A stretch of DNA of 61,066 nucleotides from Bacteroidota bacterium (GTDB lineage: Bacteria > Bacteroidota > Bacteroidia > Chitinophagales > Saprospiraceae). The DNA lies in assembly GCA_009908745.1 (NCBI GenBank), contig JAAAOU010000337.1:1-61066 (forward strand), written 5' to 3'. The notes under the pieces were generated by a model, which was not told the DNA's origin, ran no database searches, and was given only the letters and a program-made list of their open reading frames with translations. A program made the translations under genes and the position numbers. Below, in pieces: positions 1 to 61,066 of the stretch. Each line of letters starts with the position of its first letter. Within the stretch, counting starts at the first letter, position 1.

Positions 1-996
1 ACCCGTGTGCTCATCCGTGGAGAAGCCCGCAATCAAGGAGTCGCGGGTGGAGCCGGGTTGAATCGAGTAGCCCCCGGTTTCGTGATCGGCAGTGACGACA
101 AGGAGCGTTTCTTTATCCCGGCGCGCAAATTTCAGGGCTTCCCTCACGGCCTGGTCGAAATCTAGGGTTTCTGCTATCAGGTAGTCTTGATCATTGTCAT
201 GGCCCGCCCAGTCAATCTGTGCACCTTCAATCATCAGGAAAAAGCCTTCCCGGCTATGCTTTTGTAAAAATCTTGGGGCGAAGCGGCTGGCTACCGGCAG
301 GTAATCCCGGCCTTCCTGGGCTTTTGGCGGTTGGTCTTCGGCTGTGAAGTAGCCCAGCCGGCGATTGAAGTCGAGCGGCAAGTCAGCCAGAGGGCCTTCT
401 AGGTAGCTGGAAATGTTGTACCCTTGTGTCATCATCTCCTGCAGTACATTCGGTTGGCTTGGTTCAGCACTCAGAAAATAGCGCCGTCCCCCGCCGATAA
501 ATAAATCCACCTTTTGTTCCAAAAACTGCGCTGCTACCTGCTCGTATTGATTGCGGAACGGCTGATGGGCTATAAAAGCCGCAGGTGTAGCGTGTACGAC
601 CGAGGCGGTGGTCACTATGCCGGTAGCGTACCCCTTGGCTTCGGCCTCTTCCACGATATTGCGGACGGCCTCCCCTTTGGCATTGAGCCCCAGAGAGCCC
701 TTTTTGGTCTTCACGCCGGTAGCGAAAGCTGCCGCACCCGCTGCCGAATCGGTGATAAGATCATCATCGGCTTGTGGTTTGTGCAGGCCTGCAATCGGGA
801 AGGATTCCATCGCCAAGGGGGCCTCCGCAGAGAGGGAAGCCGCCGTGATCTGGGCCAGCCCCATGCCGTCTCCGATCATCAAAATGACGTTGCGGGCCTC
901 GCCCCCGGCTGCTGCCATCCCTCGTGAAGGGGGAGAAGTGCTGCAACCCATCGATAGGAGCAATAGCAAGGAGAAGTAGATGTAAATACGCATCAT
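1..996 (-). CDS. Alkaline phosphatase, lipoprotein (3' part cut by window edge)
   Basis: Reading the minus strand from 996 gives about 332 codons with no stop before the left edge, so the C-terminus is missing. The N-terminus is a lipoprotein signal (MMRIYIYFSLLLLLSMGC, Cys18 as lipidation site). The protein has the metal-binding start of the alkaline phosphatase fold (MIGDGMG, Asp44), the nucleophile motif DSAAGA (the Ser is phosphorylated during catalysis), and the later metal ligands EGAQIDWAGHDND and TADHETGG. It should hydrolyse phosphate monoesters in the periplasm or at the cell surface. It lies 44 bases downstream of dprA on the same strand. The family is certain; the natural substrate is not visible. 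Confidence 0.93.
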   Translation of the reverse strand, partial: MMRIYIYFSLLLLLSMGCSTSPPSRGMAAAGGEARNVILMIGDGMGLAQITAASLSAEAPLAMESFPIAGLHKPQADDDLITDSAAGAAAFATGVKTKKGSLGLNAKGEAVRNIVEEAEAKGYATGIVTTASVVHATPAAFIAHQPFRNQYEQVAAQFLEQKVDLFIGGGRRYFLSAEPSQPNVLQEMMTQGYNISSYLEGPLADLPLDFNRRLGYFTAEDQPPKAQEGRDYLPVASRFAPRFLQKHSREGFFLMIEGAQIDWAGHDNDQDYLIAETLDFDQAVREALKFARRDKETLLVVTADHETGGYSIQPGSTRDSLIAGFSTDEHTG

Positions 997-1040
997 GCTG
1001 CTACATTTGTACTCAATAAAACCGATAAGCTGGGCGAAAG

Positions 1041-2141
1041 TTAGCGGACGAGCATGTATTGCTTGCCGGGAAGCGATTGTACGACCCCCTTGAACTCCAA
1101 TTCGAGCAGCAAGCGCACTAGTTCGCTGTTGGTGCGTTGGGTCAGTTGCGTCAGGTGGTCGATACTCAGCAGTTCTTGGTCCCGCAGCAGCGCAACGATG
1201 CGTTCTTCCGCTTCACTTAAATCCACAAAGAGCCGGGTCTGTACCCCGGAAGCTTGATCAGCTTTGTCCCACCGCATGACGTAGGCCAGGTCTTCTACGG
1301 ATTCCATCAGGGCGGCCTGATGGCTCTTGATGAGCAGGTTGCAGCCTTCAGACTGCCGGTCGTTGAGTCGGCCCGGGACCGCAAAGACGTCTTTGTGGTA
1401 ATCGTTAGCCATTTTAGCACTGATCATGGAGCCGCCCCGCCTCCGGGTCTCCACTACGACGAGCGCATCACACAAGCCCGCGATAATCCGGTTACGCATG
1501 GGGAAACGCTCGCGGTCGGGCCGCGTATCACTGGGGTATTCTGAAAGGATACCGCCATTTTCCTGTACCATGCGGTACGCCACGGAACGATGCTGGGGAG
1601 GGTAAATACGGCTTAGCCCATGGGCTACAACGCCAATGGTCGATAGTTCGTGCTGCAGGGCGGCGCGGTGGGCAGCAACATCAATACCGAAAGCCAAGCC
1701 GCTTATGACCGTCACCCCGTAAGCTTTCAAGCCTTCGACCAGCTCTTCGCAGTGGCGCACGCCAAGGGGGGTAGGCTTGCGGGTGCCCACAATCGCCACG
1801 CAGCGCTCGGGGTTCAGGCAAGCTTGGCCACGGTAATACAGCAAAGGAGGGCTGTCGGGCAAGTGTTTCAGCCGGCGCGGGTAGTCGTCGTCTAGATAAA
1901 AAACAGGCTGTATGCCCTGCTGCTGCATGAAGCGTATCTCCTGCTCCGCAGCTTGCAAAGCGGTTTTGCTGCGTATGTTATCAGCAACCTGAGCCCCTAC
2001 GCCCGGTATTTTCAACAGTTCGCGCTGGCGGGCTTCAAAAACGGCCCGCGCGCTGCCGCAGTAGCTCATCAGGTTACGCGCCGTCACAGCGCCTACTTTG
2101 GGGATAAAGGTCAAGGCCACTCGGTATAGCAAGTCTTCCAT
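1041..2141 (-). CDS. dprA: DNA-processing protein DprA (Smf)
   Basis: 366 aa. DprA binds incoming single-stranded DNA in natural transformation and loads RecA on it. The sequence shows an N-terminal helical SAM-like part (about 1-70), the Rossmann-like core with GTRKPT, SGLAFGIDVAAHRAAL and FPMRNRIIAGL, the GCNLLIK segment, and a C-terminal winged-helix-like domain (about 300-366). An in-frame ATG lies 14 codons upstream (2183), but the family normally starts a few residues before 'LYRVALTFIPKVG', so the ATG at 2141 is preferred. It is transcribed toward the phosphatase gene. Confidence 0.95.
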   Translation of the reverse strand: MEDLLYRVALTFIPKVGAVTARNLMSYCGSARAVFEARQRELLKIPGVGAQVADNIRSKTALQAAEQEIRFMQQQGIQPVFYLDDDYPRRLKHLPDSPPLLYYRGQACLNPERCVAIVGTRKPTPLGVRHCEELVEGLKAYGVTVISGLAFGIDVAAHRAALQHELSTIGVVAHGLSRIYPPQHRSVAYRMVQENGGILSEYPSDTRPDRERFPMRNRIIAGLCDALVVVETRRRGGSMISAKMANDYHKDVFAVPGRLNDRQSEGCNLLIKSHQAALMESVEDLAYVMRWDKADQASGVQTRLFVDLSEAEERIVALLRDQELLSIDHLTQLTQRTNSELVRLLLELEFKGVVQSLPGKQYMLVR

Positions 2142-2335
2142 AACAATTAGGTTGTACAGCGGAGCAGTAGCGTGACTTATCAATGAAGAGTAATCGTTAT
2201 ATTCGCCCTATACGGCGAGGTACAAAAGAGATTCCGCAGTGATGATCGTTTAGCCTTGCCAATATACGTTGAAAATCGCTTATAAATCAAACTTTTTGTA
2301 CGTTTTTTGCGTAAAAAGATCAAATCCGGACCGTT

Positions 2336-2863
2336 ATGAGTGAAGAGAAAGGGCTGTTGCCAAAGCTGGAAATTATAATTGTGGGGGTGCTTTTTCTGGT
2401 TTTCCTGATCTGGTCCATATCCAAGTGCTCCGCCACCCGTAAGGCGTATTCCAAGCAGGCAGCGGAGGAACAAGCTGAGCAGAACCGCCTCGACTCCCTG
2501 GATAAGGCCAAAGCCCAAGAGGCGCTCGCTGGCTTAGATACCAGCATACAGCCCCTCAAAAAGCCAGCCCCGCCATCTGACCAGCCCCGAGAACGCCTCA
2601 CTCCACTATATGTCATTACCCCGGCCCTTAACTTGCGCTCTGGCCCCGGCTTGAAATTCACCGTGCTGGAACGGTACAATTTGCACGATGAGTTGCAGTT
2701 CTTGGGGGAAGTGACCGATACCACACAGCGGATTGACCTCGGTGATATCGTTACCGATGAGCCTTGGGTCAAAGTGAAGTCCCCTAAAGGTACGGAAGGA
2801 TGGGTGTATGGCGCCTGCGTAGATTTCTACAAGCGCGAGCTCAAAGGGGTAGAGGCGGATTGA
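2336..2863 (+). CDS. Membrane-anchored bacterial SH3-domain protein
   Basis: 175 aa. A single hydrophobic segment at residues 11-28 (LEIIIVGVLFLVFLIWSI) anchors it. A charged Ala/Glu/Lys-rich linker follows (about 35-88), then a bacterial SH3 domain (about 92-168) with the typical ALNLRSGPG motif and a closing GTEGWVYG strand. Such domains usually bind peptidoglycan or peptides outside the cytoplasm. No enzymatic domain is present. It converges on the glucosaminidase-like gene across a shared hairpin, so both envelope proteins end at the same terminator. The exact ligand cannot be told. Confidence 0.85.
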   Translation: MSEEKGLLPKLEIIIVGVLFLVFLIWSISKCSATRKAYSKQAAEEQAEQNRLDSLDKAKAQEALAGLDTSIQPLKKPAPPSDQPRERLTPLYVITPALNLRSGPGLKFTVLERYNLHDELQFLGEVTDTTQRIDLGDIVTDEPWVKVKSPKGTEGWVYGACVDFYKRELKGVEAD

Positions 2864-2871
2864 AGGGGAAA

Positions 2872-2929
2872 GGCCTATTGACGTGAGGTTGATTCTTAGG
2901 ATTTGAACCACTAGTCACGGCAATAGGCC
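2872..2929. terminator. Bidirectional hairpin between convergent genes
   Basis: GGCCTATTG at 2872-2880 is the reverse complement of CAATAGGCC at 2921-2929. The stem continues with near-complementary ACGTGA/TCACGG and then GGTT/AACC (2887-2890 with 2905-2908). It sits in the 80-base gap between the stop codons of two convergent genes, with A/T-rich flanks, as expected for a terminator serving both strands. Confidence 0.65.
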
Positions 2930-2944
2930 CTTAATTGACGGTAT

Positions 2945-3664
2945 CTAAATTTCATCAAGCCGGTAGCTGAGGATCACTGACAGTAGCTGTTGCGCGTAGT
3001 CCTCTTCCTGTGAGAACGCTTTGCTTTCCAAAGCTTCCGCCCAAGCTTTCAGATCGTCACTTGGCAATTGGCGCAAGCCGGTATACGGGCCGGTGGTGAC
3101 GAAAAAGCTGTGGTCCCGGAAACTAGTCCAGGCATTTTCGTACTGCCGCAGGCAACGGCCGTCATACGACTTGGATTCGCCCTTCCAGTCTTCCGTGCAG
3201 GGCAGCAGGAAGTGGTTGTTTCGGCCTTTCTTGGCCCAAGGCGCCGTACCCGCCTGACTGTTCAAAAGAGCATTCCCGAGGGTTACAGCAGCAGGGATGC
3301 CAAACTTTTGCTCTTCGCTCTTCGCCACCCGGTCGAAACGCTTGATGTAAGCCTTTATTTGACCTTCCTCTACTAATTGCAGGCGGTCAACGGCTTTCAT
3401 CGGGCGCTTGGGCCTAGCTGCAGCCGTAATATCGAAATGTTGAGTGGCAGTCTCCGTTTGCCGTTCCGTGTAGCGTTCCGATTTTACGGGCTGCTCCTGC
3501 GGTGGCGAGGGGGGGCTTGGCTGCTCCTGGCGCACCGGCGTATTCAAGTTGAGCTTGAAGCTCAGGTCTTTCTTGAACGCAATGAAGATAAGCAGAGCGG
3601 CGATGCCGATTTTGAACCAATTGCGCTGTAGATAAGCTACGATTTGCGCTTTCTCGATGTTCAT
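2945..3664 (-). CDS. Glucosaminidase-fold (FlgJ/Bax-like) membrane protein, catalytic Glu replaced
   Basis: 239 aa. The N-terminal membrane anchor is about residues 18-31; a Pro/Glu/Gln-rich linker follows (40-75), then a glucosaminidase-type domain (about 103-239). The match to the family is clear in IPAAVTLGNALL, the NNHF segment, the two Cys around DWKGESKSYDGRC, and the SFRDHSFF repeat. Family members cut the glycan chains of peptidoglycan, using the Glu of an LLESG motif. Here that motif reads LLNSQAG (Asn135), so the catalytic acid seems lost. It may be a non-catalytic wall-binding protein, or use another residue. Confidence 0.82.
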   Translation of the reverse strand: MNIEKAQIVAYLQRNWFKIGIAALLIFIAFKKDLSFKLNLNTPVRQEQPSPPSPPQEQPVKSERYTERQTETATQHFDITAAARPKRPMKAVDRLQLVEEGQIKAYIKRFDRVAKSEEQKFGIPAAVTLGNALLNSQAGTAPWAKKGRNNHFLLPCTEDWKGESKSYDGRCLRQYENAWTSFRDHSFFVTTGPYTGLRQLPSDDLKAWAEALESKAFSQEEDYAQQLLSVILSYRLDEI

Positions 3665-3763
3665 GCTGCTCGTTTTTGTTTTAAGAGATATTGTTTACAA
3701 CAAAATTAAAACAAAATGTTTTCAAAAGCAAGCGCAATCAACAAAAAAGTGCAAGCGCGGCCA

Positions 3764-4909
3764 TTACCCTTTTTGGAGCGCGGATTGCAAGTCCGCAATC
3801 AGATCGTCTGCATCTTCCACCCCTACACTCAGGCGTATGAGCGAGTCGGTCAACCCCACGGCGATGCGCTTTTCCCGGGGAATAGAGGCATGTGTCATTG
3901 AGGCGGGATGCCCGATTAGGGATTCCACGCCGCCCAAGGACTCCGCCAAGGTGAAAACTTCCGTATTGCTGAGGACTTGCTTGGCCTGCTCGAAGCGGTC
4001 TGCTTTCAGGTCAAACGACACCATTCCGCCAAAGTAGCGCATTTGCTTTTTGGCTATAGCATGGCCAGGGTGGTCGCTAAACCCGGGATAATAGACGTTC
4101 GCGACCTTGTCGTTTTGCTTAAGCGCGTCGGCAATTTTGGCGGCATTTTGGCAAGAGCGTTCTACGCGTAAGTGCAAGGTTTTGGTACCGCGCAGCACCA
4201 GAAAACAGTCCTGTGGGCCAGGTACGGCACCGACCGCATTTTGGAAGAAATAAAACTGCTCTGCTAGGGACGCACTGTTGGTCACCAGCGCCCCAAGTAC
4301 CACATCCGAATGGCCGCCTAGGTATTTGGTGGCTGAATGCAGGACGATGTCCGCCCCTAGATCCAGCGGGTTTTGTAAGTAGGGCGAGGCAAAGGTGTTG
4401 TCTACACAGCTCATAATGCCTTTCTCCCGGGCGATTTGGCAAACGGCCTCTATGTCCACCACATTGAGCATTGGGTTGGTCGGCGTTTCCACCCATAGCA
4501 GCTTGGTCTTGTCGGTAAGATGCTCCCGCAGGCTATCGTGGTCCTTCAGGTTGATGAAGTGGGATTTGATGCCGTAGCGCTCGTATACCGCTGTCATAAG
4601 GCGGTAGGAGCCCCCGTACAAATCATTAGTAGACACGATTTCGTCGCCGGGGTTCAGCAGCTTCAGCACGGCGTCCATTGCTGCAAGGCCGCTTCCGTAG
4701 GCAATACCGTAGGTGCCGTTTTCCAAGCCGGCGAGGTTTTTTTCCAGCACCGACCGGGTGGGGTTCTGGGTGCGCGCGTATTCGTACCCCTGATGCTCGC
4801 CGGGTGATTGTTGGGCGTAAGTAGACGTTTGGTAAATGGGCGTCATTACCGCACCGGTGGAGGGGTCAGGTTTGACGCCTGCGTGTATAGCTTTGGTACC
4901 GAATTTCAT
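3764..4909 (-). CDS. metB: Cystathionine gamma-synthase/lyase family PLP enzyme
   Basis: 381 aa from the ATG at 4909; the three codons upstream begin with TTG, so this ATG is preferred. It is a trans-sulfuration enzyme of the Cys/Met metabolism PLP family. The PLP-binding lysine is in SATKYLGGH, the substrate-binding region has [10 protein letters not shown], and the C-terminal signature is [17 protein letters not shown]. Cystathionine gamma-synthase (methionine synthesis) and gamma-lyase (cysteine synthesis) are hard to separate by eye, so metB is a best guess. It is a single gene, downstream of the HU gene and its terminator. Confidence 0.85.
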
Positions 4910-4944
4910 GTAGGGCAAAATCTAAGTTGTGAGATGATACAATG

Positions 4945-4980
4945 CAAGAATAAAGGGCAACCTGAGTATTCAGATTGCCC
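4945..4980 (-). terminator. Rho-independent terminator of the HU gene
   Basis: GGGCAA (4955-4960) pairs with TTGCCC (4975-4980), extended by CTGA/TCAG inside around a short loop. Read on the minus strand, the hairpin is followed by TTTATTCTT, a T-rich tract. It lies 50 bases past the HU stop codon. Confidence 0.55.
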
Positions 4981-5030
4981 TCTAGTGTGCAGGCCAACAA
5001 ACCGCCTGCAGGTATACCAGCTGTGGTTGA

Positions 5031-5303
5031 TTAGTTGACAGCCTCTGTGATTTCTTTACCGGGCTTGAATTTTACAACGTTCTTAGCTGCAATTTGGATG
5101 GTTTCACCGGTTTGTGGGTTACGACCGCTGCGAGCTTTGCGATGGGACAAAGAAAAAGTGCCGAAGCCAATAAGCGTCACTTTATCACCGTCTTTGAGTG
5201 AGTCCGTGATGCCGTCAAGCACAGCATTCAGGGCGTCAGTAGCTTGTGCTTTGGACAGGTTCGCGCTCTCAGCGATGTTGTTGATAAGATCTCCCTTATT
5301 CAT
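5031..5303 (-). CDS. HU/IHF-family DNA-binding protein
   Basis: 90 aa, the usual length for HU. The sequence runs MNKGDLINNIAESANLSKAQ, then the beta-arm region GFGTFSLSHRKARSGRNPQTG, whose Arg/Pro tip inserts in the DNA minor groove, and ends in KFKPGKEITEAVN. HU bends and compacts DNA as a dimer. A clear Bacteroidota-type promoter lies just upstream (5335-5365) and a terminator follows, so it is monocistronic. Confidence 0.96.
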   Translation of the reverse strand: MNKGDLINNIAESANLSKAQATDALNAVLDGITDSLKDGDKVTLIGFGTFSLSHRKARSGRNPQTGETIQIAAKNVVKFKPGKEITEAVN

Positions 5304-5334
5304 TTCCGTATGTTTTAATGAGTTAAATGTGCGA

Positions 5335-5365
5335 CAAATTTAGAGGCTTGAATGATGAAAACCAA
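5335..5365 (-). promoter_or_regulatory. Bacteroidota-type promoter for HU gene
   Basis: On the minus strand, TTGG (TTG at 5365-5363) is followed after 20 bases by TAAATTTG (5342-5335). This matches the TTG / TAnnTTTG pattern of the Bacteroidota primary sigma factor, 32 bases before the HU start codon. Confidence 0.6.
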
Positions 5366-5420
5366 GTTTTACCGGTCAAAAAAAAGCCCGGAAGCCAGAA
5401 TTTTCAAGGGTTTTGAGCGT

Positions 5421-5452
5421 TTTGTACTTGTCTGACGAGTTCGTTACATTTG
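5421..5452 (+). promoter_or_regulatory. Bacteroidota-type promoter for the small basic lipoprotein
   Basis: TTTG at 5421-5424, then 20 bases, then TACATTTG at 5445-5452: a near-perfect TTTG / TAnnTTTG promoter. It lies 43 bases upstream of the ATG at 5496 and is divergent from the HU promoter, so the two genes share a 190-base control region. Confidence 0.65.
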
Positions 5453-5495
5453 TTCCGCCCGCCATTTCGGGCACCATAAAATTAAATTCTTGTAC

Positions 5496-5708
5496 ATGCG
5501 TAAATTCTTGTTAATACTGGCCTTTGGTATGGTCGGCACCCTGCTGGCTACGACGACTTCCTCCTGCAACCGCAAGGCGGCTTGCCCGGCTAGCGAATCC
5601 GCTCACGTCAAACCCAATAAAAACGGGGAATTGCCCACCCGCGGCGGAAATAGCCAGCTTTTCCCAAAAAAATTCTACAAAAAGAAGAAGCGCCGCCGCA
5701 AAAACTAG
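5496..5708 (+). CDS. Small lipoprotein with strongly basic C-terminus, unknown function
   Basis: 70 aa from the ATG at 5496; a TTG two codons upstream is less likely. The N-terminus is a signal peptide (MRKFLLILAFGMVGTLLA) ending before Cys residues at TTSSCNRKAAC that could be lipidated, though the lipobox is weak. The middle is Gly/Asn/Thr-rich and the last 12 residues, KFYKKKKRRRKN, are almost all basic. I do not recognise the family. The strong promoter and clean codon pattern argue that it is real. A basic tail outside the inner membrane might bind lipopolysaccharide, polyanions or peptidoglycan, but that is speculation. It ends 6 bases before the converging permease gene. Confidence 0.7.
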   Translation: MRKFLLILAFGMVGTLLATTTSSCNRKAACPASESAHVKPNKNGELPTRGGNSQLFPKKFYKKKKRRRKN

Positions 5709-5713
5709 GCGAG

Positions 5714-7027
5714 CTATTGCTTACGGCGAGGGTCTAGCGCGTCCGTCAGCCCTTCCCCCAGCAAATTGAAAATGGTGACCGTCAGGAATATGGCGAAACC
5801 GGGGAATACCGCCAGCCACCAAGCGGAAGCCTTAGAACGCGAGCCATTCAGCATAGAGCCCCAGGTCACTTCGTCCGGTGGCACGCCTATTCCCAAAAAA
5901 GACAGGAAGGCTTCGAGCAGTATGGCACTGGCAATACCGAAAGCAACGGTGATCAGTACGGGCGTCAGGGCATTGGGCATGGCGTGGCGAAAGAGCGTCC
6001 GCCACTCACTGTAGCCCAGCGCTTGAGCGGCTTCAATGTACTCTAGGCTGCGTACGCGGAGCAGCTCGGCCCGCATGAATCGTGCAATTCCCGTCCAGCG
6101 GATCAGCCCGATGATAGCCATGATATAGAATATGGATTTCTCCTCTATGATGGCCACGATGCTAAGGATGAGGAGCAAAGCGGGGATGGAGTTGAAAATT
6201 TCGATCAGCCGCATCACCGTCAAATCTAGGGGGATGCGGACCTCTTTACCCAAAACGGGCACGCGCTTGAGCAAACTGGCCATAGCGTTTAGCAAGGCGA
6301 AGAGGCCAAAAATGATCCCCAAGCTAATCAGCAACTCCGTAAAGAGCGGCCCTTCCCGCAAAGCAAAACTACGGCTGCCAAACCCATAGAAATAAGCCAG
6401 GGGCAACCCCAGCAGGTTCAGCCACAACCGCGCCCGGCTTAGCTTGAAACGCTCGTCGCCAAAGTACCCCCCTAGCGCCCCTAGTATACCGCCAATCAGC
6501 GTGGCAATGGCCATAGCCACGATACCCACCAACATAGCAATACGTGTACCGGAAATGAGCCCCGCCAATACGTCCCGGCCGAGCTCGTCCGTGCCGAGCC
6601 AGTGCGTAAAGGTGTAATCACCGACTTCGCGTACCGCACCCGGCGCTGCATAATTGGCGTTGCTGATGTCCAACGTGCTAGCCGAAAAGGGGACCGGCGG
6701 CCATACTGCTGTTTCGTAATCGTGCTCGTGCCAGGGCGTCTGAAAAAACTTTGCTTCCCAGTCCGCCAAACCAACACTTACCAAGTAGGAACGGAAGACT
6801 GGGAAATGGGTTTCCCCCTCCAATTGGCAGTACAGCGGCTTTTCGTTGGCTATGAAATCGCCCGTGAGCGCCACGAAAAGCAAAACGTACAACAGCCTCA
6901 GCGCCCATACGGCCATGCGGTTTTTGCGGAATTGTTGGCGGACCACCGACCAGTAGCTCTGCCCTTTCCCCTTGCCGGTGGAAAGCTGCGCCGCAATCTC
7001 CTGTTCTTTCTTTACGCCTATCAGCAT
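5714..7027 (-). CDS. Peptide-type ABC transporter permease, DppC/OppC-like
   Basis: 437 aa. It is the second inner-membrane permease of the importer. The start is taken at the ATG at 7027, one base after the stop of the partner permease (7029), which suggests translational coupling. The N-terminus has the OppC-type TM segment (AVWALRLLYVLLFVALTG), a long periplasmic loop and the TM domain with the EAA loop that contacts the ATPase: EAAQALGYSEWRTLFRHAMP. At 437 aa it is longer than the usual 280-300, through extra loops near residues 60-140 and 190-260. No ATPase gene is adjacent. Confidence 0.9.
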   Translation of the reverse strand: MLIGVKKEQEIAAQLSTGKGKGQSYWSVVRQQFRKNRMAVWALRLLYVLLFVALTGDFIANEKPLYCQLEGETHFPVFRSYLVSVGLADWEAKFFQTPWHEHDYETAVWPPVPFSASTLDISNANYAAPGAVREVGDYTFTHWLGTDELGRDVLAGLISGTRIAMLVGIVAMAIATLIGGILGALGGYFGDERFKLSRARLWLNLLGLPLAYFYGFGSRSFALREGPLFTELLISLGIIFGLFALLNAMASLLKRVPVLGKEVRIPLDLTVMRLIEIFNSIPALLLILSIVAIIEEKSIFYIMAIIGLIRWTGIARFMRAELLRVRSLEYIEAAQALGYSEWRTLFRHAMPNALTPVLITVAFGIASAILLEAFLSFLGIGVPPDEVTWGSMLNGSRSKASAWWLAVFPGFAIFLTVTIFNLLGEGLTDALDPRRKQ

Positions 7028-7028
7028 T

Positions 7029-8453
7029 TTATGGCTTGTTCGAATTGTTATAAGATACCCGCGGGTCAACCAAGGCGTAGAGCAGGTCTGCGATCAGAAT
7101 CCCTGCCATCGTCAATACAGCTGCCAACATCAATATCGTGTATACCACCGGCCAATCCCGCTGAAATATCGCCCCCACCGTCAGCCCGCCCATACCCGGG
7201 ATGTTGAAGATGTACTCAATGACCACAGAGCCCGCGAAAACAGCTGGAAATAGCGTAGCAAACATCGTGATAATCGGGAATAGGGCATTGGCAAAAGCGT
7301 GTTTCCATATCACCTGCCGGGCGTCCAGCCCTTTGGCCCAAGCGGTGCGGATATAATCTTGCCGTATCACGTTCAGCATGCCACCCCGTACTTGCCGGGA
7401 GATAAAGGCTAAGGCCCCGTAACTCAGGCAAAAGACGGGTAAAATAAGGTGCTCCGCCGCATCGAGCAGCCGCTGCCCAAACGGGGCGTCCGCTGGCAAA
7501 TTGCCCACGCCCAGCGATGGGAACCAGTCCATGCCGTATTCTGGTGTAGTAAAGAAAACCACCAGCATAGTGGCGATCCAAAAGTTGGGCAGGGAATACA
7601 AGACAAACAGGATGAGCGTCGAGCTGCGGTCAAAAGCGCTGTCTTTCCATATAGCGGAAAACACGCCAAGCGGTATGGCAATGAGGTAAGCGAAAAAGAT
7701 TGCCGCCAGGTTGATGACGATCGTCCAACGCAGGGCGTCCGCCATTTTGTCGGCCACCGGGCGGCCGTCGATGTAGGACCTGCCAAAGTCAAGGCTTAGA
7801 AAAGCGCTCAGCCACTGATGGTACTGATTGTCCAGCCCATACCACTTGATGTCCGGGATATAGAGTAAGCACGGCGTAGCTTTTTCCTTGATGGTCTCGT
7901 AATCGCTGCGCAGTTGAGCCGTCTCTGGCCCAAGCTGGGCTTGCAGGACACTGTCCGCTGCAATACCGGCTTCGACTTGGTCAATCAAGCTGTTGATACG
8001 CTGATCGCGGTAGCTGAGGTACAGCAGCTTAAGCTGTGGGCGCACATTGCGTATAGCCGTAGGCCGCTCTTTCAGGCTGTCCAGCGCCAAGTCGATTTGC
8101 CGTATGCGGTGGTAATATGCCTCAATAGCGGGCCAGTTGCCGTACTGAGCGGTAAGCTTGCTTAGGTTTTCGCGGTGGTCCCGGCGTAGAAAACGGTACA
8201 GTGTATCCGGGTAGGCTACGGAAGACAGTGCCAAGTAAAAACTAGGCTTGTTTAACCCCAGGCGCTCCGCTGTTTCTTGGTAGATGCGGTCCGCATCCGG
8301 CAGGGATTGCTCTACGCCGCCTAGGCTGCCGCCCCGGTTAATCAGCTCTACCGGGTCCCCTGGCGCCAGCTTGCTCAGCCCGAAGGCCAACAAGGAGATG
8401 ACGAGCAGGGTAGGGATGAATATCAATATGCGCTTGATCAAGTACCGCAGCAT
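7029..8453 (-). CDS. Peptide-type ABC transporter permease, DppB/OppB-like, with large insert
   Basis: 474 aa. The N-terminus is typical of DppB (MLRYLIKRILIFIPTLLVIS, then SKLAPGDPVE). Between the first TM helix and the main TM domain there is a long hydrophilic stretch (about 38-215) rich in charged and aromatic residues, so the protein is about 140 aa longer than the usual 310-340. The core TM domain and coupling loop are present (RTAWAKGLDARQVIWKHAF), as is the C-terminal IFNIPGMGGLT. The insert should be periplasmic, where it could dock the binding lipoproteins. It is in an operon with both binding proteins upstream. Confidence 0.9.
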   Translation of the reverse strand: MLRYLIKRILIFIPTLLVISLLAFGLSKLAPGDPVELINRGGSLGGVEQSLPDADRIYQETAERLGLNKPSFYLALSSVAYPDTLYRFLRRDHRENLSKLTAQYGNWPAIEAYYHRIRQIDLALDSLKERPTAIRNVRPQLKLLYLSYRDQRINSLIDQVEAGIAADSVLQAQLGPETAQLRSDYETIKEKATPCLLYIPDIKWYGLDNQYHQWLSAFLSLDFGRSYIDGRPVADKMADALRWTIVINLAAIFFAYLIAIPLGVFSAIWKDSAFDRSSTLILFVLYSLPNFWIATMLVVFFTTPEYGMDWFPSLGVGNLPADAPFGQRLLDAAEHLILPVFCLSYGALAFISRQVRGGMLNVIRQDYIRTAWAKGLDARQVIWKHAFANALFPIITMFATLFPAVFAGSVVIEYIFNIPGMGGLTVGAIFQRDWPVVYTILMLAAVLTMAGILIADLLYALVDPRVSYNNSNKP

Positions 8454-8537
8454 GGGATGTTGTAACGTGTCTTATGGTGCAAACGAAGTTACGAAAAACA
8501 TCCAGGATTGTTTCAACGCCATCAACTATCGTACCGC

Positions 8538-10304
8538 TTACTCTTCCATTTGCAGGAGCGGCGGGGCATAACCTGGGAACATTGGCGTCACAGGGGTCTC
8601 CAATCGCTCATGGATCACCAGCCGGCCCTGCGGGACGATGAGGGGGATGATGGGCATCTCCTCATTCAGGATTTCTTGCAGTTCCAGGTACATCTTTTTG
8701 CGTTCTTCTGCATCCAGCGTCGACTGAATTCGGTCGATCATCTCATCGGTGGCCGGGCTGGCGAATCCGGTGCGGTCATCGCCCTCGGAGTGGAAGTCCT
8801 GCTTAGGCTGCCAAGGGATAGGCTGTATGCTTTTGGCCCCACCCACCAGCTCGAATTCCCGCCGCTTCAGGTTGTCCATGTTGACGGTGTGCTCCTGTGG
8901 GTTGAGCTTGATCTCTATGCCGGCCCGTTTAGCGGACTCTTGCAGCATGAGGGCGATGGACTGCGATAGGTCGCGTCCGGCGGTGTAGTTGTAGCTCAGG
9001 CTCAGCTCGGTGCGTTGCCCGTTGATCTCTTTGTCCACGATGCCGTTATTGTTGCTGTCGGTCCAGCCGGCTTCTTCCAAAAGGGCCCGCGCTTTTTCCG
9101 GATCGTAGGGTATAGGCTTTACTTCCTTGTTATAATAGCTAAAGGTGGGGTGAACTGGGCCGGTGGACGGTACGCCAAGACCATTGAAGGCAGTATTGAT
9201 CATTTCGTCTACATCCACGGCGTAGGCAATGGCTTTGCGTACTTTTTTGTCGCTGAGCTTGTCCACTCGGGTGTTGACGTAGATGAAGGTGTGGACCAGC
9301 GAGCTAGGGGTGTGAAACGCAAAAGCTTCTTGCACAAAATCAGTTTCTTTCAATTCCTCGAACTGTTTGGGAGGCACATTAGGGTAGACGTCCAGCTGGC
9401 CATCCTTTAGCGCTGCCACACCCGTATTCGGATCGGCGATCGGGCGGAACACCAAGCGCTGCGGGTAAGCTTTCAGCATCTCGGCATCGCCTTCCACCTT
9501 GTCTCCCCACCAATCGTTTTTACGTTCTAAAATGAGGCGCTGGCCGGTCTCCCAGCTGGTAAGCTTGTACGCGCCACAGCCGGTGATTCCTTCGGGCTCC
9601 CGGTTGTAGCGGGGACTGGCAAAGAGGTCGGCAAAAGCCTGCAAATTCTCGTTTTCCTCGGCGAGCGCTTTGGCTTTTTCTTGGTCCATCAAGTCCGCAA
9701 GGGGGATATCCGCCATCAGGCCGTCCGGGTCGTAATGGTAGGCGGGCAGCAGGGGCACCGCGTTGCCGATTACTTCCTCCCCAATAATGCTGGGGCGGTC
9801 GGTGAAGACGGTAAATCGTTTCGGGTTGCCGGGATCGATTTCTATAGCCTTGATAAAAGACAAATATACCCGGTAGGGCGCAGCGGGCACTTTGGGGTTG
9901 AATGCGGCTTTCATCGCAAAAACAAAGTCTTCCGCCGTGACGGGCTGGCCGTTGTCCCAGACGGCTTCGGGGCGGATTTCGAAGGTGTAGGACACCCCCC
10001 CGGCGTAGGGGCCTTCAGTCAGCGTTTGGGTTTCCGCCCGGCTTTTTGCCAGCTGCGGGACCATTTCCATCGTACGGGGGCTGACCTCCAGTAGGCGGGG
10101 CATGATGCAGCCTAGTATGGTGTTGGAATAGTTGCTCGTTGTCAGCAAAGGGTTGAGCCGGTCGGGCTCCGCATCAATTTGCAGATGGGCTTCGTCGGCT
10201 GGGTGCCCCAATTCGAAGCTCGTTTCCGTTTTATCGGTTTTGCAGGAAAAAGCGGCCAACAGCAACGTCAGCAGCAGGGTGGGGGGTAAGGGTTTTACAT
10301 TCAT
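8538..10304 (-). CDS. Family 5 extracellular solute-binding lipoprotein (1)
   Basis: 588 aa. A lipoprotein signal (LLLTLLLAAFSC) anchors it. The family-5 (oligopeptide/dipeptide/nickel) binding fold is shown by EPDRLNPLL near the N-terminus, WDNGQPVTAEDFVFAMKA, and the later KVRKAIAYAVDVDEMI and EKARALLEEAGW. It carries a calcium-loop-like DSNNNGIVDKE after EEAGW. It is a clear paralogue of the next gene upstream (10344-12137), sharing block after block, which implies tandem duplication. It should deliver peptides or similar solutes to the permease pair. The substrate is not predictable from sequence. Confidence 0.9.
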   Translation of the reverse strand: MNVKPLPPTLLLTLLLAAFSCKTDKTETSFELGHPADEAHLQIDAEPDRLNPLLTTSNYSNTILGCIMPRLLEVSPRTMEMVPQLAKSRAETQTLTEGPYAGGVSYTFEIRPEAVWDNGQPVTAEDFVFAMKAAFNPKVPAAPYRVYLSFIKAIEIDPGNPKRFTVFTDRPSIIGEEVIGNAVPLLPAYHYDPDGLMADIPLADLMDQEKAKALAEENENLQAFADLFASPRYNREPEGITGCGAYKLTSWETGQRLILERKNDWWGDKVEGDAEMLKAYPQRLVFRPIADPNTGVAALKDGQLDVYPNVPPKQFEELKETDFVQEAFAFHTPSSLVHTFIYVNTRVDKLSDKKVRKAIAYAVDVDEMINTAFNGLGVPSTGPVHPTFSYYNKEVKPIPYDPEKARALLEEAGWTDSNNNGIVDKEINGQRTELSLSYNYTAGRDLSQSIALMLQESAKRAGIEIKLNPQEHTVNMDNLKRREFELVGGAKSIQPIPWQPKQDFHSEGDDRTGFASPATDEMIDRIQSTLDAEERKKMYLELQEILNEEMPIIPLIVPQGRLVIHERLETPVTPMFPGYAPPLLQMEE

Positions 10305-10343
10305 TTTAAAACTAGTATTTAAGAGCGGGCCCCTCTAAAAAAA

Positions 10344-12137
10344 TTACTGGGGCGCCACATCGTTTTTTACAAACTCATTGACAAAGAATCCCGGGCGTCG
10401 GGCGGAAGCCTCCACCATGAAATCTTTGCTGATGGCAATGCGCTGGAAAGGCGAAAATAGGAAAATGTAAGGTTGTTCCTCGTAGATCAACTCCTGAAAT
10501 TCCAAATAGAGCTGATTGCGTGCCTCTTCGTCCAGGGTCACCCTTATGGCTTCAATCAGGCTATCCGCCCGCGCATTGATGAAGCTGACACGGTTGCCGC
10601 CCGAGGGGGTGTCACTTTCAGAATGCCATAGCTGCTTGGGGTCGTCGACCACCGGGTCCTGCCCCCAGGCGGAGGAATACATTTCGTAATCGCGGTTCTT
10701 GGCATCTTGTATGAGCACGGTGAACTCCATGGGGACCAAGCTGACGTCAACCCCGGCCAAGCGGGCTTTATCCTGAAACAACAGGGCTTGCTTCTCGGCA
10801 AACTTGCTGGCGCTGCTGATTTTGAAATTGATCTCCAGCGGGGTATTCACGCCGTTGATGTTTTTCTCTAGGATGCCGTCTCCGTTCGTGTCTTCCCAGC
10901 CTGCTTCGGCCAATAGGGCTTTGGCTTTGTCGGGGGAGAATTCGATCGGGGGCAGCCCATCGTGGTAGTACGGCTTGGTGGGGTGGAACGGGCCGATGGT
11001 GCGCTGTGCCAGGCCGTTGAACTGCGTTTTGATCAGCTCATCGACATCCACCAAATGCGCCATAGCCCGCCGTACCCGCTTGTCGGCCAGCTTGGGGTCA
11101 CGGTTGTTCATGGCCACATAATAGTAAATGAAGGAAGGTGGGGAGTGCAAGTTGAACTGCTCCTGTACCATCTCGTTGGTCTGTAAATCCATGAAGTCCT
11201 GGGCATCGATTTGTGCCATCACATCCACCTGGCCATCTTTGAGCGCGGCGAGGCTAGCCGTAGGGTCGGGGATGATTTTGAAAACCAACTTGTCCGGTTC
11301 TGCCTGCAGTACGGAGAATTCCTCCGCCATGCCTTCGCCCCACCAGTCTTCTTTCTTCTCGAGGACAACCTGCTGCCCAGTTTCCCAGCGCTCGAAGCGG
11401 TAAGCGCCGGAGCCGGTGATACGTTCTTTCTCCCTGGACATTTCCGGGCTGTTGAAGGCCTCGGCAAAAGCTTGCAGGTTTTCGTTTTCTTCAGCCAAGG
11501 CAGCGGCTTGCTCGGAGTTGGTCAGCTGCGTGAGCTGTATGCCTTCCATCAAGCCTTCCGGGTCGTAGGCGTAAGCGGGTAGGATTTGCACACTGTTGAT
11601 GACGGCCTCGCTGAGGATATATTTTTTATCTACGAATACGGTAAACCGCTTGGGGTTATCGGTATCGACCCGCACGTCTTCGACGAACTCGAAGTAAGGC
11701 CGGAACGGAGCGGAAGCGACCTTGGGGTTCAGTAGGGCTTTGAGGGTAAAGACAAAGTCGTTCCCGGTAATCGGGCTGCCGTTATCCCAAGATGCTGCTT
11801 CGTGTATTTCGTAGGTATAGCTGACCCCGCCGGCGTAGGGGCCTTTTTCCAAATTGCGGACTTCGGGGGCGGCTTTCGCCAACTGCGGTTCGGGCACCAG
11901 CGTTTTCGGGTTGAATTGCAGCAAGCTCAGGAACAGCTGCTCATTGATAACCCGCCCGTAGGTGCTGGTGGACAGTAGGGGGTTAAGGCGGTCGGGCTCG
12001 GCGGGCAGCCGGGCGTAGACTACGCTTTCGCTGCCGTCGGTGGAACCGCTTGGCTTTTCGCTGCCGCAGCTGTAGGTGAATAAGGCAAAGCCGAACAGGC
12101 TCAATACCAGAAGGGAGGATAGATAGGTTCGGGTCAT
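10344..12137 (-). CDS. Family 5 extracellular solute-binding lipoprotein (2)
   Basis: 597 aa, first gene of the four-gene operon (39 bases before its paralogue). The lipoprotein signal ends FALFTYSC. Family motifs are EPDRLNPLLS, WDNGSPITGNDFVFTLKA, KRVRRAMAHLVDVDELI and KALLAEAGWEDTNGDG. The DTNGDGILEK stretch looks like an EF-hand-type calcium loop and also occurs, in altered form, in the paralogue. Two diverged binding proteins for one permease pair suggest two substrate ranges. No promoter was clear in the 480-base gap upstream, which holds REP-like sequence. Confidence 0.9.
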   Translation of the reverse strand: MTRTYLSSLLVLSLFGFALFTYSCGSEKPSGSTDGSESVVYARLPAEPDRLNPLLSTSTYGRVINEQLFLSLLQFNPKTLVPEPQLAKAAPEVRNLEKGPYAGGVSYTYEIHEAASWDNGSPITGNDFVFTLKALLNPKVASAPFRPYFEFVEDVRVDTDNPKRFTVFVDKKYILSEAVINSVQILPAYAYDPEGLMEGIQLTQLTNSEQAAALAEENENLQAFAEAFNSPEMSREKERITGSGAYRFERWETGQQVVLEKKEDWWGEGMAEEFSVLQAEPDKLVFKIIPDPTASLAALKDGQVDVMAQIDAQDFMDLQTNEMVQEQFNLHSPPSFIYYYVAMNNRDPKLADKRVRRAMAHLVDVDELIKTQFNGLAQRTIGPFHPTKPYYHDGLPPIEFSPDKAKALLAEAGWEDTNGDGILEKNINGVNTPLEINFKISSASKFAEKQALLFQDKARLAGVDVSLVPMEFTVLIQDAKNRDYEMYSSAWGQDPVVDDPKQLWHSESDTPSGGNRVSFINARADSLIEAIRVTLDEEARNQLYLEFQELIYEEQPYIFLFSPFQRIAISKDFMVEASARRPGFFVNEFVKNDVAPQ

Positions 12138-12266
12138 GTTTGCAGTTGAGGTTGTGTGTTTGCTCTAAAAATAGCGCATTTAGCTAGCTTATTATAATTT
12201 TTCTGGCCCAAGCGCCAAAGCTAGGCTTGCTTAATTGTTGTAATTCGAGCTGCTGCCCTTGTCCAA

Positions 12267-12298
12267 CTCCGGCGGCGATTAGGGAATCGCGGCCGGAG
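12267..12298. repeat. REP-like hairpin, isolated copy upstream of rlmF
   Basis: Left arm CTCCGGCGGCGATT, loop AGGG, right arm AATCGCGGCCGGAG: 13 of 14 positions pair, with one G-G mismatch. Both arms are identical to those of the copies around the RAYT gene; only the 4-base loop differs (TTGG there). Confidence 0.9.
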
Positions 12299-12376
12299 CC
12301 AGTCCGGTCGCCCCCGTATAGCTATCGACTCCAAAGTCGCCACCTGACTTGGCAAATCTCATGAAACCACCTACCC

Positions 12377-12405
12377 CCATAGGCTGGGCCCCAGCCAGTC
12401 TATGG
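12377..12405. other. Hairpin in the rlmF upstream region
   Basis: CCATAG...CTATGG encloses GCTGG...CCAGC with a CAGT bulge. It is unrelated in sequence to the REP hairpin. Function unknown. Confidence 0.5.
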
Positions 12406-12617
12406 AAGTAGGCTACTGCTTGCACCGCTGGACAGGACAACGCCCAGTAGTCTGCCGAGCTGCAACTATCGGTGACTGAAGTCGCCGGGACAGCGTGGCT
12501 GGGCTCGAAGCCAGCCTGCGGATGAGCCGGCGAGGCGTCCGCCCGTCAGGGTGTACTTTCCCAGTACGCCCTAACTTTATTACCTTGCGGGCAGCACCAC
12601 CTCACAAAACAACCCAC

Positions 12618-13490
12618 ATGAGCACGCTCCACCCCCGCAACCTCCACCGCAACGGTTATCATTTCGCCAAGCTTATCAAAGCCTATCCGCCCCTGCAGCT
12701 ACATGTGATCAAGAACCCGGCGGGCGAGCCCACGATCTCCTTTTCCGATCCAGAAGCCGTAAAAGCCCTGAATACCGCCTTGCTGATCGAGCACTACGGC
12801 CTGCAGCACTGGGATATTCCCGAAGGCTACCTGTGCCCGCCAGTGCCCGGCCGGGCTGACTACCTGCACCATCTGGCCGACCTGCTGGCGGCCGGAGGCC
12901 CCCTGCTGACGGGCAAAGACATCCGCATCCTGGACATCGGTACGGGTGCCAACCTGATCTACGCCATCCTGGGGCAGCGTATTTACGATTGGTCTATGGT
13001 GGGTACGGAGGCAGATCCACTCGCCCTGAAGACCGCCAAAGCGCTGATCGGCATTAATCCGGTATTGCAAAACGGCATTCGGCTGCGCCAACAAAAGGAT
13101 CCTGGCTCCATATTGGAAGGCATCATCCGCGAGAATGACCTCTTTCATGCTACCGTGTGCAACCCGCCCTTTTACGCTTCCGAGGAGGAGGCGGCTGAGG
13201 CCAATGCCCGCAAACGGAAGAATCTTAAGCTGGGCAAGGTGGGGCGCACCGTTGCTGGGCAGCCCGCCGAGCTGTGGACGGAAGGCGGGGAACGGTGGTT
13301 TCTCCTACAGCTCATCAGGGAGAGCCAACTCTACGGGCAACAGGTCGGTTGGTTTACCAGCTTGGTGTCCCAAAAGGACAATTTGGAGCCGTTGGAACAG
13401 GCGCTGGAAAGAGCGGCGGCACAAGAGCTTAAAATCATTCCGCTGGTGGCTGGACAGAAGCGAGTGCGGGTGTTGGCGTGGCGCTATTAG
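12618..13490 (+). CDS. rlmF: 23S rRNA (adenine-1618-N6)-methyltransferase RlmF
   Basis: 290 aa from the ATG at 12618 (MSTLHPRNLHRNGYHF), where family members start; upstream codons of the open frame lie in non-coding sequence. RlmF methylates A1618 of 23S rRNA. Visible are the SAM-binding motif (ILDIGTGANLIY, about 105-117) and the N6-adenine methylase motif VCNPPFYAS (about 177-185), whose NPPF positions the adenine. The C-terminal half has RESQLYGQQVGWFTSLVS as in the family. The gene stands alone between REP-type repeats on both sides. Confidence 0.94.
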   Translation: MSTLHPRNLHRNGYHFAKLIKAYPPLQLHVIKNPAGEPTISFSDPEAVKALNTALLIEHYGLQHWDIPEGYLCPPVPGRADYLHHLADLLAAGGPLLTGKDIRILDIGTGANLIYAILGQRIYDWSMVGTEADPLALKTAKALIGINPVLQNGIRLRQQKDPGSILEGIIRENDLFHATVCNPPFYASEEEAAEANARKRKNLKLGKVGRTVAGQPAELWTEGGERWFLLQLIRESQLYGQQVGWFTSLVSQKDNLEPLEQALERAAAQELKIIPLVAGQKRVRVLAWRY

Positions 13491-13499
13491 GGTAGTCAG

Positions 13500-13800
13500 G
13501 TTGGGGCTCCGAGGCCGCCACCTGACTTGGGAGGCCTCCGGTACTCCGGCGGCGATTTTGGAATCGCGGCCGGAGTGGTTGGGTCGCGGCTCTTAGGCCG
13601 CCGCCTGGCTTGGGAGGCAGTAGGTGCTCCGGTACTCCGGCGGCGATTTTGGAATCGCGGCCGGAGTGGTTGGGTCGCGGCTCTTAGGCCGCCGCCTGAC
13701 TTGGGAGGCAGTAGGTGCTCCGGTACTCCGGCGGCGATTTTGGAATCGCGGCCGGAGTGGGAATCGCGGCCGGAGTGGGAATCGCGACCGGAGGTCAACC
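13500..13800. repeat. REP array 1: three 91-bp units plus extra right half-sites
   Basis: Three identical 32-base hairpins (arms CTCCGGCGGCGATT / AATCGCGGCCGGAG, loop TTGG) start at 13544, 13635 and 13726, exactly 91 bases apart. The 59-base spacers are near-identical and contain a second small palindrome (GCGGC TCTTAG GCCGC) and CTTGGGAGGC. A partial unit (GGCTCCGAGGCCGCCACC) precedes hairpin 1. After hairpin 3, two more right arms follow at 18-base spacing (13762-13775 and 13780-13793, the latter with one change). The array starts just after the rlmF stop and ends 45 bases before the RAYT start codon. Confidence 0.92.
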
Positions 13801-13845
13801 AACGCCCGCACTCAGGCGTAATAAAAATACTAACCCCTGAAAACC

Positions 13846-14508
13846 ATGGATTTTTACCCCAATCAACTATTCCACATCTACAACCAAGGGAATAATCGTC
13901 AGCGAATCTTTTTCACCGACGATAATTACAAGTTTTTTCTTTGGAAAATGAGAGCTCATCTCTTGCCATTTGGCGATTTAGTTGCCTATTGCTTGATGCC
14001 AAACCATTTCCATTGGCTTTTCTTTGTTCGCCAGATCAACGTCAATAAAGCGATTTATAGCGCACATGCTTCAAAGGTACAGGCGCAGAGGCGAGTTGAG
14101 CAAGGGCATCCACCGAAACAGCAAAAACGGGTTGAAAGTAGTCAGGAGATTATGAGCTTGAACAAAGCTATTGGTATTCTCCAAAGCTCCTATACGCGTG
14201 CCATCAATGAACAATTGCCGGATAGAAGCGGAAGCCTGTTCAGGAAGCCATGCCAGGCTAAAGATGGTTGGATAGATGAGTTCGTTACTTTACGGAACAA
14301 GTATGGCGAGTTGGATTCTCGGTTTATGGCAGGTACGAATTATGCTTATCGCTGCTTGAATTATATACATAACAATCCTAATGAAGCGGGTTTGGTAACC
14401 AATAGTCTGGATTGGCCTTATTCGTCTGCTCGTGATTATGCTGGTCAGCGGCGGGGTAGCTTGTGTAATTTAGCGATAGGTAGGGAGATATTGTCTCAAG
14501 TCGGGTAG
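13846..14508 (+). CDS. REP-associated tyrosine transposase (RAYT, HUH/Y1 superfamily)
   Basis: 220 aa. The N-terminus FYPNQLFHIYNQGNNRQRIF and the HUH motif CLMPNHFHWLFF (about 44-56) are diagnostic of Y1/TnpA_REP transposases. HUH enzymes cut single-stranded DNA and stay bound through a Tyr; the likely Tyr is in LQSSYTRAINEQ, followed by RSGSLFRK as in the family. The C-terminus YIHNNPNEAGLV is also typical. RAYTs act on REP palindromes, and this one sits between two arrays of the same palindrome. The gene is much more AT-rich than its neighbours (a 60-base line I counted has about 33% G+C), so horizontal origin is likely. The frame is intact. Confidence 0.93.
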   Translation: MDFYPNQLFHIYNQGNNRQRIFFTDDNYKFFLWKMRAHLLPFGDLVAYCLMPNHFHWLFFVRQINVNKAIYSAHASKVQAQRRVEQGHPPKQQKRVESSQEIMSLNKAIGILQSSYTRAINEQLPDRSGSLFRKPCQAKDGWIDEFVTLRNKYGELDSRFMAGTNYAYRCLNYIHNNPNEAGLVTNSLDWPYSSARDYAGQRRGSLCNLAIGREILSQVG

Positions 14509-14529
14509 GGGCTTGGCGAATTGCGGCTG

Positions 14530-14749
14530 GGCAGTCAGGTTGCGGCTCCGAGGCCGCTATCTGGCTTGGGAGGCATAGGTGCTCCGGTGGCGATTTGCTC
14601 TGGTACTCCGGCGGCGATTTGCTCCGGTACTCCGGCGGCGATTTGCTCTGGTACTCCGGCGGCGATTTTGGAATCGCGGCCGGAGGGCATGGAATCGCGG
14701 CCGGAGGGCATGGAATCGCGGCCGGAGGGCATGGAGTCGCGGCCCGCTG
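14530..14749. repeat. REP array 2: mirrored expansion of hairpin half-sites
   Basis: After a partial unit (GCGGCTCCGAGGCCGC at 14542-14557) come four left arms CTCCGGYGGCGATT starting at 14582, 14606, 14630 and 14654 (exactly 24 bases apart, spacer TGCTCYGGTA). A TTGG loop follows (14668-14671), then four right arms AATCGCGGCCGGAG starting at 14672, 14693, 14714 and 14735 (exactly 21 bases apart, spacer GGCATGG; the last arm is degenerate). Any left arm can pair with any right arm. The whole can fold into one long nested hairpin centred on 14669. It ends 8 bases before the FKBP stop codon. Confidence 0.92.
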
Positions 14750-14756
14750 CAACCTC

Positions 14757-15206
14757 CTATTTGAAATCCACCAAATCAATCTCAAAAATCAAAACGGAGC
14801 CAGCCGGAATCGTACCCACGGACTGATTGCCATAACCTAGGTTGGAAGGGCTGTACAGCGTGATCACGCCTTCTTTCCCAATCAGCGGGATACCGATCTG
14901 CCAGGCGGGGATCAGGTCTTCCAGCGGGAAAGTAACGGTAGCGTTGCCTTGTGTCTGGTCGAAGACCTGGCCGTCGAGCAGCGATCCTTTGTAGCGCACC
15001 GTCACGGAGTCACTAAGGGTGGGGCGGTCGTTGGAGCCGGCTTCCTCAATATTGTAATACAGGCCTGTTTCATGCCGGTCGGCAGTCAGGTTGTTTTCGG
15101 TTAGGTAGTCGAGGATTTTCTCTTCGTCGGTGCGCTCGTCGGTATCTTTGTTGCAGGCGGCTAGGGCGAGGCCTAATAGTAGGGTTAGCATCAACTTTAG
15201 CTTCAT
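14757..15206 (-). CDS. FKBP-type peptidyl-prolyl isomerase lipoprotein
   Basis: 149 aa from the ATG at 15206; the longer open frame upstream is not coding-like. The signal peptide MKLKLMLTLLLGLALAAC gives a lipoprotein. A short charged segment is followed by one FKBP domain (about 60-149) with VTVRYKGSLLDGQVFDQT, a PAWQIGIPLIGKEG loop and GYGNQSVGTIPAGSVLIFEI. FKBPs speed cis-trans isomerisation of Pro bonds in folding proteins; here in the periplasm. Its 3' end abuts REP array 2, so the REP hairpin may act at the mRNA end. Confidence 0.93.
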   Translation of the reverse strand: MKLKLMLTLLLGLALAACNKDTDERTDEEKILDYLTENNLTADRHETGLYYNIEEAGSNDRPTLSDSVTVRYKGSLLDGQVFDQTQGNATVTFPLEDLIPAWQIGIPLIGKEGVITLYSPSNLGYGNQSVGTIPAGSVLIFEIDLVDFK

Positions 15207-15498
15207 CTTCGGGTATTTTGTTTTTGCAAAAGTAGGGAAAACAGGGGGAAACTTATTGTTATGATTGGTTGCGAGCTGTGGGGGCGTTTTTTTTTGAAAC
15301 ACATAGGTACATATAGGCACATAGGGCATATACGGCTTGTAAGCAGCGCCGCTGTTGCGGCAAGGTAGGGCTAGTGGGGGTGCAAGCTATGATGAGCAGG
15401 AGAGGGTGTCTCCCAGCCTACGCTCGCTCCGCCCGAGCCATGCCCTGTATGACTTTTGCATTTTGCAGTTTGGCGGTTCTACATTTTGCAGTTTTTCT
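15207..15498. other. Intergenic region with short AT-rich repeats
   Basis: About 290 bases between the UbiD-type gene and the FKBP gene (both minus strand). It holds short repeats such as ACATAGGTACATATAGG / ACATAGGGC near 15300 and two copies of CATTTTGCAGTTT near 15458 and 15481, plus a small palindrome at GCGCCGCTGTTGCGGC near 15345. No gene or clear promoter was found. Confidence 0.45.
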
Positions 15499-17328
15499 TT
15501 ACCCCCATTTTTCCAGCACCCCACCTTTTTGGAAAAACCGGTTGGCCTTCCCTTCTGCTTCTTTATCGGTTACCAAAGGCGGGGCGTGGTGCGGCTTGAT
15601 ACGCGCATCGATCACCAGCGGGCCGCGGCAGCCCCAGTGTTTGTGCTCTACAAACGACTCTACGCCGTGGATGTCGTGCGAGGGGTTGGCGCGGGTAAAG
15701 GTGGCCCAGAGGAAGTTGTTGATGGGGCCGCTGAGGAAGTCGCTGTCGTCGCAGAGGACGATCATGGGGATGCCGGAGAGGTCAAAGGGCTGCAGGTAGT
15801 TGGCCAGTGCCATGGGGTCTTGATATGACAGCTCGTTCTCGAAGGGCTGGCCTTGAATGGCGAGTATGCCGGGCTGTACGAATTTTGGGTTGCTGAAGCC
15901 CAACGGCATGCTGAAGTCCTCAGGCAGCTTGGTGCTTAGTTCCCGCCGCTTGTCGCCGCAGCAGGCGACGATGACTTTGGAGCCAGCATTCCAGCCCGTA
16001 CCCGAGTAGTCTAGCGTATCGATGGTCGTCTTGGTCTGGAAATGCAAGTCGCGGGTCAGGTCGATGCGCTCCAGCACGTGGCGGAAGAAGCCGGGGATGT
16101 CGTGCGTGCTCAGGTTGGGCGCGTCCCCGTGGGCGGCGATGAAGAGGAACTTGGCCAGGGAGGTCTGCCCGGAGCCGATGATGCGGTTGGCCTGGGTGAG
16201 GATCTCCTCCGGCTTGCGCTCGCGGAAGGGCATGTAGCGCTCGCTGCCGATGGCCAAGAGCAGGGGGTGTACGCCCGCCGCGTCTACCGCGTTGATCTCT
16301 TTGATGCCGGGGAATTCCTGTGGTGTCAGCAGCTTGACCATCTGGTGGATGAGGTAGCCGAAGCTGGAATCCTCCTGCGGGGGGCGTCCCACCACGGTAA
16401 AGTGCCAGACGGCATCTTTGCGGTGATAGACCTTTTCTACTTCCATCACCGGGAAGTCGTGCTGCAGGCTGTAGTAGCCCAAGTGGTCGCCGAAGGGCCC
16501 TTCTGGTTTCTTTTCCCCCTTGCGGATGATGCCCGTGATGACGAAGTCCGCATCCGCCGAGAGGATATGCCCGTTTTTGCGTACATAGCGGAAGCGGCGC
16601 CCGCCCAGCATGCCGGCGAAGGTCAGTTCGGACAAGCCCTCCGGCAGCGGCATGATGGCGGCAAAGGCGTGGGAGGGCGGCCCACCGATGAAGATGGAGG
16701 CGCGGAAAGGCTCATCGCTCTCGTTGTACTGCGTATGGTGCACCCCGATACCCCGGTGAATTTGGTAGTGCATGCCTACCTCTTGGTCGGGGACATACTC
16801 GTTGCCGGAGAGCTGTATGCGGTACATACCCAGGTTGGACTGCATGATGCTGCGCTCGCTCGGCGGCAGGGTGAGCACCTGCGGCAGCGTCACAAAAGCC
16901 CCGCCGTCCATGGGCCATGATTTGATTTGCGGCAACTGGCTGACCGTTGTGGTGCCGTGCAGAATAGGTGCGCCCATCCGCTTTTGCATAGGCAGGGCAG
17001 AGACCGCGGTGAAAGGCGCGGAGAGGTAGCGGGTCGGGTTTTGAAAGAAATGTGCTGGGTCGGCTTTTAGCTCAATGACTTTCTGCACCTTTTCTATGGT
17101 GTGCCGGAAAAGGAATTCCGTGCGCTCAAAGGTGCCGTAGATGTTCGATAGGGCAGGGAAGGGGCTACCTTTGACGTTCTCAAACAAAAGCGCGGGCCCT
17201 TCGGCATCGTACACCCGGCGGTGGATGCTGGCGATTTCCAAATTGGGGTCAACTTCTTCTTTGATGCGGACGAGCTTGCCGTGGCGCTCGAGGTCGCGTA
17301 CGGCGTCCATCATGCTGCGGTGTGCCAT
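15499..17328 (-). CDS. UbiD-family prenylated-FMN decarboxylase (menaquinone-type)
   Basis: 609 aa. UbiD enzymes decarboxylate aromatic acids with prenylated FMN. The N-terminus has AVRDLERHGKLVRI and ALLFENVKGS; the active-site segment is EGPFGDHLGYYS (about 275-287); the central HYQIHRGIGVHH and GPPSHAFAAIMPLPEG blocks are typical. The length matches the long form common in Bacteroidota, where it is usually assigned to menaquinone synthesis, while the E. coli enzyme has about 490 aa. Menaquinone would feed the alternative complex III encoded nearby. Neither UbiX nor other mqn/men genes are adjacent, so the pathway is inferred. Confidence 0.87.
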   Translation of the reverse strand: MAHRSMMDAVRDLERHGKLVRIKEEVDPNLEIASIHRRVYDAEGPALLFENVKGSPFPALSNIYGTFERTEFLFRHTIEKVQKVIELKADPAHFFQNPTRYLSAPFTAVSALPMQKRMGAPILHGTTTVSQLPQIKSWPMDGGAFVTLPQVLTLPPSERSIMQSNLGMYRIQLSGNEYVPDQEVGMHYQIHRGIGVHHTQYNESDEPFRASIFIGGPPSHAFAAIMPLPEGLSELTFAGMLGGRRFRYVRKNGHILSADADFVITGIIRKGEKKPEGPFGDHLGYYSLQHDFPVMEVEKVYHRKDAVWHFTVVGRPPQEDSSFGYLIHQMVKLLTPQEFPGIKEINAVDAAGVHPLLLAIGSERYMPFRERKPEEILTQANRIIGSGQTSLAKFLFIAAHGDAPNLSTHDIPGFFRHVLERIDLTRDLHFQTKTTIDTLDYSGTGWNAGSKVIVACCGDKRRELSTKLPEDFSMPLGFSNPKFVQPGILAIQGQPFENELSYQDPMALANYLQPFDLSGIPMIVLCDDSDFLSGPINNFLWATFTRANPSHDIHGVESFVEHKHWGCRGPLVIDARIKPHHAPPLVTDKEAEGKANRFFQKGGVLEKWG

Positions 17329-17337
17329 TGGATGTTT

Positions 17338-17462
17338 TTAAGTTGAAAAGTTAAAAGGTTAAAAAGTTGGGAAAGTTGAAAGGTTGGGAAGGTTGAAAAG
17401 TTTATTAACAACCCATGTTAGTAGACAACTTTACAACCCTTTAACCTTGCAACCTTTGAACC
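17338..17462. repeat. Degenerate GTTGAAAGGTT-type repeat with inverted counterpart
   Basis: From 17338 to 17400 the plus strand repeats units such as AAGTTGAAAGGTTGGGAAGG. From 17427 to 17460 it reads the complementary type (AACTTTACAACCC, AACCTTTGAACCC). The two halves form an imperfect inverted repeat between the UbiD-type gene and the START-domain gene, both transcribed leftward. It may act as a terminator or processing site. Confidence 0.5.
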
Positions 17463-17470
17463 CTCTATCC

Positions 17471-18130
17471 TTACTTCAGAAAAGCCAAGCGCGCATTCTG
17501 GTACTTCGCCTCCTTCAGCTTATCCCGCATGCCTTTTACCGTGTTTGTTGGGCCATTGTCTACGACTAGATTGACGAGCCAAGCGGGGATGCTGCCGCCG
17601 GGGTCGGAATGCAGGCGGTAGGTCATTTGCACACGCTCGGCGGAGAGGGGGACGAGTTCGTAGTGAATGCTGAGGTCGTTGATGCGGACGATTCCTTTTT
17701 TGGCAGGCTTGTAATTGGGCAAGCCTTTTACGTCTATGTATACAGTGCGGGAATCAGGGTCTTGCCGCAATTGGCTTTGGGCGATAAAGTCGCGGTCGCT
17801 CATCGGCCAGGGGAAGTCGAGTTTGCAGTAATAAAGGCTGGACGTATTGGTAGACGCTTCTAGCCGGCGGGCTTCCAGGCATTTGTAAATCCATTCGTCG
17901 TATACGGGCACGTCTTTCAGTACGCTGACTACCGCGTCGAGAGAAGCGTTGAGGGTGGTTTCGATCTTGATCTCCTTGATGTCAGAGTCAGCTGCGTCTC
18001 TAAGGTATACTTTGAGGCCGTCGGTTTCGCGTGCCAATTTCCATGCTCCTTCCTGCGCGTTGGCTTGGCCACAAAAAAGCCACAAAATGTTGATAGCTAA
18101 AACTTTAGATAATAAAAAAGTATTTTGCAT
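17471..18130 (-). CDS. Secreted START-domain (lipid-binding) protein
   Basis: 219 aa. A signal peptide (MQNTFLLSKVLAINILWLFC to about QANA) is followed by a START/SRPBCC domain covering the rest. Supporting segments are WKLARETDGLKVYLRDA at the start, VYDEWIYKCLEARRLE, YCKLDFPWPMSDRDFIAQS, and the final helix NTVKGMRDKLKEAKY. START domains bind lipids or other hydrophobic ligands in a deep pocket. Similar bacterial proteins are common, but the ligand is unknown. A small hairpin (CGCCTA/TAGGCG at 18154-18170) lies just upstream of the start. Confidence 0.88.
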   Translation of the reverse strand: MQNTFLLSKVLAINILWLFCGQANAQEGAWKLARETDGLKVYLRDAADSDIKEIKIETTLNASLDAVVSVLKDVPVYDEWIYKCLEARRLEASTNTSSLYYCKLDFPWPMSDRDFIAQSQLRQDPDSRTVYIDVKGLPNYKPAKKGIVRINDLSIHYELVPLSAERVQMTYRLHSDPGGSIPAWLVNLVVDNGPTNTVKGMRDKLKEAKYQNARLAFLK

Positions 18131-18409
18131 TAGATTCGAATTTTTTAAATAAACGCCTAAATGCTAGGCGGGTTGCCGGACATTGCTATTTTTGCGGAAG
18201 CATTCGTGAAACACATCCCCGACCTTTTCCCATTGTACCCAAATGAAGACCCGTGCTTCCAGTTGAATAGCACACCTGGCATTAGTAGTGAAGGAACAAA
18301 GTGTCCGACCATTATACTAGGGTATTAAAATTGGCGATCAATTCTTGGTATCTAAATGGTGTTGTCAGGCTATACATGTATCCTTCACCACACGCAAGCA
18401 AAAAGCATT

Positions 18410-19315
18410 ATGCGACAGTACCACGACTTATTGCAGCATATTTTCTCACAGGGGGTACGAAAAGAGGACCGTACCGGCACCGGCACCATCAGTGTGTTCG
18501 GCTACCAAATGCGTGTGGACCTCAACGACGGTTTCCCCCTGCTTACCACCAAGAAAGTCCACTACAAGTCGGTCATTCACGAGCTGCTTTGGTTCCTGCG
18601 TGGGGAGACCAATATCCGCTACCTGGTACAAAACGGGGTGAATATCTGGAACGACTGGCCCTACCAGCACTACCTCGAAGCCAATGGCCTGGAGGAGCAA
18701 TACCCGAAGTACTCCCCAGAATGGAAAGCGGAAATGAAAAACTTCGTAGAGCGGGTCAAAGAAGACGAGGCTTTCGCCAAAAAATGGGGAGAACTCGGCC
18801 CGGTATACGGTAGTCAGTGGCGCAATTTCGAGGGCGTGGACCAACTGGCTGAAGTGGTGCAGCAAATCAAGGAAAAGCCGCACTCCCGCCGGCACATCGT
18901 CTCCGCCTGGAACCCAAAGGACGTACCGGTGATGGCTAAAGCGGGCCTGCCGCCTTGCCATGTGCTGTTTCAATTCTACGTGGCACAGGGCAAGTTGTCC
19001 TGCCAGCTGTACCAGCGCTCGGCGGACGTATTCTTGGGCGTGCCTTTTAATATCGCTTCGTACGCACTGTTGACGATGATGGTGGCGCAGGTCTGCGGCC
19101 TGCAAGTCGGCGAATTCGTCCACACCTTTGGCGATGTGCATTTGTACCTCAACCACGTGGAGCAAGCCAAGCTGCAGCTTTCCAGAGACTGCCGGCCGCT
19201 ACCGAAAATGGAACTCAACCCCGAGCGCCAGCAGCTTTGGGATTTTCAATACGAAGACTTCCAATTGCAAGGCTATGATCCCCACCCGGCCATACGGGCA
19301 CGGGTAGCGGTGTAG
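18410..19315 (+). CDS. thyA: Thymidylate synthase ThyA
   Basis: 301 aa. The start is the ATG at 18410 ([15 protein letters not shown]), matching the E. coli start; an in-frame GTG/ATG 18 codons upstream is rejected. ThyA converts dUMP to dTMP with methylene-tetrahydrofolate. Present are [18 protein letters not shown] (folate/phosphate site), the nucleophile in [29 protein letters not shown], and the C-terminal [13 protein letters not shown]. It is longer than the 264-aa E. coli enzyme because of an insert around [15 protein letters not shown], as in many bacteria and eukaryotes. A possible TATTTTTG promoter element is at 18187-18194, but without a good upstream TTG. Confidence 0.97.
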
Positions 19316-19486
19316 CCCCATTTGAAGCCATGGACACATATAAGAATTAAAATTTGTTCATGTTTTGTTTCGGGCAATAAAATTGGGCGTAAAGTGCCCT
19401 GTGGCTGCCCAATACAACGCAATGATTTCAAGGGTTAGCCGCTTAATTTAGAAGCAGTCTAAATAATTGGAGCTTTGCAAATTTTA

Positions 19487-19519
19487 TTGTTAGAATCAGT
19501 GTAGCGTATTCTATATTTG
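19487..19519 (+). promoter_or_regulatory. Probable promoter of the act operon
   Basis: TTG at 19487-19489 and TATATTTG at 19512-19519, 22 bases apart. This fits the Bacteroidota TTG / TAnnTTTG pattern with spacing at the long end. It lies 64 bases before the chosen actA start. Confidence 0.45.
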
Positions 19520-19583
19520 CGCTGACAATAGAATGACAGAACGCAATTGTCGATTTACCATAAAAAATTTAAGCGTTACAGAG

Positions 19584-21065
19584 ATGATATATAAGCAGTT
19601 GATGAGCCGAATACTCTTGCTTCTCTTTTTTGCGCTGTCCGCCACGGTGGTGGTAGCCCAAGAGGAAGCTAATGCACAGGCAGATGAAAGTGCTGCTGAA
19701 GCAGAAGCTAGCGCGGATGCAGGTGAAGGTGCGGTCAGTATTGAAGAAGGAAAAACCCTGTTTCGTAACTACTGCGCGACCTGCCACGCCAAAAACATGA
19801 AGGATGACCTGACCGGGCCGGCTTTGGGCGGCGTTGAAGAACGCTGGTCGGATTACCCCGAAGAAGATTTGTACCGTTGGATCCGGCAGTCGCAAGCCAT
19901 GATCGAAGAAGGGCACCCCCGTGCTGTAGAACTGTGGGACGAGTGGGGCCCAACGGTCATGAACAACTTCCTGAATCTCAGCGACCAAGAAATTGCCAAC
20001 ATCTTGGGGTATATCGATGCGGTATACACCGGGGCGCTGGACAAGAAAAAGCCGGGTGAGGCTACAGTTGACGTGGCTGCGGTGCAGGAAAAGCCTAACA
20101 ACACACCTTTATTTATAGCACTAGCGGTCATCTTGGGTGTTTTGGCAGTGGTGCTGGCGCGTATCGTTGCCAACCTCAACTACATGTTGCAGGTGAAAGA
20201 AGGGGACGAATCCGCCCGCCGCAAATCGCTGGTAGAAATCCTGACGAGCAAAGGCTTGATCGCTTTCGTCATCTTCGCACTAGTGGTACTCGGCGGTTAC
20301 ACCACGGTGAACAACGCCATCATGCTGGGGCGTCAGCAAGGCTATGCTCCGGAGCAGCCGATCAAGTTTTCCCACAAAACCCACGCGGGCTTGCAGAAGA
20401 TCGACTGCCAGTATTGCCACGACGGTGCACGCCGTTCTAAGCACTCGGTTATCCCGGCAGCTAATACCTGTATGAACTGCCACCGTGCCATCAAGGTCGG
20501 TTCTAAATATGGTACGGGCGAGTTGACGAAAATCTACGCTTCCCTTGGGTATGACCCCAGCTCTGATACCTATATTGAAGATTATGACAACATGAGCCGG
20601 GAAGAGATCGAGAAAGTCTACAAAAAGTGGATTGCCGATACCTATGTTAAAGAAAACGGCTCCCTTGACAGTGACGGCGAAGAGCTCATTGATGAGCAGT
20701 GGGAAGGTATTGTGACCTCCCTGACCAATGAGAACAAGCAGCAAATCCAAGGGCCGATCGAGTGGGTGCGCATCCACAACCTGCCGGACCACGTTTACTT
20801 CAACCACGCCCAGCACGTGTCAGTCGGTGAAGTGGAGTGCCAAACCTGCCACGGACCGATGCAAGAGTGGGAGGTTGCCAAGCAACACTCGCCACTGTCG
20901 ATGGGCTGGTGTATCAACTGCCACCGTCAGACGGAAGTACAATTTGAAGACAACGAGTACTATAAATCATATACCGGATACCACGAGGAAATCGCCAGCG
21001 GAGAACGCGACAAGGTGACAGTAGAGGACATCGGCGGCCTGGAGTGCCAAAAGTGCCACTACTAA
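19584..21065 (+). CDS. actA: Alternative complex III subunit ActA: multiheme cytochrome c with extra N-terminal heme domain
   Basis: 493 aa. It starts at the ATG at 19584 or 19602 (MSRILLLLFFALSATVVVAQ is the signal peptide); the ATG at 19533 seems too early. After an Ala/Glu-rich stretch comes a monoheme cytochrome c domain (CATCH at about 63-67), then two hydrophobic segments (about 172-195 and 220-240), then five CXXCH motifs: CQYCH, CMNCH, CQTCH, CINCH, CQKCH. The last five are the pentaheme ActA core that passes electrons in the quinol:cytochrome c oxidoreductase. The N-terminal heme domain makes it hexaheme. It is the first gene of the act operon. Confidence 0.93.
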   Translation: MIYKQLMSRILLLLFFALSATVVVAQEEANAQADESAAEAEASADAGEGAVSIEEGKTLFRNYCATCHAKNMKDDLTGPALGGVEERWSDYPEEDLYRWIRQSQAMIEEGHPRAVELWDEWGPTVMNNFLNLSDQEIANILGYIDAVYTGALDKKKPGEATVDVAAVQEKPNNTPLFIALAVILGVLAVVLARIVANLNYMLQVKEGDESARRKSLVEILTSKGLIAFVIFALVVLGGYTTVNNAIMLGRQQGYAPEQPIKFSHKTHAGLQKIDCQYCHDGARRSKHSVIPAANTCMNCHRAIKVGSKYGTGELTKIYASLGYDPSSDTYIEDYDNMSREEIEKVYKKWIADTYVKENGSLDSDGEELIDEQWEGIVTSLTNENKQQIQGPIEWVRIHNLPDHVYFNHAQHVSVGEVECQTCHGPMQEWEVAKQHSPLSMGWCINCHRQTEVQFEDNEYYKSYTGYHEEIASGERDKVTVEDIGGLECQKCHY

Positions 21066-21101
21066 TCCCTATTGTTGAGTTTAACACTGAAACAAGCAAA
21101 A

Positions 21102-24100
21102 ATGAAGAAACAAAATAACGGCGTTTGGATTGGTGTAGAGCAACTGCAGAACGATCCAGACTACCAAAAAGCAAGCAAAAACGAATTCACGGAACTTCCC
21201 GTGGTTGATGATCTGTCCAATGAAGGGGCTATGGACGCGAACGCTAGCCGCAGAGACTTTCTGAAGTACCTCGGTTTTGGCTTAGGGGCGGCTACTTTAG
21301 CGGCGGGTTGCGATATACCGGTAAAACGGGCTATCCCGTATGTAGTGAAGCCGGACGAAATCGTGCCGGGCGTAGCTACCTATTACGCTTCCAGCTTTGT
21401 GCAGGGCGGCGACTACTGCCCGGTGCTGGTAAAGACGCGTGAGGGCCGGCCCATCAAGGTAGAAGGCAACAGCTTGTCTAGCATCACCCAGGGCGGAACG
21501 AGCGCTAGGGCACAAGCCAGCGTACTAAGCCTGTACGACACGAGCCGCTTTGACGGTCCATACCGTGTAAAAGACGGCAAAGTACAACGTTCGGCCGACC
21601 GCAACGAAAAAGGGCCGAGCTGGTCCGAAATCGACCAGGAAATCAAGGAGAAGCTGACGGCTTCTTCCAATATTGTACTGCTCGGGCACACGAATATGAG
21701 CCCTACGAGCAAGCAAGCCATCGAAGACTTCAAGGCCGCTTACCCCAATGCGAAGGTGGTGACTTACGACCCGGTCTCGAGCTCTGCTATACTGGAAGCC
21801 AATGAAGCCAACTTCGGCCAAGCCGTCATTCCTGCTTACCATTTCGATAAAGCGGAGACCATCGTGAGCTTTGATGCCGACTTCTTGGGCACTTGGATAT
21901 CGCCAGTAGAATACGCGGCGCAGTACGCTAAGAACCGCCGCATCGAAGACCCGAAGAAAGGCGCAGCGCTTTCCCGCCACATTCAGGTGGAAAGCCAGAT
22001 GAGCCTCACGGGCTCTAACGCCGACAACCGGGTGATGGTCAAACCTTCCGAGCAGGGGGCGGCTATCGTAACCTTGTACAACGCTTTGGCCAGCAAGATG
22101 GGGCAACCCACCGTAAGCGGCCCGAAGTTGGATGGCGAAAAAAGCAAGAAAATCCAGCGTGTAGCCGACGAGCTGTACAGCAAGCAAGGCCGCTCACTGG
22201 TCGTTGCGGGCTCCAACAATAAAGGCGAGCAGATGCTGATCAACGGCATCAACAACATGCTGGGCAACTACGGCAAAACGCTGGAGTTCCAAAATGCCTC
22301 CATGCAGCGCCAAGGCCGGGACAAGCCGGTACGCGAGCTGGTACAGCAGATGAAGGCAGGAAGCGTCGACGCGCTCTTCGTCATGGACGGTGCCAACCCG
22401 GCTTTCGAATTGCCGGAAGCTGCCGCGTTTAGCGAAGCGGCGGGCAAAGTGAAACTGAAAGTATCCTTTTCCCAAGTGCCTAATGAAACCGTGGATGTTT
22501 GCGACTACGTGACGCCGACCCACCATTACCTGGAAAGCTGGGGCGATGTGGAAGCCAAGCGCGGCCACTACTCCCTGATTCAGCCGGCGATTGCTCCCAT
22601 TTTTGCGAGCGTAGGTCGCCCGGGTACTCGTCAGGCCGAAGAGAGCCTGCTGCGCTGGGCGGATTACGGTATCGCTGCCGACAACGGTGAGGTGCCGGAT
22701 TCCCTGAGCACAGCAAGCAAGCAAGAAACGACTAATCCTTACTACGATAAACTCAATGCGGACGCCGGGCAGTACTTCTACGAGTACCTGCGCGAAAACT
22801 GGCGCCGCCGCCTTTTCACACAGCAAAACCAATTTGCTACGTTTGAGGCATTCTGGGACAGTGCGCTGCACGACGGTATTTTTGAAGTAGAGCAACCGGC
22901 GGCAGTGGAAGTAGCACTTAGCGGCGACATGAACAGTGCGGCCCGTATGGTCCGTAAGCCTTCTAACGCGGAGTTGGAAATCTCCTTCTACGAAACGGTC
23001 AACCTAGGGGGCGGTACTTACGCCAATAACCCATGGTTGCAGGAAATGCCTGACCCCGTCAACCGCTGTGCGTGGGGCAACTACCTTGCCATCCCAATTG
23101 GTTGGGACGGCGGTAATGAATTTACCTCTTTCAAAGGCTTGAACCCGGATGAAGTGAAGGGTAAAGCGGATAAAGTAGAAGTATCCGTCAACGGCATTAG
23201 CCAAACCTGCACGGTAGTGCGTCAGTTTGGCCAGATGCACGGTACGCTGGCGTTGGCACTCGGCTATGGCCGTACCAATACCGGTACTATGGGCCGTGCC
23301 ATCGGCAACGACGTCGGTGTGGATGTCTACCCTTGGGTAACTTACGACGACAACGGCAACGTGCAGTACTACGCTACCGTAGAGTCTGTTTCTGACCGGG
23401 TGGCTGTAGAAGAAGAGTTTGCCTGTGTGCAGTACCACCACTCTATGGGGCTGACAGGTGTCGACCCGGACTCCGGCGAGGAAATCAATGTAGACGAAAA
23501 AACCGTCATGACCCTGGGCTCCGGTTTCCAAGGTGGCTTGACGGACCGTTCTATCATCTACCAAGGTAATGCTGGGGAGCTGGAAGAGCTGGTCTCCCAC
23601 GTTGAAGAGAAAAGGGCAGAGGCACAAAAGCTGAACAGCCATACGCTCTATCCTTACGAAGAATACAAAGAAGACGTTTACGGCCAGGGCCACCACTGGG
23701 GCATGCATATCGACTTGAATGCTTGCATCGGCTGTGGGGCTTGCCAAGTGGCTTGTATTGCGGAAAACAACGTGCCGATAGTCGGCAAGACGGAAGTAGC
23801 CCGCCACCACGAGATGACTTGGCTGCGTATCGACCGTTACTTCTACGGCGATTACGAAAACCCGAATACGGTTTACCAGCCGATGATGTGCCAGCACTGC
23901 GACAACGCGCCCTGCGAGAACGTCTGCCCGGTAGCAGCAACCAACCACAGTTCTGAGGGCCTCAATCAGATGACCTACAACCGCTGTATTGGTACGCGCT
24001 ACTGCGCCAACAACTGCCCGTACAAAGTCCGCCGCTTCAACTGGCTGGATTACACGACAGCAGACCTCTTTGGTGCCAACGAATCTGACGTGAACGGCGA

Positions 24101-24458
24101 AGAAACCATACCGTTCGGAGCAGACAACCTGACGCGCATGGTGCTGAACCCGGATGTTACGGTACGTTCCCGCGGTGTGATCGAGAAGTGCAGCTTCTGC
24201 GTGCAGCGCATTCAGGAAGGTAAGTTGACGGCGAAGCGCGAGCAGCGCCAACTGCGCGATGCAGACGTCAAGACGGCTTGCCAGACGGCTTGCCCGACCG
24301 GCGCCATCGTATTTGGCGATCTGAACGACCAAGACGGCGAACTTGCCCAGCGCGTAGAAAATCCGCTGAACTATCTGGTGCTGGAAGAGACCAACACGCA
24401 GGCAGCCGTGCGCTACCAAGCGCGTGTCAACAACAAGAACGAAGAACTCGATGCATAA
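21102..24458 (+). CDS. actB: Alternative complex III subunit ActB: molybdopterin-oxidoreductase-like and Fe-S fusion
   Basis: 1118 aa from the ATG at 21102 (MKKQNNGVWIGVEQ). A Tat-type signal is at about 48-70 (ASRRDFLKYLGFGLG), ending in AAGC. Residues about 70-800 resemble molybdopterin oxidoreductases; in characterised ActB proteins this part binds no molybdenum. Residues from about 870 form a ferredoxin-type four-cluster domain, with CIGCGACQVAC, CQHCDNAPCENVCP, CIGTRYCANNCPYK and the CSFC...CQTACP block. It relays electrons on the outer side of the complex. It follows actA by 36 bases. Confidence 0.95.
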   Translation: MKKQNNGVWIGVEQLQNDPDYQKASKNEFTELPVVDDLSNEGAMDANASRRDFLKYLGFGLGAATLAAGCDIPVKRAIPYVVKPDEIVPGVATYYASSFVQGGDYCPVLVKTREGRPIKVEGNSLSSITQGGTSARAQASVLSLYDTSRFDGPYRVKDGKVQRSADRNEKGPSWSEIDQEIKEKLTASSNIVLLGHTNMSPTSKQAIEDFKAAYPNAKVVTYDPVSSSAILEANEANFGQAVIPAYHFDKAETIVSFDADFLGTWISPVEYAAQYAKNRRIEDPKKGAALSRHIQVESQMSLTGSNADNRVMVKPSEQGAAIVTLYNALASKMGQPTVSGPKLDGEKSKKIQRVADELYSKQGRSLVVAGSNNKGEQMLINGINNMLGNYGKTLEFQNASMQRQGRDKPVRELVQQMKAGSVDALFVMDGANPAFELPEAAAFSEAAGKVKLKVSFSQVPNETVDVCDYVTPTHHYLESWGDVEAKRGHYSLIQPAIAPIFASVGRPGTRQAEESLLRWADYGIAADNGEVPDSLSTASKQETTNPYYDKLNADAGQYFYEYLRENWRRRLFTQQNQFATFEAFWDSALHDGIFEVEQPAAVEVALSGDMNSAARMVRKPSNAELEISFYETVNLGGGTYANNPWLQEMPDPVNRCAWGNYLAIPIGWDGGNEFTSFKGLNPDEVKGKADKVEVSVNGISQTCTVVRQFGQMHGTLALALGYGRTNTGTMGRAIGNDVGVDVYPWVTYDDNGNVQYYATVESVSDRVAVEEEFACVQYHHSMGLTGVDPDSGEEINVDEKTVMTLGSGFQGGLTDRSIIYQGNAGELEELVSHVEEKRAEAQKLNSHTLYPYEEYKEDVYGQGHHWGMHIDLNACIGCGACQVACIAENNVPIVGKTEVARHHEMTWLRIDRYFYGDYENPNTVYQPMMCQHCDNAPCENVCPVAATNHSSEGLNQMTYNRCIGTRYCANNCPYKVRRFNWLDYTTADLFGANESDVNGEETIPFGADNLTRMVLNPDVTVRSRGVIEKCSFCVQRIQEGKLTAKREQRQLRDADVKTACQTACPTGAIVFGDLNDQDGELAQRVENPLNYLVLEETNTQAAVRYQARVNNKNEELDA

Positions 24459-24466
24459 ATGCCGGG

Positions 24467-24488
24467 CCGGGGGCCTCGCTGCCCCCGG
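24467..24488 (+). other. Strong intercistronic hairpin, actB/actC
   Basis: CCGGGGGC (24467-24474), loop CTCGCT, GCCCCCGG (24481-24488): a perfect 8-bp GC stem 9 bases after the actB stop. No T-run follows, so it is more likely an mRNA stability or processing element than a full terminator. Confidence 0.65.
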
Positions 24489-24534
24489 TAGCTGCATGGA
24501 TTAAAATTCTATAACTTATAACGACTCTATTATA

Positions 24535-25944
24535 ATGAGTGCAGTAGTATCTCCAATTCGTGAACCCTTAGTGACTGGCGGTAAGACCTACCATCAGATC
24601 ACCGAAGATATTTGCTCGCCCACCGAGCGTACGCCGAGCGCAGCCTGGGTGCTGGCCTTCATCGTGGCGGTCACCGGCTTGGCGCTATTTGTATTTGGCG
24701 TAGCATGGACGGTCTGGATCGGCATCGGTAGCTGGAACCTCAACCGGACAATTGGATGGAGCTGGGACATTACCAACTTCGTCTGGTGGGTAGGTATCGG
24801 CCACGCCGGCACGCTGATATCCGCTATCCTCTTGCTCTTCCGCCAACGCTGGCGCACGGGGGTAAACCGGGCCGCTGAGGCCATGACTATTTTTGCTGTA
24901 ATTTGCGCCGGGCAGTTCCCGCTTATCCACATGGGGCGTATCTGGCTAGCGTTTTTCATATTCCCTTACCCGAATACACGCGGGCCGCTGTGGGTGAATT
25001 TCAACTCGCCGCTGCTCTGGGACGTGTTCGCGATTTCCACCTACTTCACGGTGTCCCTCTTGTTCTGGTACACGGGTTTGGTGCCGGACTTTGCCACGGT
25101 GCGGGACCGCGCCAAGGGTATCCGCCGGAAGCTGTATAACCTTCTGTCTTTCGGCTGGACGGGCAGCGCCAAGCACTGGCAGCGTTGGGAGTCCCTCTCC
25201 CTCGTGTTAGCAGGGTTGGCCACGCCGCTGGTACTTTCCGTACACACCATCGTATCCTTTGACTTCGCCACTTCGGTTATCCCGGGCTGGCACACGACGA
25301 TATTCCCGCCCTACTTCGTGGCTGGTGCGATCTTCTCCGGTTTCGCTATGGTACAGACGCTGATGATCATGACGCGTAAGATCCTGAAATTGGAGGACTA
25401 TATCACCTTGGAGCACATCGAAAGCATGAATAAAGTGATACTCGTGACGGGTACGATTGTGGGGGTAGCTTACCTGACCGAGCTGTTTATCGCTTGGTAC
25501 TCCGGGTATATCTACGAGCAATTCGCCTTCTACAACCGGGTGCTTGGGCCTTACTACTGGTCCTACATCGGCATGATGTCTTGTAACGTGCTTTCGCCGC
25601 AGATTTTCTGGTGGAAGAGCTTGCGCCGGAACATCTTCGTCACCTTCGTGATGTCGATCTTTGTGAATATCGGTATGTGGTTTGAGCGCTTTGTGATTAT
25701 CGCCACTACACTGGCACGGGACTACCTGCCTTCCAGCTGGAGCTACTACGTTCCGACCTGGGTGGAGGTGATCATCTTCATCGGCTCGCTGGGCTTGTTC
25801 TTCACCCTCTACCTCATCTTTGTGCGTGTAGCACCGGTGGTAGCGGTAGCGGAGATCAAGAGTATCCTCAAAGCCGGCGGTGACCAATACATAGGTCCGA
25901 ATGCCAATAAGCGGCACCAAACGAGCCAAGAGGCTGCGCAGTAA
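24535..25944 (+). CDS. actC: Alternative complex III subunit ActC (NrfD/PsrC-like membrane protein)
   Basis: 469 aa, polytopic, about ten TM helices. It begins with REPLVTGGKTYHQITEDIC, typical of ActC, and has the NrfD-family blocks SWDITNFVWWVGIGHAGTLI and HMGRIWLAFFIFPYPNTRGP. ActC holds a quinol-binding site and possible proton channel in the membrane. It pairs with the related ActF. It is in the act operon, 76 bases after actB with a hairpin in the gap. Confidence 0.95.
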   Translation: MSAVVSPIREPLVTGGKTYHQITEDICSPTERTPSAAWVLAFIVAVTGLALFVFGVAWTVWIGIGSWNLNRTIGWSWDITNFVWWVGIGHAGTLISAILLLFRQRWRTGVNRAAEAMTIFAVICAGQFPLIHMGRIWLAFFIFPYPNTRGPLWVNFNSPLLWDVFAISTYFTVSLLFWYTGLVPDFATVRDRAKGIRRKLYNLLSFGWTGSAKHWQRWESLSLVLAGLATPLVLSVHTIVSFDFATSVIPGWHTTIFPPYFVAGAIFSGFAMVQTLMIMTRKILKLEDYITLEHIESMNKVILVTGTIVGVAYLTELFIAWYSGYIYEQFAFYNRVLGPYYWSYIGMMSCNVLSPQIFWWKSLRRNIFVTFVMSIFVNIGMWFERFVIIATTLARDYLPSSWSYYVPTWVEVIIFIGSLGLFFTLYLIFVRVAPVVAVAEIKSILKAGGDQYIGPNANKRHQTSQEAAQ

Positions 25945-25983
25945 CCCAAATTCTCAATTGAACGAACGCTTAACATTAGAATA

Positions 25984-26520
25984 ATGAGCAAGGAAAACAA
26001 AGATGTGCTTTACGGCCTGTACAACGACGAGGAAGAACTGCTCGCGGCCGTTGACCAAGCACGGGCTGACCACCTTGAAATCATGGATGTTTACACGCCT
26101 TTCCCTGTGCACGGGCTAGACCCGAAGCTGGGATTGGCAGAAAGCCGTTTGCACATTGCCGGTTTTGTCTACGGTGCGATCGGAACGCTTACTGCCTTTT
26201 TGTTCATGACGTGGGTGTTTACCCGCGACTGGCCGATCATATTTGGGGGTAAGCCGTACTTCTCGGCACCGGCATTCATTCCGATTACCTTCGAGCTGAC
26301 CGTGCTGTTTGCAGCTGTAGGTATGGTGATTTCATTCTATACCGTTTGCGGGATGGCCCCGGGCGTCAACAACCCGACCCTGGATGACCGTATCACAGAC
26401 GATAAGTTTTGCATTGCCTTTGACGTGACGGATACCGAGGAAAGCTTCCAAGACAAGCTTAAAGGGTTCTTTAGCCAAACCGGCGCTGCGGAGGTGAATA
26501 CCAAGCCTTTGCCGGCTTAA
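25984..26520 (+). CDS. actD: Alternative complex III subunit ActD (DUF3341)
   Basis: 178 aa. The N-terminal soluble part has YGLYNDEEELLAAVDQAR and DVYTPFPVHGLDPKLGL, the standard DUF3341 motif. Two TM helices follow (about 56-78 and 98-122). The C-terminal tail ends with a short soluble region (CIAFDVTDTEESFQ). ActD is a structural membrane subunit of the complex with no cofactor. It is 39 bases after actC. Confidence 0.95.
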   Translation: MSKENKDVLYGLYNDEEELLAAVDQARADHLEIMDVYTPFPVHGLDPKLGLAESRLHIAGFVYGAIGTLTAFLFMTWVFTRDWPIIFGGKPYFSAPAFIPITFELTVLFAAVGMVISFYTVCGMAPGVNNPTLDDRITDDKFCIAFDVTDTEESFQDKLKGFFSQTGAAEVNTKPLPA

Positions 26521-26525
26521 GTTTC

Positions 26526-26546
26526 GGCAGGTTTTTAACGCCTGCC
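26526..26546 (+). other. Intercistronic hairpin, actD/actE
   Basis: GGCAGG (26526-26531) and CCTGCC (26541-26546) form a 6-bp stem with a U-rich loop, 5 bases after the actD stop. It lies inside the operon. Confidence 0.5.
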
Positions 26547-26581
26547 AAGTTGAACATTTACAACATTACAAATTACGCGTG

Positions 26582-27535
26582 ATGAAAAACATCAAGCATA
26601 TAGCTTTCGCCATCGTGGCTGTTATCATTTTGCACGCTTGTGCGCCAGCGGAAGGCGACTTCCCGGGCAGCGAGTACATGCCTGATATGGGGCACTCCGT
26701 GGCTCAGGAAGCCAATATCCACAATTATTACTATTACAACACTTGGGATAGCGCCAGTGTCATCAAGCTTAAGGATTTATCATCGCCCGGCTTGCCTGTA
26801 GAAGGCACGATGCCGCGCGGCTACGCCGGTACGTTCTTTGCAGAAATGGCAGAAGGTGGCCCGGATTCAGATGAAGTAATGGCGCAGCACAACGGTGTTA
26901 AGGGCGTCAACAACATCGCCGTGCCGGTTAATGGCCATGTACCTTATTACTACAAGGATACAGAGCCGGAGCGGCAGCGGGCGACCGCAGAGCTGATCGA
27001 CAATCCCTATCCGATCACGGAAGACGGGTTGGCGCGGGGCGAAGACCTTTACAATAAGTTCTGTGGGATTTGCCACGGCGAAAAAGGAAACGGTGTAGGT
27101 TATTTGGTAAGCGAGGAGAACCCTAATGTGGCGTACCCTGCACAGCCTGCCAACTTCCTGCTCGGAGACCTGCTGACGGCATCCAACGGCCGCTACTACC
27201 ACGCGATTATGTATGGTAAAAACGTCATGGGCGGCTATGCGGACAAGATGAACTACGAAGAGCGCTGGCAGGTCATCCACTGGATCCGCCACCTGCAGGC
27301 GAAGGATCAAGGTGCGGAGTACACGGCTGAAACGAATACCCTTAACCCGACATTCGGTACACCAGCCAGCCAGATGGAGTCATTGGCACAGCGGGCAACC
27401 GACGAAGCCCCGATGCCAGCAGAAGGTGAGCAGGAAGGGGATGCTGAACACGGTACGGACGAATCGCACGGTGAAGGCAGCCATGACGATACAGGAGGCG
27501 ACCACAGCGGCGACAGCAGCCACGGCAAGAAATAG
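26582..27535 (+). CDS. actE: Alternative complex III subunit ActE: monoheme cytochrome c lipoprotein
   Basis: 317 aa; ATG at 26582 preferred over the GTG one codon before. The signal peptide MKNIKHIAFAIVAVIILHAC ends at Cys, so it is a lipoprotein. The heme motif CGICHGEKGNGVGY is at about 160, with an axial Met candidate in YGKNVMGGYADKMNYEERWQ. The C-terminal 50 residues are very acidic and His-rich (DESHGEGSHDDTGGDHSG) and may bind metal. ActE is the monoheme subunit that takes electrons from ActA. Confidence 0.93.
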   Translation: MKNIKHIAFAIVAVIILHACAPAEGDFPGSEYMPDMGHSVAQEANIHNYYYYNTWDSASVIKLKDLSSPGLPVEGTMPRGYAGTFFAEMAEGGPDSDEVMAQHNGVKGVNNIAVPVNGHVPYYYKDTEPERQRATAELIDNPYPITEDGLARGEDLYNKFCGICHGEKGNGVGYLVSEENPNVAYPAQPANFLLGDLLTASNGRYYHAIMYGKNVMGGYADKMNYEERWQVIHWIRHLQAKDQGAEYTAETNTLNPTFGTPASQMESLAQRATDEAPMPAEGEQEGDAEHGTDESHGEGSHDDTGGDHSGDSSHGKK

Positions 27536-27590
27536 TAACAGGCGTGTCCTGAATACCCTATTGCAAAACTATACAAACTAAGACATAATA

Positions 27591-28937
27591 ATGGACCAAT
27601 TCACATTCAGCAGCAAGTACAAGACCGTCCTCTTCGGCTTTATGGGGCTGGGCGTGCTCTGCTTAGCGATTACGTTTTTTGCTGATGCGCACGAGTTCCA
27701 TACTCGTTTTTGGACGAATTTCCTGCACAATGCGACTTTCTTTACGGGGATCGCGTTTATGGGGGCGTTCATCCTAGCTGCATTTACCACCGCGCTGGCT
27801 GGCTGGCACACGCTGGTCAAGCGGATTTGGGAAGCCTACTCTATGTTCCTGATTCCGGGTTTCATCTTGATGGCGATTATGGTGGCAGCTACTGCTTTGC
27901 ACCTCCACCATATTTATCATTGGACCGACGGCGAGGCTGTAGCGAATGATCCGGTGCTCGACGGCAAATCCGGCTTTCTCAACTTGGGCTGGTACTCTAT
28001 CGGCACTATCGTGATCGTGGGGTTGTGGGTGTTTTTCGCTTGGAAAATGCGCCAGATATCGTTGGACGAAGATGTAAATGGAGATGCGAGCTTTGACCAC
28101 CACCGCCGCCTGCGCATCTGGTCAGCTGCTTTTCTACCGATCGCTGGTTTTTCCAGTGCGGCAGTAATTTGGCAGTGGATTATGTCCATCGACGCCCACT
28201 GGTACAGCACGCTGTTTGCTTGGTATGTGGGAGCAAGCTGGTTTGTAGCCACGATGGCACTGACCATTATCGTCATCAGCTTCCTCAAGGCACAAGGCTA
28301 CTTGGAGAATGTGACACAAGAACACTTGCACGACTTGGGTAAGTACCTGTTTGCATTCAGCATCTTCTGGACTTACCTCTGGTTTTCGCAGTATATGCTC
28401 ATTTGGTACGGCAACGTAGGCGAGGAAACGGTCTACTTCCAGGAGCGGATGGACAACTATTCGGTATTGTTTTATGGTAACTTGTTCTTGAACTTCGTTG
28501 CACCTTTCTTCGTACTGATGCGCAACGACACCAAGCGCAAGTACGGTACCATGGTTTTTGCTTCTATCGTGGTATTCTTCGGCCACTGGTGGGATTTTTT
28601 CCAAATGATCAAACCGGGGGCTCGATTGACGGCTATAGAAGCTGCTGCGCACCATGCTGGTCACGGTGCTGACCACGGCGGTGGTGAGCATGCAGCGGGT
28701 GAGCACGGTGCTGAACTGGCGGGGCATACCGAAGCCGTAAGCCATTCGCTTGATTTTGCCATGGGGTATACGCTTCCTGGCCTCTTGGAAGTAGGGATCA
28801 TGCTAGGCTTTTTGGCGTTCTTCATCTACTTCGTATTTAACCGCTTGGCCAAAGCACCGCTGACGCCGAAGAATGACCCGTACCTGCAAGAAGCGTTGCA
28901 CCACCATGTGGAGATGCACGAAGAAGGGGCGCACTAG
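27591..28937 (+). CDS. actF: Alternative complex III subunit ActF (membrane)
   Basis: 448 aa, about ten TM helices, the partner and distant paralogue of ActC. It has ADAHEFHTRFWTNFLHNATF and PIAGFSSAAVIWQWIMSIDAHWYSTL, both typical of ActF. Between the last helices lies a His/Gly-rich stretch (AAAHHAGHGADHGGGEHA, from about residue 350) that is not membrane-embedded. It is the last act gene; a new promoter for the cox genes appears 50 bases downstream. Confidence 0.93.
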   Translation: MDQFTFSSKYKTVLFGFMGLGVLCLAITFFADAHEFHTRFWTNFLHNATFFTGIAFMGAFILAAFTTALAGWHTLVKRIWEAYSMFLIPGFILMAIMVAATALHLHHIYHWTDGEAVANDPVLDGKSGFLNLGWYSIGTIVIVGLWVFFAWKMRQISLDEDVNGDASFDHHRRLRIWSAAFLPIAGFSSAAVIWQWIMSIDAHWYSTLFAWYVGASWFVATMALTIIVISFLKAQGYLENVTQEHLHDLGKYLFAFSIFWTYLWFSQYMLIWYGNVGEETVYFQERMDNYSVLFYGNLFLNFVAPFFVLMRNDTKRKYGTMVFASIVVFFGHWWDFFQMIKPGARLTAIEAAAHHAGHGADHGGGEHAAGEHGAELAGHTEAVSHSLDFAMGYTLPGLLEVGIMLGFLAFFIYFVFNRLAKAPLTPKNDPYLQEALHHHVEMHEEGAH

Positions 28938-28988
28938 CCTGCCCTTATTTAGACTGATTCTAAACAAATTGATTTAGAAATCACTTGC

Positions 28989-29020
28989 TTGCCCTGTATT
29001 GTTAATTGGGCGTAGATTTG
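28989..29020 (+). promoter_or_regulatory. Probable promoter of the cox cluster
   Basis: TTG at 28989-28991, 21 bases, TAGATTTG at 29013-29020: a good Bacteroidota-type promoter 38 bases before the coxII start. It would let oxidase genes be transcribed apart from the act genes. Confidence 0.55.
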
Positions 29021-29058
29021 AAGCAGATTTTTAAAAGCATAAAATAAGCAAAGCAGCA

Positions 29059-30237
29059 ATGACAGCTTTATTAGTAACACTTTGCATTATACTCATCAGC
29101 ATCATCGTCGTTCAGATCGGTAAGGTTACCGAGCTGGCGTCCAAAATGCGCGGTGAGGAAGAGGCTGAACTTCGTTCTAACCGTACACAGGGAGGATATC
29201 AGATTTTGTTTCTGATTGTTTTCTTGGGTGCTACGATTTGGTCTTCTTTTTACTACAAAGACAGCATGCTGTGGTATGGGCCTAACGAGTCGGCTTCTGC
29301 CCACGGTGGTAGCATCGATTACATTTTTAATATCACCCTGTTCTTCACGGGTATTGTATTTGTTGTTACGCAGGTGTTGCTGTTCTATTTTGCCTACAGC
29401 TACCGGGCGCGCCGCGGCCACAAGGCGAAATTCGTTTCGCACAATAACAAGCTCGAGCTGGTGTGGACAGCCATTCCGGCGGTAGTTATGACTTTCCTTG
29501 TAGTAGGTGGTCTTGACGCTTGGAATGAGGTGATGGCAGATGTGGACCCCAACGAGGATTACATTGAAATAGAGGGTACCGGGTATCAATTTGCATGGCA
29601 CTTACGCTATCCTGGGCCGGATGGTCAGCTGGGCGCTCGCGACTACAAGATGATTTCCGCGAAAAACCCGCTGGGTCAGGTCTGGTCCGATGAAAAGAAC
29701 CACGACGACTTCCACCCTAGCGAAATTGTATTGCCTGTAGATAAGAAGGTACGCGTACGCATCACTTCCCGTGACGTACTGCACAACTTTTACCTGCCGC
29801 ACTTCCGGGTGAAGATGGATGCGGTGCCGGGCATGCCGACCTACTTTGTGTTTACACCGACGATCACGACGGAAGAGTACCGTCAGAAGTTAGGTGCGTT
29901 GGATGCAAACGGTCAGCCTAAATACCCGGAATGGCACGAACCTTCTGAACCGGACGACCCGGAAAGCCCGCCTAAGTATGAGCAGTTTGACTTTGAGCTG
30001 GCTTGTGCCGAGCTTTGCGGAAGCGGTCATTACTCTATGCGCCGCGCAGTTCGCATTGTATCTGAAGCGGAGTATGAGAACTGGCTGTCGCAGCAGCAAT
30101 CTTACTACGAAGCGACGATCAAAGGAACAGAAGCAGACCCCTTCGCAGAAGCGGTGACGCAGGAAGAAGGCAGCGACGAAGAGGCTGGAATGCCGGAAGA
30201 GCTCATCATTGAAGGGGAGCCGGCGGTAGGGGAATAA
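29059..30237 (+). CDS. Cytochrome c oxidase subunit II
   Basis: 392 aa. Three hydrophobic segments: 1-20, about 52-68 and about 95-118. A cupredoxin domain follows with the complete CuA site CAELCGSGHYSM (two Cys, His and Met, about 315-326) and the upstream ligand HFRVKMDAVPGMP. The signature ELVWTAIPAVVMTFLV and a HNKLELVWT start before it are typical of subunit II. The acidic tail has no CXXCH, so cytochrome c is not fused here. It receives electrons from a c-type cytochrome, probably ActE. Confidence 0.96.
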   Translation: MTALLVTLCIILISIIVVQIGKVTELASKMRGEEEAELRSNRTQGGYQILFLIVFLGATIWSSFYYKDSMLWYGPNESASAHGGSIDYIFNITLFFTGIVFVVTQVLLFYFAYSYRARRGHKAKFVSHNNKLELVWTAIPAVVMTFLVVGGLDAWNEVMADVDPNEDYIEIEGTGYQFAWHLRYPGPDGQLGARDYKMISAKNPLGQVWSDEKNHDDFHPSEIVLPVDKKVRVRITSRDVLHNFYLPHFRVKMDAVPGMPTYFVFTPTITTEEYRQKLGALDANGQPKYPEWHEPSEPDDPESPPKYEQFDFELACAELCGSGHYSMRRAVRIVSEAEYENWLSQQQSYYEATIKGTEADPFAEAVTQEEGSDEEAGMPEELIIEGEPAVGE

Positions 30238-30257
30238 TTTCGCCTTCCATCGGTTAA

Positions 30258-30290
30258 ACAGGGAACGCCGATATTGCGTTTAAACCCTGT
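30258..30290 (+). other. Intercistronic hairpin, coxII/coxI
   Basis: ACAGGG (30258-30263) pairs with CCCTGT (30285-30290); inside, AACGC pairs with GCGTT around a CGATATT loop. It is 20 bases after the coxII stop, with no T-run after it. Confidence 0.6.
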
Positions 30291-30334
30291 CATTAAGACA
30301 AAAAATCGGTAAACTAAAATAAATTCATCAGCAG

Positions 30335-32191
30335 ATGGCAAACGTTGTAACGAAGCCGCAGGTACACGAAGATGATCTCCTCATTGAGGAGTACGGCTAC
30401 GATGATCACTTTCACGATCATCACCACGGCGACAAGTATCAATCGAATTTTGTAACGACTTACATTTTCAGTCAGGATCACAAGATGATCGCCAAACAAT
30501 TCCTGATTACAGGTATGTTTTGGGCGATTATCGGTGCCCTGATGTCACTGGTTTTCCGCCTGCAGCTGGGTTTCCCAGAAGAGAATATGGCGTGGTTGAA
30601 GCCAGTGCTTGGTAAATGGATTACCGTCAATGACGCCGGTATCGGTTCATTGGCACCCGAATTTTACTACGCGTTGGTAACGATGCACGGTACGATCCTG
30701 GTGTTCTTTGTACTGACGGCGGGACTGAGTGGTACGTTTTCTAACTTACTGATACCCTTGCAGATTGGAGCCCGGGACATGGCATCGCCCTTCATGAATA
30801 TGCTGTCCTACTGGTTCTTTTTCTTGGCGGGTGTGATCATGTTTTTCTCCCTCTTCCTGAACACAGGACCATTCTCCGGGGGATGGACTGCCTATCCGCC
30901 GCTAAGTGCGCTGCCTCAAGCCTCTACAGGTTCGGGGGCGGGCATGACGTTGTGGATTGTCAGCTTAGTCTTCTTCGTTGTTTCTGTACTGCTGGGTGGT
31001 ATCAACTACATCACTACGGTACTGAATATGCGTACGAAGGGGATGAGCATGTGGCGTATGCCGCTGACCATCTGGGCGTTCTTTATTACTGCCATCATTG
31101 GTCTGCTGTCGTTCCCTGTATTGGTATCTGCCTTCCTGCTGGTCACGTTTGACCGCAGCTTGGGTACTAGTTTCTTCCTAAGTGAAATCTTTATCGGTGG
31201 CCAAGCACTCGATCACGTCGGCGGTAGCCCCGTACTGTATCAGCACTTGTTCTGGTTCTTGGGGCACCCTGAGGTATACATTATTGTGTTGCCGGCCATG
31301 GGGATTGTGTCGGAAGTATTGTCCGTGCACGCCCGCAAGCCGGTTTTCGGATACAAAGCGATGGTTTATTCCATTTTGGCGATTGCTTTCTTGTCCTTCA
31401 TCGTGTGGGCGCACCACATGTTTATGTCCGGTGTGAACCCGTTCATTTCTAACTTCTTCGTGATCTTTACCCTGATTATCGCTGTGCCATCTGCGGTTAA
31501 GGTATTCAACTGGATTGCGACGCTGTACGGGGGTAGCATACGGTTCAATGCGGCAAGCTTGTTTGCCATCGGCTTCGTGAGTATGTTCATTTCTGGTGGT
31601 TTGACCGGTATTTTCCTCGGTAACTCTGCCATCGATATTCAATTACACGACACTTACTTCGTAGTTGCACACTTCCACATTGTGATGGGTGTAGCTGCCT
31701 TCTTCGGTATGTTCGCTGGTATATATAACTGGTTCCCGAAGATGTTCGGTCGGTTTATGAACGAAACGCTGGGTAAGATTCATTTCTGGGGTACGATTGT
31801 TGGTGCTTATGCCGTGTTCTGGCCCATGCACTACTTAGGTATGGCTGGCGTACCACGCCGTTACTACCGTTTCGACAGCTTTGAGGCCTTTGGTACCTTT
31901 GAGGTGATGAATCAGTTCATTACCATTGCTGCCATTCTCACCTTTGGTTTCCAACTGCTGTTCGTCATCAATTTCTTCTACAGTATCTGGAAGGGTAAGA
32001 AGATGACAAGCCGTAACCCATGGAATGCTACGACCTTGGAGTGGACTACTCCTATCAACACAGGTCACGGCAACTGGCCAGGCAAACTGCCGACGGTTCA
32101 GCGTTGGGCCTACGACTACAGCAAGGGCGGGAAAGAGTATATCCCGCAGATAGAGCCTGTAGGAGAGGATGAAAAGCCGGACAGCCACTAG
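30335..32191 (+). CDS. Cytochrome c oxidase subunit I (A1-type heme-copper oxidase)
   Basis: 618 aa, 12 TM helices. All core ligands are visible: the heme a His in VTMHGTILVFF, CuB/cross-link Tyr region FLGHPEVYIIVLP, CuB pair VWAHHMFMSG, and the heme a3/a His in LHDTYFVVAHFHIVMG. The GHPEVY form (with Glu) puts it in the A1 group. The N-terminus has an unusual His-rich patch (DDHFHDHHHGDK) in the cytoplasmic tail. It reduces oxygen to water while pumping protons. Confidence 0.97.
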   Translation: MANVVTKPQVHEDDLLIEEYGYDDHFHDHHHGDKYQSNFVTTYIFSQDHKMIAKQFLITGMFWAIIGALMSLVFRLQLGFPEENMAWLKPVLGKWITVNDAGIGSLAPEFYYALVTMHGTILVFFVLTAGLSGTFSNLLIPLQIGARDMASPFMNMLSYWFFFLAGVIMFFSLFLNTGPFSGGWTAYPPLSALPQASTGSGAGMTLWIVSLVFFVVSVLLGGINYITTVLNMRTKGMSMWRMPLTIWAFFITAIIGLLSFPVLVSAFLLVTFDRSLGTSFFLSEIFIGGQALDHVGGSPVLYQHLFWFLGHPEVYIIVLPAMGIVSEVLSVHARKPVFGYKAMVYSILAIAFLSFIVWAHHMFMSGVNPFISNFFVIFTLIIAVPSAVKVFNWIATLYGGSIRFNAASLFAIGFVSMFISGGLTGIFLGNSAIDIQLHDTYFVVAHFHIVMGVAAFFGMFAGIYNWFPKMFGRFMNETLGKIHFWGTIVGAYAVFWPMHYLGMAGVPRRYYRFDSFEAFGTFEVMNQFITIAAILTFGFQLLFVINFFYSIWKGKKMTSRNPWNATTLEWTTPINTGHGNWPGKLPTVQRWAYDYSKGGKEYIPQIEPVGEDEKPDSH

Positions 32192-32230
32192 GCGTGCAAC
32201 GACAATAGAATTTTGAATCATTTTCACCAT

Positions 32231-32266
32231 ACAGGAGGTAGGGCTTTGCGAAGGCTTACCTCCTGT
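32231..32266 (+). other. Perfect 10-bp inverted repeat, coxI/ctaB
   Basis: ACAGGAGGTA (32231-32240) and TACCTCCTGT (32257-32266) are exact inverted repeats. There is no T-run after it, only an A/T-rich tract leading to the ctaB start. It probably sets mRNA processing or partial termination between oxidase and assembly genes. Confidence 0.65.
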
Positions 32267-32288
32267 AATATAATATAGGGTAGACGAA

Positions 32289-33188
32289 GTGTACACAAGC
32301 AGAGCGGAAGAACAAACGGTACTGAGCTGGCTGGGTCAAAAGTTCAACGACTATAGCATGCTCGTCAAAATGCGGTTGAGCCTGACGGTGGTATTTTCCT
32401 CCATTATGGCCTTCTTGATCGCAGCGGATACCATCAGCCTTACGGCGGTATTGATACTGGCGGCAGGGGGCTTTTTGGTCACCGGGGCGGCCAATACGCT
32501 GAATCAGGTATTGGAAAAAGACTACGACCGCCTGATGAAGCGCACGGCAGAGCGGCCGATCGCTGCTGGCCGGATGTCGGTTTCCGAAGGTGTGCTGGCG
32601 GCTGGGATGATGAGCTTGTTTGGGATTACCTTTTTGGCGATGTTCAACCCATGGACCGCCTTCTTTGGTACGTTTTCGCTAGTGTTGTATGCATTTGTGT
32701 ACACGCCTATGAAGCGGATTTCCCCCACAGCGGTGCTGATCGGTGCGATTCCCGGCGCATTGCCTACGCTGATTGGCTGCGTGGCGGCACAAGGCAGCCT
32801 GACGATGCTGGCCCTTACGCTTTTTGCACTGCAGTTTTTTTGGCAGTTTCCCCACTTCTGGTCGATTGGCTGGCTGGGGTTTGAGGACTACTCCAAGGCA
32901 GGGTACCGCATTGTGCCTGTGCAAGAAGACGGGCAACGTGACCGCCGTATCGGCTTGCAAGCATTGGTGTATGCGGCACTGCTGATTCCCGTAAGCACGC
33001 TTCCGTACTTTTTGGGCGTGAGTGGGTTGGTCTCGGCGGGGATAGTGCTCATGCTGAGCGTGTTTTACACCGTGTTTAGCTACCGTTTTTACAAGAAGTG
33101 GGACCGCAAATCAGCTCTACAGCTGATGTTCTACTCTTTCTTTTTCATCCCGATGGCCTTAGTCGCCTTTTTCGCGGATAAGATTTAA
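32289..33188 (+). CDS. ctaB: Protoheme IX farnesyltransferase (heme O synthase)
   Basis: 299 aa; the start is GTG at 32289, because the first ATG (codon 24) would cut into the conserved FNDYSMLVKMRLSLTVV region. It is a UbiA-fold prenyltransferase that makes heme O from heme B on the way to heme A. The Asp-rich motif NTLNQVLEKDYDRLMKRTAE binds farnesyl diphosphate, and the second Asp region is LGFEDYSKAGYRIVP. There are eight or nine TM helices. It serves the oxidase of the same cluster. No heme A synthase (CtaA) is present in the window. Confidence 0.95.
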   Translation: MYTSRAEEQTVLSWLGQKFNDYSMLVKMRLSLTVVFSSIMAFLIAADTISLTAVLILAAGGFLVTGAANTLNQVLEKDYDRLMKRTAERPIAAGRMSVSEGVLAAGMMSLFGITFLAMFNPWTAFFGTFSLVLYAFVYTPMKRISPTAVLIGAIPGALPTLIGCVAAQGSLTMLALTLFALQFFWQFPHFWSIGWLGFEDYSKAGYRIVPVQEDGQRDRRIGLQALVYAALLIPVSTLPYFLGVSGLVSAGIVLMLSVFYTVFSYRFYKKWDRKSALQLMFYSFFFIPMALVAFFADKI

Positions 33189-33200
33189 CTGATAACAACG

Positions 33201-33776
33201 ATGAATATTACAGTGGCGAGCGAATACAGAAGAAGTAAAATACATCCGAAAAAATTTGCCCTTTGGGTAGGCTGCGCAAGCATGTTGATGCTGTTCGCGG
33301 CTTTCACTAGTGCCTACATCGTACGGCAAGCAGCGGGCAACTGGCTGGAGTTCCGGCTGCCAGACATTTTCTACATCAATACCGGTGTCATTCTCCTGAG
33401 CAGTGCGGCATTGCACGGCTCCTATCTGGCTTTCAAGCGGGGCAAGACGCAAGCCTACCGAGTATTGCTGGTGATTACTTTAATATTGGGAGTGGCTTTC
33501 TTAGCTTTGCAGTACCAAGGCTGGCAGGCGCTAACCGAGATTGGCGTAGGACTGACCACGAATCCGTCTGGCTCTTTTGTCTACGTCATCTCTGGGGTGC
33601 ACGCCGCACACATCTTGGGCGGTATCGCGGCACTAGTTGTAGCGATCATACACGCTACGGCACTGCCGCATAAAGTTACGAAGGCACGCAAGTTACGCTT
33701 TGAACTCACGAGCATCTACTGGCACTTTGTTGATTTTCTTTGGATATATTTGCTGGTGTTTTTCACCGTTCAGTAA
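33201..33776 (+). CDS. Cytochrome c oxidase subunit III-like, short form
   Basis: 191 aa, five TM helices. It has the subunit III ending SIYWHFVDFLWIYLLVFF and the HAAHILGGIAALV helix. It is shorter than the canonical seven-helix subunit III and is followed by a second homologue. It lies 12 bases after ctaB. Pairs of CoxIII-like genes are usual in Bacteroidota caa3-type clusters. Confidence 0.9.
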   Translation: MNITVASEYRRSKIHPKKFALWVGCASMLMLFAAFTSAYIVRQAAGNWLEFRLPDIFYINTGVILLSSAALHGSYLAFKRGKTQAYRVLLVITLILGVAFLALQYQGWQALTEIGVGLTTNPSGSFVYVISGVHAAHILGGIAALVVAIIHATALPHKVTKARKLRFELTSIYWHFVDFLWIYLLVFFTVQ

Positions 33777-33812
33777 TAACAAGACAAGAACAAACAAAAT
33801 TTAAGATAAGCG

Positions 33813-34754
33813 ATGGCGACAACAGATTCCGTAACGGAGACTCAGGAAACCCAAGAGCAGCAAGGGGGCTCTTGGAAGGGAGGGGAAGCGCCTTTCAAAG
33901 CGAGCTACGGCAAGCTGATGATGTGGTATTTCCTGCTTTCTGATGCCTTTACATTTGCAGGCTTTCTCATTGCGTACGGCGCGCTGCGTTTCAGCAGCCC
34001 GACTTGGCCGGTACCGGATTTCGTGTTTTCAACCGCACCTTTCGGTGTACACGATGCCCCTTTGATCTTCGTAACCATTATGTCCTTCCTGCTGATCATC
34101 AGCTCCGTGACTATGGTCCGGGCGGTGCAAGAGGGGCATCGCGAAAACAAAAATGGCGTCGTATTCTGGATGCTGCTGACCATTATAGGCGGAGCAGGCT
34201 TTTTGGGCTGCCAAGCTTGGGAGTGGAACAATCTTATCGCCGTTGAGCATATGACCGTCAATACTAACCCATTCGGTACCCACACCGAAGCTGGCGTCTA
34301 CCTCGATGCTGAGGGCAACGAAACCGATGAGACCTTTGAAATCGGCGACAGCTACCTCATCCACAAAGCGGGTGGAGGGCACGGTGCCGACCACGGCGAG
34401 GGCGACCACGCCGAGCATGACTACAGCGTTGGCGACCATCCTGGCTACGTCGTTAATGAGCAGGGGTTCTTGCAACGCAAGTTCCTAGTTACGGACGGCC
34501 CCAATGAAGGGTCTGTTATGGCACAGCAATTCGGCCCTAAAGCTTTCGGTGCCCTATTCTTCTTTATCACCGGTTTCCACGGTTTCCACGTTTTTTCTGG
34601 GGTGGTATTCCTGTTTATCATCATGATTAACGCGGCGAGCGGGCTGTATATGGCACGCAAGAATGGCCACGAAATGGTCGAAAAAATTGGATTGTACTGG
34701 CACTTCGTAGACTTGGTCTGGGTATTCGTATTCCTGGTCTTCTACCTGCTGTAA
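33813..34754 (+). CDS. Cytochrome c oxidase subunit III, with His-rich loop
   Basis: 313 aa. N-terminal motif SYGKLMMWYFLLSDAFTFAG and C-terminal FHGFHVFSGVVF and GLYWHFVDLVWVFVFLVFY define subunit III. Between TM helices, roughly residues 145-245, is a long hydrophilic insert with GGGHGADHGEGDHAEHD, a probable metal-binding or flexible loop. The similar HGADHG sequence in ActF is striking. It is 36 bases after the short paralogue. Confidence 0.94.
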   Translation: MATTDSVTETQETQEQQGGSWKGGEAPFKASYGKLMMWYFLLSDAFTFAGFLIAYGALRFSSPTWPVPDFVFSTAPFGVHDAPLIFVTIMSFLLIISSVTMVRAVQEGHRENKNGVVFWMLLTIIGGAGFLGCQAWEWNNLIAVEHMTVNTNPFGTHTEAGVYLDAEGNETDETFEIGDSYLIHKAGGGHGADHGEGDHAEHDYSVGDHPGYVVNEQGFLQRKFLVTDGPNEGSVMAQQFGPKAFGALFFFITGFHGFHVFSGVVFLFIIMINAASGLYMARKNGHEMVEKIGLYWHFVDLVWVFVFLVFYLL

Positions 34755-34788
34755 TCCATTGTAAACAACAAAAAACAGATTTCGAGTT

Positions 34789-35226
34789 ATGGCAAACATG
34801 AGCTACGAAGATTCTAAGAAGCTAGTTTATAAAGGCTTGGTGCTGCTGGCCGTTGTTACCTTGGTAGAAGTATTCTTCTCCTTGCTGGGCAAAGGGCATG
34901 TCATCGGCGGCCTAGAAGACATTACTTGGCTAGGCTACCTAGTCGGCCTGATCTTGATTGTACTGTCCCTGTACAAAGCCTACTACATCATTTACGAATT
35001 CATGCACATGCGCTACGAAGTAAAAGGCTTGGCGCTCAGCGTGCTGCTGCCTACCGTGTTGCTGATTTGGGCCATTATTGCCTTCTTCCAAGAGGGAACG
35101 TCTTGGAAAAACCGGCGGCAGCAAATTGAGGAAAAGGACAAGCAAGAGCTGAAAGAAGACAAAGCCAAAGAAGAGCTGGAAGGTATGCGGATGGGCAAAA
35201 CAATTGAATTCGAATACCGCGGCTAA
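34789..35226 (+). CDS. Cytochrome c oxidase subunit IV (prokaryotic COX4-like)
   Basis: 145 aa, three TM helices: about 14-30, 44-64 and 79-100. The conserved YKAYYIIYEFMHMRYEVKG is typical of COX4_pro proteins. The C-terminal tail is charged (QQIEEKDKQELKEDK). It stabilises the oxidase. It is the last oxidase subunit gene; a terminator follows. Confidence 0.9.
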   Translation: MANMSYEDSKKLVYKGLVLLAVVTLVEVFFSLLGKGHVIGGLEDITWLGYLVGLILIVLSLYKAYYIIYEFMHMRYEVKGLALSVLLPTVLLIWAIIAFFQEGTSWKNRRQQIEEKDKQELKEDKAKEELEGMRMGKTIEFEYRG

Positions 35227-35255
35227 AATAGCTGCACAGACCGGTCAAATCAAGA

Positions 35256-35285
35256 GGCGGAAGGGTAATGCTTTTCCGCCTTTTG
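35256..35285 (+). terminator. Rho-independent terminator after coxIV
   Basis: GGCGGAA (35256-35262), 11-base loop, TTCCGCC (35274-35280), then TTTT. It is 30 bases past the stop and probably ends most oxidase transcripts, with assembly genes read through or from their own start. Confidence 0.7.
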
Positions 35286-35375
35286 CAATTGAGGGCAAAC
35301 AGGAACATCTTGCGGAGCAAAGGCGGCAACAATCCCCTTATAAAGGTGTTTTCAGCTTGAAAATTCACGCGTACT

Positions 35376-36035
35376 ATGGCAGGAAAAAAGATAATTGGAA
35401 GGATGAATATCGTGCAGTTTGCCGGCTTGCTTTTGCTGCTGGTGGTACTGCCGCTGGGGTCTTGGTATTACTTGCAGACGGGGCTGGATTACCGCATGCA
35501 GGCTAGAAAGGAACTGAAGGACATTGCGCCTTTACCTGATTTTGAGTTACAGAACTACAACGATTCCCTCGTGCAGATGAAGCGTTTCGAAGATCAGCTG
35601 CTCGTCGGACACTTTATGAATGCGTCCGCACAAGACGTTTACACGAAGGCGCTGGCCAAGCTGCACGATCAGTTTGACGAGCGGCAGGATATCTATTTCC
35701 TGGCCTTCCAAACCGACACCTCGGCGGCGGGGCGAGCCTCAACAAGGAAGTTGCTGTCGCAAAAAGGTTTGAAAGATACTGCGCAGGTCTTTGTGCTGGC
35801 CGCTACTGAAGGCAAACTAGCCACACTCGCAGAGCAGATGGAGTTACCGCTGGAAGAACGCGGCATGAGCTTAGAGCGCAACAGCCTGCTGTTTTTTGCT
35901 GATAGCGCTATGGTGCGGGGCTTTTATGACATACGTCAGGAGGAAGAGCTTAAACGCTTGGTCAAGCATTTGACCCTCAATCTACACCCCACCGCGGAAG
36001 CCGACATTATCTACGATCCCGAGACGGAAAAATAA
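35376..36035 (+). CDS. Sco-like thioredoxin-fold protein lacking all copper ligands
   Basis: 219 aa with one N-terminal TM helix (about 12-32). The rest follows the Sco1/SenC fold: LLVGHFMNASAQDVYTK at 75-91 where Sco has its CXXXC motif, IYFLAFQTDTSA at 106-117 where Sco has the SITVDPE-type strand, and SLLFFADSAMVRGFYD at 170-185 where Sco has its FLVD...RGYYD block. Sco delivers copper to CuA with two Cys and one His. Here the protein has no Cys at all, and the expected His is replaced (ERNS). Position in the cox cluster fits Sco. It may be a structural chaperone, or a redox-dead paralogue. Confidence 0.75.
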   Translation: MAGKKIIGRMNIVQFAGLLLLLVVLPLGSWYYLQTGLDYRMQARKELKDIAPLPDFELQNYNDSLVQMKRFEDQLLVGHFMNASAQDVYTKALAKLHDQFDERQDIYFLAFQTDTSAAGRASTRKLLSQKGLKDTAQVFVLAATEGKLATLAEQMELPLEERGMSLERNSLLFFADSAMVRGFYDIRQEEELKRLVKHLTLNLHPTAEADIIYDPETEK

Positions 36036-36041
36036 ACAAGC

Positions 36042-36620
36042 ATGCAGAAGAATCTCCAATTGGCGAAACAGTTGAACGTCGCCGCCTGGATTATCACAGC
36101 CGTGGTACTGTTACTCGTCGGCCTGATGCGCCGGGTGAAAATCCCCCTGCCGGAAGGGGTAGACTTTGGCTTCTTGCCGCCCTTCCACGCCACGATGAAT
36201 GCGCTGACCGCGGTGGTACTGCTGGTGGCACTCTATTTCATCAAGCAGAAAAACGTAAAAGCCCATCGGCGGGCGATCTTCACGGCTATGGCATTCTCCG
36301 TGCTGTTCCTGCTGTCGTATGTAGCTTACCATTTCACGACGCCGGAGACCATTTTTGGCGACCTTAACCACGATGGCCAGCTGAGCGCCGAGGAATTGGC
36401 GGCGGTGGGCAGCACACGAACGGTATACTTGGTCATTTTGCTGAGCCATATCGTGCTGGCCGCGGTAAGCCTGCCCTTCATCCTCTTCACTTTCATACGA
36501 GGATATACCGGCCAAGTGGAACGGCACAAGAAGATGGCGCGCTGGGTATGGCCAGTATGGTTCTACGTAGCGGTAACGGGCCCGGTGGCTTATTTCATGC
36601 TAATGCCATATTATCCCTAA
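36042..36620 (+). CDS. DUF420 family membrane protein (oxidase assembly, CtaM/YozB-like)
   Basis: 192 aa, about five TM helices. It has the family pattern FHATMNALTAVVLLVALYFI, then KAHRRAIFTAMAFSVLFLL and YHFTTPETIF, with conserved His residues. DUF420 proteins are linked to maturation of heme-copper oxidases. It begins 6 bases after the Sco-like gene. A short EF-hand-like segment (DLNHDGQLSAEEL at about 107-119) lies in an outside loop and might bind calcium. Confidence 0.88.
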   Translation: MQKNLQLAKQLNVAAWIITAVVLLLVGLMRRVKIPLPEGVDFGFLPPFHATMNALTAVVLLVALYFIKQKNVKAHRRAIFTAMAFSVLFLLSYVAYHFTTPETIFGDLNHDGQLSAEELAAVGSTRTVYLVILLSHIVLAAVSLPFILFTFIRGYTGQVERHKKMARWVWPVWFYVAVTGPVAYFMLMPYYP

Positions 36621-36686
36621 GCCGGAACGAGATGGTGCTTGCTGCTGTTTAATGGGTAGATCAATTAAAAAGACAAACTCGAAGAT

Positions 36687-36959
36687 ATGAAAACCCGAAT
36701 CCTAAAGTGGCTGAGTGTACTCGCCCTAGCAATGACCCTTAGTGTAGCGACTATGCCTGAGGTACAAGCGCAGTGCCCCATGTGCCGCATGTCCGCCGAA
36801 AGTAACCTGAAGAATGGCGGTACGGACGGTAAGGGGCTGAATAATGGCATCCTCTACATGCTGGCGACGCCGTACATGATTATCGGGGTGATTGGTTTCA
36901 TCTGGTGGCGCAATCGCCGCAAGGAAGGGGAAGAGGAGCTGGAGATGGAAAGTAATTAG
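36687..36959 (+). CDS. Small membrane protein with CPMC motif in the oxidase cluster
   Basis: 90 aa. A signal peptide (to about residue 29, VQA) is followed by QCPMCRMSAESNLKNGG and then one TM helix (ATPYMIIGVIGFIWWRNRR, about 55-73). The C-terminus is acidic. Small proteins with this C-x-x-C plus TM plan often occur at the end of Bacteroidota oxidase clusters. The two Cys could bind copper or be a redox pair. Function not established. Confidence 0.82.
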   Translation: MKTRILKWLSVLALAMTLSVATMPEVQAQCPMCRMSAESNLKNGGTDGKGLNNGILYMLATPYMIIGVIGFIWWRNRRKEGEEELEMESN

Positions 36960-36964
36960 TTTTT

Positions 36965-37291
36965 TCAAGCGTCCTCGTCCTCCGGGGCTAAGGTCACCTC
37001 TAGGCCATCCACTTCCTCGGTAATTCTGATCTGGCAGCCCAGCCGGGAATTATCTTCCACAAAAAAAGCCTGATCGAGCATGTCCTCCTCATCTTCGCTC
37101 ATTTCCGGCAACTCATGATCACTATTGATATACACGTGGCAGGTAGAGCAGAGCGCCATGCCGCCGCAAGTCCCCTTCACTGGAAGATCGTGCGCTTTGC
37201 AGACCTCCATGAGGTTCATGTTCATGTCCGTCGGTGCATCGAGTTCGTGCAGCTTGCCGTGGCGGTCCGTGAGTTTTATTGTTATGTCCAT
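36965..37291 (-). CDS. Adrenodoxin-type 2Fe-2S ferredoxin
   Basis: 108 aa. Cluster ligands follow the C-x5-C-x2-C...C pattern: GTCGGMALCSTCHVYI and the last Cys in LGCQI. It is an electron carrier; its partner is unknown. It converges on the CPMC gene with only 5 bases between stops. Confidence 0.93.
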   Translation of the reverse strand: MDITIKLTDRHGKLHELDAPTDMNMNLMEVCKAHDLPVKGTCGGMALCSTCHVYINSDHELPEMSEDEEDMLDQAFFVEDNSRLGCQIRITEEVDGLEVTLAPEDEDA

Positions 37292-37368
37292 ACGTGGTTT
37301 TGTGTATATCAGGGCGCAAATATAAGCGATAGGGGCGGTTTGTGAAGGTGAGAGGCGTCACAAATTGG

Positions 37369-38097
37369 CTATTTTCCCCATTTGTGCAATTGGTTGACGA
37401 CCGCCCTGAAGTCTTTGGGCAGCGGAGCTTCAACGGACAGGCGCTCCTGCGTGGCAGGATGCTGTAACGATAGCTGCCAAGCGTGCAGGCACAACCTTGA
37501 CATAAGCGGGCGCTCTTCTTTGTCTTTGCCTAGGCGGTAATGGCGTTGCTTGATTTCCGAAAGGTAGAAAGCGGTGCGTCGGCCATAGCGCTCGTCCACG
37601 GCTAAGGGGTAACCCATAGACTCGGCGTGTACCCGGATTTGGTGCTGCCGGCCCGTTTCTATGGTGAAGGCGACCAAGCTGAAGCGTTGGAAAACCTCTA
37701 CCAGCCGATAGTGCGTGACCGCCCGTTTGCCTTTCTTGGCGACCATCATCCGCCCGGCTTTACCCGGGTGCTCGATCAGAGGGCGGTCAATCGTCCCTTC
37801 TTCCTGATGCAGCTGCCCGTCGAGCAGTGCCAAGTACGTTTTTTCCACGGTCCGCTCTTGGAATTGCTGCGACAAATGGCGGTGGGTATGCTCGTCCCGG
37901 GCAAAGACGATTGCCCCCGAAGTCTCCCGGTCAATACGGTGTACCGTCCATACCTTCTCGTATTTGCGGTTGAGCATCGTCAGCAAGTTGGGCTTCTCTG
38001 GGCTGAAACGGTCCGGTATGCTGAGCACGCCCGGCGCTTTGTTCACCACCACCAGCTGTTCGTCCTCGTGCAGCAGTTCGAGTTTGTGTTTAGGCAT
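37369..38097 (-). CDS. RluA-family pseudouridine synthase
   Basis: 242 aa. No S4 domain; the catalytic Asp motif is VHRIDRETSGAIVFA (Asp in HRIDRETSG), with VNKAPGVLSIPDR at the start and TIETGRQHQIRVHAESMG in the middle. Such enzymes convert uridine to pseudouridine in rRNA or tRNA. The target cannot be deduced. It follows ribF-GT by 6 bases on the same strand, so they are probably co-transcribed. Confidence 0.92.
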   Translation of the reverse strand: MPKHKLELLHEDEQLVVVNKAPGVLSIPDRFSPEKPNLLTMLNRKYEKVWTVHRIDRETSGAIVFARDEHTHRHLSQQFQERTVEKTYLALLDGQLHQEEGTIDRPLIEHPGKAGRMMVAKKGKRAVTHYRLVEVFQRFSLVAFTIETGRQHQIRVHAESMGYPLAVDERYGRRTAFYLSEIKQRHYRLGKDKEERPLMSRLCLHAWQLSLQHPATQERLSVEAPLPKDFRAVVNQLHKWGK

Positions 38098-38103
38098 CTT
38101 CTA

Positions 38104-40104
38104 TTACAAGTTTTTGAACCGCCGCTTGCCAAGCGCGTAGTACTGCCAGACAATACTGCCAGAGTAGCGGCCGCTAGAGGTATTGGGTACGTTGCTGATA
38201 CTGACCTTCTGCACCAGCTCAGCGACTTGCCGCCGCTTGCGCAGTACAGCCTTGAAATTTGGGAAAAAGTCGTAGTGGGCACGGACAATGGAACGGATAT
38301 GAGCCAGCTTACCCTGCACGAGAAAAAGTACGCCTGCCAGGCCATCGAGCAGCAGACGCAGCGGCAGTATCCAAAGCAGCCGACGGCGCTCCTCGTTTTT
38401 GACCAAGGTGTACAGACTGTTGCGGAAGTTCAGGTAAGCTTTGCGTGGCGTATTGTAATCCAGTGTGCCACCGCCTACATGGTATACTACCGACCGGGGC
38501 CGTGCCATGACCTTATACCCCGACCGCTTGATCCGCCAGCAGAGGTCAATTTCCTCCGAGTGCGCAAAGTAGTCGCCGTCAAAGCCCCCCAATTCATGGA
38601 AAAGCTTGCTGCGCACCAAAAAAGCGGCGCCGGTAGCCCAAAATACCTCCTGCAATTCGTCGTACTGCCCTTCATCCTCTTCCGTCTCGGCAAAGATACG
38701 GCCCCGGCAAAATGGGTAGCCGAGGTTGTCCAGCCAACCGCCCGCCGCGCCGGCGTACTCAAAGCAATGCGGCTGGTGATAGGCCAAGATTTTAGGCTGG
38801 CAGGCCCCCACGGTCTTGTCACGCTCCATCAGTTCGATCAGCGGCTGCAGCCAGCCGGGCGTGACTTTTACATCCGAATTGAGCAGTAAGTAGTACGGCG
38901 CGTCCACTTGCTTTAGAGCTTGGTTGTACCCTTCTGCGAATCCGTAATTGTGCCTGAGGTCGATGCACTGCATACCCGGGTAGTGCTCCGCCATGAAGGC
39001 AAGAGAGTCGTCTGTAGAGCCGTTGTCGGCCACTACAATCTCAAAATTGTCATAAGTCGTCTCCAACACGGTAGGCAGAAACTGCTCCAAGTAATGCCGG
39101 CCGTTGTAGTTGAGGATGACGATAGCCGTGCGGGGCGACGGGCTTATTTTTTTTTCCGTTTCATCCGCCTCCAGTTGGCTGATGATTTGTTGCGCTTCTT
39201 TACGGTCTTGCGCCAAGCGTTTAGAGAGGGCTTCGAGGTTGTCGAATTTCGCATCATCCCTAGTGCGTTTGACGAGCTCGAGTTGCAGCTTGTCGCCGTA
39301 GATGTCTTTGTCGAAGTCAAAAAGGTTGACTTCGATGGTTTTGTTGTGGTACTGTTGCAAGCTCGGGCGGTCGCCAATATAAAGCATACCGCCGTAGCGT
39401 TGCCCTTGATGGTGGGCGTATACCGCGTAGATGCCGCCGGGTGGCAATAGCTTGTGCTTGTGGGCCAGCTCCAAGTTGGCCGTAGGGAAGCCCAGGGATT
39501 TGCCGATCTTGTTGCCATGGACCACCGTGCCGGTAAGCGTGAAATAGTGCCCCATGAGCCGTTGGGCCGCATCCACGTCGCCTGCATCTAGCGCCCGGCG
39601 TATCTTAGTGGAGCTTACCGCGATGTCTTCTACCTCGTGCTGCCCGATTTCCACGACCTCATACCCGCAGTCGTCGCCATGCCATTTCAAGTAGTTGATG
39701 TCGCCCTGCCGGTTGAGGCCGAAACGGTGGTCGTAGCCGATGACGATATGCTTGGGGTGGAATTTGTCAACCAGGAACTTTTTGATGTACTCATCCGCGC
39801 TCTGCTGCGAAAACTCTACCGTAAAGGGAACTACGACCACGTTGTCAATACCGTAACGGCGCAGCAGTTGAACCTTCTCGTCTATAGTCGTGATGAGCCG
39901 CAAGGAGTCGTCCTTGGGATAGACAATAAGGCGAGGATGCGGGTGGAAGGTCACAACGATACTTTCGCCATCGTGCTGCTTGGCCAATTGCTTGACGCGG
40001 TTGAGTATCTGTTGATGCCCCTGATGCACCCCGTCAAACGAGCCGATGGTCAGCACAGCGTTCTGAAAATCCGGTAAGTCAGTAAGGTCGTTGAATACTC
40101 TCAT
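38104..40104 (-). CDS. ribF: Fusion of RibF (riboflavin kinase/FAD synthetase) with a family 2 glycosyltransferase
   Basis: 666 aa from the ATG at 40104 (MRVFNDLTDLP); an earlier TTG-type start adds 8 residues. Residues 1-about 310 are a complete RibF: FAD synthetase domain with TIGSFDGVHQGHQQIL, TFHPHPR and AVSSTKIRRAL, then riboflavin kinase with GNKIGKSLGFPTANL, GIYAVYAH and IEVNLFDFDKDIYGD. RibF makes FMN and FAD. Residues about 328-666 are a GT2 glycosyltransferase: TAIVILNYNGRHYL, VVADNGSTDDS, LLLNSDVKV and HSEEIDLCWRIKRSG, with a hydrophobic C-terminal patch. The join (about residue 317-320) is GAA AAA AAA ATA, a run of nine A. One A fewer gives TAA. See findings. Confidence 0.85.
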   Translation of the reverse strand: MRVFNDLTDLPDFQNAVLTIGSFDGVHQGHQQILNRVKQLAKQHDGESIVVTFHPHPRLIVYPKDDSLRLITTIDEKVQLLRRYGIDNVVVVPFTVEFSQQSADEYIKKFLVDKFHPKHIVIGYDHRFGLNRQGDINYLKWHGDDCGYEVVEIGQHEVEDIAVSSTKIRRALDAGDVDAAQRLMGHYFTLTGTVVHGNKIGKSLGFPTANLELAHKHKLLPPGGIYAVYAHHQGQRYGGMLYIGDRPSLQQYHNKTIEVNLFDFDKDIYGDKLQLELVKRTRDDAKFDNLEALSKRLAQDRKEAQQIISQLEADETEKKISPSPRTAIVILNYNGRHYLEQFLPTVLETTYDNFEIVVADNGSTDDSLAFMAEHYPGMQCIDLRHNYGFAEGYNQALKQVDAPYYLLLNSDVKVTPGWLQPLIELMERDKTVGACQPKILAYHQPHCFEYAGAAGGWLDNLGYPFCRGRIFAETEEDEGQYDELQEVFWATGAAFLVRSKLFHELGGFDGDYFAHSEEIDLCWRIKRSGYKVMARPRSVVYHVGGGTLDYNTPRKAYLNFRNSLYTLVKNEERRRLLWILPLRLLLDGLAGVLFLVQGKLAHIRSIVRAHYDFFPNFKAVLRKRRQVAELVQKVSISNVPNTSSGRYSGSIVWQYYALGKRRFKNL
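39147..39155 (-). other. A9 tract at the RibF/GT2 junction
   Basis: Nine T on the plus strand, so nine A in the coding strand, exactly between the two domains. Removing one A puts TAA directly after the run in the RibF frame. In a second frame, ATGAAACGG starts immediately before the run. Confidence 0.85.
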
Positions 40105-40212
40105 CGTCGGTGTAAAGGGATAAACCAAGCTTAAAACTGTTCAGTGCCTTTAATTGTTTGTAGTTTTGTAGTAGCGAAAGTCATATTCAATCTAAATCTA
40201 AACTAGCGATAC

Positions 40213-41310
40213 GTGAGTTTCGAAAAATCTGCGATCGTCAAGGCGCTTACCAACGTGGCTGACCCGAACACCGGGCAGGATATCATCACCATGAATATGG
40301 TGCGCGACCTTGAAGTCGACGGCAATAATATCAATTTTTCACTGGAATTGCCATCATTGGATTCCAAGAATAAGCAAGAGCTCAACTTTGCCTGCATGGC
40401 CGCCGTGCAGGAAGTCTACCCAGAGGCTAACGTCAATGTGCACACTATAGCCAAAGCGCCGGGGGTGTCGCAACAGCCGCAGAGCCCTTTGTCCCACATC
40501 AAAAACATCATTGCTGTGGGGTCCGGTAAAGGCGGTGTCGGCAAATCTACCATCGCCGTAAACCTAGCGCTGGGGCTCCAACAGCTGGGCGCAAAGGTGG
40601 GTTTGGTCGATGCAGACTTATACGGCCCTTCTATTCCGACCATGCTCGGCCTGCAAGGGCAGCGCCCGCAGGTCAAGCAGGTGTACAACCAATCGAAGAT
40701 CATCCCGTTGGAATACAACAAGATGCCCGTGATGTCGATCGGTTTCGTCGTAGAGCCCGAGCAGGCGGTAGTGCTGCGTGGCCCACGGCTGGCGGGTATC
40801 ATCAAGCAGTTTTTTAACGACACCATCTGGCCAGAGCTGGATTACCTCGTCGTCGACCTGCCGCCCGGGACCGGCGATATTCAGTTGACATTGGTCCAAA
40901 CCGTACCGGTCACGGGTGCTGTGATGGTGACTACCCCGCAGGAAGTAGCCGTGGCTGACGCTGTGAAAGCCATGAATATGTTCCTGCTGCCCAACGTCAA
41001 CGTACCCATACTCGGGGTGGTAGAGAACATGAGCTGGTTTACGCCGGCGGAGCTGCCCGACAATAAATATTACCTCTTCGGGCAAGGCGGCGGCAAGCGT
41101 TTGGCGAAAGCCAGCAAATCTATGCTGTTGGGGCAAGTGCCGATCGTGCAGGGTATACGCGAGTCCGGGGACGAAGGCAAGCCCGCTGTAGAAGCCGAGC
41201 TGCCTATGGCTACCGATGCCCTGAAGGAAATGGCTAAGAATACCGCCCGGCAGGTCGCTATCCGCAACGAGACGATAGACCCTACCCAAATTGTAAAAAT
41301 GAATAATTAA
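40213..41310 (+). CDS. Mrp/ApbC-family Fe-S cluster carrier ATPase
   Basis: 365 aa with a GTG start (MSFEKSAIVKALTNV). The N-terminal MIP18/DUF59-type domain (about 1-85) is followed by a P-loop with GKGGVGKSTIAVNL (about 102-115), VDADLYGPSIPTMLG and DLPPGTGDIQLTLVQ. Mrp proteins carry Fe-S clusters to target proteins. This one lacks the usual CXXC of canonical ApbC in my reading, though ENMSWF is present. It precedes the NifU-like gene by 6 bases, an Fe-S maturation pair. A TAGTTTTG element at 40161-40168 may be its promoter. Confidence 0.92.
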   Translation: MSFEKSAIVKALTNVADPNTGQDIITMNMVRDLEVDGNNINFSLELPSLDSKNKQELNFACMAAVQEVYPEANVNVHTIAKAPGVSQQPQSPLSHIKNIIAVGSGKGGVGKSTIAVNLALGLQQLGAKVGLVDADLYGPSIPTMLGLQGQRPQVKQVYNQSKIIPLEYNKMPVMSIGFVVEPEQAVVLRGPRLAGIIKQFFNDTIWPELDYLVVDLPPGTGDIQLTLVQTVPVTGAVMVTTPQEVAVADAVKAMNMFLLPNVNVPILGVVENMSWFTPAELPDNKYYLFGQGGGKRLAKASKSMLLGQVPIVQGIRESGDEGKPAVEAELPMATDALKEMAKNTARQVAIRNETIDPTQIVKMNN

Positions 41311-41316
41311 GCCACC

Positions 41317-41580
41317 ATGACGGATACCAATAAAAAAGAGATGATCGCACGCGTGGACGAGGCCCTAAACGATGTCCGCCCCCACCTCAAAGTCGATGGT
41401 GGCAATGTGGAAGTCGTGGATATTACCGACAACCATATCGTGAAAATCAAATGGTTGGGCACCTGCGAAAACTGCTCCATGTCTATGATGACCATGAAGG
41501 CCGGCATAGAAGAGACGCTACGCGGGAAAATCCCGGAAGTCAGTGGGGTGGAGGCGATTAACGGTCTGAATGTAGGCTAA
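41317..41580 (+). CDS. NifU C-terminal-domain Fe-S scaffold protein
   Basis: 87 aa, a stand-alone NifU-C/Nfu domain. The cluster ligands are in WLGTCENCSMSMMTMK (CXXC), with VDEALNDVRPHLKVDGGN at the start and VSGVEAI near the end. It would hold a 4Fe-4S cluster for transfer, probably together with the upstream Mrp protein. It ends 1 base before the converging PrpE-like gene. Confidence 0.94.
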   Translation: MTDTNKKEMIARVDEALNDVRPHLKVDGGNVEVVDITDNHIVKIKWLGTCENCSMSMMTMKAGIEETLRGKIPEVSGVEAINGLNVG

Positions 41581-41581
41581 C

Positions 41582-43465
41582 CTACTTTTCCATACCCTTT
41601 ACTTGCTCCTCCAACTCCGGCAGTACGCTCATGTCCTCAATCGTCGATGGCGGGTTGTACGGCTTGCCATCCACGATATGGCGCATGATGCGGCGCAAAA
41701 TTTTGCCCGAGCGGGTCTTGGGCAGGCGCTGCACCACATTGGCTTTCTTGAAGGCCGCCACCGGGCCGACTTGCTCCCGCACCATTTGTATCAGTTCCTT
41801 CTCCAATTCCGCTTCCGTAATGCTCGTACCTGCTTTTAGCACCACGAAACCAACCGGGATCTGCCCCTTCAGCTCGTCGTGCACCCCAATGACTGCGCAC
41901 TCTGCTACAGCGGGGTGAGCGGCTACCACTTCTTCCATCTCTGCCGTCGACAAGCGGTGCCCCGCCACATTGATGATATCGTCGATACGGCCCGTGATAA
42001 ACACATAGCCATCCTCATCGATATACCCGCCATCACCGGTGAAGTAGTAGCCGGGGTAGGGGCTGAGGTAGGAAGAAATAAACCGGGCTGTATCCTGCCA
42101 GAGGTTGGGCAGCGTGCCGGGGGCCAGCGGCAAGCGGATGACCACCGCGCCTTCGGTATTAGGGGGAAGCGGCTCGCCGTTTGGCGCGACTACCTTTAGG
42201 TCATAGCCACAAACGGGCTTGCCAGCAGAACCCGGTTTGACCGGCAGCAATTCTACCCCCACCATATTGGCTAGCATGGGCCAGCCGGATTCGGTCTGCC
42301 ACCAGTGGTCGATGACAGGCACTTGTAATACATCCTGGCACCATTCCAGGGTGGATACATCGCAGCGTTCACCCGCCAAGAAGAGGTAACGCAGGCTGCT
42401 CGTGTCGTACTTTGCCTTGAGCTTGGCTTCATTATCTTCTTTCTTAATGGCGCGGAAAGCGGTGGGCGCCGTAAAGAACACGCTCACCTTGTACGCTTCC
42501 AGCACCCGCCAAAATGCGCCCGCATCCGGGGTGCGTACCGGTTTGCCCTCGTAGAGCACCGTTGTGCAGCCGTGGATCAGCGGCGCGTACACGATGTAGG
42601 AATGCCCGACGACCCAACCCACATCGGAAGCGGCCCAGTAGACCTCGCCCGGTTCCACACCGTAGACGTACTTCATGCTGAATTTCATCGCCACTGCATG
42701 CCCGCCGTTGTCCCGCACGATGCCTTTGGGCTTACCCGTAGTGCCGGAGGTGTAGAGGATATAAAGCGGGTCTGTTGCTTCTACGCTCACGCAGTCCGCC
42801 GGAGAGGCTTCCGCCAGCAGGCCTTCCCAGTCAAAATCTCGGCCTTCTTGCAGCGGGGCTTGCAGAATGTCTCTTTGGTAGACAATGCAGCCGTCGATTT
42901 GGTGGTTGGCTTCTTCCAGCGCCGGGTTGACAATTTTCATATAGTCGATAATCCGGTTGATCTCCTTGCCCGCGCTTGCCGTCAACAGCAGCTTCGGCTT
43001 GGCGTCGTCTATGCGGATAGCCAGCTCGTGGGCGGCAAACCCTCCGAATACGACGGAGTGCACCGCTCCTAGCCGGGCGCAGGCCAGCATAGCGATGACC
43101 GTCTGTGGGATCATCGGCATATAGATGATGACGGTATCGCCTTTCTGCACACCCTTTGCTTTCAGCACGCCAGCAAACAAGGCGACTTGATCGCGCAATT
43201 CGCGGTAGCTAATGGCTTGCTTGGTATCGGTGACGGGCGAGTCGTAGTAGATGGCCGGCTGATCGCCCCGCCCGTTTTCTACATGGTAATCTAGCGCGAG
43301 GTGGGCCGTGTTCAACTGCCCGCCTTCGTACCAGCGGTAGAGGTTGTTCTCGTCTTTGGAAAGTACAGCAGCGGGCTTTTTGAACCAGTCGATGTCTTCG
43401 GCTTGTTCGCGCCAGAAGGCTTCCGGCTGTTCCATGCTGCGATTGTAGAAGGAGGAGTAAGTCAT
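41582..43465 (-). CDS. prpE: Propionyl-CoA synthetase-like acyl-CoA ligase
   Basis: 627 aa, ANL superfamily. The AMP-binding motif is YTSGTTGKPKGIV, and the catalytic Lys motif is KTRSGKILRRIMRHIV at the C-terminus, the site often acetylated for control. The segment NLYRWYEGGQLNTAHLALDYH and the ending DGKPYNPPSTIEDMSVL are like PrpE rather than AcsA, so propionate is the likely substrate. It forms a tandem pair with acsA, separated by a terminator. The cobalamin adenosyltransferase at 55.7 kb would fit a methylmalonyl-CoA route. Confidence 0.85.
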   Translation of the reverse strand: MTYSSFYNRSMEQPEAFWREQAEDIDWFKKPAAVLSKDENNLYRWYEGGQLNTAHLALDYHVENGRGDQPAIYYDSPVTDTKQAISYRELRDQVALFAGVLKAKGVQKGDTVIIYMPMIPQTVIAMLACARLGAVHSVVFGGFAAHELAIRIDDAKPKLLLTASAGKEINRIIDYMKIVNPALEEANHQIDGCIVYQRDILQAPLQEGRDFDWEGLLAEASPADCVSVEATDPLYILYTSGTTGKPKGIVRDNGGHAVAMKFSMKYVYGVEPGEVYWAASDVGWVVGHSYIVYAPLIHGCTTVLYEGKPVRTPDAGAFWRVLEAYKVSVFFTAPTAFRAIKKEDNEAKLKAKYDTSSLRYLFLAGERCDVSTLEWCQDVLQVPVIDHWWQTESGWPMLANMVGVELLPVKPGSAGKPVCGYDLKVVAPNGEPLPPNTEGAVVIRLPLAPGTLPNLWQDTARFISSYLSPYPGYYFTGDGGYIDEDGYVFITGRIDDIINVAGHRLSTAEMEEVVAAHPAVAECAVIGVHDELKGQIPVGFVVLKAGTSITEAELEKELIQMVREQVGPVAAFKKANVVQRLPKTRSGKILRRIMRHIVDGKPYNPPSTIEDMSVLPELEEQVKGMEK

Positions 43466-43504
43466 GCTTTAATCGTTTGTAGCTCTGGTAAGGTAGCGTG
43501 GTAT

Positions 43505-43538
43505 AAAAATGGCAGACTCACCAACTAAGCCTGCCATT
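43505..43538 (-). terminator. Terminator between acsA and prpE
   Basis: AATGGCAG (43508-43515) is complementary to CTGCCATT (43531-43538). Read on the minus strand the stem is followed by a run of T. It lies 36 bases past the acsA stop. Confidence 0.65.
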
Positions 43539-43573
43539 GTCTTCATATCCTTGTGTCAATTGTCAACTCGGCT

Positions 43574-45478
<1,905 letters not shown>

Positions 45479-45597
45479 ATCTCGCTTGATTTTGGCGGGC
45501 TTTCAATCTGGTCGGGCCAATCAAAAAGCCGCAGTGGTTTTAAAAGTATCTAGATATTTAGATGTTTATATCTGTAAAGGAAAAAAATGTGCATCGA

Positions 45598-45984
45598 TTA
45601 TCCAAATTCTACGACCTCATTTATTGTGTTTATGAGCTCTTCGTTGTCAAAAGGCTTGGTCAGGTAAACTTCTCCGCCTGTCGCATAGCCCCGGTAGCGG
45701 TCGTTAGGGGTACCCTTTGCGGTCAGGAAGATAATGCGGGTATCCTCGTAGGCCGGATTAGAACGGATACGCTTGGCCAATTCAAAGCCGTCCATACCGG
45801 GCATCATGACATCGAGCACGGCAACTTCAGGCTGATGTTGCTGCATAGCGGCCAGTGCCTGCTCGCCATCCTGCGCTTTTACGACTTGGTAGCCTTCTTT
45901 TTGCAGGAGGAATGCTATGGCGATAAGGATGTTGGGCTCATCGTCAACGAGTAATACCTTGGTTGAATCCTTTGCTGTCTTCAT
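45598..45984 (-). CDS. Stand-alone response regulator (REC only)
   Basis: 128 aa, one receiver domain and no output domain. Acidic pocket VLLVDDEPN, phospho-acceptor VLDVMMPGMDG, the Thr in FLTAKG and the Lys in TKPFDNEEL. It sits downstream of the symporter-linked histidine kinase on the same strand, so it is probably its partner. Before the cassette insertion the two would have been about 100 bases apart. With no DNA-binding domain it may pass phosphate on or act by protein contact. Confidence 0.93.
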   Translation of the reverse strand: MKTAKDSTKVLLVDDEPNILIAIAFLLQKEGYQVVKAQDGEQALAAMQQHQPEVAVLDVMMPGMDGFELAKRIRSNPAYEDTRIIFLTAKGTPNDRYRGYATGGEVYLTKPFDNEELINTINEVVEFG

Positions 45985-46089
45985 ACATTAAGACCGTAAA
46001 AATATTGTTCGCCAATTTACGGCTTTTGCCTCTAAAAATACACCTTTTTGGGTGGAAAAAAAATTTATGGGAAGATAAGGTCTTTGGGG

Positions 46090-46150
46090 CTATTGATTAC
46101 GCAGCCCCCGCAGCGGCAGCTCCACCCAAAAGGTCGCCCCTTCCCTTAAA
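46090..46150 (-). pseudogene. Remnant 3' end of the histidine kinase gene
   Basis: On the minus strand this encodes REGATFWVELPLRGLRN then Gln and a TAG stop, the same as the last residues of the intact kinase (which ends RNH, TGA). It is in the correct place to be the original end of the kinase gene next to the response regulator. It has no start of its own and is not expected to be expressed. Confidence 0.85.
46095..46150. repeat. Direct repeat, left copy (duplicated kinase tail)
   Basis: 56 bases that match 46886-46941 with only three differences (positions 46099, 46146 and 46147). It flanks the AT-rich cassette on the left. Confidence 0.93.
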
Positions 46151-46236
46151 ACTATAAAGGACAAGGAGTGATTTAGATAAAAAGTGTTATCTTACCTCTG
46201 AGAAAGGTTAATGATAATGTGAAAATAGACTATTCA

Positions 46237-46419
46237 ATGAAACCCAGAATAAGAGTCCTGAAAAAGGGCGAGGATGATTCAAATATTGATTACTGGTTGG
46301 CCTTAAGCCGGCAAGATAGGTTAATTGAATTGGAAGAGCTGAGACGGCAGTACATAAGCTGGAGATATGATAATAAACAAGGATTTCAGAGAGTTTATAG
46401 AGTTATTAAACGAGCATGA
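46237..46419 (+). CDS. Small protein paired with a nucleotidyltransferase (possible antitoxin-like)
   Basis: 60 aa from the ATG at 46237 (MKPRIRVLKK); a GTG 6 codons upstream is possible. It is basic at the start, with YWLALSRQDRLIELEELRRQY as the clear core (residues about 19-39). No known domain is recognised. It overlaps the next gene by 53 bases in another frame. Small proteins with a WxxxSxxxRLxxLExLRRQY-like core occur in front of similar nucleotidyltransferases, so the two probably act as a pair. Confidence 0.7.
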   Translation: MKPRIRVLKKGEDDSNIDYWLALSRQDRLIELEELRRQYISWRYDNKQGFQRVYRVIKRA

Positions 46420-46834
46420 GGTTAAGTATTTAGTTATAGGTGGTTATGCTGTCTCAATGCATGGTTATCCTAGATACACCAAGGATGTCGACTTCTGGAT
46501 TTGGATGGACACGGGGAATATTTCGAACTTGATAGAAGCGATAAAGGATTTTGGTTTCGACTCCCTTGACTTAGATGAAGAGGACTTTCTAGATCCAGAT
46601 AACATAATACAACTAGGTTATGAACCTAATAGAATCGATTTGCTGGTACAAGTGGAAGGCGTCGATTTCATAGATTGTTACAAGAATAAGCTGCAGCTCG
46701 AGATTGAAGGCCTCCTAATCGATTTCATAAGCATAGGCGATTTGATAACAGCCAAGAAGGCATCGGGACGGCTTCAAGATTTGGCTGATGTAGAGCATTT
46801 AAAAAAGATTCTAGATAAAAAAGGTAAATCTTAA
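46367..46834 (+). CDS. Nucleotidyltransferase (MNT/AbiEii-like) of a putative toxin-antitoxin-type pair
   Basis: 155 aa, a minimal nucleotidyltransferase fold. The glycine motif is VIGGYAVSMHGYPRYTKDVDFWI (GG at about 24-25, the DxD pair in KDVDFW), and a third acidic residue may be in NRIDLLVQVEGVDF. The C-terminus has ISIGDLITAKKASGRLQDLADVEHLKKI, typical of the DUF6036/AbiEii-like group. Such enzymes transfer NMP, and in many cases block tRNA or neutralise a partner. The start overlaps the small ORF. It is AT-rich and encoded inside the cassette. Confidence 0.8.
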   Translation: MIINKDFREFIELLNEHEVKYLVIGGYAVSMHGYPRYTKDVDFWIWMDTGNISNLIEAIKDFGFDSLDLDEEDFLDPDNIIQLGYEPNRIDLLVQVEGVDFIDCYKNKLQLEIEGLLIDFISIGDLITAKKASGRLQDLADVEHLKKILDKKGKS

Positions 46835-46880
46835 GCAGCGCTTGATTAATAGATGCTTGCTTTAGTGATCGCTTATTCAA

Positions 46881-49619
46881 TCAGTGATTGCGCAGCCCCC
46901 GCAGCGGCAGCTCCACCCAAAAGGTCGCCCCTTCCCCCAAACGGCTCTCCACCCCAATGCGCCCGCCGTGCTGCTCGACAATGGTATAGGAAATGAAAAG
47001 CCCCAGCCCGCTGCCCTGCGGTTTGCCCTTGAGCTTGTCGCTGATTTGCGTGAATTTCTCAAAAATCAGCTCCTGCTGTTTTGGCGAAAGCCCCGGTCCA
47101 TTATCCTCGATTTCCAATACAGCGAGATGCCCTTTCCGTCCGGCTCGCACGTCCACCCGGCCTGCTTCGTCGTCGCAAAACTTGATAGCGTTGGACAGTA
47201 GGTTGACCACCACTTGCGTCAGCCGGTCGAAATGGCCCATGATCTCCAGCCCATCCTCGTGCAATGCCAGCCGGTGTTTGACCCCGCGCTCCTTCATAAG
47301 CTGCTGCAAACCATTGACAGAGCGCTCGACGATCTCGTTGAAGTCGACCGGGCTAAGGGTCAGCTCGCCCTCCTCCGATTGTATCTTCTCGATGTCCAGC
47401 ACCTGGTTGATCAGCCGGGTCAGCCGCTCGCTTTCGCTGACGACGATCTGCAGGAACTCTTGTTGCTGATCGGGTTGCAGCTCGTCCGAGTCTAGCATAA
47501 TCTTCGATAGTGCGCGGATGGACGTAATCGGTGTCCGCAGCTCGTGGGTGACAGTGGTGATGAAGTCTGCTTTGAGCCGATCGAGCTCTTGTAAGCGTTC
47601 GTTGGCCTCTTTGAGCTGTTGCGTGGTGCGCTCCAGTTCGGCTGATTTCTTTTCCAGGGCCTTGCTGTATTGCACAATCTCTTTGGTCTGCTCCAGCACC
47701 TTGAACATTTCCTCCAGGCTAATCGGGTCTTCTTTGGTGATGGATGCGATGATAATTTTGGCGGAAGCCGCCCCTATGGCACCAGCGAGATGGGTCTCCG
47801 CGTAGCTGATCAGCTCGGCCCGCGCATTGACTTGACGGGACAGGTCTACACGATGCTGATTCTCATAGGCGGTCAGTAGGGTAGTGGTCCGGGGCACGCC
47901 CAAAAAGCGGTTGAGCAGGATACGCAGGTCTTGCACCTTGGCCCGCCGGCGTACCACTTCATAGTCTCCGCTGCCTGAGCTGTATTTGGATATATTGACA
48001 AAAATATCGGCTTGAGAAACTTCTAATGGACTTTGCCGGGTATTGAGGGAGACCAGGATATAGGTAAAGGTATTGAGAAACAGGCTCCAAAAGGCAGCAC
48101 TAGCCACCGGGGTATATCCGGTCAGGCCAAACAGCGCGTGCGGCCTCAGCAGCGGCCAGCCTAATAAGCCATCTTGCATGACTCGCTCGTCGATAAGGCC
48201 GGCCTCTATCAGCGTCGGGAAAGGCAGGCTGAACGCCCAGACCACAAAACCAACCACCAGGCCCCAAATCGCCCCTTGCCTAGTGGCTCGTTTCCAGTAA
48301 ATGCCGCCGAGCACCGCGGGCACAAACTGCGCGATAGCGGTAAAGGAAATCAAGCCTACCGACACCAGCGTATACTGCTCGCCCACCGCTTTGAAGTAAG
48401 CGTAAGCCAGCAGCAGCACCACCACTATACTGATGCGGCGGATGCCCAACAGGCCAGTGTCCAGACTGTTCTGCTCCCCCTGCCGAAAGTCCTGGGACCG
48501 CAGCAAGACCGGCAATACCAAGTTGTTGCCAATCATGATGCTTAGCGCAATGACCGCTACAATCACCATGCTTGTGGCCGCCGAAAAGCCCCCCAGGCCC
48601 ACGAACAGGGCCAGCGTATCCCACCCCATCTCCAGCGGTATACTGAGCACAAAGCTGTCCGGCTCCACGCTACCTTCCGGAAACAGCATCAAGCCCGCCA
48701 CCGCTATGGGCAATACGAAAATGTTAATCAGCAACAGGTACAAGGGGAACATCCAAGACGAGCGGGCGACCTGCCGGGGGTGGGAATTCTCCACGACCGC
48801 CACGTGAAACTGCCGGGGCAACAGCATAATGGCCGACATGGAGAGGAAGGTTAGCCAAAACCACTCCCAGCCCCCTAAGCCCACTGCTTCCAGGGTAAAC
48901 AACCGGCTGATCGAAGGGGCCGAGGCCGCCTGCTCAAATATATCCCCGAACCCGTCGTACAGCCCAAAGGTGACAAACCCGCCTATGGTCAGAAAGGCCA
49001 GCAGCTTCAGGATAGACTCGAACGCGATTGCCGCTATCAACCCGCCGTGCCGCTCGTTAGGGTCAAGGTTGCGGGTGCCAAAGAGAATGGTAAAAGCGGC
49101 CAGGGCGATGGCGATATAAAGCGCGGTATCTTGGTAAAAGGGCGGGGAAACGGCTTTGCTTGCTTGCTGTACTTCTTGGCCGACTAGTAGATTGAAGCTC
49201 GTGGAGATAGCCTTGAGCTGTATGGAAATATAGGGGATGATGCCGAATACCGCGATGCATGTCGCAATCGCCCCCAGCCAAGTGCTCTTGCCATAGCGGG
49301 AGGAGATAAAGTCGGCTACCGAAGTAATACGCTGCGACTTGCTGATGAGAATGATCTTCTTGAGCAGCAGCCACCAAACGGGAGCTAAAATAGCCGGGCC
49401 AAGGTAGGTGGTTAAAAAGCCGAGCCCGGAGGTGGCCGCCCGCCCCACGCTGCCGTAGTAGGTCCAGGCCGTGCAGAATACAGCCAGTGACAGGGCGTAA
49501 ATGCCGGAATTATTCACCACGCTTTTGCCCGCTTTCTCCCGCCGGTCCGCCAGCCAGGCGATCAGGAACAACAAGGCAATATAGCCTACTGATATGGTGA
49601 TGATGAGCAGAGAAGACAT
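46881..49619 (-). CDS. Sodium/solute symporter-linked histidine kinase (CbrA-like)
   Basis: 912 aa from the ATG at 49619 (MSSLLIITISVGYIALLFL); the longer open frame upstream overlaps another gene. The first about 500 residues are an SSS-family symporter domain with about 13 TM helices. After a linker and a coiled coil (about 640-680, ALEKKSAELERTTQQLKEA) come the DHp domain with TTVTHELRTPITSI (His at about 690) and an intact ATPase domain (VVNLLSNAIKFCDD, IEDNGPGLSPK, GSGLGLFIS). Such kinases couple solute uptake or sensing to phosphorylation. The response regulator lies downstream, beyond the inserted cassette. Confidence 0.93.
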   Translation of the reverse strand: MSSLLIITISVGYIALLFLIAWLADRREKAGKSVVNNSGIYALSLAVFCTAWTYYGSVGRAATSGLGFLTTYLGPAILAPVWWLLLKKIILISKSQRITSVADFISSRYGKSTWLGAIATCIAVFGIIPYISIQLKAISTSFNLLVGQEVQQASKAVSPPFYQDTALYIAIALAAFTILFGTRNLDPNERHGGLIAAIAFESILKLLAFLTIGGFVTFGLYDGFGDIFEQAASAPSISRLFTLEAVGLGGWEWFWLTFLSMSAIMLLPRQFHVAVVENSHPRQVARSSWMFPLYLLLINIFVLPIAVAGLMLFPEGSVEPDSFVLSIPLEMGWDTLALFVGLGGFSAATSMVIVAVIALSIMIGNNLVLPVLLRSQDFRQGEQNSLDTGLLGIRRISIVVVLLLAYAYFKAVGEQYTLVSVGLISFTAIAQFVPAVLGGIYWKRATRQGAIWGLVVGFVVWAFSLPFPTLIEAGLIDERVMQDGLLGWPLLRPHALFGLTGYTPVASAAFWSLFLNTFTYILVSLNTRQSPLEVSQADIFVNISKYSSGSGDYEVVRRRAKVQDLRILLNRFLGVPRTTTLLTAYENQHRVDLSRQVNARAELISYAETHLAGAIGAASAKIIIASITKEDPISLEEMFKVLEQTKEIVQYSKALEKKSAELERTTQQLKEANERLQELDRLKADFITTVTHELRTPITSIRALSKIMLDSDELQPDQQQEFLQIVVSESERLTRLINQVLDIEKIQSEEGELTLSPVDFNEIVERSVNGLQQLMKERGVKHRLALHEDGLEIMGHFDRLTQVVVNLLSNAIKFCDDEAGRVDVRAGRKGHLAVLEIEDNGPGLSPKQQELIFEKFTQISDKLKGKPQGSGLGLFISYTIVEQHGGRIGVESRLGEGATFWVELPLRGLRNH
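46886..46941. repeat. Direct repeat, right copy (functional kinase 3' end)
   Basis: 56 bases matching 46095-46150 with three differences. It is the 3' end of the intact kinase gene; it bounds the cassette on the right. Confidence 0.93.
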
Positions 49620-49621
49620 AG

Positions 49622-49834
49622 CTAAGAAGGTTTCTTGGCGTTTGGGTCGCGGGTCAGCCAGGCCGTCAGCCCAATCACGAGCGCCCAAGCTAGAAAGATA
49701 TACCAATACAGTGCTGGCAAGCCCAGTACCAGGCCCTCTTGGCTGAATAAGCTGATCAGCGGGAAATTGAACAAGGTCAACGCCAGCAGGAATGTGGCAA
49801 TGAGCTTGAGGCTGCGGTCGTTGCTGGTGGGCAT
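49622..49834 (-). CDS. Small two-TM membrane protein paired with the symporter-kinase (CbrX-like position)
   Basis: 70 aa from the ATG at 49834 (MPTSNDRSLKLIATFLLALT). Two hydrophobic helices: about 9-26 and 37-56. It ends 2 bases before the kinase start, so they are co-translated. Small membrane proteins in this position accompany CbrA-type and SSS proteins elsewhere and may be an auxiliary subunit. The sequence itself has no catalytic residue. Confidence 0.78.
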   Translation of the reverse strand: MPTSNDRSLKLIATFLLALTLFNFPLISLFSQEGLVLGLPALYWYIFLAWALVIGLTAWLTRDPNAKKPS

Positions 49835-49989
49835 GGTTGTGGTTTTGGAGGGAAGATAGGGAAAATGTGGTAATTGATCCCCCGCGCGCCCCGGTCTCCT
49901 GAAGAGGAAGAGCCATCCGTTCGGGAACAAATTGAACCCGCACCCCTTACCTACGTTACAACATCAGTTAACCAATCACAACCTACTGC

Positions 49990-51387
49990 ATGCCCACCCA
50001 ACAGCAATACCTCACCACCCTAAGCTTGCTATTGCTGATCGCTGTATGCCTACCCGCCTGTTCTCCGAAGACCACCACCGCCGAGCTCCCCGTCAAAGCC
50101 CCTGCTGCCTTTTCCGGATCGGGAGCAGCCGAATTACCTGCCGACTGGTGGGCCTCCCTCGGCGATACGGCCCTTAACCGGGTGATGGATACCGCCTTGA
50201 CGAACAACTTCAACTTGGTAGTGGCCTGGGAGCGATTGCAGGCGGCAAGGGCTGTGGTGGAACGTGAATCAGCTTCGCTTTTCCCAGATCTGCGGGCAAA
50301 CATACAAAGCGCCCTGAACTTCCCGCAGCCCGACTTTGTAGGCGGTGAGAACGTGAGGTTGGGGCTTCGCTCACAGTACGAAGTGGACCTTTGGGGGCGG
50401 ATCCACTCGCTGGTGGATGCGGAGCGTTTCCGCCGGGATGCGAGTGGGGCAGATTACCAGGCAGCGGCGATTTCCCTCTCCGCGGAGGTGGCCCGAGCTT
50501 GGTACCAATTGGCAGAAGCCCGCGGGCAGCTGGCTATCGTAAATGCGCAATTGCGGAACAACGAGAAGATACTGCGGCTTATCCGGCAACGTCTAGGTAC
50601 AGGGCAGGTGCGTAGCGTGGACGTGCTGCGGCAGGAGCAGCTGCTGGCCGGCACACGCGAGCAAAAGACTTACATACGTGCCAACATTCGCTTGCTGGAG
50701 AACCGCTTGTCGGTACTGCTGGGCGATCGCCCGCAGGACGCTTTGCCCGCTTTACCTGATACGCTACGGTCGCCACTGCCCCTGCCCGCCACGGGCATAC
50801 CCCTAGATTTGGTGCGCCAACGCCCCGACCTGCAGCGCGCCTTCTACCAGGTGCAAGCCGCCGATGAGGAATTGGCGGCAGCCATCAGCAATAAATACCC
50901 CCGCCTTTCTCTAAATGCGTCTACCAGCCTGCGGTCCAATAACTTCCGTGACGTGCTGGACAGCTGGGCGTACTCCCTGGCGGGAAATATTGCTGCGCCA
51001 CTGCTCAACGCCGGCCAGTTGCGTGCCGAGGTAGACCGCAGCCGGTCCGTCCGCCAACAGCGCTTGTACGAATACGGGCAAGCCACCCTGACGGCCTTTC
51101 GCGAGGTGGAAGATGCCCTGGCGCAGGAACAAAACCAAGCTCAAGCCATTACAGCCCTAGAAGATCAACTCCGTTTGGCGAGGCGCGCTTACGAGCAACT
51201 GCGGCTGCAGTATTTCAACGGCACTAGCACTTATCTCGACGTATTGACCGCCCTCGACCAAATGCAGCAGCTGCGCCGTGACCTGCTTTCTGCCCGCTAC
51301 CTGCTGATGGACTACCGCATTGCGCTGTGCCGCGCCTTAGCCGCCGCTCCGGATGCTACCCCAATAAACCGTAACCGAACACAGTAA
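49990..51387 (+). CDS. RND efflux outer membrane lipoprotein (TolC/OprM/NodT type)
   Basis: 465 aa. Lipoprotein signal ending LIAVCLPAC. It has two outer membrane efflux protein repeats: the first with DTALTNNFNLVVAWERLQAA and RSQYEVDLWGRIHSL, the second with FYQVQAADEELAAAISNKYP and a later ALTAFREVEDALAQEQNQ. It forms the trimeric outer membrane channel. It is the first gene of the pump operon, divergent from the small two-TM gene; 4 bases before the adaptor. Confidence 0.93.
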   Translation: MPTQQQYLTTLSLLLLIAVCLPACSPKTTTAELPVKAPAAFSGSGAAELPADWWASLGDTALNRVMDTALTNNFNLVVAWERLQAARAVVERESASLFPDLRANIQSALNFPQPDFVGGENVRLGLRSQYEVDLWGRIHSLVDAERFRRDASGADYQAAAISLSAEVARAWYQLAEARGQLAIVNAQLRNNEKILRLIRQRLGTGQVRSVDVLRQEQLLAGTREQKTYIRANIRLLENRLSVLLGDRPQDALPALPDTLRSPLPLPATGIPLDLVRQRPDLQRAFYQVQAADEELAAAISNKYPRLSLNASTSLRSNNFRDVLDSWAYSLAGNIAAPLLNAGQLRAEVDRSRSVRQQRLYEYGQATLTAFREVEDALAQEQNQAQAITALEDQLRLARRAYEQLRLQYFNGTSTYLDVLTALDQMQQLRRDLLSARYLLMDYRIALCRALAAAPDATPINRNRTQ

Positions 51388-51391
51388 TAGC

Positions 51392-52603
51392 ATGAACCGA
51401 ACAACAACCCTGCTCCTTAGCCTGCTGATTTTGGCAGCCGCCTTGGGCATCACTTACCTTATCTTCTCCACCGAACCGGAAGCGACTCGGGAGGGGGCGA
51501 CCAAGAAAACCGCTATGCTCGTAGATGTGCAGCCTGCCCAAAGCGGTGCTTTCCAGCCCAATATTATCGCCACGGGTACCGTGCAGCCTGCCCAAGATAT
51601 CATGCTCAGCCCGCGCGTACAGGGGCAAATCGTACGCCGGTCGCCCGCCTTCGTACCCGGTGGGTTTGTGAAAAAAGGGCAACTGCTGCTGCAAATTGAC
51701 CCCGCCGATTACCAAAACGCCCTGCAATTGCGCGAAAGCGAGCTGGCGCAAGCCAAAGCGGACCTCCGCATTGAGCAGGGGCAGCAGAATGTCGCCCGCC
51801 AAGATTACGAATTGCTAGGCGATACCCTGCCGGCAGCCCGTGAAGCCTTGGTGCTCCGGCAACCTCAGCTGCAGGCCGTACAAGCCCGGGTGAAAGCTGC
51901 CGAAACAGCTGTCGAACAAGCGAGGTTAAACCTGGAACGCTCCAGCATTCGTGCCCCCTTTGATGCCCACATCCTGACCCGAATGGCGAATGTGGGCTCT
52001 CAGGTAGCCCCCGGCGACCGGCTGGGCCGGCTTGTAGGCAGCGATAGGTACTGGGTGATGGCCACTGTGCCCGCCTCAAAGCTCCGCTGGCTGGACTTCC
52101 CGCAGCGTGAAGGGCAACGCGGCTCCAAAGTAAAGCTGTACGACCGTTCCGCCTGGCCCGAAGGCCATTACCGGGAGGGCTATCTGTACAAACTGATGGG
52201 GACGCTCGAAGGGCAAACCCGCATGGCAAGGGTCATCGTGGCGGTACCCGAACCGCTAGCCCCGGATCAAGAACAACTAATGATCGGCGCCTTTTTGGAT
52301 GCTCACATTCAGGGGGAGGTGCTGCCGCCTACCGTACGCCTAAATCGCGATTACCTGCGGGAAGACGAGACGGTTTGGGTGATGGACGGTGACTCCCTCG
52401 ACATCCGTAAGGTCGATATTCTCCTGCAGGATGCCGACTATGCCTACATCCAAGAAGGGCTATCGCCCGGCGACCGCATCGTCACGACCAATCTTAGTAC
52501 GGTAACGCAGGGAGCCAAGCTGCGCCTCGAAGACCAACCGCAGCCTGTTTCCGACAGCACTGAGGCGGTAAGCCAACATGCTCCCCAATCACAATTGCAA
52601 TAA
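51392..52603 (+). CDS. RND efflux periplasmic adaptor (membrane fusion protein)
   Basis: 403 aa. One N-terminal TM helix (LLLSLLILAAALGITYLIF), then the HlyD-type lipoyl halves (ATGTVQPAQDIMLSPRVQGQI and IRAPFDAHILTRMANVGSQVA) around a helical hairpin (about 115-180), a beta-barrel and a C-terminal membrane-proximal domain. It links the pump with the outer membrane channel. The stop codon is directly followed by the ATG of the pump gene, so these are translated together. Confidence 0.93.
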   Translation: MNRTTTLLLSLLILAAALGITYLIFSTEPEATREGATKKTAMLVDVQPAQSGAFQPNIIATGTVQPAQDIMLSPRVQGQIVRRSPAFVPGGFVKKGQLLLQIDPADYQNALQLRESELAQAKADLRIEQGQQNVARQDYELLGDTLPAAREALVLRQPQLQAVQARVKAAETAVEQARLNLERSSIRAPFDAHILTRMANVGSQVAPGDRLGRLVGSDRYWVMATVPASKLRWLDFPQREGQRGSKVKLYDRSAWPEGHYREGYLYKLMGTLEGQTRMARVIVAVPEPLAPDQEQLMIGAFLDAHIQGEVLPPTVRLNRDYLREDETVWVMDGDSLDIRKVDILLQDADYAYIQEGLSPGDRIVTTNLSTVTQGAKLRLEDQPQPVSDSTEAVSQHAPQSQLQ

Positions 52604-55600
52604 ATGGCTATTATAACTGACAATAAAGGCGGGCCCATCCGCTATATGGCCCGCAACCCCATCGCCGCCAACCTGCTGATGATCTTACTGATCGGAGGGG
52701 GCGTTTGGTCCATGTATACGGTGCAGAAAGAAGTGTTCCCTCAATTTCAGTTGGATATCGTCGACGTCAGTGTAGTCTACCCCGGCTCTTCGCCAGCGGA
52801 GGTAGAGCAAGGCATTCTGCTGCCCGTCGAAGAGGCGATCCGTGGGGTGCAGGGCATCAAGGAGGTGACGTCCACTGCCCGGGAAGGCGCCGGCAGTATC
52901 AGCATTGAGCTGGTGGCGGGGACCAACCGCATGAAAGCCTTTCAGGATATCGACCAGGCCGTGAACCGCATTCGCACCTTTCCGGACGACATCGACGAGC
53001 CGGAGGTTACCCTGCAAGCCCGGCAGCGGGAGGTCATAGAGATTGGCCTATTCGGCGATACGGATATCTGGACCCTGCGCAAACTGGCAGAACGGTTACG
53101 CGACCGCTTGTTGAGCGAGCCCGGTATCACGCAGGTTGAAATGGGGAATATCCCCGGCTATGTTACCCACGTGGAAATCCCCCGGCACCAGCTGCGCAAA
53201 TACAACTTGACCCTAGGGCAAGTCGCCAACCTTATTCAGCAGTCGAGCATGGATATTCCTGCGGGCTCGGTAGAAACAGAACGGGGGGAAATCCTACTGC
53301 GGGTGCAGGAGCGCAAGCAGTGGGCAGAGGAATTTGCCAATATTGCCGTAGTGGCCGACTCCACGGGCGCACGGGTACGGCTAGGGGAAATCGCCAGTAT
53401 TCGGGACGGCTTTGAAGAGACCGGCTTCCACTCGCAGTTCAACGAGCAACCCTCCGTAGAGGTACAGGTGTTCCGCATCGGCAACCAATCGCCACTAGAC
53501 ATAGCACAAACCGTGCAGCGCACGCTGGAAGACTTCGGGCAAACTTTACCGCAGGGCGTGCAGACCCGCATCGACGGCAACCGGGCAGACGACTACCGGC
53601 AACGGCTTGCTCTCCTTACGGAAAACGGTATGCTGGCCATCTTCATCGTATTGTTCATACTCGGTCTTTTCTTGGAATACCGCTTGGCTTTTTGGGTGAT
53701 GATGGGCATGACCATCTCCTTTGTCGGTGGTATTTTCTTCCTGCCGGTGTTTGGCCTGAGCATCAACATGATTTCCATGTTCGGTTTCCTCGTGGTGCTG
53801 GGTATAGTGGTAGACGATGCGGTGGTAGTGGGGGAGAATATCTACGAGTACCGCGAGCAGGGGATGAGCTACATGCAAGCCGCTATTCAGGGTACAAAAG
53901 ACATGGCTCGCCCGGTGACCTTCAGTATCCTGACCAATATCATCGCTTTTATCCCCCTCCTGTTCATACCGGGCACAACGGGGAAATTTTGGGCACCCCT
54001 GCCCGCGGTGGTGATTATCGTGCTGGCTATTTCCCTGATGGAAGCCCTTTTTATACTGCCGGCCCACCTGGCCCACAGCTCCAAGGGCAACCGCTTTAAG
54101 CTGGGCGTGTATGCCGACCGCGCTCAGCAGGCCGTGGCCAAGCGCTTCAAGAAGTTTGTCGAGCGGTATTACCGGCCCTTTTTACGCAAGTGCCTACAGT
54201 ACCGTTACCTGACGCTCAGCTCCGCCTTAGCCCTGCTCATCATCGTAGGCGGCTATGCCTACAGCGACCACATGGGGATGATTATGATGCCGGAGGTGGC
54301 TGCCGACGAGATTGAGGCTGGCGTGTCGCTGCCGGTAGGTACAACGACTTTTCAGGCCGGCAAGGTGGCCCGCCAAATTACCGCTTCCACCCAGCGTATG
54401 TTCGATGAAAATAATCTTTACGAAGTAGCGGAAGGCATTAAAACCAACGTACGCGGCCAGAACTTCATCGATGTGGAAATCGTCATGAAACCACCCACGG
54501 AACGCGATATGAAAGCCCAAGAAGTCATCGAACTCTGGCGGGATGAAATAGGCGATATTGAAGGCGTAGACCAGATCACCTTCGAGGCGGAGCGCGGCCC
54601 TGGCGGCTGGCAGCAAGACATTAGCGTTGACCTTAGCCACGCGCGGGTGGAAGTGCTGGAGGAAGCGAGCGAAGCCTTCTTCAACCGTATGAAAAGCTTT
54701 ACGGCTACCCGGGATGTCAATGACAACTACAACAAAGGCAAAGCGCAGTTTAATTTCAAGCTATTGCCGCAGGGCCGTAATCTGGGCCTGACTTCGAATG
54801 GTGTGGGCGATCAGGTCCGCTCGGCCTTCTTTGGGGCGCTAGCGATGCGGCAGTTGCGCGGCACAAACGAGATTGAAGTGCGGGTAAAGCTGCCAAAATC
54901 GGAACGGGAAGACTTGTACAACCTAGAATCCTTTCTGGTGCAGACGCCAAGCGGGGTGCAAGTCCCGCTGCTCGATGTGGTAGAACTGCAAGAAACGGAG
55001 GCTTTTACCAATATCAACCGCCGGGACGCTAGGCGCGTCGTCACGGTGGGCATGGACGTAGAGCCCGCCAATGCCGTGAGCCGGGTGCTGGAATCCATCA
55101 ATGAAGAGGTGCTGCCGCAAATGCGCGCTGATTTTCCGGGGCTGACCTGGAGTTTTCAGGGGAGTCAGGCGGAAATGCGCGAGTCTACGAAGGCATTGTA
55201 CGGGGGCTTTGGCCTGGCGATGCTGCTGATCTATGCTTTATTGGCGGTGGCTTTCGGTAGTTATACCCAACCGCTGATTGTGCTTGGGGCTATACCGTTC
55301 GGTATCGTAGGAGCGGTGATTGGCCACATTTTGCTGGGGTACGACCTGTCGCTAATTAGCCTTATGGGCGTCATCGCCCTATCCGGGGTAGTGGTCAATG
55401 ATGCGCTGATTATGATTGATTACGCCAACAAGCAGCGGCAGCAGGGGCAGTCGATTTTCAAAGCCATTCACGATGCGGGGGTGCGGCGCTTCCGGCCGAT
55501 TATGCTGACAACGCTGACGACCTTCGGCGGCCTGACCCCCATTATTTTGGAGACTTCTACCCAAGCCACTTACCTGATCCCGATGGCGATTTCGCTGGGC

Positions 55601-55678
55601 TTTGGTATTGTGTTTGCCACGGCTATTATTTTGGTGATTGTGCCCTGCCTGTACCTCGTATTGGAGGACGTTAAATGA
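52604..55678 (+). CDS. RND efflux pump, inner membrane subunit (AcrB superfamily)
   Basis: 1024 aa, 12 TM helices and two large periplasmic loops. The proton relay Asp pair is in [17 protein letters not shown] (about 400-416). Other family blocks are [38 protein letters not shown] and [18 protein letters not shown]. The substrates (drugs, metabolites, lipids) cannot be told. It is the third gene of the operon; its 3' end nearly touches the converging pduO-type gene. Confidence 0.94.
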
Positions 55679-55682
55679 CGGC

Positions 55683-56234
55683 TTATTGCCGCGGCTTCCA
55701 AACTACTTCCTCTACCTTGAGCTGATGCCCCAAATAGCGCGCCAGCACAAAGAGGTAATCCGACAGGCGGTTGAGGTACTGAATGAGGATATGGTCCACG
55801 CGCGATCCCTGCTGCAGGGCAACGACCAAACGCTCCGCCCGTCGGCAGACGCAGCGCGTGATGTGGCAGGTAGAAACGGTAGAGTGCCCGCCGGGGAGGA
55901 TAAAGTTCTTGAGTTCGGGCAAGGTGTCGTTCATACGGTCGATCTCTTGCTCTAATAGCTCGATGTCGCTGTCTTTTACGTCGGGTACGATCATGTCTTT
56001 GTCCGGGTCGGAAGCCAAGTTGGAACCGATGGTGAACAGGCGGTCTTGAATATTTTTGAGTAAATCGCGCAGGCGTTCCTCCTGTACGCTGTCCCGCAGC
56101 AATCCGAGGTAGGAGTTAAGCTCATCCACGGTGCCGTAAGCATCAATGCGGAGGTGGCTTTTGGGAAGCCGTTTGCCGCCGAAGAGGGAAGTTTCGCCCT
56201 GATCGCCGGTCTTGGTGTATATTTTGAAGGCCAT
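55683..56234 (-). CDS. Cob(I)alamin adenosyltransferase, PduO type
   Basis: 183 aa. Opening KIYTKTGDQGETSLFGGKR and RIDAYGTVDELNSYLGL, the ATP-binding segment, then LPGGHSTVSTCHITRCVCRRAER with the conserved RxxxRxxER. It makes adenosylcobalamin, the cofactor of methylmalonyl-CoA mutase and related enzymes. The mutase is not in the window. It is probably transcribed alone or after the downstream glycosyltransferase gene. Confidence 0.94.
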   Translation of the reverse strand: MAFKIYTKTGDQGETSLFGGKRLPKSHLRIDAYGTVDELNSYLGLLRDSVQEERLRDLLKNIQDRLFTIGSNLASDPDKDMIVPDVKDSDIELLEQEIDRMNDTLPELKNFILPGGHSTVSTCHITRCVCRRAERLVVALQQGSRVDHILIQYLNRLSDYLFVLARYLGHQLKVEEVVWKPRQ

Positions 56235-56291
56235 GTCGTTGTGTTTTTGGTATAACTGCTCAGCGGCAGCCTCAGTTTTGGAATAAGGGGC

Positions 56292-57722
56292 TTAATTGTT
56301 GTCCCGCCGCTCGAATATCTGCACGTAGCCGCCCACGTTTTTCACCGGCTCGTAGTAGCGGCTGCGGAATGCGGCGAACCGTTCTTGCTCCACCGGGAGG
56401 CGAAATACCAGGAAGCGGGGCCGGGCACTCGTGATTTTCCGTACCTCCTCGCCTACATCGATCTCCATCGCTTCGATGTGCTTGTCCATCCAAAATAGCG
56501 AAGGGTGGACATATTTGGTCAGGGGCAGCCGGCCGGTGAGGTGGTAAATCGCTTGGTCTTCCTGCGTGTAGATCAAGTCGCCTTCTTCCAAATGCTCGTT
56601 GAGGTACTGCGCCGCTTTGCGCACGTTGTCCGGCCGGTCGAGATAGTCTTTCTTTTGCAGGAAGAAGTGGGTAAGGAGCAGTAGCGCGAGCAGCGGATAG
56701 CCGATTTTGGGATTACGCACCCATCGCAGCCAGCGGGGGATGTCCGATATCGGCAAGGCGAAAAACTCGCCGGCTAGAAAGCTGAACGGCAGCATGAATT
56801 GGATGTAGTAATGCCCAAACCCATTGCCCGGCAGTAGCACGGCCACTAAGGTGAATACGGACCAAATGACACCCAACTGCCGGGTGGAAGGCGACAGCGA
56901 CCGGCTGCGCAGCACCACGATAAATAGCAACGTGATAGGCAGGTAGCGCAGGAAAAACTCAAAGAAAAACTCGAAGTAATGCCAGAGCGTCCGCGTGGAC
57001 GGGTAGCGCCCCGCTACCGTAAAGGAGTGGAACCAGAACGTATCGAATTGCCCGCGTTCGTAGTAGTAGCCAATTAGAAAGGCAAAGGGCACTGCTGCGC
57101 CTACCGCCATCGTCACCGCCCGCCCAAAGGCCAGCACTACGCCTTCTTCTTTCCTCAACGCCCGCCAAAGCAAGAAAAGACCCAACGCCAGCCCGTCAAA
57201 AACAACTACATACTTAATGACAAAACCAATGCCTAGGCTCAAGCCCGCCAAAAAGTACTGCCACAGCGGCCCCTTTTGCAGGTAAATCCATAGGGCCAGC
57301 GCGGTAAAGAGGTTGAAATATGTTTCTGTATTCGGGGAGACGCCGTACCGGGTATACAGCGAGTTGAGTGCCAGGTAGATGACCCCGGCAGCTATTCCGG
57401 CGGCGTGTGGGCTACCGTCCTGCCGTTTCGCTTTGTACAGCAAAAAAGCGGTAAAAGCTAGCGTAAGCGCCGCAAAAAACCGGTACCAAAAGACGGAATC
57501 GCCTAGTAGCGGCTTGAGCCCCGCAAAAATCAGGAAGATGCCAATCGGCTTGGTGTCGATGTAGTCGACTTGGTAGGTGTAACCTTGGTAGAGCGCATCC
57601 GCAATAACGAGATAGGTGGATTCGTCGTGGTCGATGACTGAAGGGAAAAAGGAGATAAACCGTATGGCTACGGCTACCAAGAGAAAAAGCAATAAAGCTT
57701 GGGCAGATGCTGAAAGTCGCAA
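56292..57722 (-). CDS. Integral membrane glycosyltransferase (ArnT/PMT-like, GT39/GT83 fold)
   Basis: 476 aa, about ten TM helices. The first periplasmic loop has FFPSVIDHDESTYL, where DHDE resembles the catalytic Asp/Glu motif of GT-C enzymes that use lipid-linked sugars. The start is TTG at 57722 (MRLSASAQALLLF): a stop lies five codons upstream and no ATG or better start occurs before the catalytic motif. It probably adds sugars to lipids or proteins at the outer face of the inner membrane. Substrate unknown. Confidence 0.83.
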   Translation of the reverse strand: MRLSASAQALLLFLLVAVAIRFISFFPSVIDHDESTYLVIADALYQGYTYQVDYIDTKPIGIFLIFAGLKPLLGDSVFWYRFFAALTLAFTAFLLYKAKRQDGSPHAAGIAAGVIYLALNSLYTRYGVSPNTETYFNLFTALALWIYLQKGPLWQYFLAGLSLGIGFVIKYVVVFDGLALGLFLLWRALRKEEGVVLAFGRAVTMAVGAAVPFAFLIGYYYERGQFDTFWFHSFTVAGRYPSTRTLWHYFEFFFEFFLRYLPITLLFIVVLRSRSLSPSTRQLGVIWSVFTLVAVLLPGNGFGHYYIQFMLPFSFLAGEFFALPISDIPRWLRWVRNPKIGYPLLALLLLTHFFLQKKDYLDRPDNVRKAAQYLNEHLEEGDLIYTQEDQAIYHLTGRLPLTKYVHPSLFWMDKHIEAMEIDVGEEVRKITSARPRFLVFRLPVEQERFAAFRSRYYEPVKNVGGYVQIFERRDNN

Positions 57723-57750
57723 GTTTGGCGGCGTTTATTCTGCCGCGAAT

Positions 57751-58377
57751 TTAATCATTTTGCTCGTTTTCCCGCTCTTTCATTTTGCGTAGGGCAATTT
57801 CGATCTGCTTGACGATGTCGTCCTTGCTTTCTATGGGTACCGTTTCTAAGCGGTTGGAGATCGCCTCGATGCCCCGGTTGATGAGGTTCATTTGCTGCTC
57901 TATGGCGCTGTAATCCCTGCTGTCCCAGTAGCCGGTTTCGTCGTGCACCTCCAGGTCGTGAATATATTTCCCTTTGAGGTAGCGTAGCAGCTCTACGATG
58001 GCGACGTGTACTTCGGGGCCGGCGAATTGCGTTTTGACAAACATCCAGTCATCGGGTGAAACCGCATAGTTATCCTCTGCGCTGAAAGCGACGTCGAGAG
58101 GAGAAGTGATTAAGCCCGAAGCATTGAAACATAGACTCAGCGACTCTGCTTTTTCGTGCAGGCTCAGTATGGCCCCTTTCAAGCCACAGTGCCCCTGAAT
58201 AGTCGCTCTGCCCGCACTGTCGTGCTCGAACCGGGCATTCGGTTTTACACTCCAATCTTCGTCAATGACTATGCAACTGCCGTTTACGGACTTGGCAATA
58301 TCTTCCAACTCGTCAATCAGGGGGTGAATCTGCTTTTTGTCCGTCAAGCTGCCCCGGTAATGTATAGTAACGCCCAT
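57751..58377 (-). CDS. Conserved hypothetical protein with C-terminal helical tail
   Basis: 208 aa. It begins MGVTIHYRGSLTDKKQIHP and has no signal peptide, so it is cytoplasmic. The first about 145 residues are alpha/beta; residues about 150-205 are charged and helical, likely a coiled coil (YSAIEQQMNLINRGIEAISN). I do not recognise a named family. It lies 3 bases after the YpdA gene on the same strand, so the two are probably co-transcribed. Confidence 0.75.
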   Translation of the reverse strand: MGVTIHYRGSLTDKKQIHPLIDELEDIAKSVNGSCIVIDEDWSVKPNARFEHDSAGRATIQGHCGLKGAILSLHEKAESLSLCFNASGLITSPLDVAFSAEDNYAVSPDDWMFVKTQFAGPEVHVAIVELLRYLKGKYIHDLEVHDETGYWDSRDYSAIEQQMNLINRGIEAISNRLETVPIESKDDIVKQIEIALRKMKERENEQND

Positions 58378-58380
58378 AGC

Positions 58381-59364
58381 TCAGACCATGACTTTTTTGA
58401 CCCGCCCGGCGATTTGTTTCGCGATCAGCTCGCCGTGGTCGCGGGTGTTCTCAATAAATAGTGTACTTGTCTTCATACCGGCGCAAACGACACCTGCCAA
58501 GTAGACGTTAGGCAGGCTCGTCTCTAGGGTTTCCGGGTCGTGGGCGGGTATCTTCGCCTCGTCCGCCGGAATCTCCAGGCCCAAGCTGCGCAACAGCTTA
58601 TAATTCGGCTGATAGCCCGTCATGGCCAGCACAAAGTCATTTTCAATAGTGAACGCACCGTCTGGCCCTTTTAGTTCCACTTCACCCTCACTAATACGCT
58701 GAACGGTGGTGTGGAAATAGGCGGGGATGCTACCCTCTTTGATGCGGTTCTCAATATCGGGCTTGATCCAGTACTTGACGCCCTTGTAGATTTTATCGCC
58801 GCGGATGGCCATGCTTACTTCAGCGCCTTTGCGCCACAATTCGAGGGCGACTTGGCAAGCAGAATTGGCAGCTCCGACCACTAGCACCTTCTGACCCACG
58901 TAGGGATGGGGATCATCGTAGTAGTGTTTGACCTTTGGCAATTCTTCACCGGGGACATCGAGCATGTTGGGCGTGTCGTAAAAGCCGGTAGCTACTACGA
59001 CGGAGTGCGCCAAGTATTCCGCCTTAGCACTTTTAATGCGGTAGAGCCCTTCCTCGTTGCGGTGCATAGACTGTACCGGCTCGTAGGTGTGTACGTTCAA
59101 GCCCCAGCTTTGGTGCAGGCGGCGGTAGTATTCCAAGGCTTCCCGGCGGGTCGGCTTTTCCGTATGGGAAATGAAGGGGGTCTCTCCAATCTCTAGACGC
59201 TTGGAGGTGGAGAAAAAGGTCATATTGACTGGAAAGTTGTAGATGGAGTTGGCAAGGACGCCCTTCTCCAGCACGACGTAGTCAAGCCCTTGTTTGGCAG
59301 CGGCGATAGCGCAGTTCAGGCCGGTTGGGCCCCCACCGATAATGACGAGATCATGAGTATGCAT
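58381..59364 (-). CDS. ypdA: YpdA-family bacillithiol disulfide reductase (putative)
   Basis: 327 aa. FAD-binding motif VIIGGGPTGLNCAIAA, then the YpdA hallmark NFPVNMTFFSTSKRLEIGETPF, and a NAD(P)H motif VVGAANSACQVALELWRKG. There is no CXXC active-site pair, as in characterised YpdA. It reduces oxidised bacillithiol using NADPH. Bacillithiol is typical of Firmicutes and Bacteroidota, which supports the taxonomic reading. Confidence 0.92.
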   Translation of the reverse strand: MHTHDLVIIGGGPTGLNCAIAAAKQGLDYVVLEKGVLANSIYNFPVNMTFFSTSKRLEIGETPFISHTEKPTRREALEYYRRLHQSWGLNVHTYEPVQSMHRNEEGLYRIKSAKAEYLAHSVVVATGFYDTPNMLDVPGEELPKVKHYYDDPHPYVGQKVLVVGAANSACQVALELWRKGAEVSMAIRGDKIYKGVKYWIKPDIENRIKEGSIPAYFHTTVQRISEGEVELKGPDGAFTIENDFVLAMTGYQPNYKLLRSLGLEIPADEAKIPAHDPETLETSLPNVYLAGVVCAGMKTSTLFIENTRDHGELIAKQIAGRVKKVMV

Positions 59365-59439
59365 GAGTGATGATCACTTTACGATAAAAGAATACAAATT
59401 AATAACGCCAGTCTGCTGCCGTAGTTTAAAGCGCCTGCC

Positions 59440-61066
59440 TTAAGGCAAGGAGTCACTGTACGTTTGTGGCAGTTGCCGCATAATAGCGGTGTATAATTGC
59501 TCCGGGGATACGGGTTTGGCCAGATAGTCGTTCATACCCACCATGCGGCAGTGCTCGTGCTCTTGCTTGGACTCGTTGGCCGTCATGGCAATAATGGGCG
59601 CATCGGAGTTTTTACGGATTTTGATGGTAGCTTCTACCCCGTTGAGCAGTGGCATTTGCAAGTCCATAAGTATGATGTCATAGCGCGCCGAGGCGGCTTT
59701 TTTGACGGCTTCTTCCCCGTCTTTGGCGGTATTGACTGTTATACCTTCCGTCCATTGCGTGAGCATACGCTGCGTAGCGAGGCGGTGGAGGTCGTGGTCT
59801 TCAACCAAAAGGATATGCAGGGGCCGGTCTGGCGTGTCTTTTTTTGTCAGTACGGACTGGCTCGCCGATAGCACAGGGGTTTCTATCTGCAAGCTGTATT
59901 TTCGGTTGCTTAGTCTACTCAATTCTGCATTACCCTCCAAGAAATGGGTAAGACGCCGCAGTACGGACAACGGCAGATAGAGTACAGAGGAGACCAATTG
60001 GTTCCTGAATGGGGTGTGGTCCTGCAGGATTTGATTGGCTTCCGCTATATCAAAGGTATCGCTTTGAAACTGCAGGCGCAGCAGCAGGGTCAGTCCTTCT
60101 TCCCGTTTGCCTTTGGCGCCGAAAGCCAGTTGCAAAGCGGAGTTAGGGATACAGAAATTGGCCCCTAGCTCTCCCAGGTTAGTGATGATGTGATCAAGCT
60201 TGCTCTGGTCGGCAAGTACGGTGCGCGGTAGTTTCTGGGAGTAGGTAGGCTGGAGGTGCGCATACGACTTTCTTACCCGGGAGGCGACTTTCTGCTCCAT
60301 AGCGCGCAGAAAGGCCGGGTAGTCGATTGGCGTAGCTTGGTATTCGATCTGCTCGGTCGTGGAAGTCCAGTTGTCGAGGTTGAAGTTGAAGTCCTCCAGC
60401 GCATCGTGCATGCCTTGTATATACTGTTTTTGCTGGTCGGTGAGCGGCGTTTCCTTCATCAGGTACAGGAAGTTGGCTAGGGAGGCGGCGGGCGTCCGTA
60501 GGTTGGACGCTAATAGTGAAAACATAGACTTAGACTGCTGCGGCGTCGCTACGGGGTTGGGCGCTACGTCGCTAGTTGCGGCGGCGGGTTGTAGAGGCTG
60601 CGGCCGTTGCTGGTCCGTAATATCCTGTACGCTGCCGAGCAGCAAAAGCCGGTTGGCCTTTTCGTCGTAGTTGATTTTAGCGTTGACCTGAAACCGTTTG
60701 ACGATGGTACTCTCCAGTACGATGCGGTGGGTCAAGCTGTGAAGTTGGCCATCGTTGACGGCTTCTTCAAAAAAACGCTCCACTTCGGGGCGGTCCTCAA
60801 CATGTACGTATTTAAGGTATTCAGACAGGGAAGGCGAAAAGCTGTTAGGGGGGAAACCAAAGAACTTGAAAATTTCATCGTCCCACTTCATGGCGTAAGA
60901 AACGATGTCCATTTCCCAACGGCCAAAGCGGGCAATGTGGTGGGTTAGTCGGCTGCGCCGCTCGCTGTTGCTGAGCTGTTCGGCTTTCTGTTTGAGTTTA
61001 GACTGGGTTTCGAAGCGCTGTAGGGAATAACGGATGGTGCGCACGAGGCCGCGGGCGTCGAAGTCG
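59440..61066 (-). CDS. REC-PAS-degenerate kinase-REC signalling protein (5' end cut by window edge)
   Basis: Frame open to the right edge. The GTG at 61044 is not the true start: codons upstream read DFDARGL, like the end of a receiver domain (then VRTIRYSLQRFETQ). From there: a PAS domain (about 35-145), a DHp-like segment (170-240) reading LLASNLRTPAASLANFLYL, a poor ATPase-like segment (DQSKLDHIITNLGELGANF), and a complete C-terminal receiver (about 412-530: VEDHDLH, LMDLQMP, MTAN, AKPVSPEQ). The H-box His (normally SHEIRTP) and the G-boxes are missing, so it should not phosphorylate itself. Confidence 0.85.
   Translation of the reverse strand, partial: DFDARGLVRTIRYSLQRFETQSKLKQKAEQLSNSERRSRLTHHIARFGRWEMDIVSYAMKWDDEIFKFFGFPPNSFSPSLSEYLKYVHVEDRPEVERFFEEAVNDGQLHSLTHRIVLESTIVKRFQVNAKINYDEKANRLLLLGSVQDITDQQRPQPLQPAAATSDVAPNPVATPQQSKSMFSLLASNLRTPAASLANFLYLMKETPLTDQQKQYIQGMHDALEDFNFNLDNWTSTTEQIEYQATPIDYPAFLRAMEQKVASRVRKSYAHLQPTYSQKLPRTVLADQSKLDHIITNLGELGANFCIPNSALQLAFGAKGKREEGLTLLLRLQFQSDTFDIAEANQILQDHTPFRNQLVSSVLYLPLSVLRRLTHFLEGNAELSRLSNRKYSLQIETPVLSASQSVLTKKDTPDRPLHILLVEDHDLHRLATQRMLTQWTEGITVNTAKDGEEAVKKAASARYDIILMDLQMPLLNGVEATIKIRKNSDAPIIAMTANESKQEHEHCRMVGMNDYLAKPVSPEQLYTAIMRQLPQTYSDSLP

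Follow-up and report, generated by a model that had tools for sequence, protein, structure and literature searches.

The textbook gene for slippage is dnaX. In Thermus thermophilus this gene has nine A on its coding strand, from which come a truncated, complete N-terminal protein and the full-length one (PMC5009743, PMC3711429, PMC1088944; statements on published work here and below refer to the excerpts of these papers that were available). The commonest slip reported for Thermus dnaX is +1 (PMC5009743). Transcriptional slippage, or realignment, is described for homopolymers of eight or more nucleotides (PMC3711429), and the RNA-DNA hybrid in RNA polymerase is 9-10 bp long (PMC5009743), which matches the length of the run treated here.

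This study concerns an A9 run in the window, which is the whole stretch of 61,066 nucleotides from a member of the Saprospiraceae that was analysed. The run lies inside a single ORF, at the junction between RibF and a glycosyltransferase of family 2 (GT2). RibF is an essential cofactor enzyme. Like dnaX of T. thermophilus, the RibF-GT2 gene has its nine A on the coding strand and would give a truncated, complete N-terminal protein together with a full-length one. It differs in that two unrelated enzymes are combined in the long product and that only some lineages have the run. Slippage as a mechanism is already known; the RibF-GT2 gene as a case, its recurrence, and the presence of both frame states in one family are new to the literature searched. 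That search covered open-licence papers only and found nothing on the RibF-GT2 gene or on slippage in Saprospiraceae.

Methods

The RibF-GT2 junction was inspected individually in 202 loci. The first 127 were mostly the best-scoring matches of the family and are a non-random sample, to which 40 of the 52 genomes with two matches, five other loci and 30 more distant genomes were added. The other five loci of one of these sets, which hold a single part each, were left out of the 202, and many lower-scoring genomes of the family lie outside the junction comparison. Locus L322, in which most of RibF is missing, is told apart from the 202. The "clade of 8" refers to the tract-bearing loci nearest the window. 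For the codon shuffle, codons were redrawn within each linker according to that gene's own codon usage, so that the amino acids were preserved.

The dnaX set consists of 28 complete ORFs, 4 from the genus of the window and 24 from a set of 30 further genomes, the remaining 6 having no match at E <= 1e-70. The window's own dnaX, a partial match (L340, E 4.5e-122), and genome G003, in which no dnaX match passed the cut-off, are outside the 28.

Results

The listed version of the RibF-GT2 ORF opens at a TTG at 40128; the ORF ends with a stop at 38104, and its reading frame is open across the A9 run (Table 1). The RibF part contains both an FAD synthetase domain (PF06574, residues 14-167) and a riboflavin kinase domain (PF01687, residues 184-307), and it scores 263.2 bits with the NCBIfam equivalog TIGR00083 (cut-off 184.35). 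The assignment of the second part to glycosyltransferase family 2 comes from 85.9 bits with its Pfam domain (gathering cut-off 23.3). In an AlphaFold model of the fusion (mean pLDDT 86.2, pTM 0.55) the last helix of RibF covers residues 290-315, GT2 begins at the strand at 326, and linker residues 315-321, which contain the run, have pLDDT below 50. According to the model, then, the run is in the linker between two finished, well-predicted domains. The RNA pseudouridylate synthase gene that follows is probably the next gene of the same operon.

Table 1. Features of the RibF-GT2 locus, in positions of the window.
Feature	Position	Strand	Basis or remark
RibF-GT2 fusion ORF, 666 aa	38104..40104	minus	ATG at 40104; full-length in-frame relatives
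RibF part, residues 1-310	39175..40104	minus	domain matches
ATG of ATG AAA CGG, toward GT2 with 7 or 10 A	39162..39164	minus	weakly conserved
A9 run, putatively slippery (nine T on plus strand)	39147..39155	minus	sequence; recurrence in relatives
TAA directly 3' of run, reached with 8 or 11 A	39144..39146	minus	RibF ends at 319-320 aa
GT2 part, residues 326-666	38107..39129	minus	Glycos_transf_2 PF00535 at 328-436; model
RNA pseudouridylate synthase gene (PF00849)	37369..38097	minus	starts 6 nt past the stop of the fusion

The plus strand at the junction is gggcttaTTTTTTTTTccgtttcatcc and the coding strand reads GAA AAA AAA ATA, so that the nine A span bases 2-3 of E317, K318, K319 and base 1 of I320. 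An earlier note on this DNA had placed the A9 exactly at the RibF/GT2 junction with a TAA directly after it in a shifted frame, and the sequence confirms this. Its two predictions on changed run lengths hold in silico as well. With eight A, RibF ends after 319 aa (...DETEKK) at the TAA. The ATG AAA CGG upstream of the run, which is one base off the GT2 frame, enters that frame with 7 or 10 A. Nine A give the 666 aa fusion, 11 A give 320 aa, 10 A give a RibF of 351 aa with a 32-residue tail and 7 A give 350 aa. A homopolymer of at least eight nucleotides is present at the frame transition (nine in the window and 9-11 in 34 of the 202 loci), and the alternative frame has a defined second product, a complete RibF with an immediate stop.

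A match to the fusion at E <= 1e-80 was present in 360 of the 398 family genomes sampled, and no match spanning both parts was among those listed for 23 order-level genomes (G036-G058). RibF and GT2 are fused in frame in 156 of the 202 loci, have their parts in different frames in 40, and share a frame with an intervening stop in 6. Junction runs of at least nine A are distributed over these classes as 29 of 156, 5 of 40 and none of 6, respectively, and in 22 of the 34, 4-11 nt separate the end of the run from the GT2 reference point that follows. In the first sample, such a run was found in the linker of 27 of 124 fused loci compared with 1 of 2820 linker-sized segments taken from other parts of the genes of the first 127 loci (Fisher p 1e-37, a value that ignores the relatedness of the loci and is overstated for that reason). 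Outside the linker, all 202 genes together contain two homopolymers of at least nine nucleotides. The run lengths among the fused loci are 6 (20 loci), 7 (8), 8 (7), 9 (10) and 10 (19), with none above 10, i.e. a dip at 7-8 and a peak at 10. Genes with 50-70% GC carry 9-10 A in 11 of 49 cases and 7-8 A in 2 of 49.

The possibility that long A runs are common background was rejected, as they are rare on the coding strand. A scan of ORFs of at least 120 aa covered the window and a 400 kb portion of the related genome G001 that does not contain that genome's RibF-GT2 or dnaX genes (407,092 coding nt in total), and detected two coding-strand runs of at least nine A. Both are in the window, one at the RibF-GT2 junction and the other in the probable 5' leader of ORF 14757-15329. 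The ORF with this second A9, on the minus strand, probably encodes a lipoprotein. The run is close to its beginning; translation more likely starts from a later ATG, ahead of a stretch that resembles a signal peptide, which would probably put the run in the 5' leader. Two T9 runs and one C14 were also found in the scan, the C14 being 15 nt into ORF L275:18347-19999 of G001, a possible phase-variable gene.

The RibF-GT2 linker of L234 is enlarged by tandem GGTGGACGG-like repeats and that of L237 by a GC-rich inverted repeat, and both fusions remain in frame. In the genus code g58, RibF and GT2 are separated by a gap of about 150-480 nt in 5 of 6 examined loci (L248, L251, L254, L256, L259), of which L248 has short tandem repeats in the gap; the gap in L253 is 31 nt.

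The position of the run in a linker raises the question of whether slippage occurs there and is simply tolerated, a frameshift being harmless to RibF and long A runs not being purged. Linkers do vary freely (EKKI, KKKM, KKKS and EKKN in different relatives) and contain many Lys and Glu residues, from which some of the enrichment for A runs is to be expected. The codon shuffle produced runs of at least nine A in 11.1 loci on average, about 11 of the 29 observed. Furthermore, 127 of the 156 fused loci have no run of at least nine, including L012 from the genus of the window; among the more distant fused loci the run is rarer (2 of 30). On the tree, which was made with FastTree only and in which long branches meet, run presence needs 18 changes, at least 13 of them forced by starred branches, compared with 31.8 in shuffles. 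However, the 29 loci exceed the maximum of 19 reached in 2000 shuffle trials, and unselected slippage does not predict the dip in run length at 7-8 and the peak at 10. It also leaves unexplained the out-of-frame group described below, which needs a slip to express an intact GT2. Finally, it accords poorly with the clade of 8, in which the two adjacent invariant Lys within the run are encoded by AAA in 8 of 8 loci while other Lys codons drift. Slippage without selection is thus a doubtful explanation of the run, though one that deserves some weight.

The clade of 8 has 16 invariant Lys columns, of which 14 mix AAA and AAG, and a single codon is kept at only 39 of 359 invariant residues. In the n-1 frame, all eight loci have a stop codon, variously TAA, TAG or TGA, immediately 3' of the run. 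KKK triplets consist entirely of AAA in 15 of 22 cases in linkers vs 0 of 7 elsewhere. Among the 29 in-frame loci the run occupies all three codon phases (11, 11 and 7 loci), so it is the DNA and not the peptide that is kept. Of the two shifted frames, one meets a stop within 24 nt in 27 of the 29 in-frame tract loci vs 69 of the 127 fused loci without a run, although in the latter the distance was counted from an arbitrary point. The codon retention in the clade and the excess over the shuffle point to a run kept by selection where it is present, while its absence from 127 of 156 fused loci suggests that a two-product output is not needed by all.

Five loci with A10-A11 are out of frame, namely L228, L229 and L230 (genus code g86), L232 (g17) and L235 (g95), so that homologues exist in both frame states, 29 in frame and 5 out. 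In these five, RibF stops soon after the run and GT2 is intact, and one added A would join the frames into a product of 666-672 aa that ends at a stop. No ATG, GTG or TTG start for GT2 was found in L228, L232 and L235 between the run and 60 nt into the domain, and in L229 and L230 the only candidate in the same interval is a TTG 24 nt past the run. Judged from these sequences, only a slip would make the fusion in the five loci. Errors could account for L232 and L235, which are single assemblies, but less easily for the group formed by L228-L230 and L322. L322 is from a further g86 genome and has A10, stop and spacing as in L229 and L230, its RibF being cut by the contig end. Seven of the nine g86 genomes have a match, four with an out-of-frame A10 and three (L068, L074, L075) with an in-frame fusion and no run. 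The other three g17 loci (L022, L081, L084) are in frame with the run present, and the other two of g95 (L231, L241) are separate genes without a run. These mixed frame states inside single genera suggest that the long product is DNA-encoded in some members and made by a slip in others.

The earlier note had also likened the junction to Thermus dnaX, and two sets of sequences bear out the likeness: A9 is present in dnaX in 4 of 4 complete genes from the genus of the window, and runs of 9-10 A are found repeatedly at the junction across the family. Across the family, 26 of the 28 complete dnaX ORFs have A9 or A10 (all except L362 and L367), at about codon 380-440 of the open frame (L336-L339, L344-L361, L363-L366). 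A stop in the n+1 frame ends 6-7 nt past the run in 25 of these 26. The dnaX run was present in 7 of 7 genomes without a RibF-GT2 run and in 19 of 21 with one. Since dnaX and the RibF-GT2 junction share the same two run lengths, A9-A10 slippage is probably routine in the family. dnaX of the Saprospiraceae is a candidate for a family-wide, Thermus-like slippage site. Saprospiraceae were not met with in the excerpted literature found on dnaX slippage (PMC3711429).

The same two proteins could be made by the ribosome, by frameshifting or sliding on the A run, with no slippage of the polymerase. Each run contains A7 heptamers suited to -1 shifting, and ribosomes of Escherichia coli slide on A runs of similar order (PMC4363877). 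The five out-of-frame loci need one added nucleotide in the RNA, which is equivalent to a -1 ribosomal shift, and the n+1-frame stops in dnaX would likewise be reached by such a shift. A precedent is E. coli dnaX, where a -1 ribosomal frameshift at an A-rich site also leads to a shorter product. There, however, the shift at A_AAA_AAG makes use of a stem-loop and an SD-like element (PMC3711429), whereas no such structure and no constant SD-like word were found for RibF-GT2. No stem-loop was detected 3' of the run (mean z +0.06 in 34 loci vs -0.59 in 40 drawn controls), SD-like words occur upstream in only 10 of the 34, and neither stimulator is consistent across these loci. Additionally, a run of 9-10 is longer than a heptamer requires, and a -1 ribosomal shift does not lead into the n-1 frame, where the clade of the window has its adjacent stop. 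The presence of both frame states among homologues is akin to a mark of transcriptional realignment given in PMC3711429. Ribosomal frameshifting is therefore considered an unlikely source of the two products.

A homopolymer error in sequencing or assembly, which would leave RibF and GT2 as separate genes in the organism and which the earlier note had named as the alternative, was rejected as the cause of the fusion and is highly improbable, since despite the nine identical bases and the 46 of 202 loci that are not fused in frame, the fusion is conserved in 156 of 202 loci, 127 of them without a run of at least nine, and near relatives with 9 or 10 A are in frame without exception.

Discussion

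The data presented in this study make programmed slippage at the A9 run, giving both RibF and the RibF-GT2 fusion, the best reading of this locus and a likely one on sequence evidence. In the proposed mechanism the slipping enzyme would most likely be RNA polymerase, which would add or drop A's on the run and thereby create a mixture of mRNAs from one gene. Transcripts with 9 A (or 9+3k) would encode the fusion, and those with 8 or 11 A would bring the ribosome to the TAA directly after the run, yielding a complete RibF of 319-320 aa. With 10 or 7 A in the transcript, RibF would carry about 32 extra residues as a tail. In relatives whose DNA is in the other frame, the same slippage would produce the fusion instead. 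Our confidence is slightly lowered because the +1 product in the window carries a tail, clean RibF being reached there by -1 or +2 only, and because ribosomal frameshifting fits dnaX equally well. We infer that slippage takes place in vivo, that it happens during transcription and not on the ribosome, and that the cell has a use for each of the two products. Free RibF could serve FMN and FAD synthesis while other RibF molecules are tethered to GT2; that tethering RibF at the site of GT2 is the reason for keeping both forms is a guess.

A broader model can be proposed for the family, and in our judgement the case for it is evenly balanced. The A9-A10 junction run of the Saprospiraceae may act as a slippage switch, neutral as to frame, by which the proportions of free FAD synthetase and RibF-GT2 are set. 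Lineages would slide between encoding the fusion in DNA and making RibF by slippage, encoding RibF in DNA and making the fusion by slippage, and having plain fusions or separate genes. If this is true, a programmed slippage site exists in a core metabolic enzyme, and its gain, loss and change of frame can be traced across dozens of genomes.

The earlier note had proposed three products from one gene, i.e. RibF alone, the fusion and a separate GT2. The sequences are consistent with the first two, and the third fared poorly. The upstream ATG in the shifted frame is present in 2 of the 8 clade tract loci (L001, L009), and L008, L013, L014 and L037 instead have an in-frame ATG that overlaps the end of the run; free GT2 may be a possible third product, tentatively, and is not conserved. 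The note had also asked whether relatives keep the run, and had stated that fused relatives without one would count against slippage. Both outcomes occur, since 9-11 A are kept in 34 of 202 loci and the majority of fused loci, L012 among them, lack the run. We read these run-less relatives as lineage-wise gain and loss and not as a refutation, since where the run is present it has withstood codon drift, and since out-of-frame relatives carry it. Read more strictly, they could partly refute the idea that free RibF is needed.

Six of the seven conserved slippage cases in PMC1088944 are IS elements, which suggests, as far as the excerpt goes, that conserved slippage sites outside mobile elements are few. 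Slippage of the truncation type was described there as hard to find by comparison. For RibF-GT2, comparison does point to a truncation-type site, in a cofactor enzyme and with both frame states among relatives. If slippage is confirmed as the mechanism, it would be wrong to annotate this gene either as a single invariable protein or as two genes split by a frameshift, and the family would provide a natural series for studying why cells want both products and how sites of this kind originate and are lost.

Other described systems share individual features with the junction. Some dnaX genes consist of two ORFs and carry about 10 A; there, too, the DNA of homologues is out of frame and the long form depends on a slip (PMC3711429), but RibF-GT2 shows both states within one family and even within single genus codes. 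The pgk-tim frameshift fusion makes a free enzyme and a bifunctional fusion from adjacent ORFs, as proposed here for RibF-GT2, although the genes differ (PMC4256274). A further parallel is tssM, where a slip on A11 gives the long form of tssM1 in Citrobacter rodentium and a slip gives the short form of tssM3 in Yersinia pseudotuberculosis (PMC4256274); as with RibF-GT2, one gene family has two frame states and two length variants per gene. The tssM genes encode a secretion component that was tested at the bench in two species, whereas RibF-GT2 is a metabolic enzyme for which comparative evidence comes from many species.
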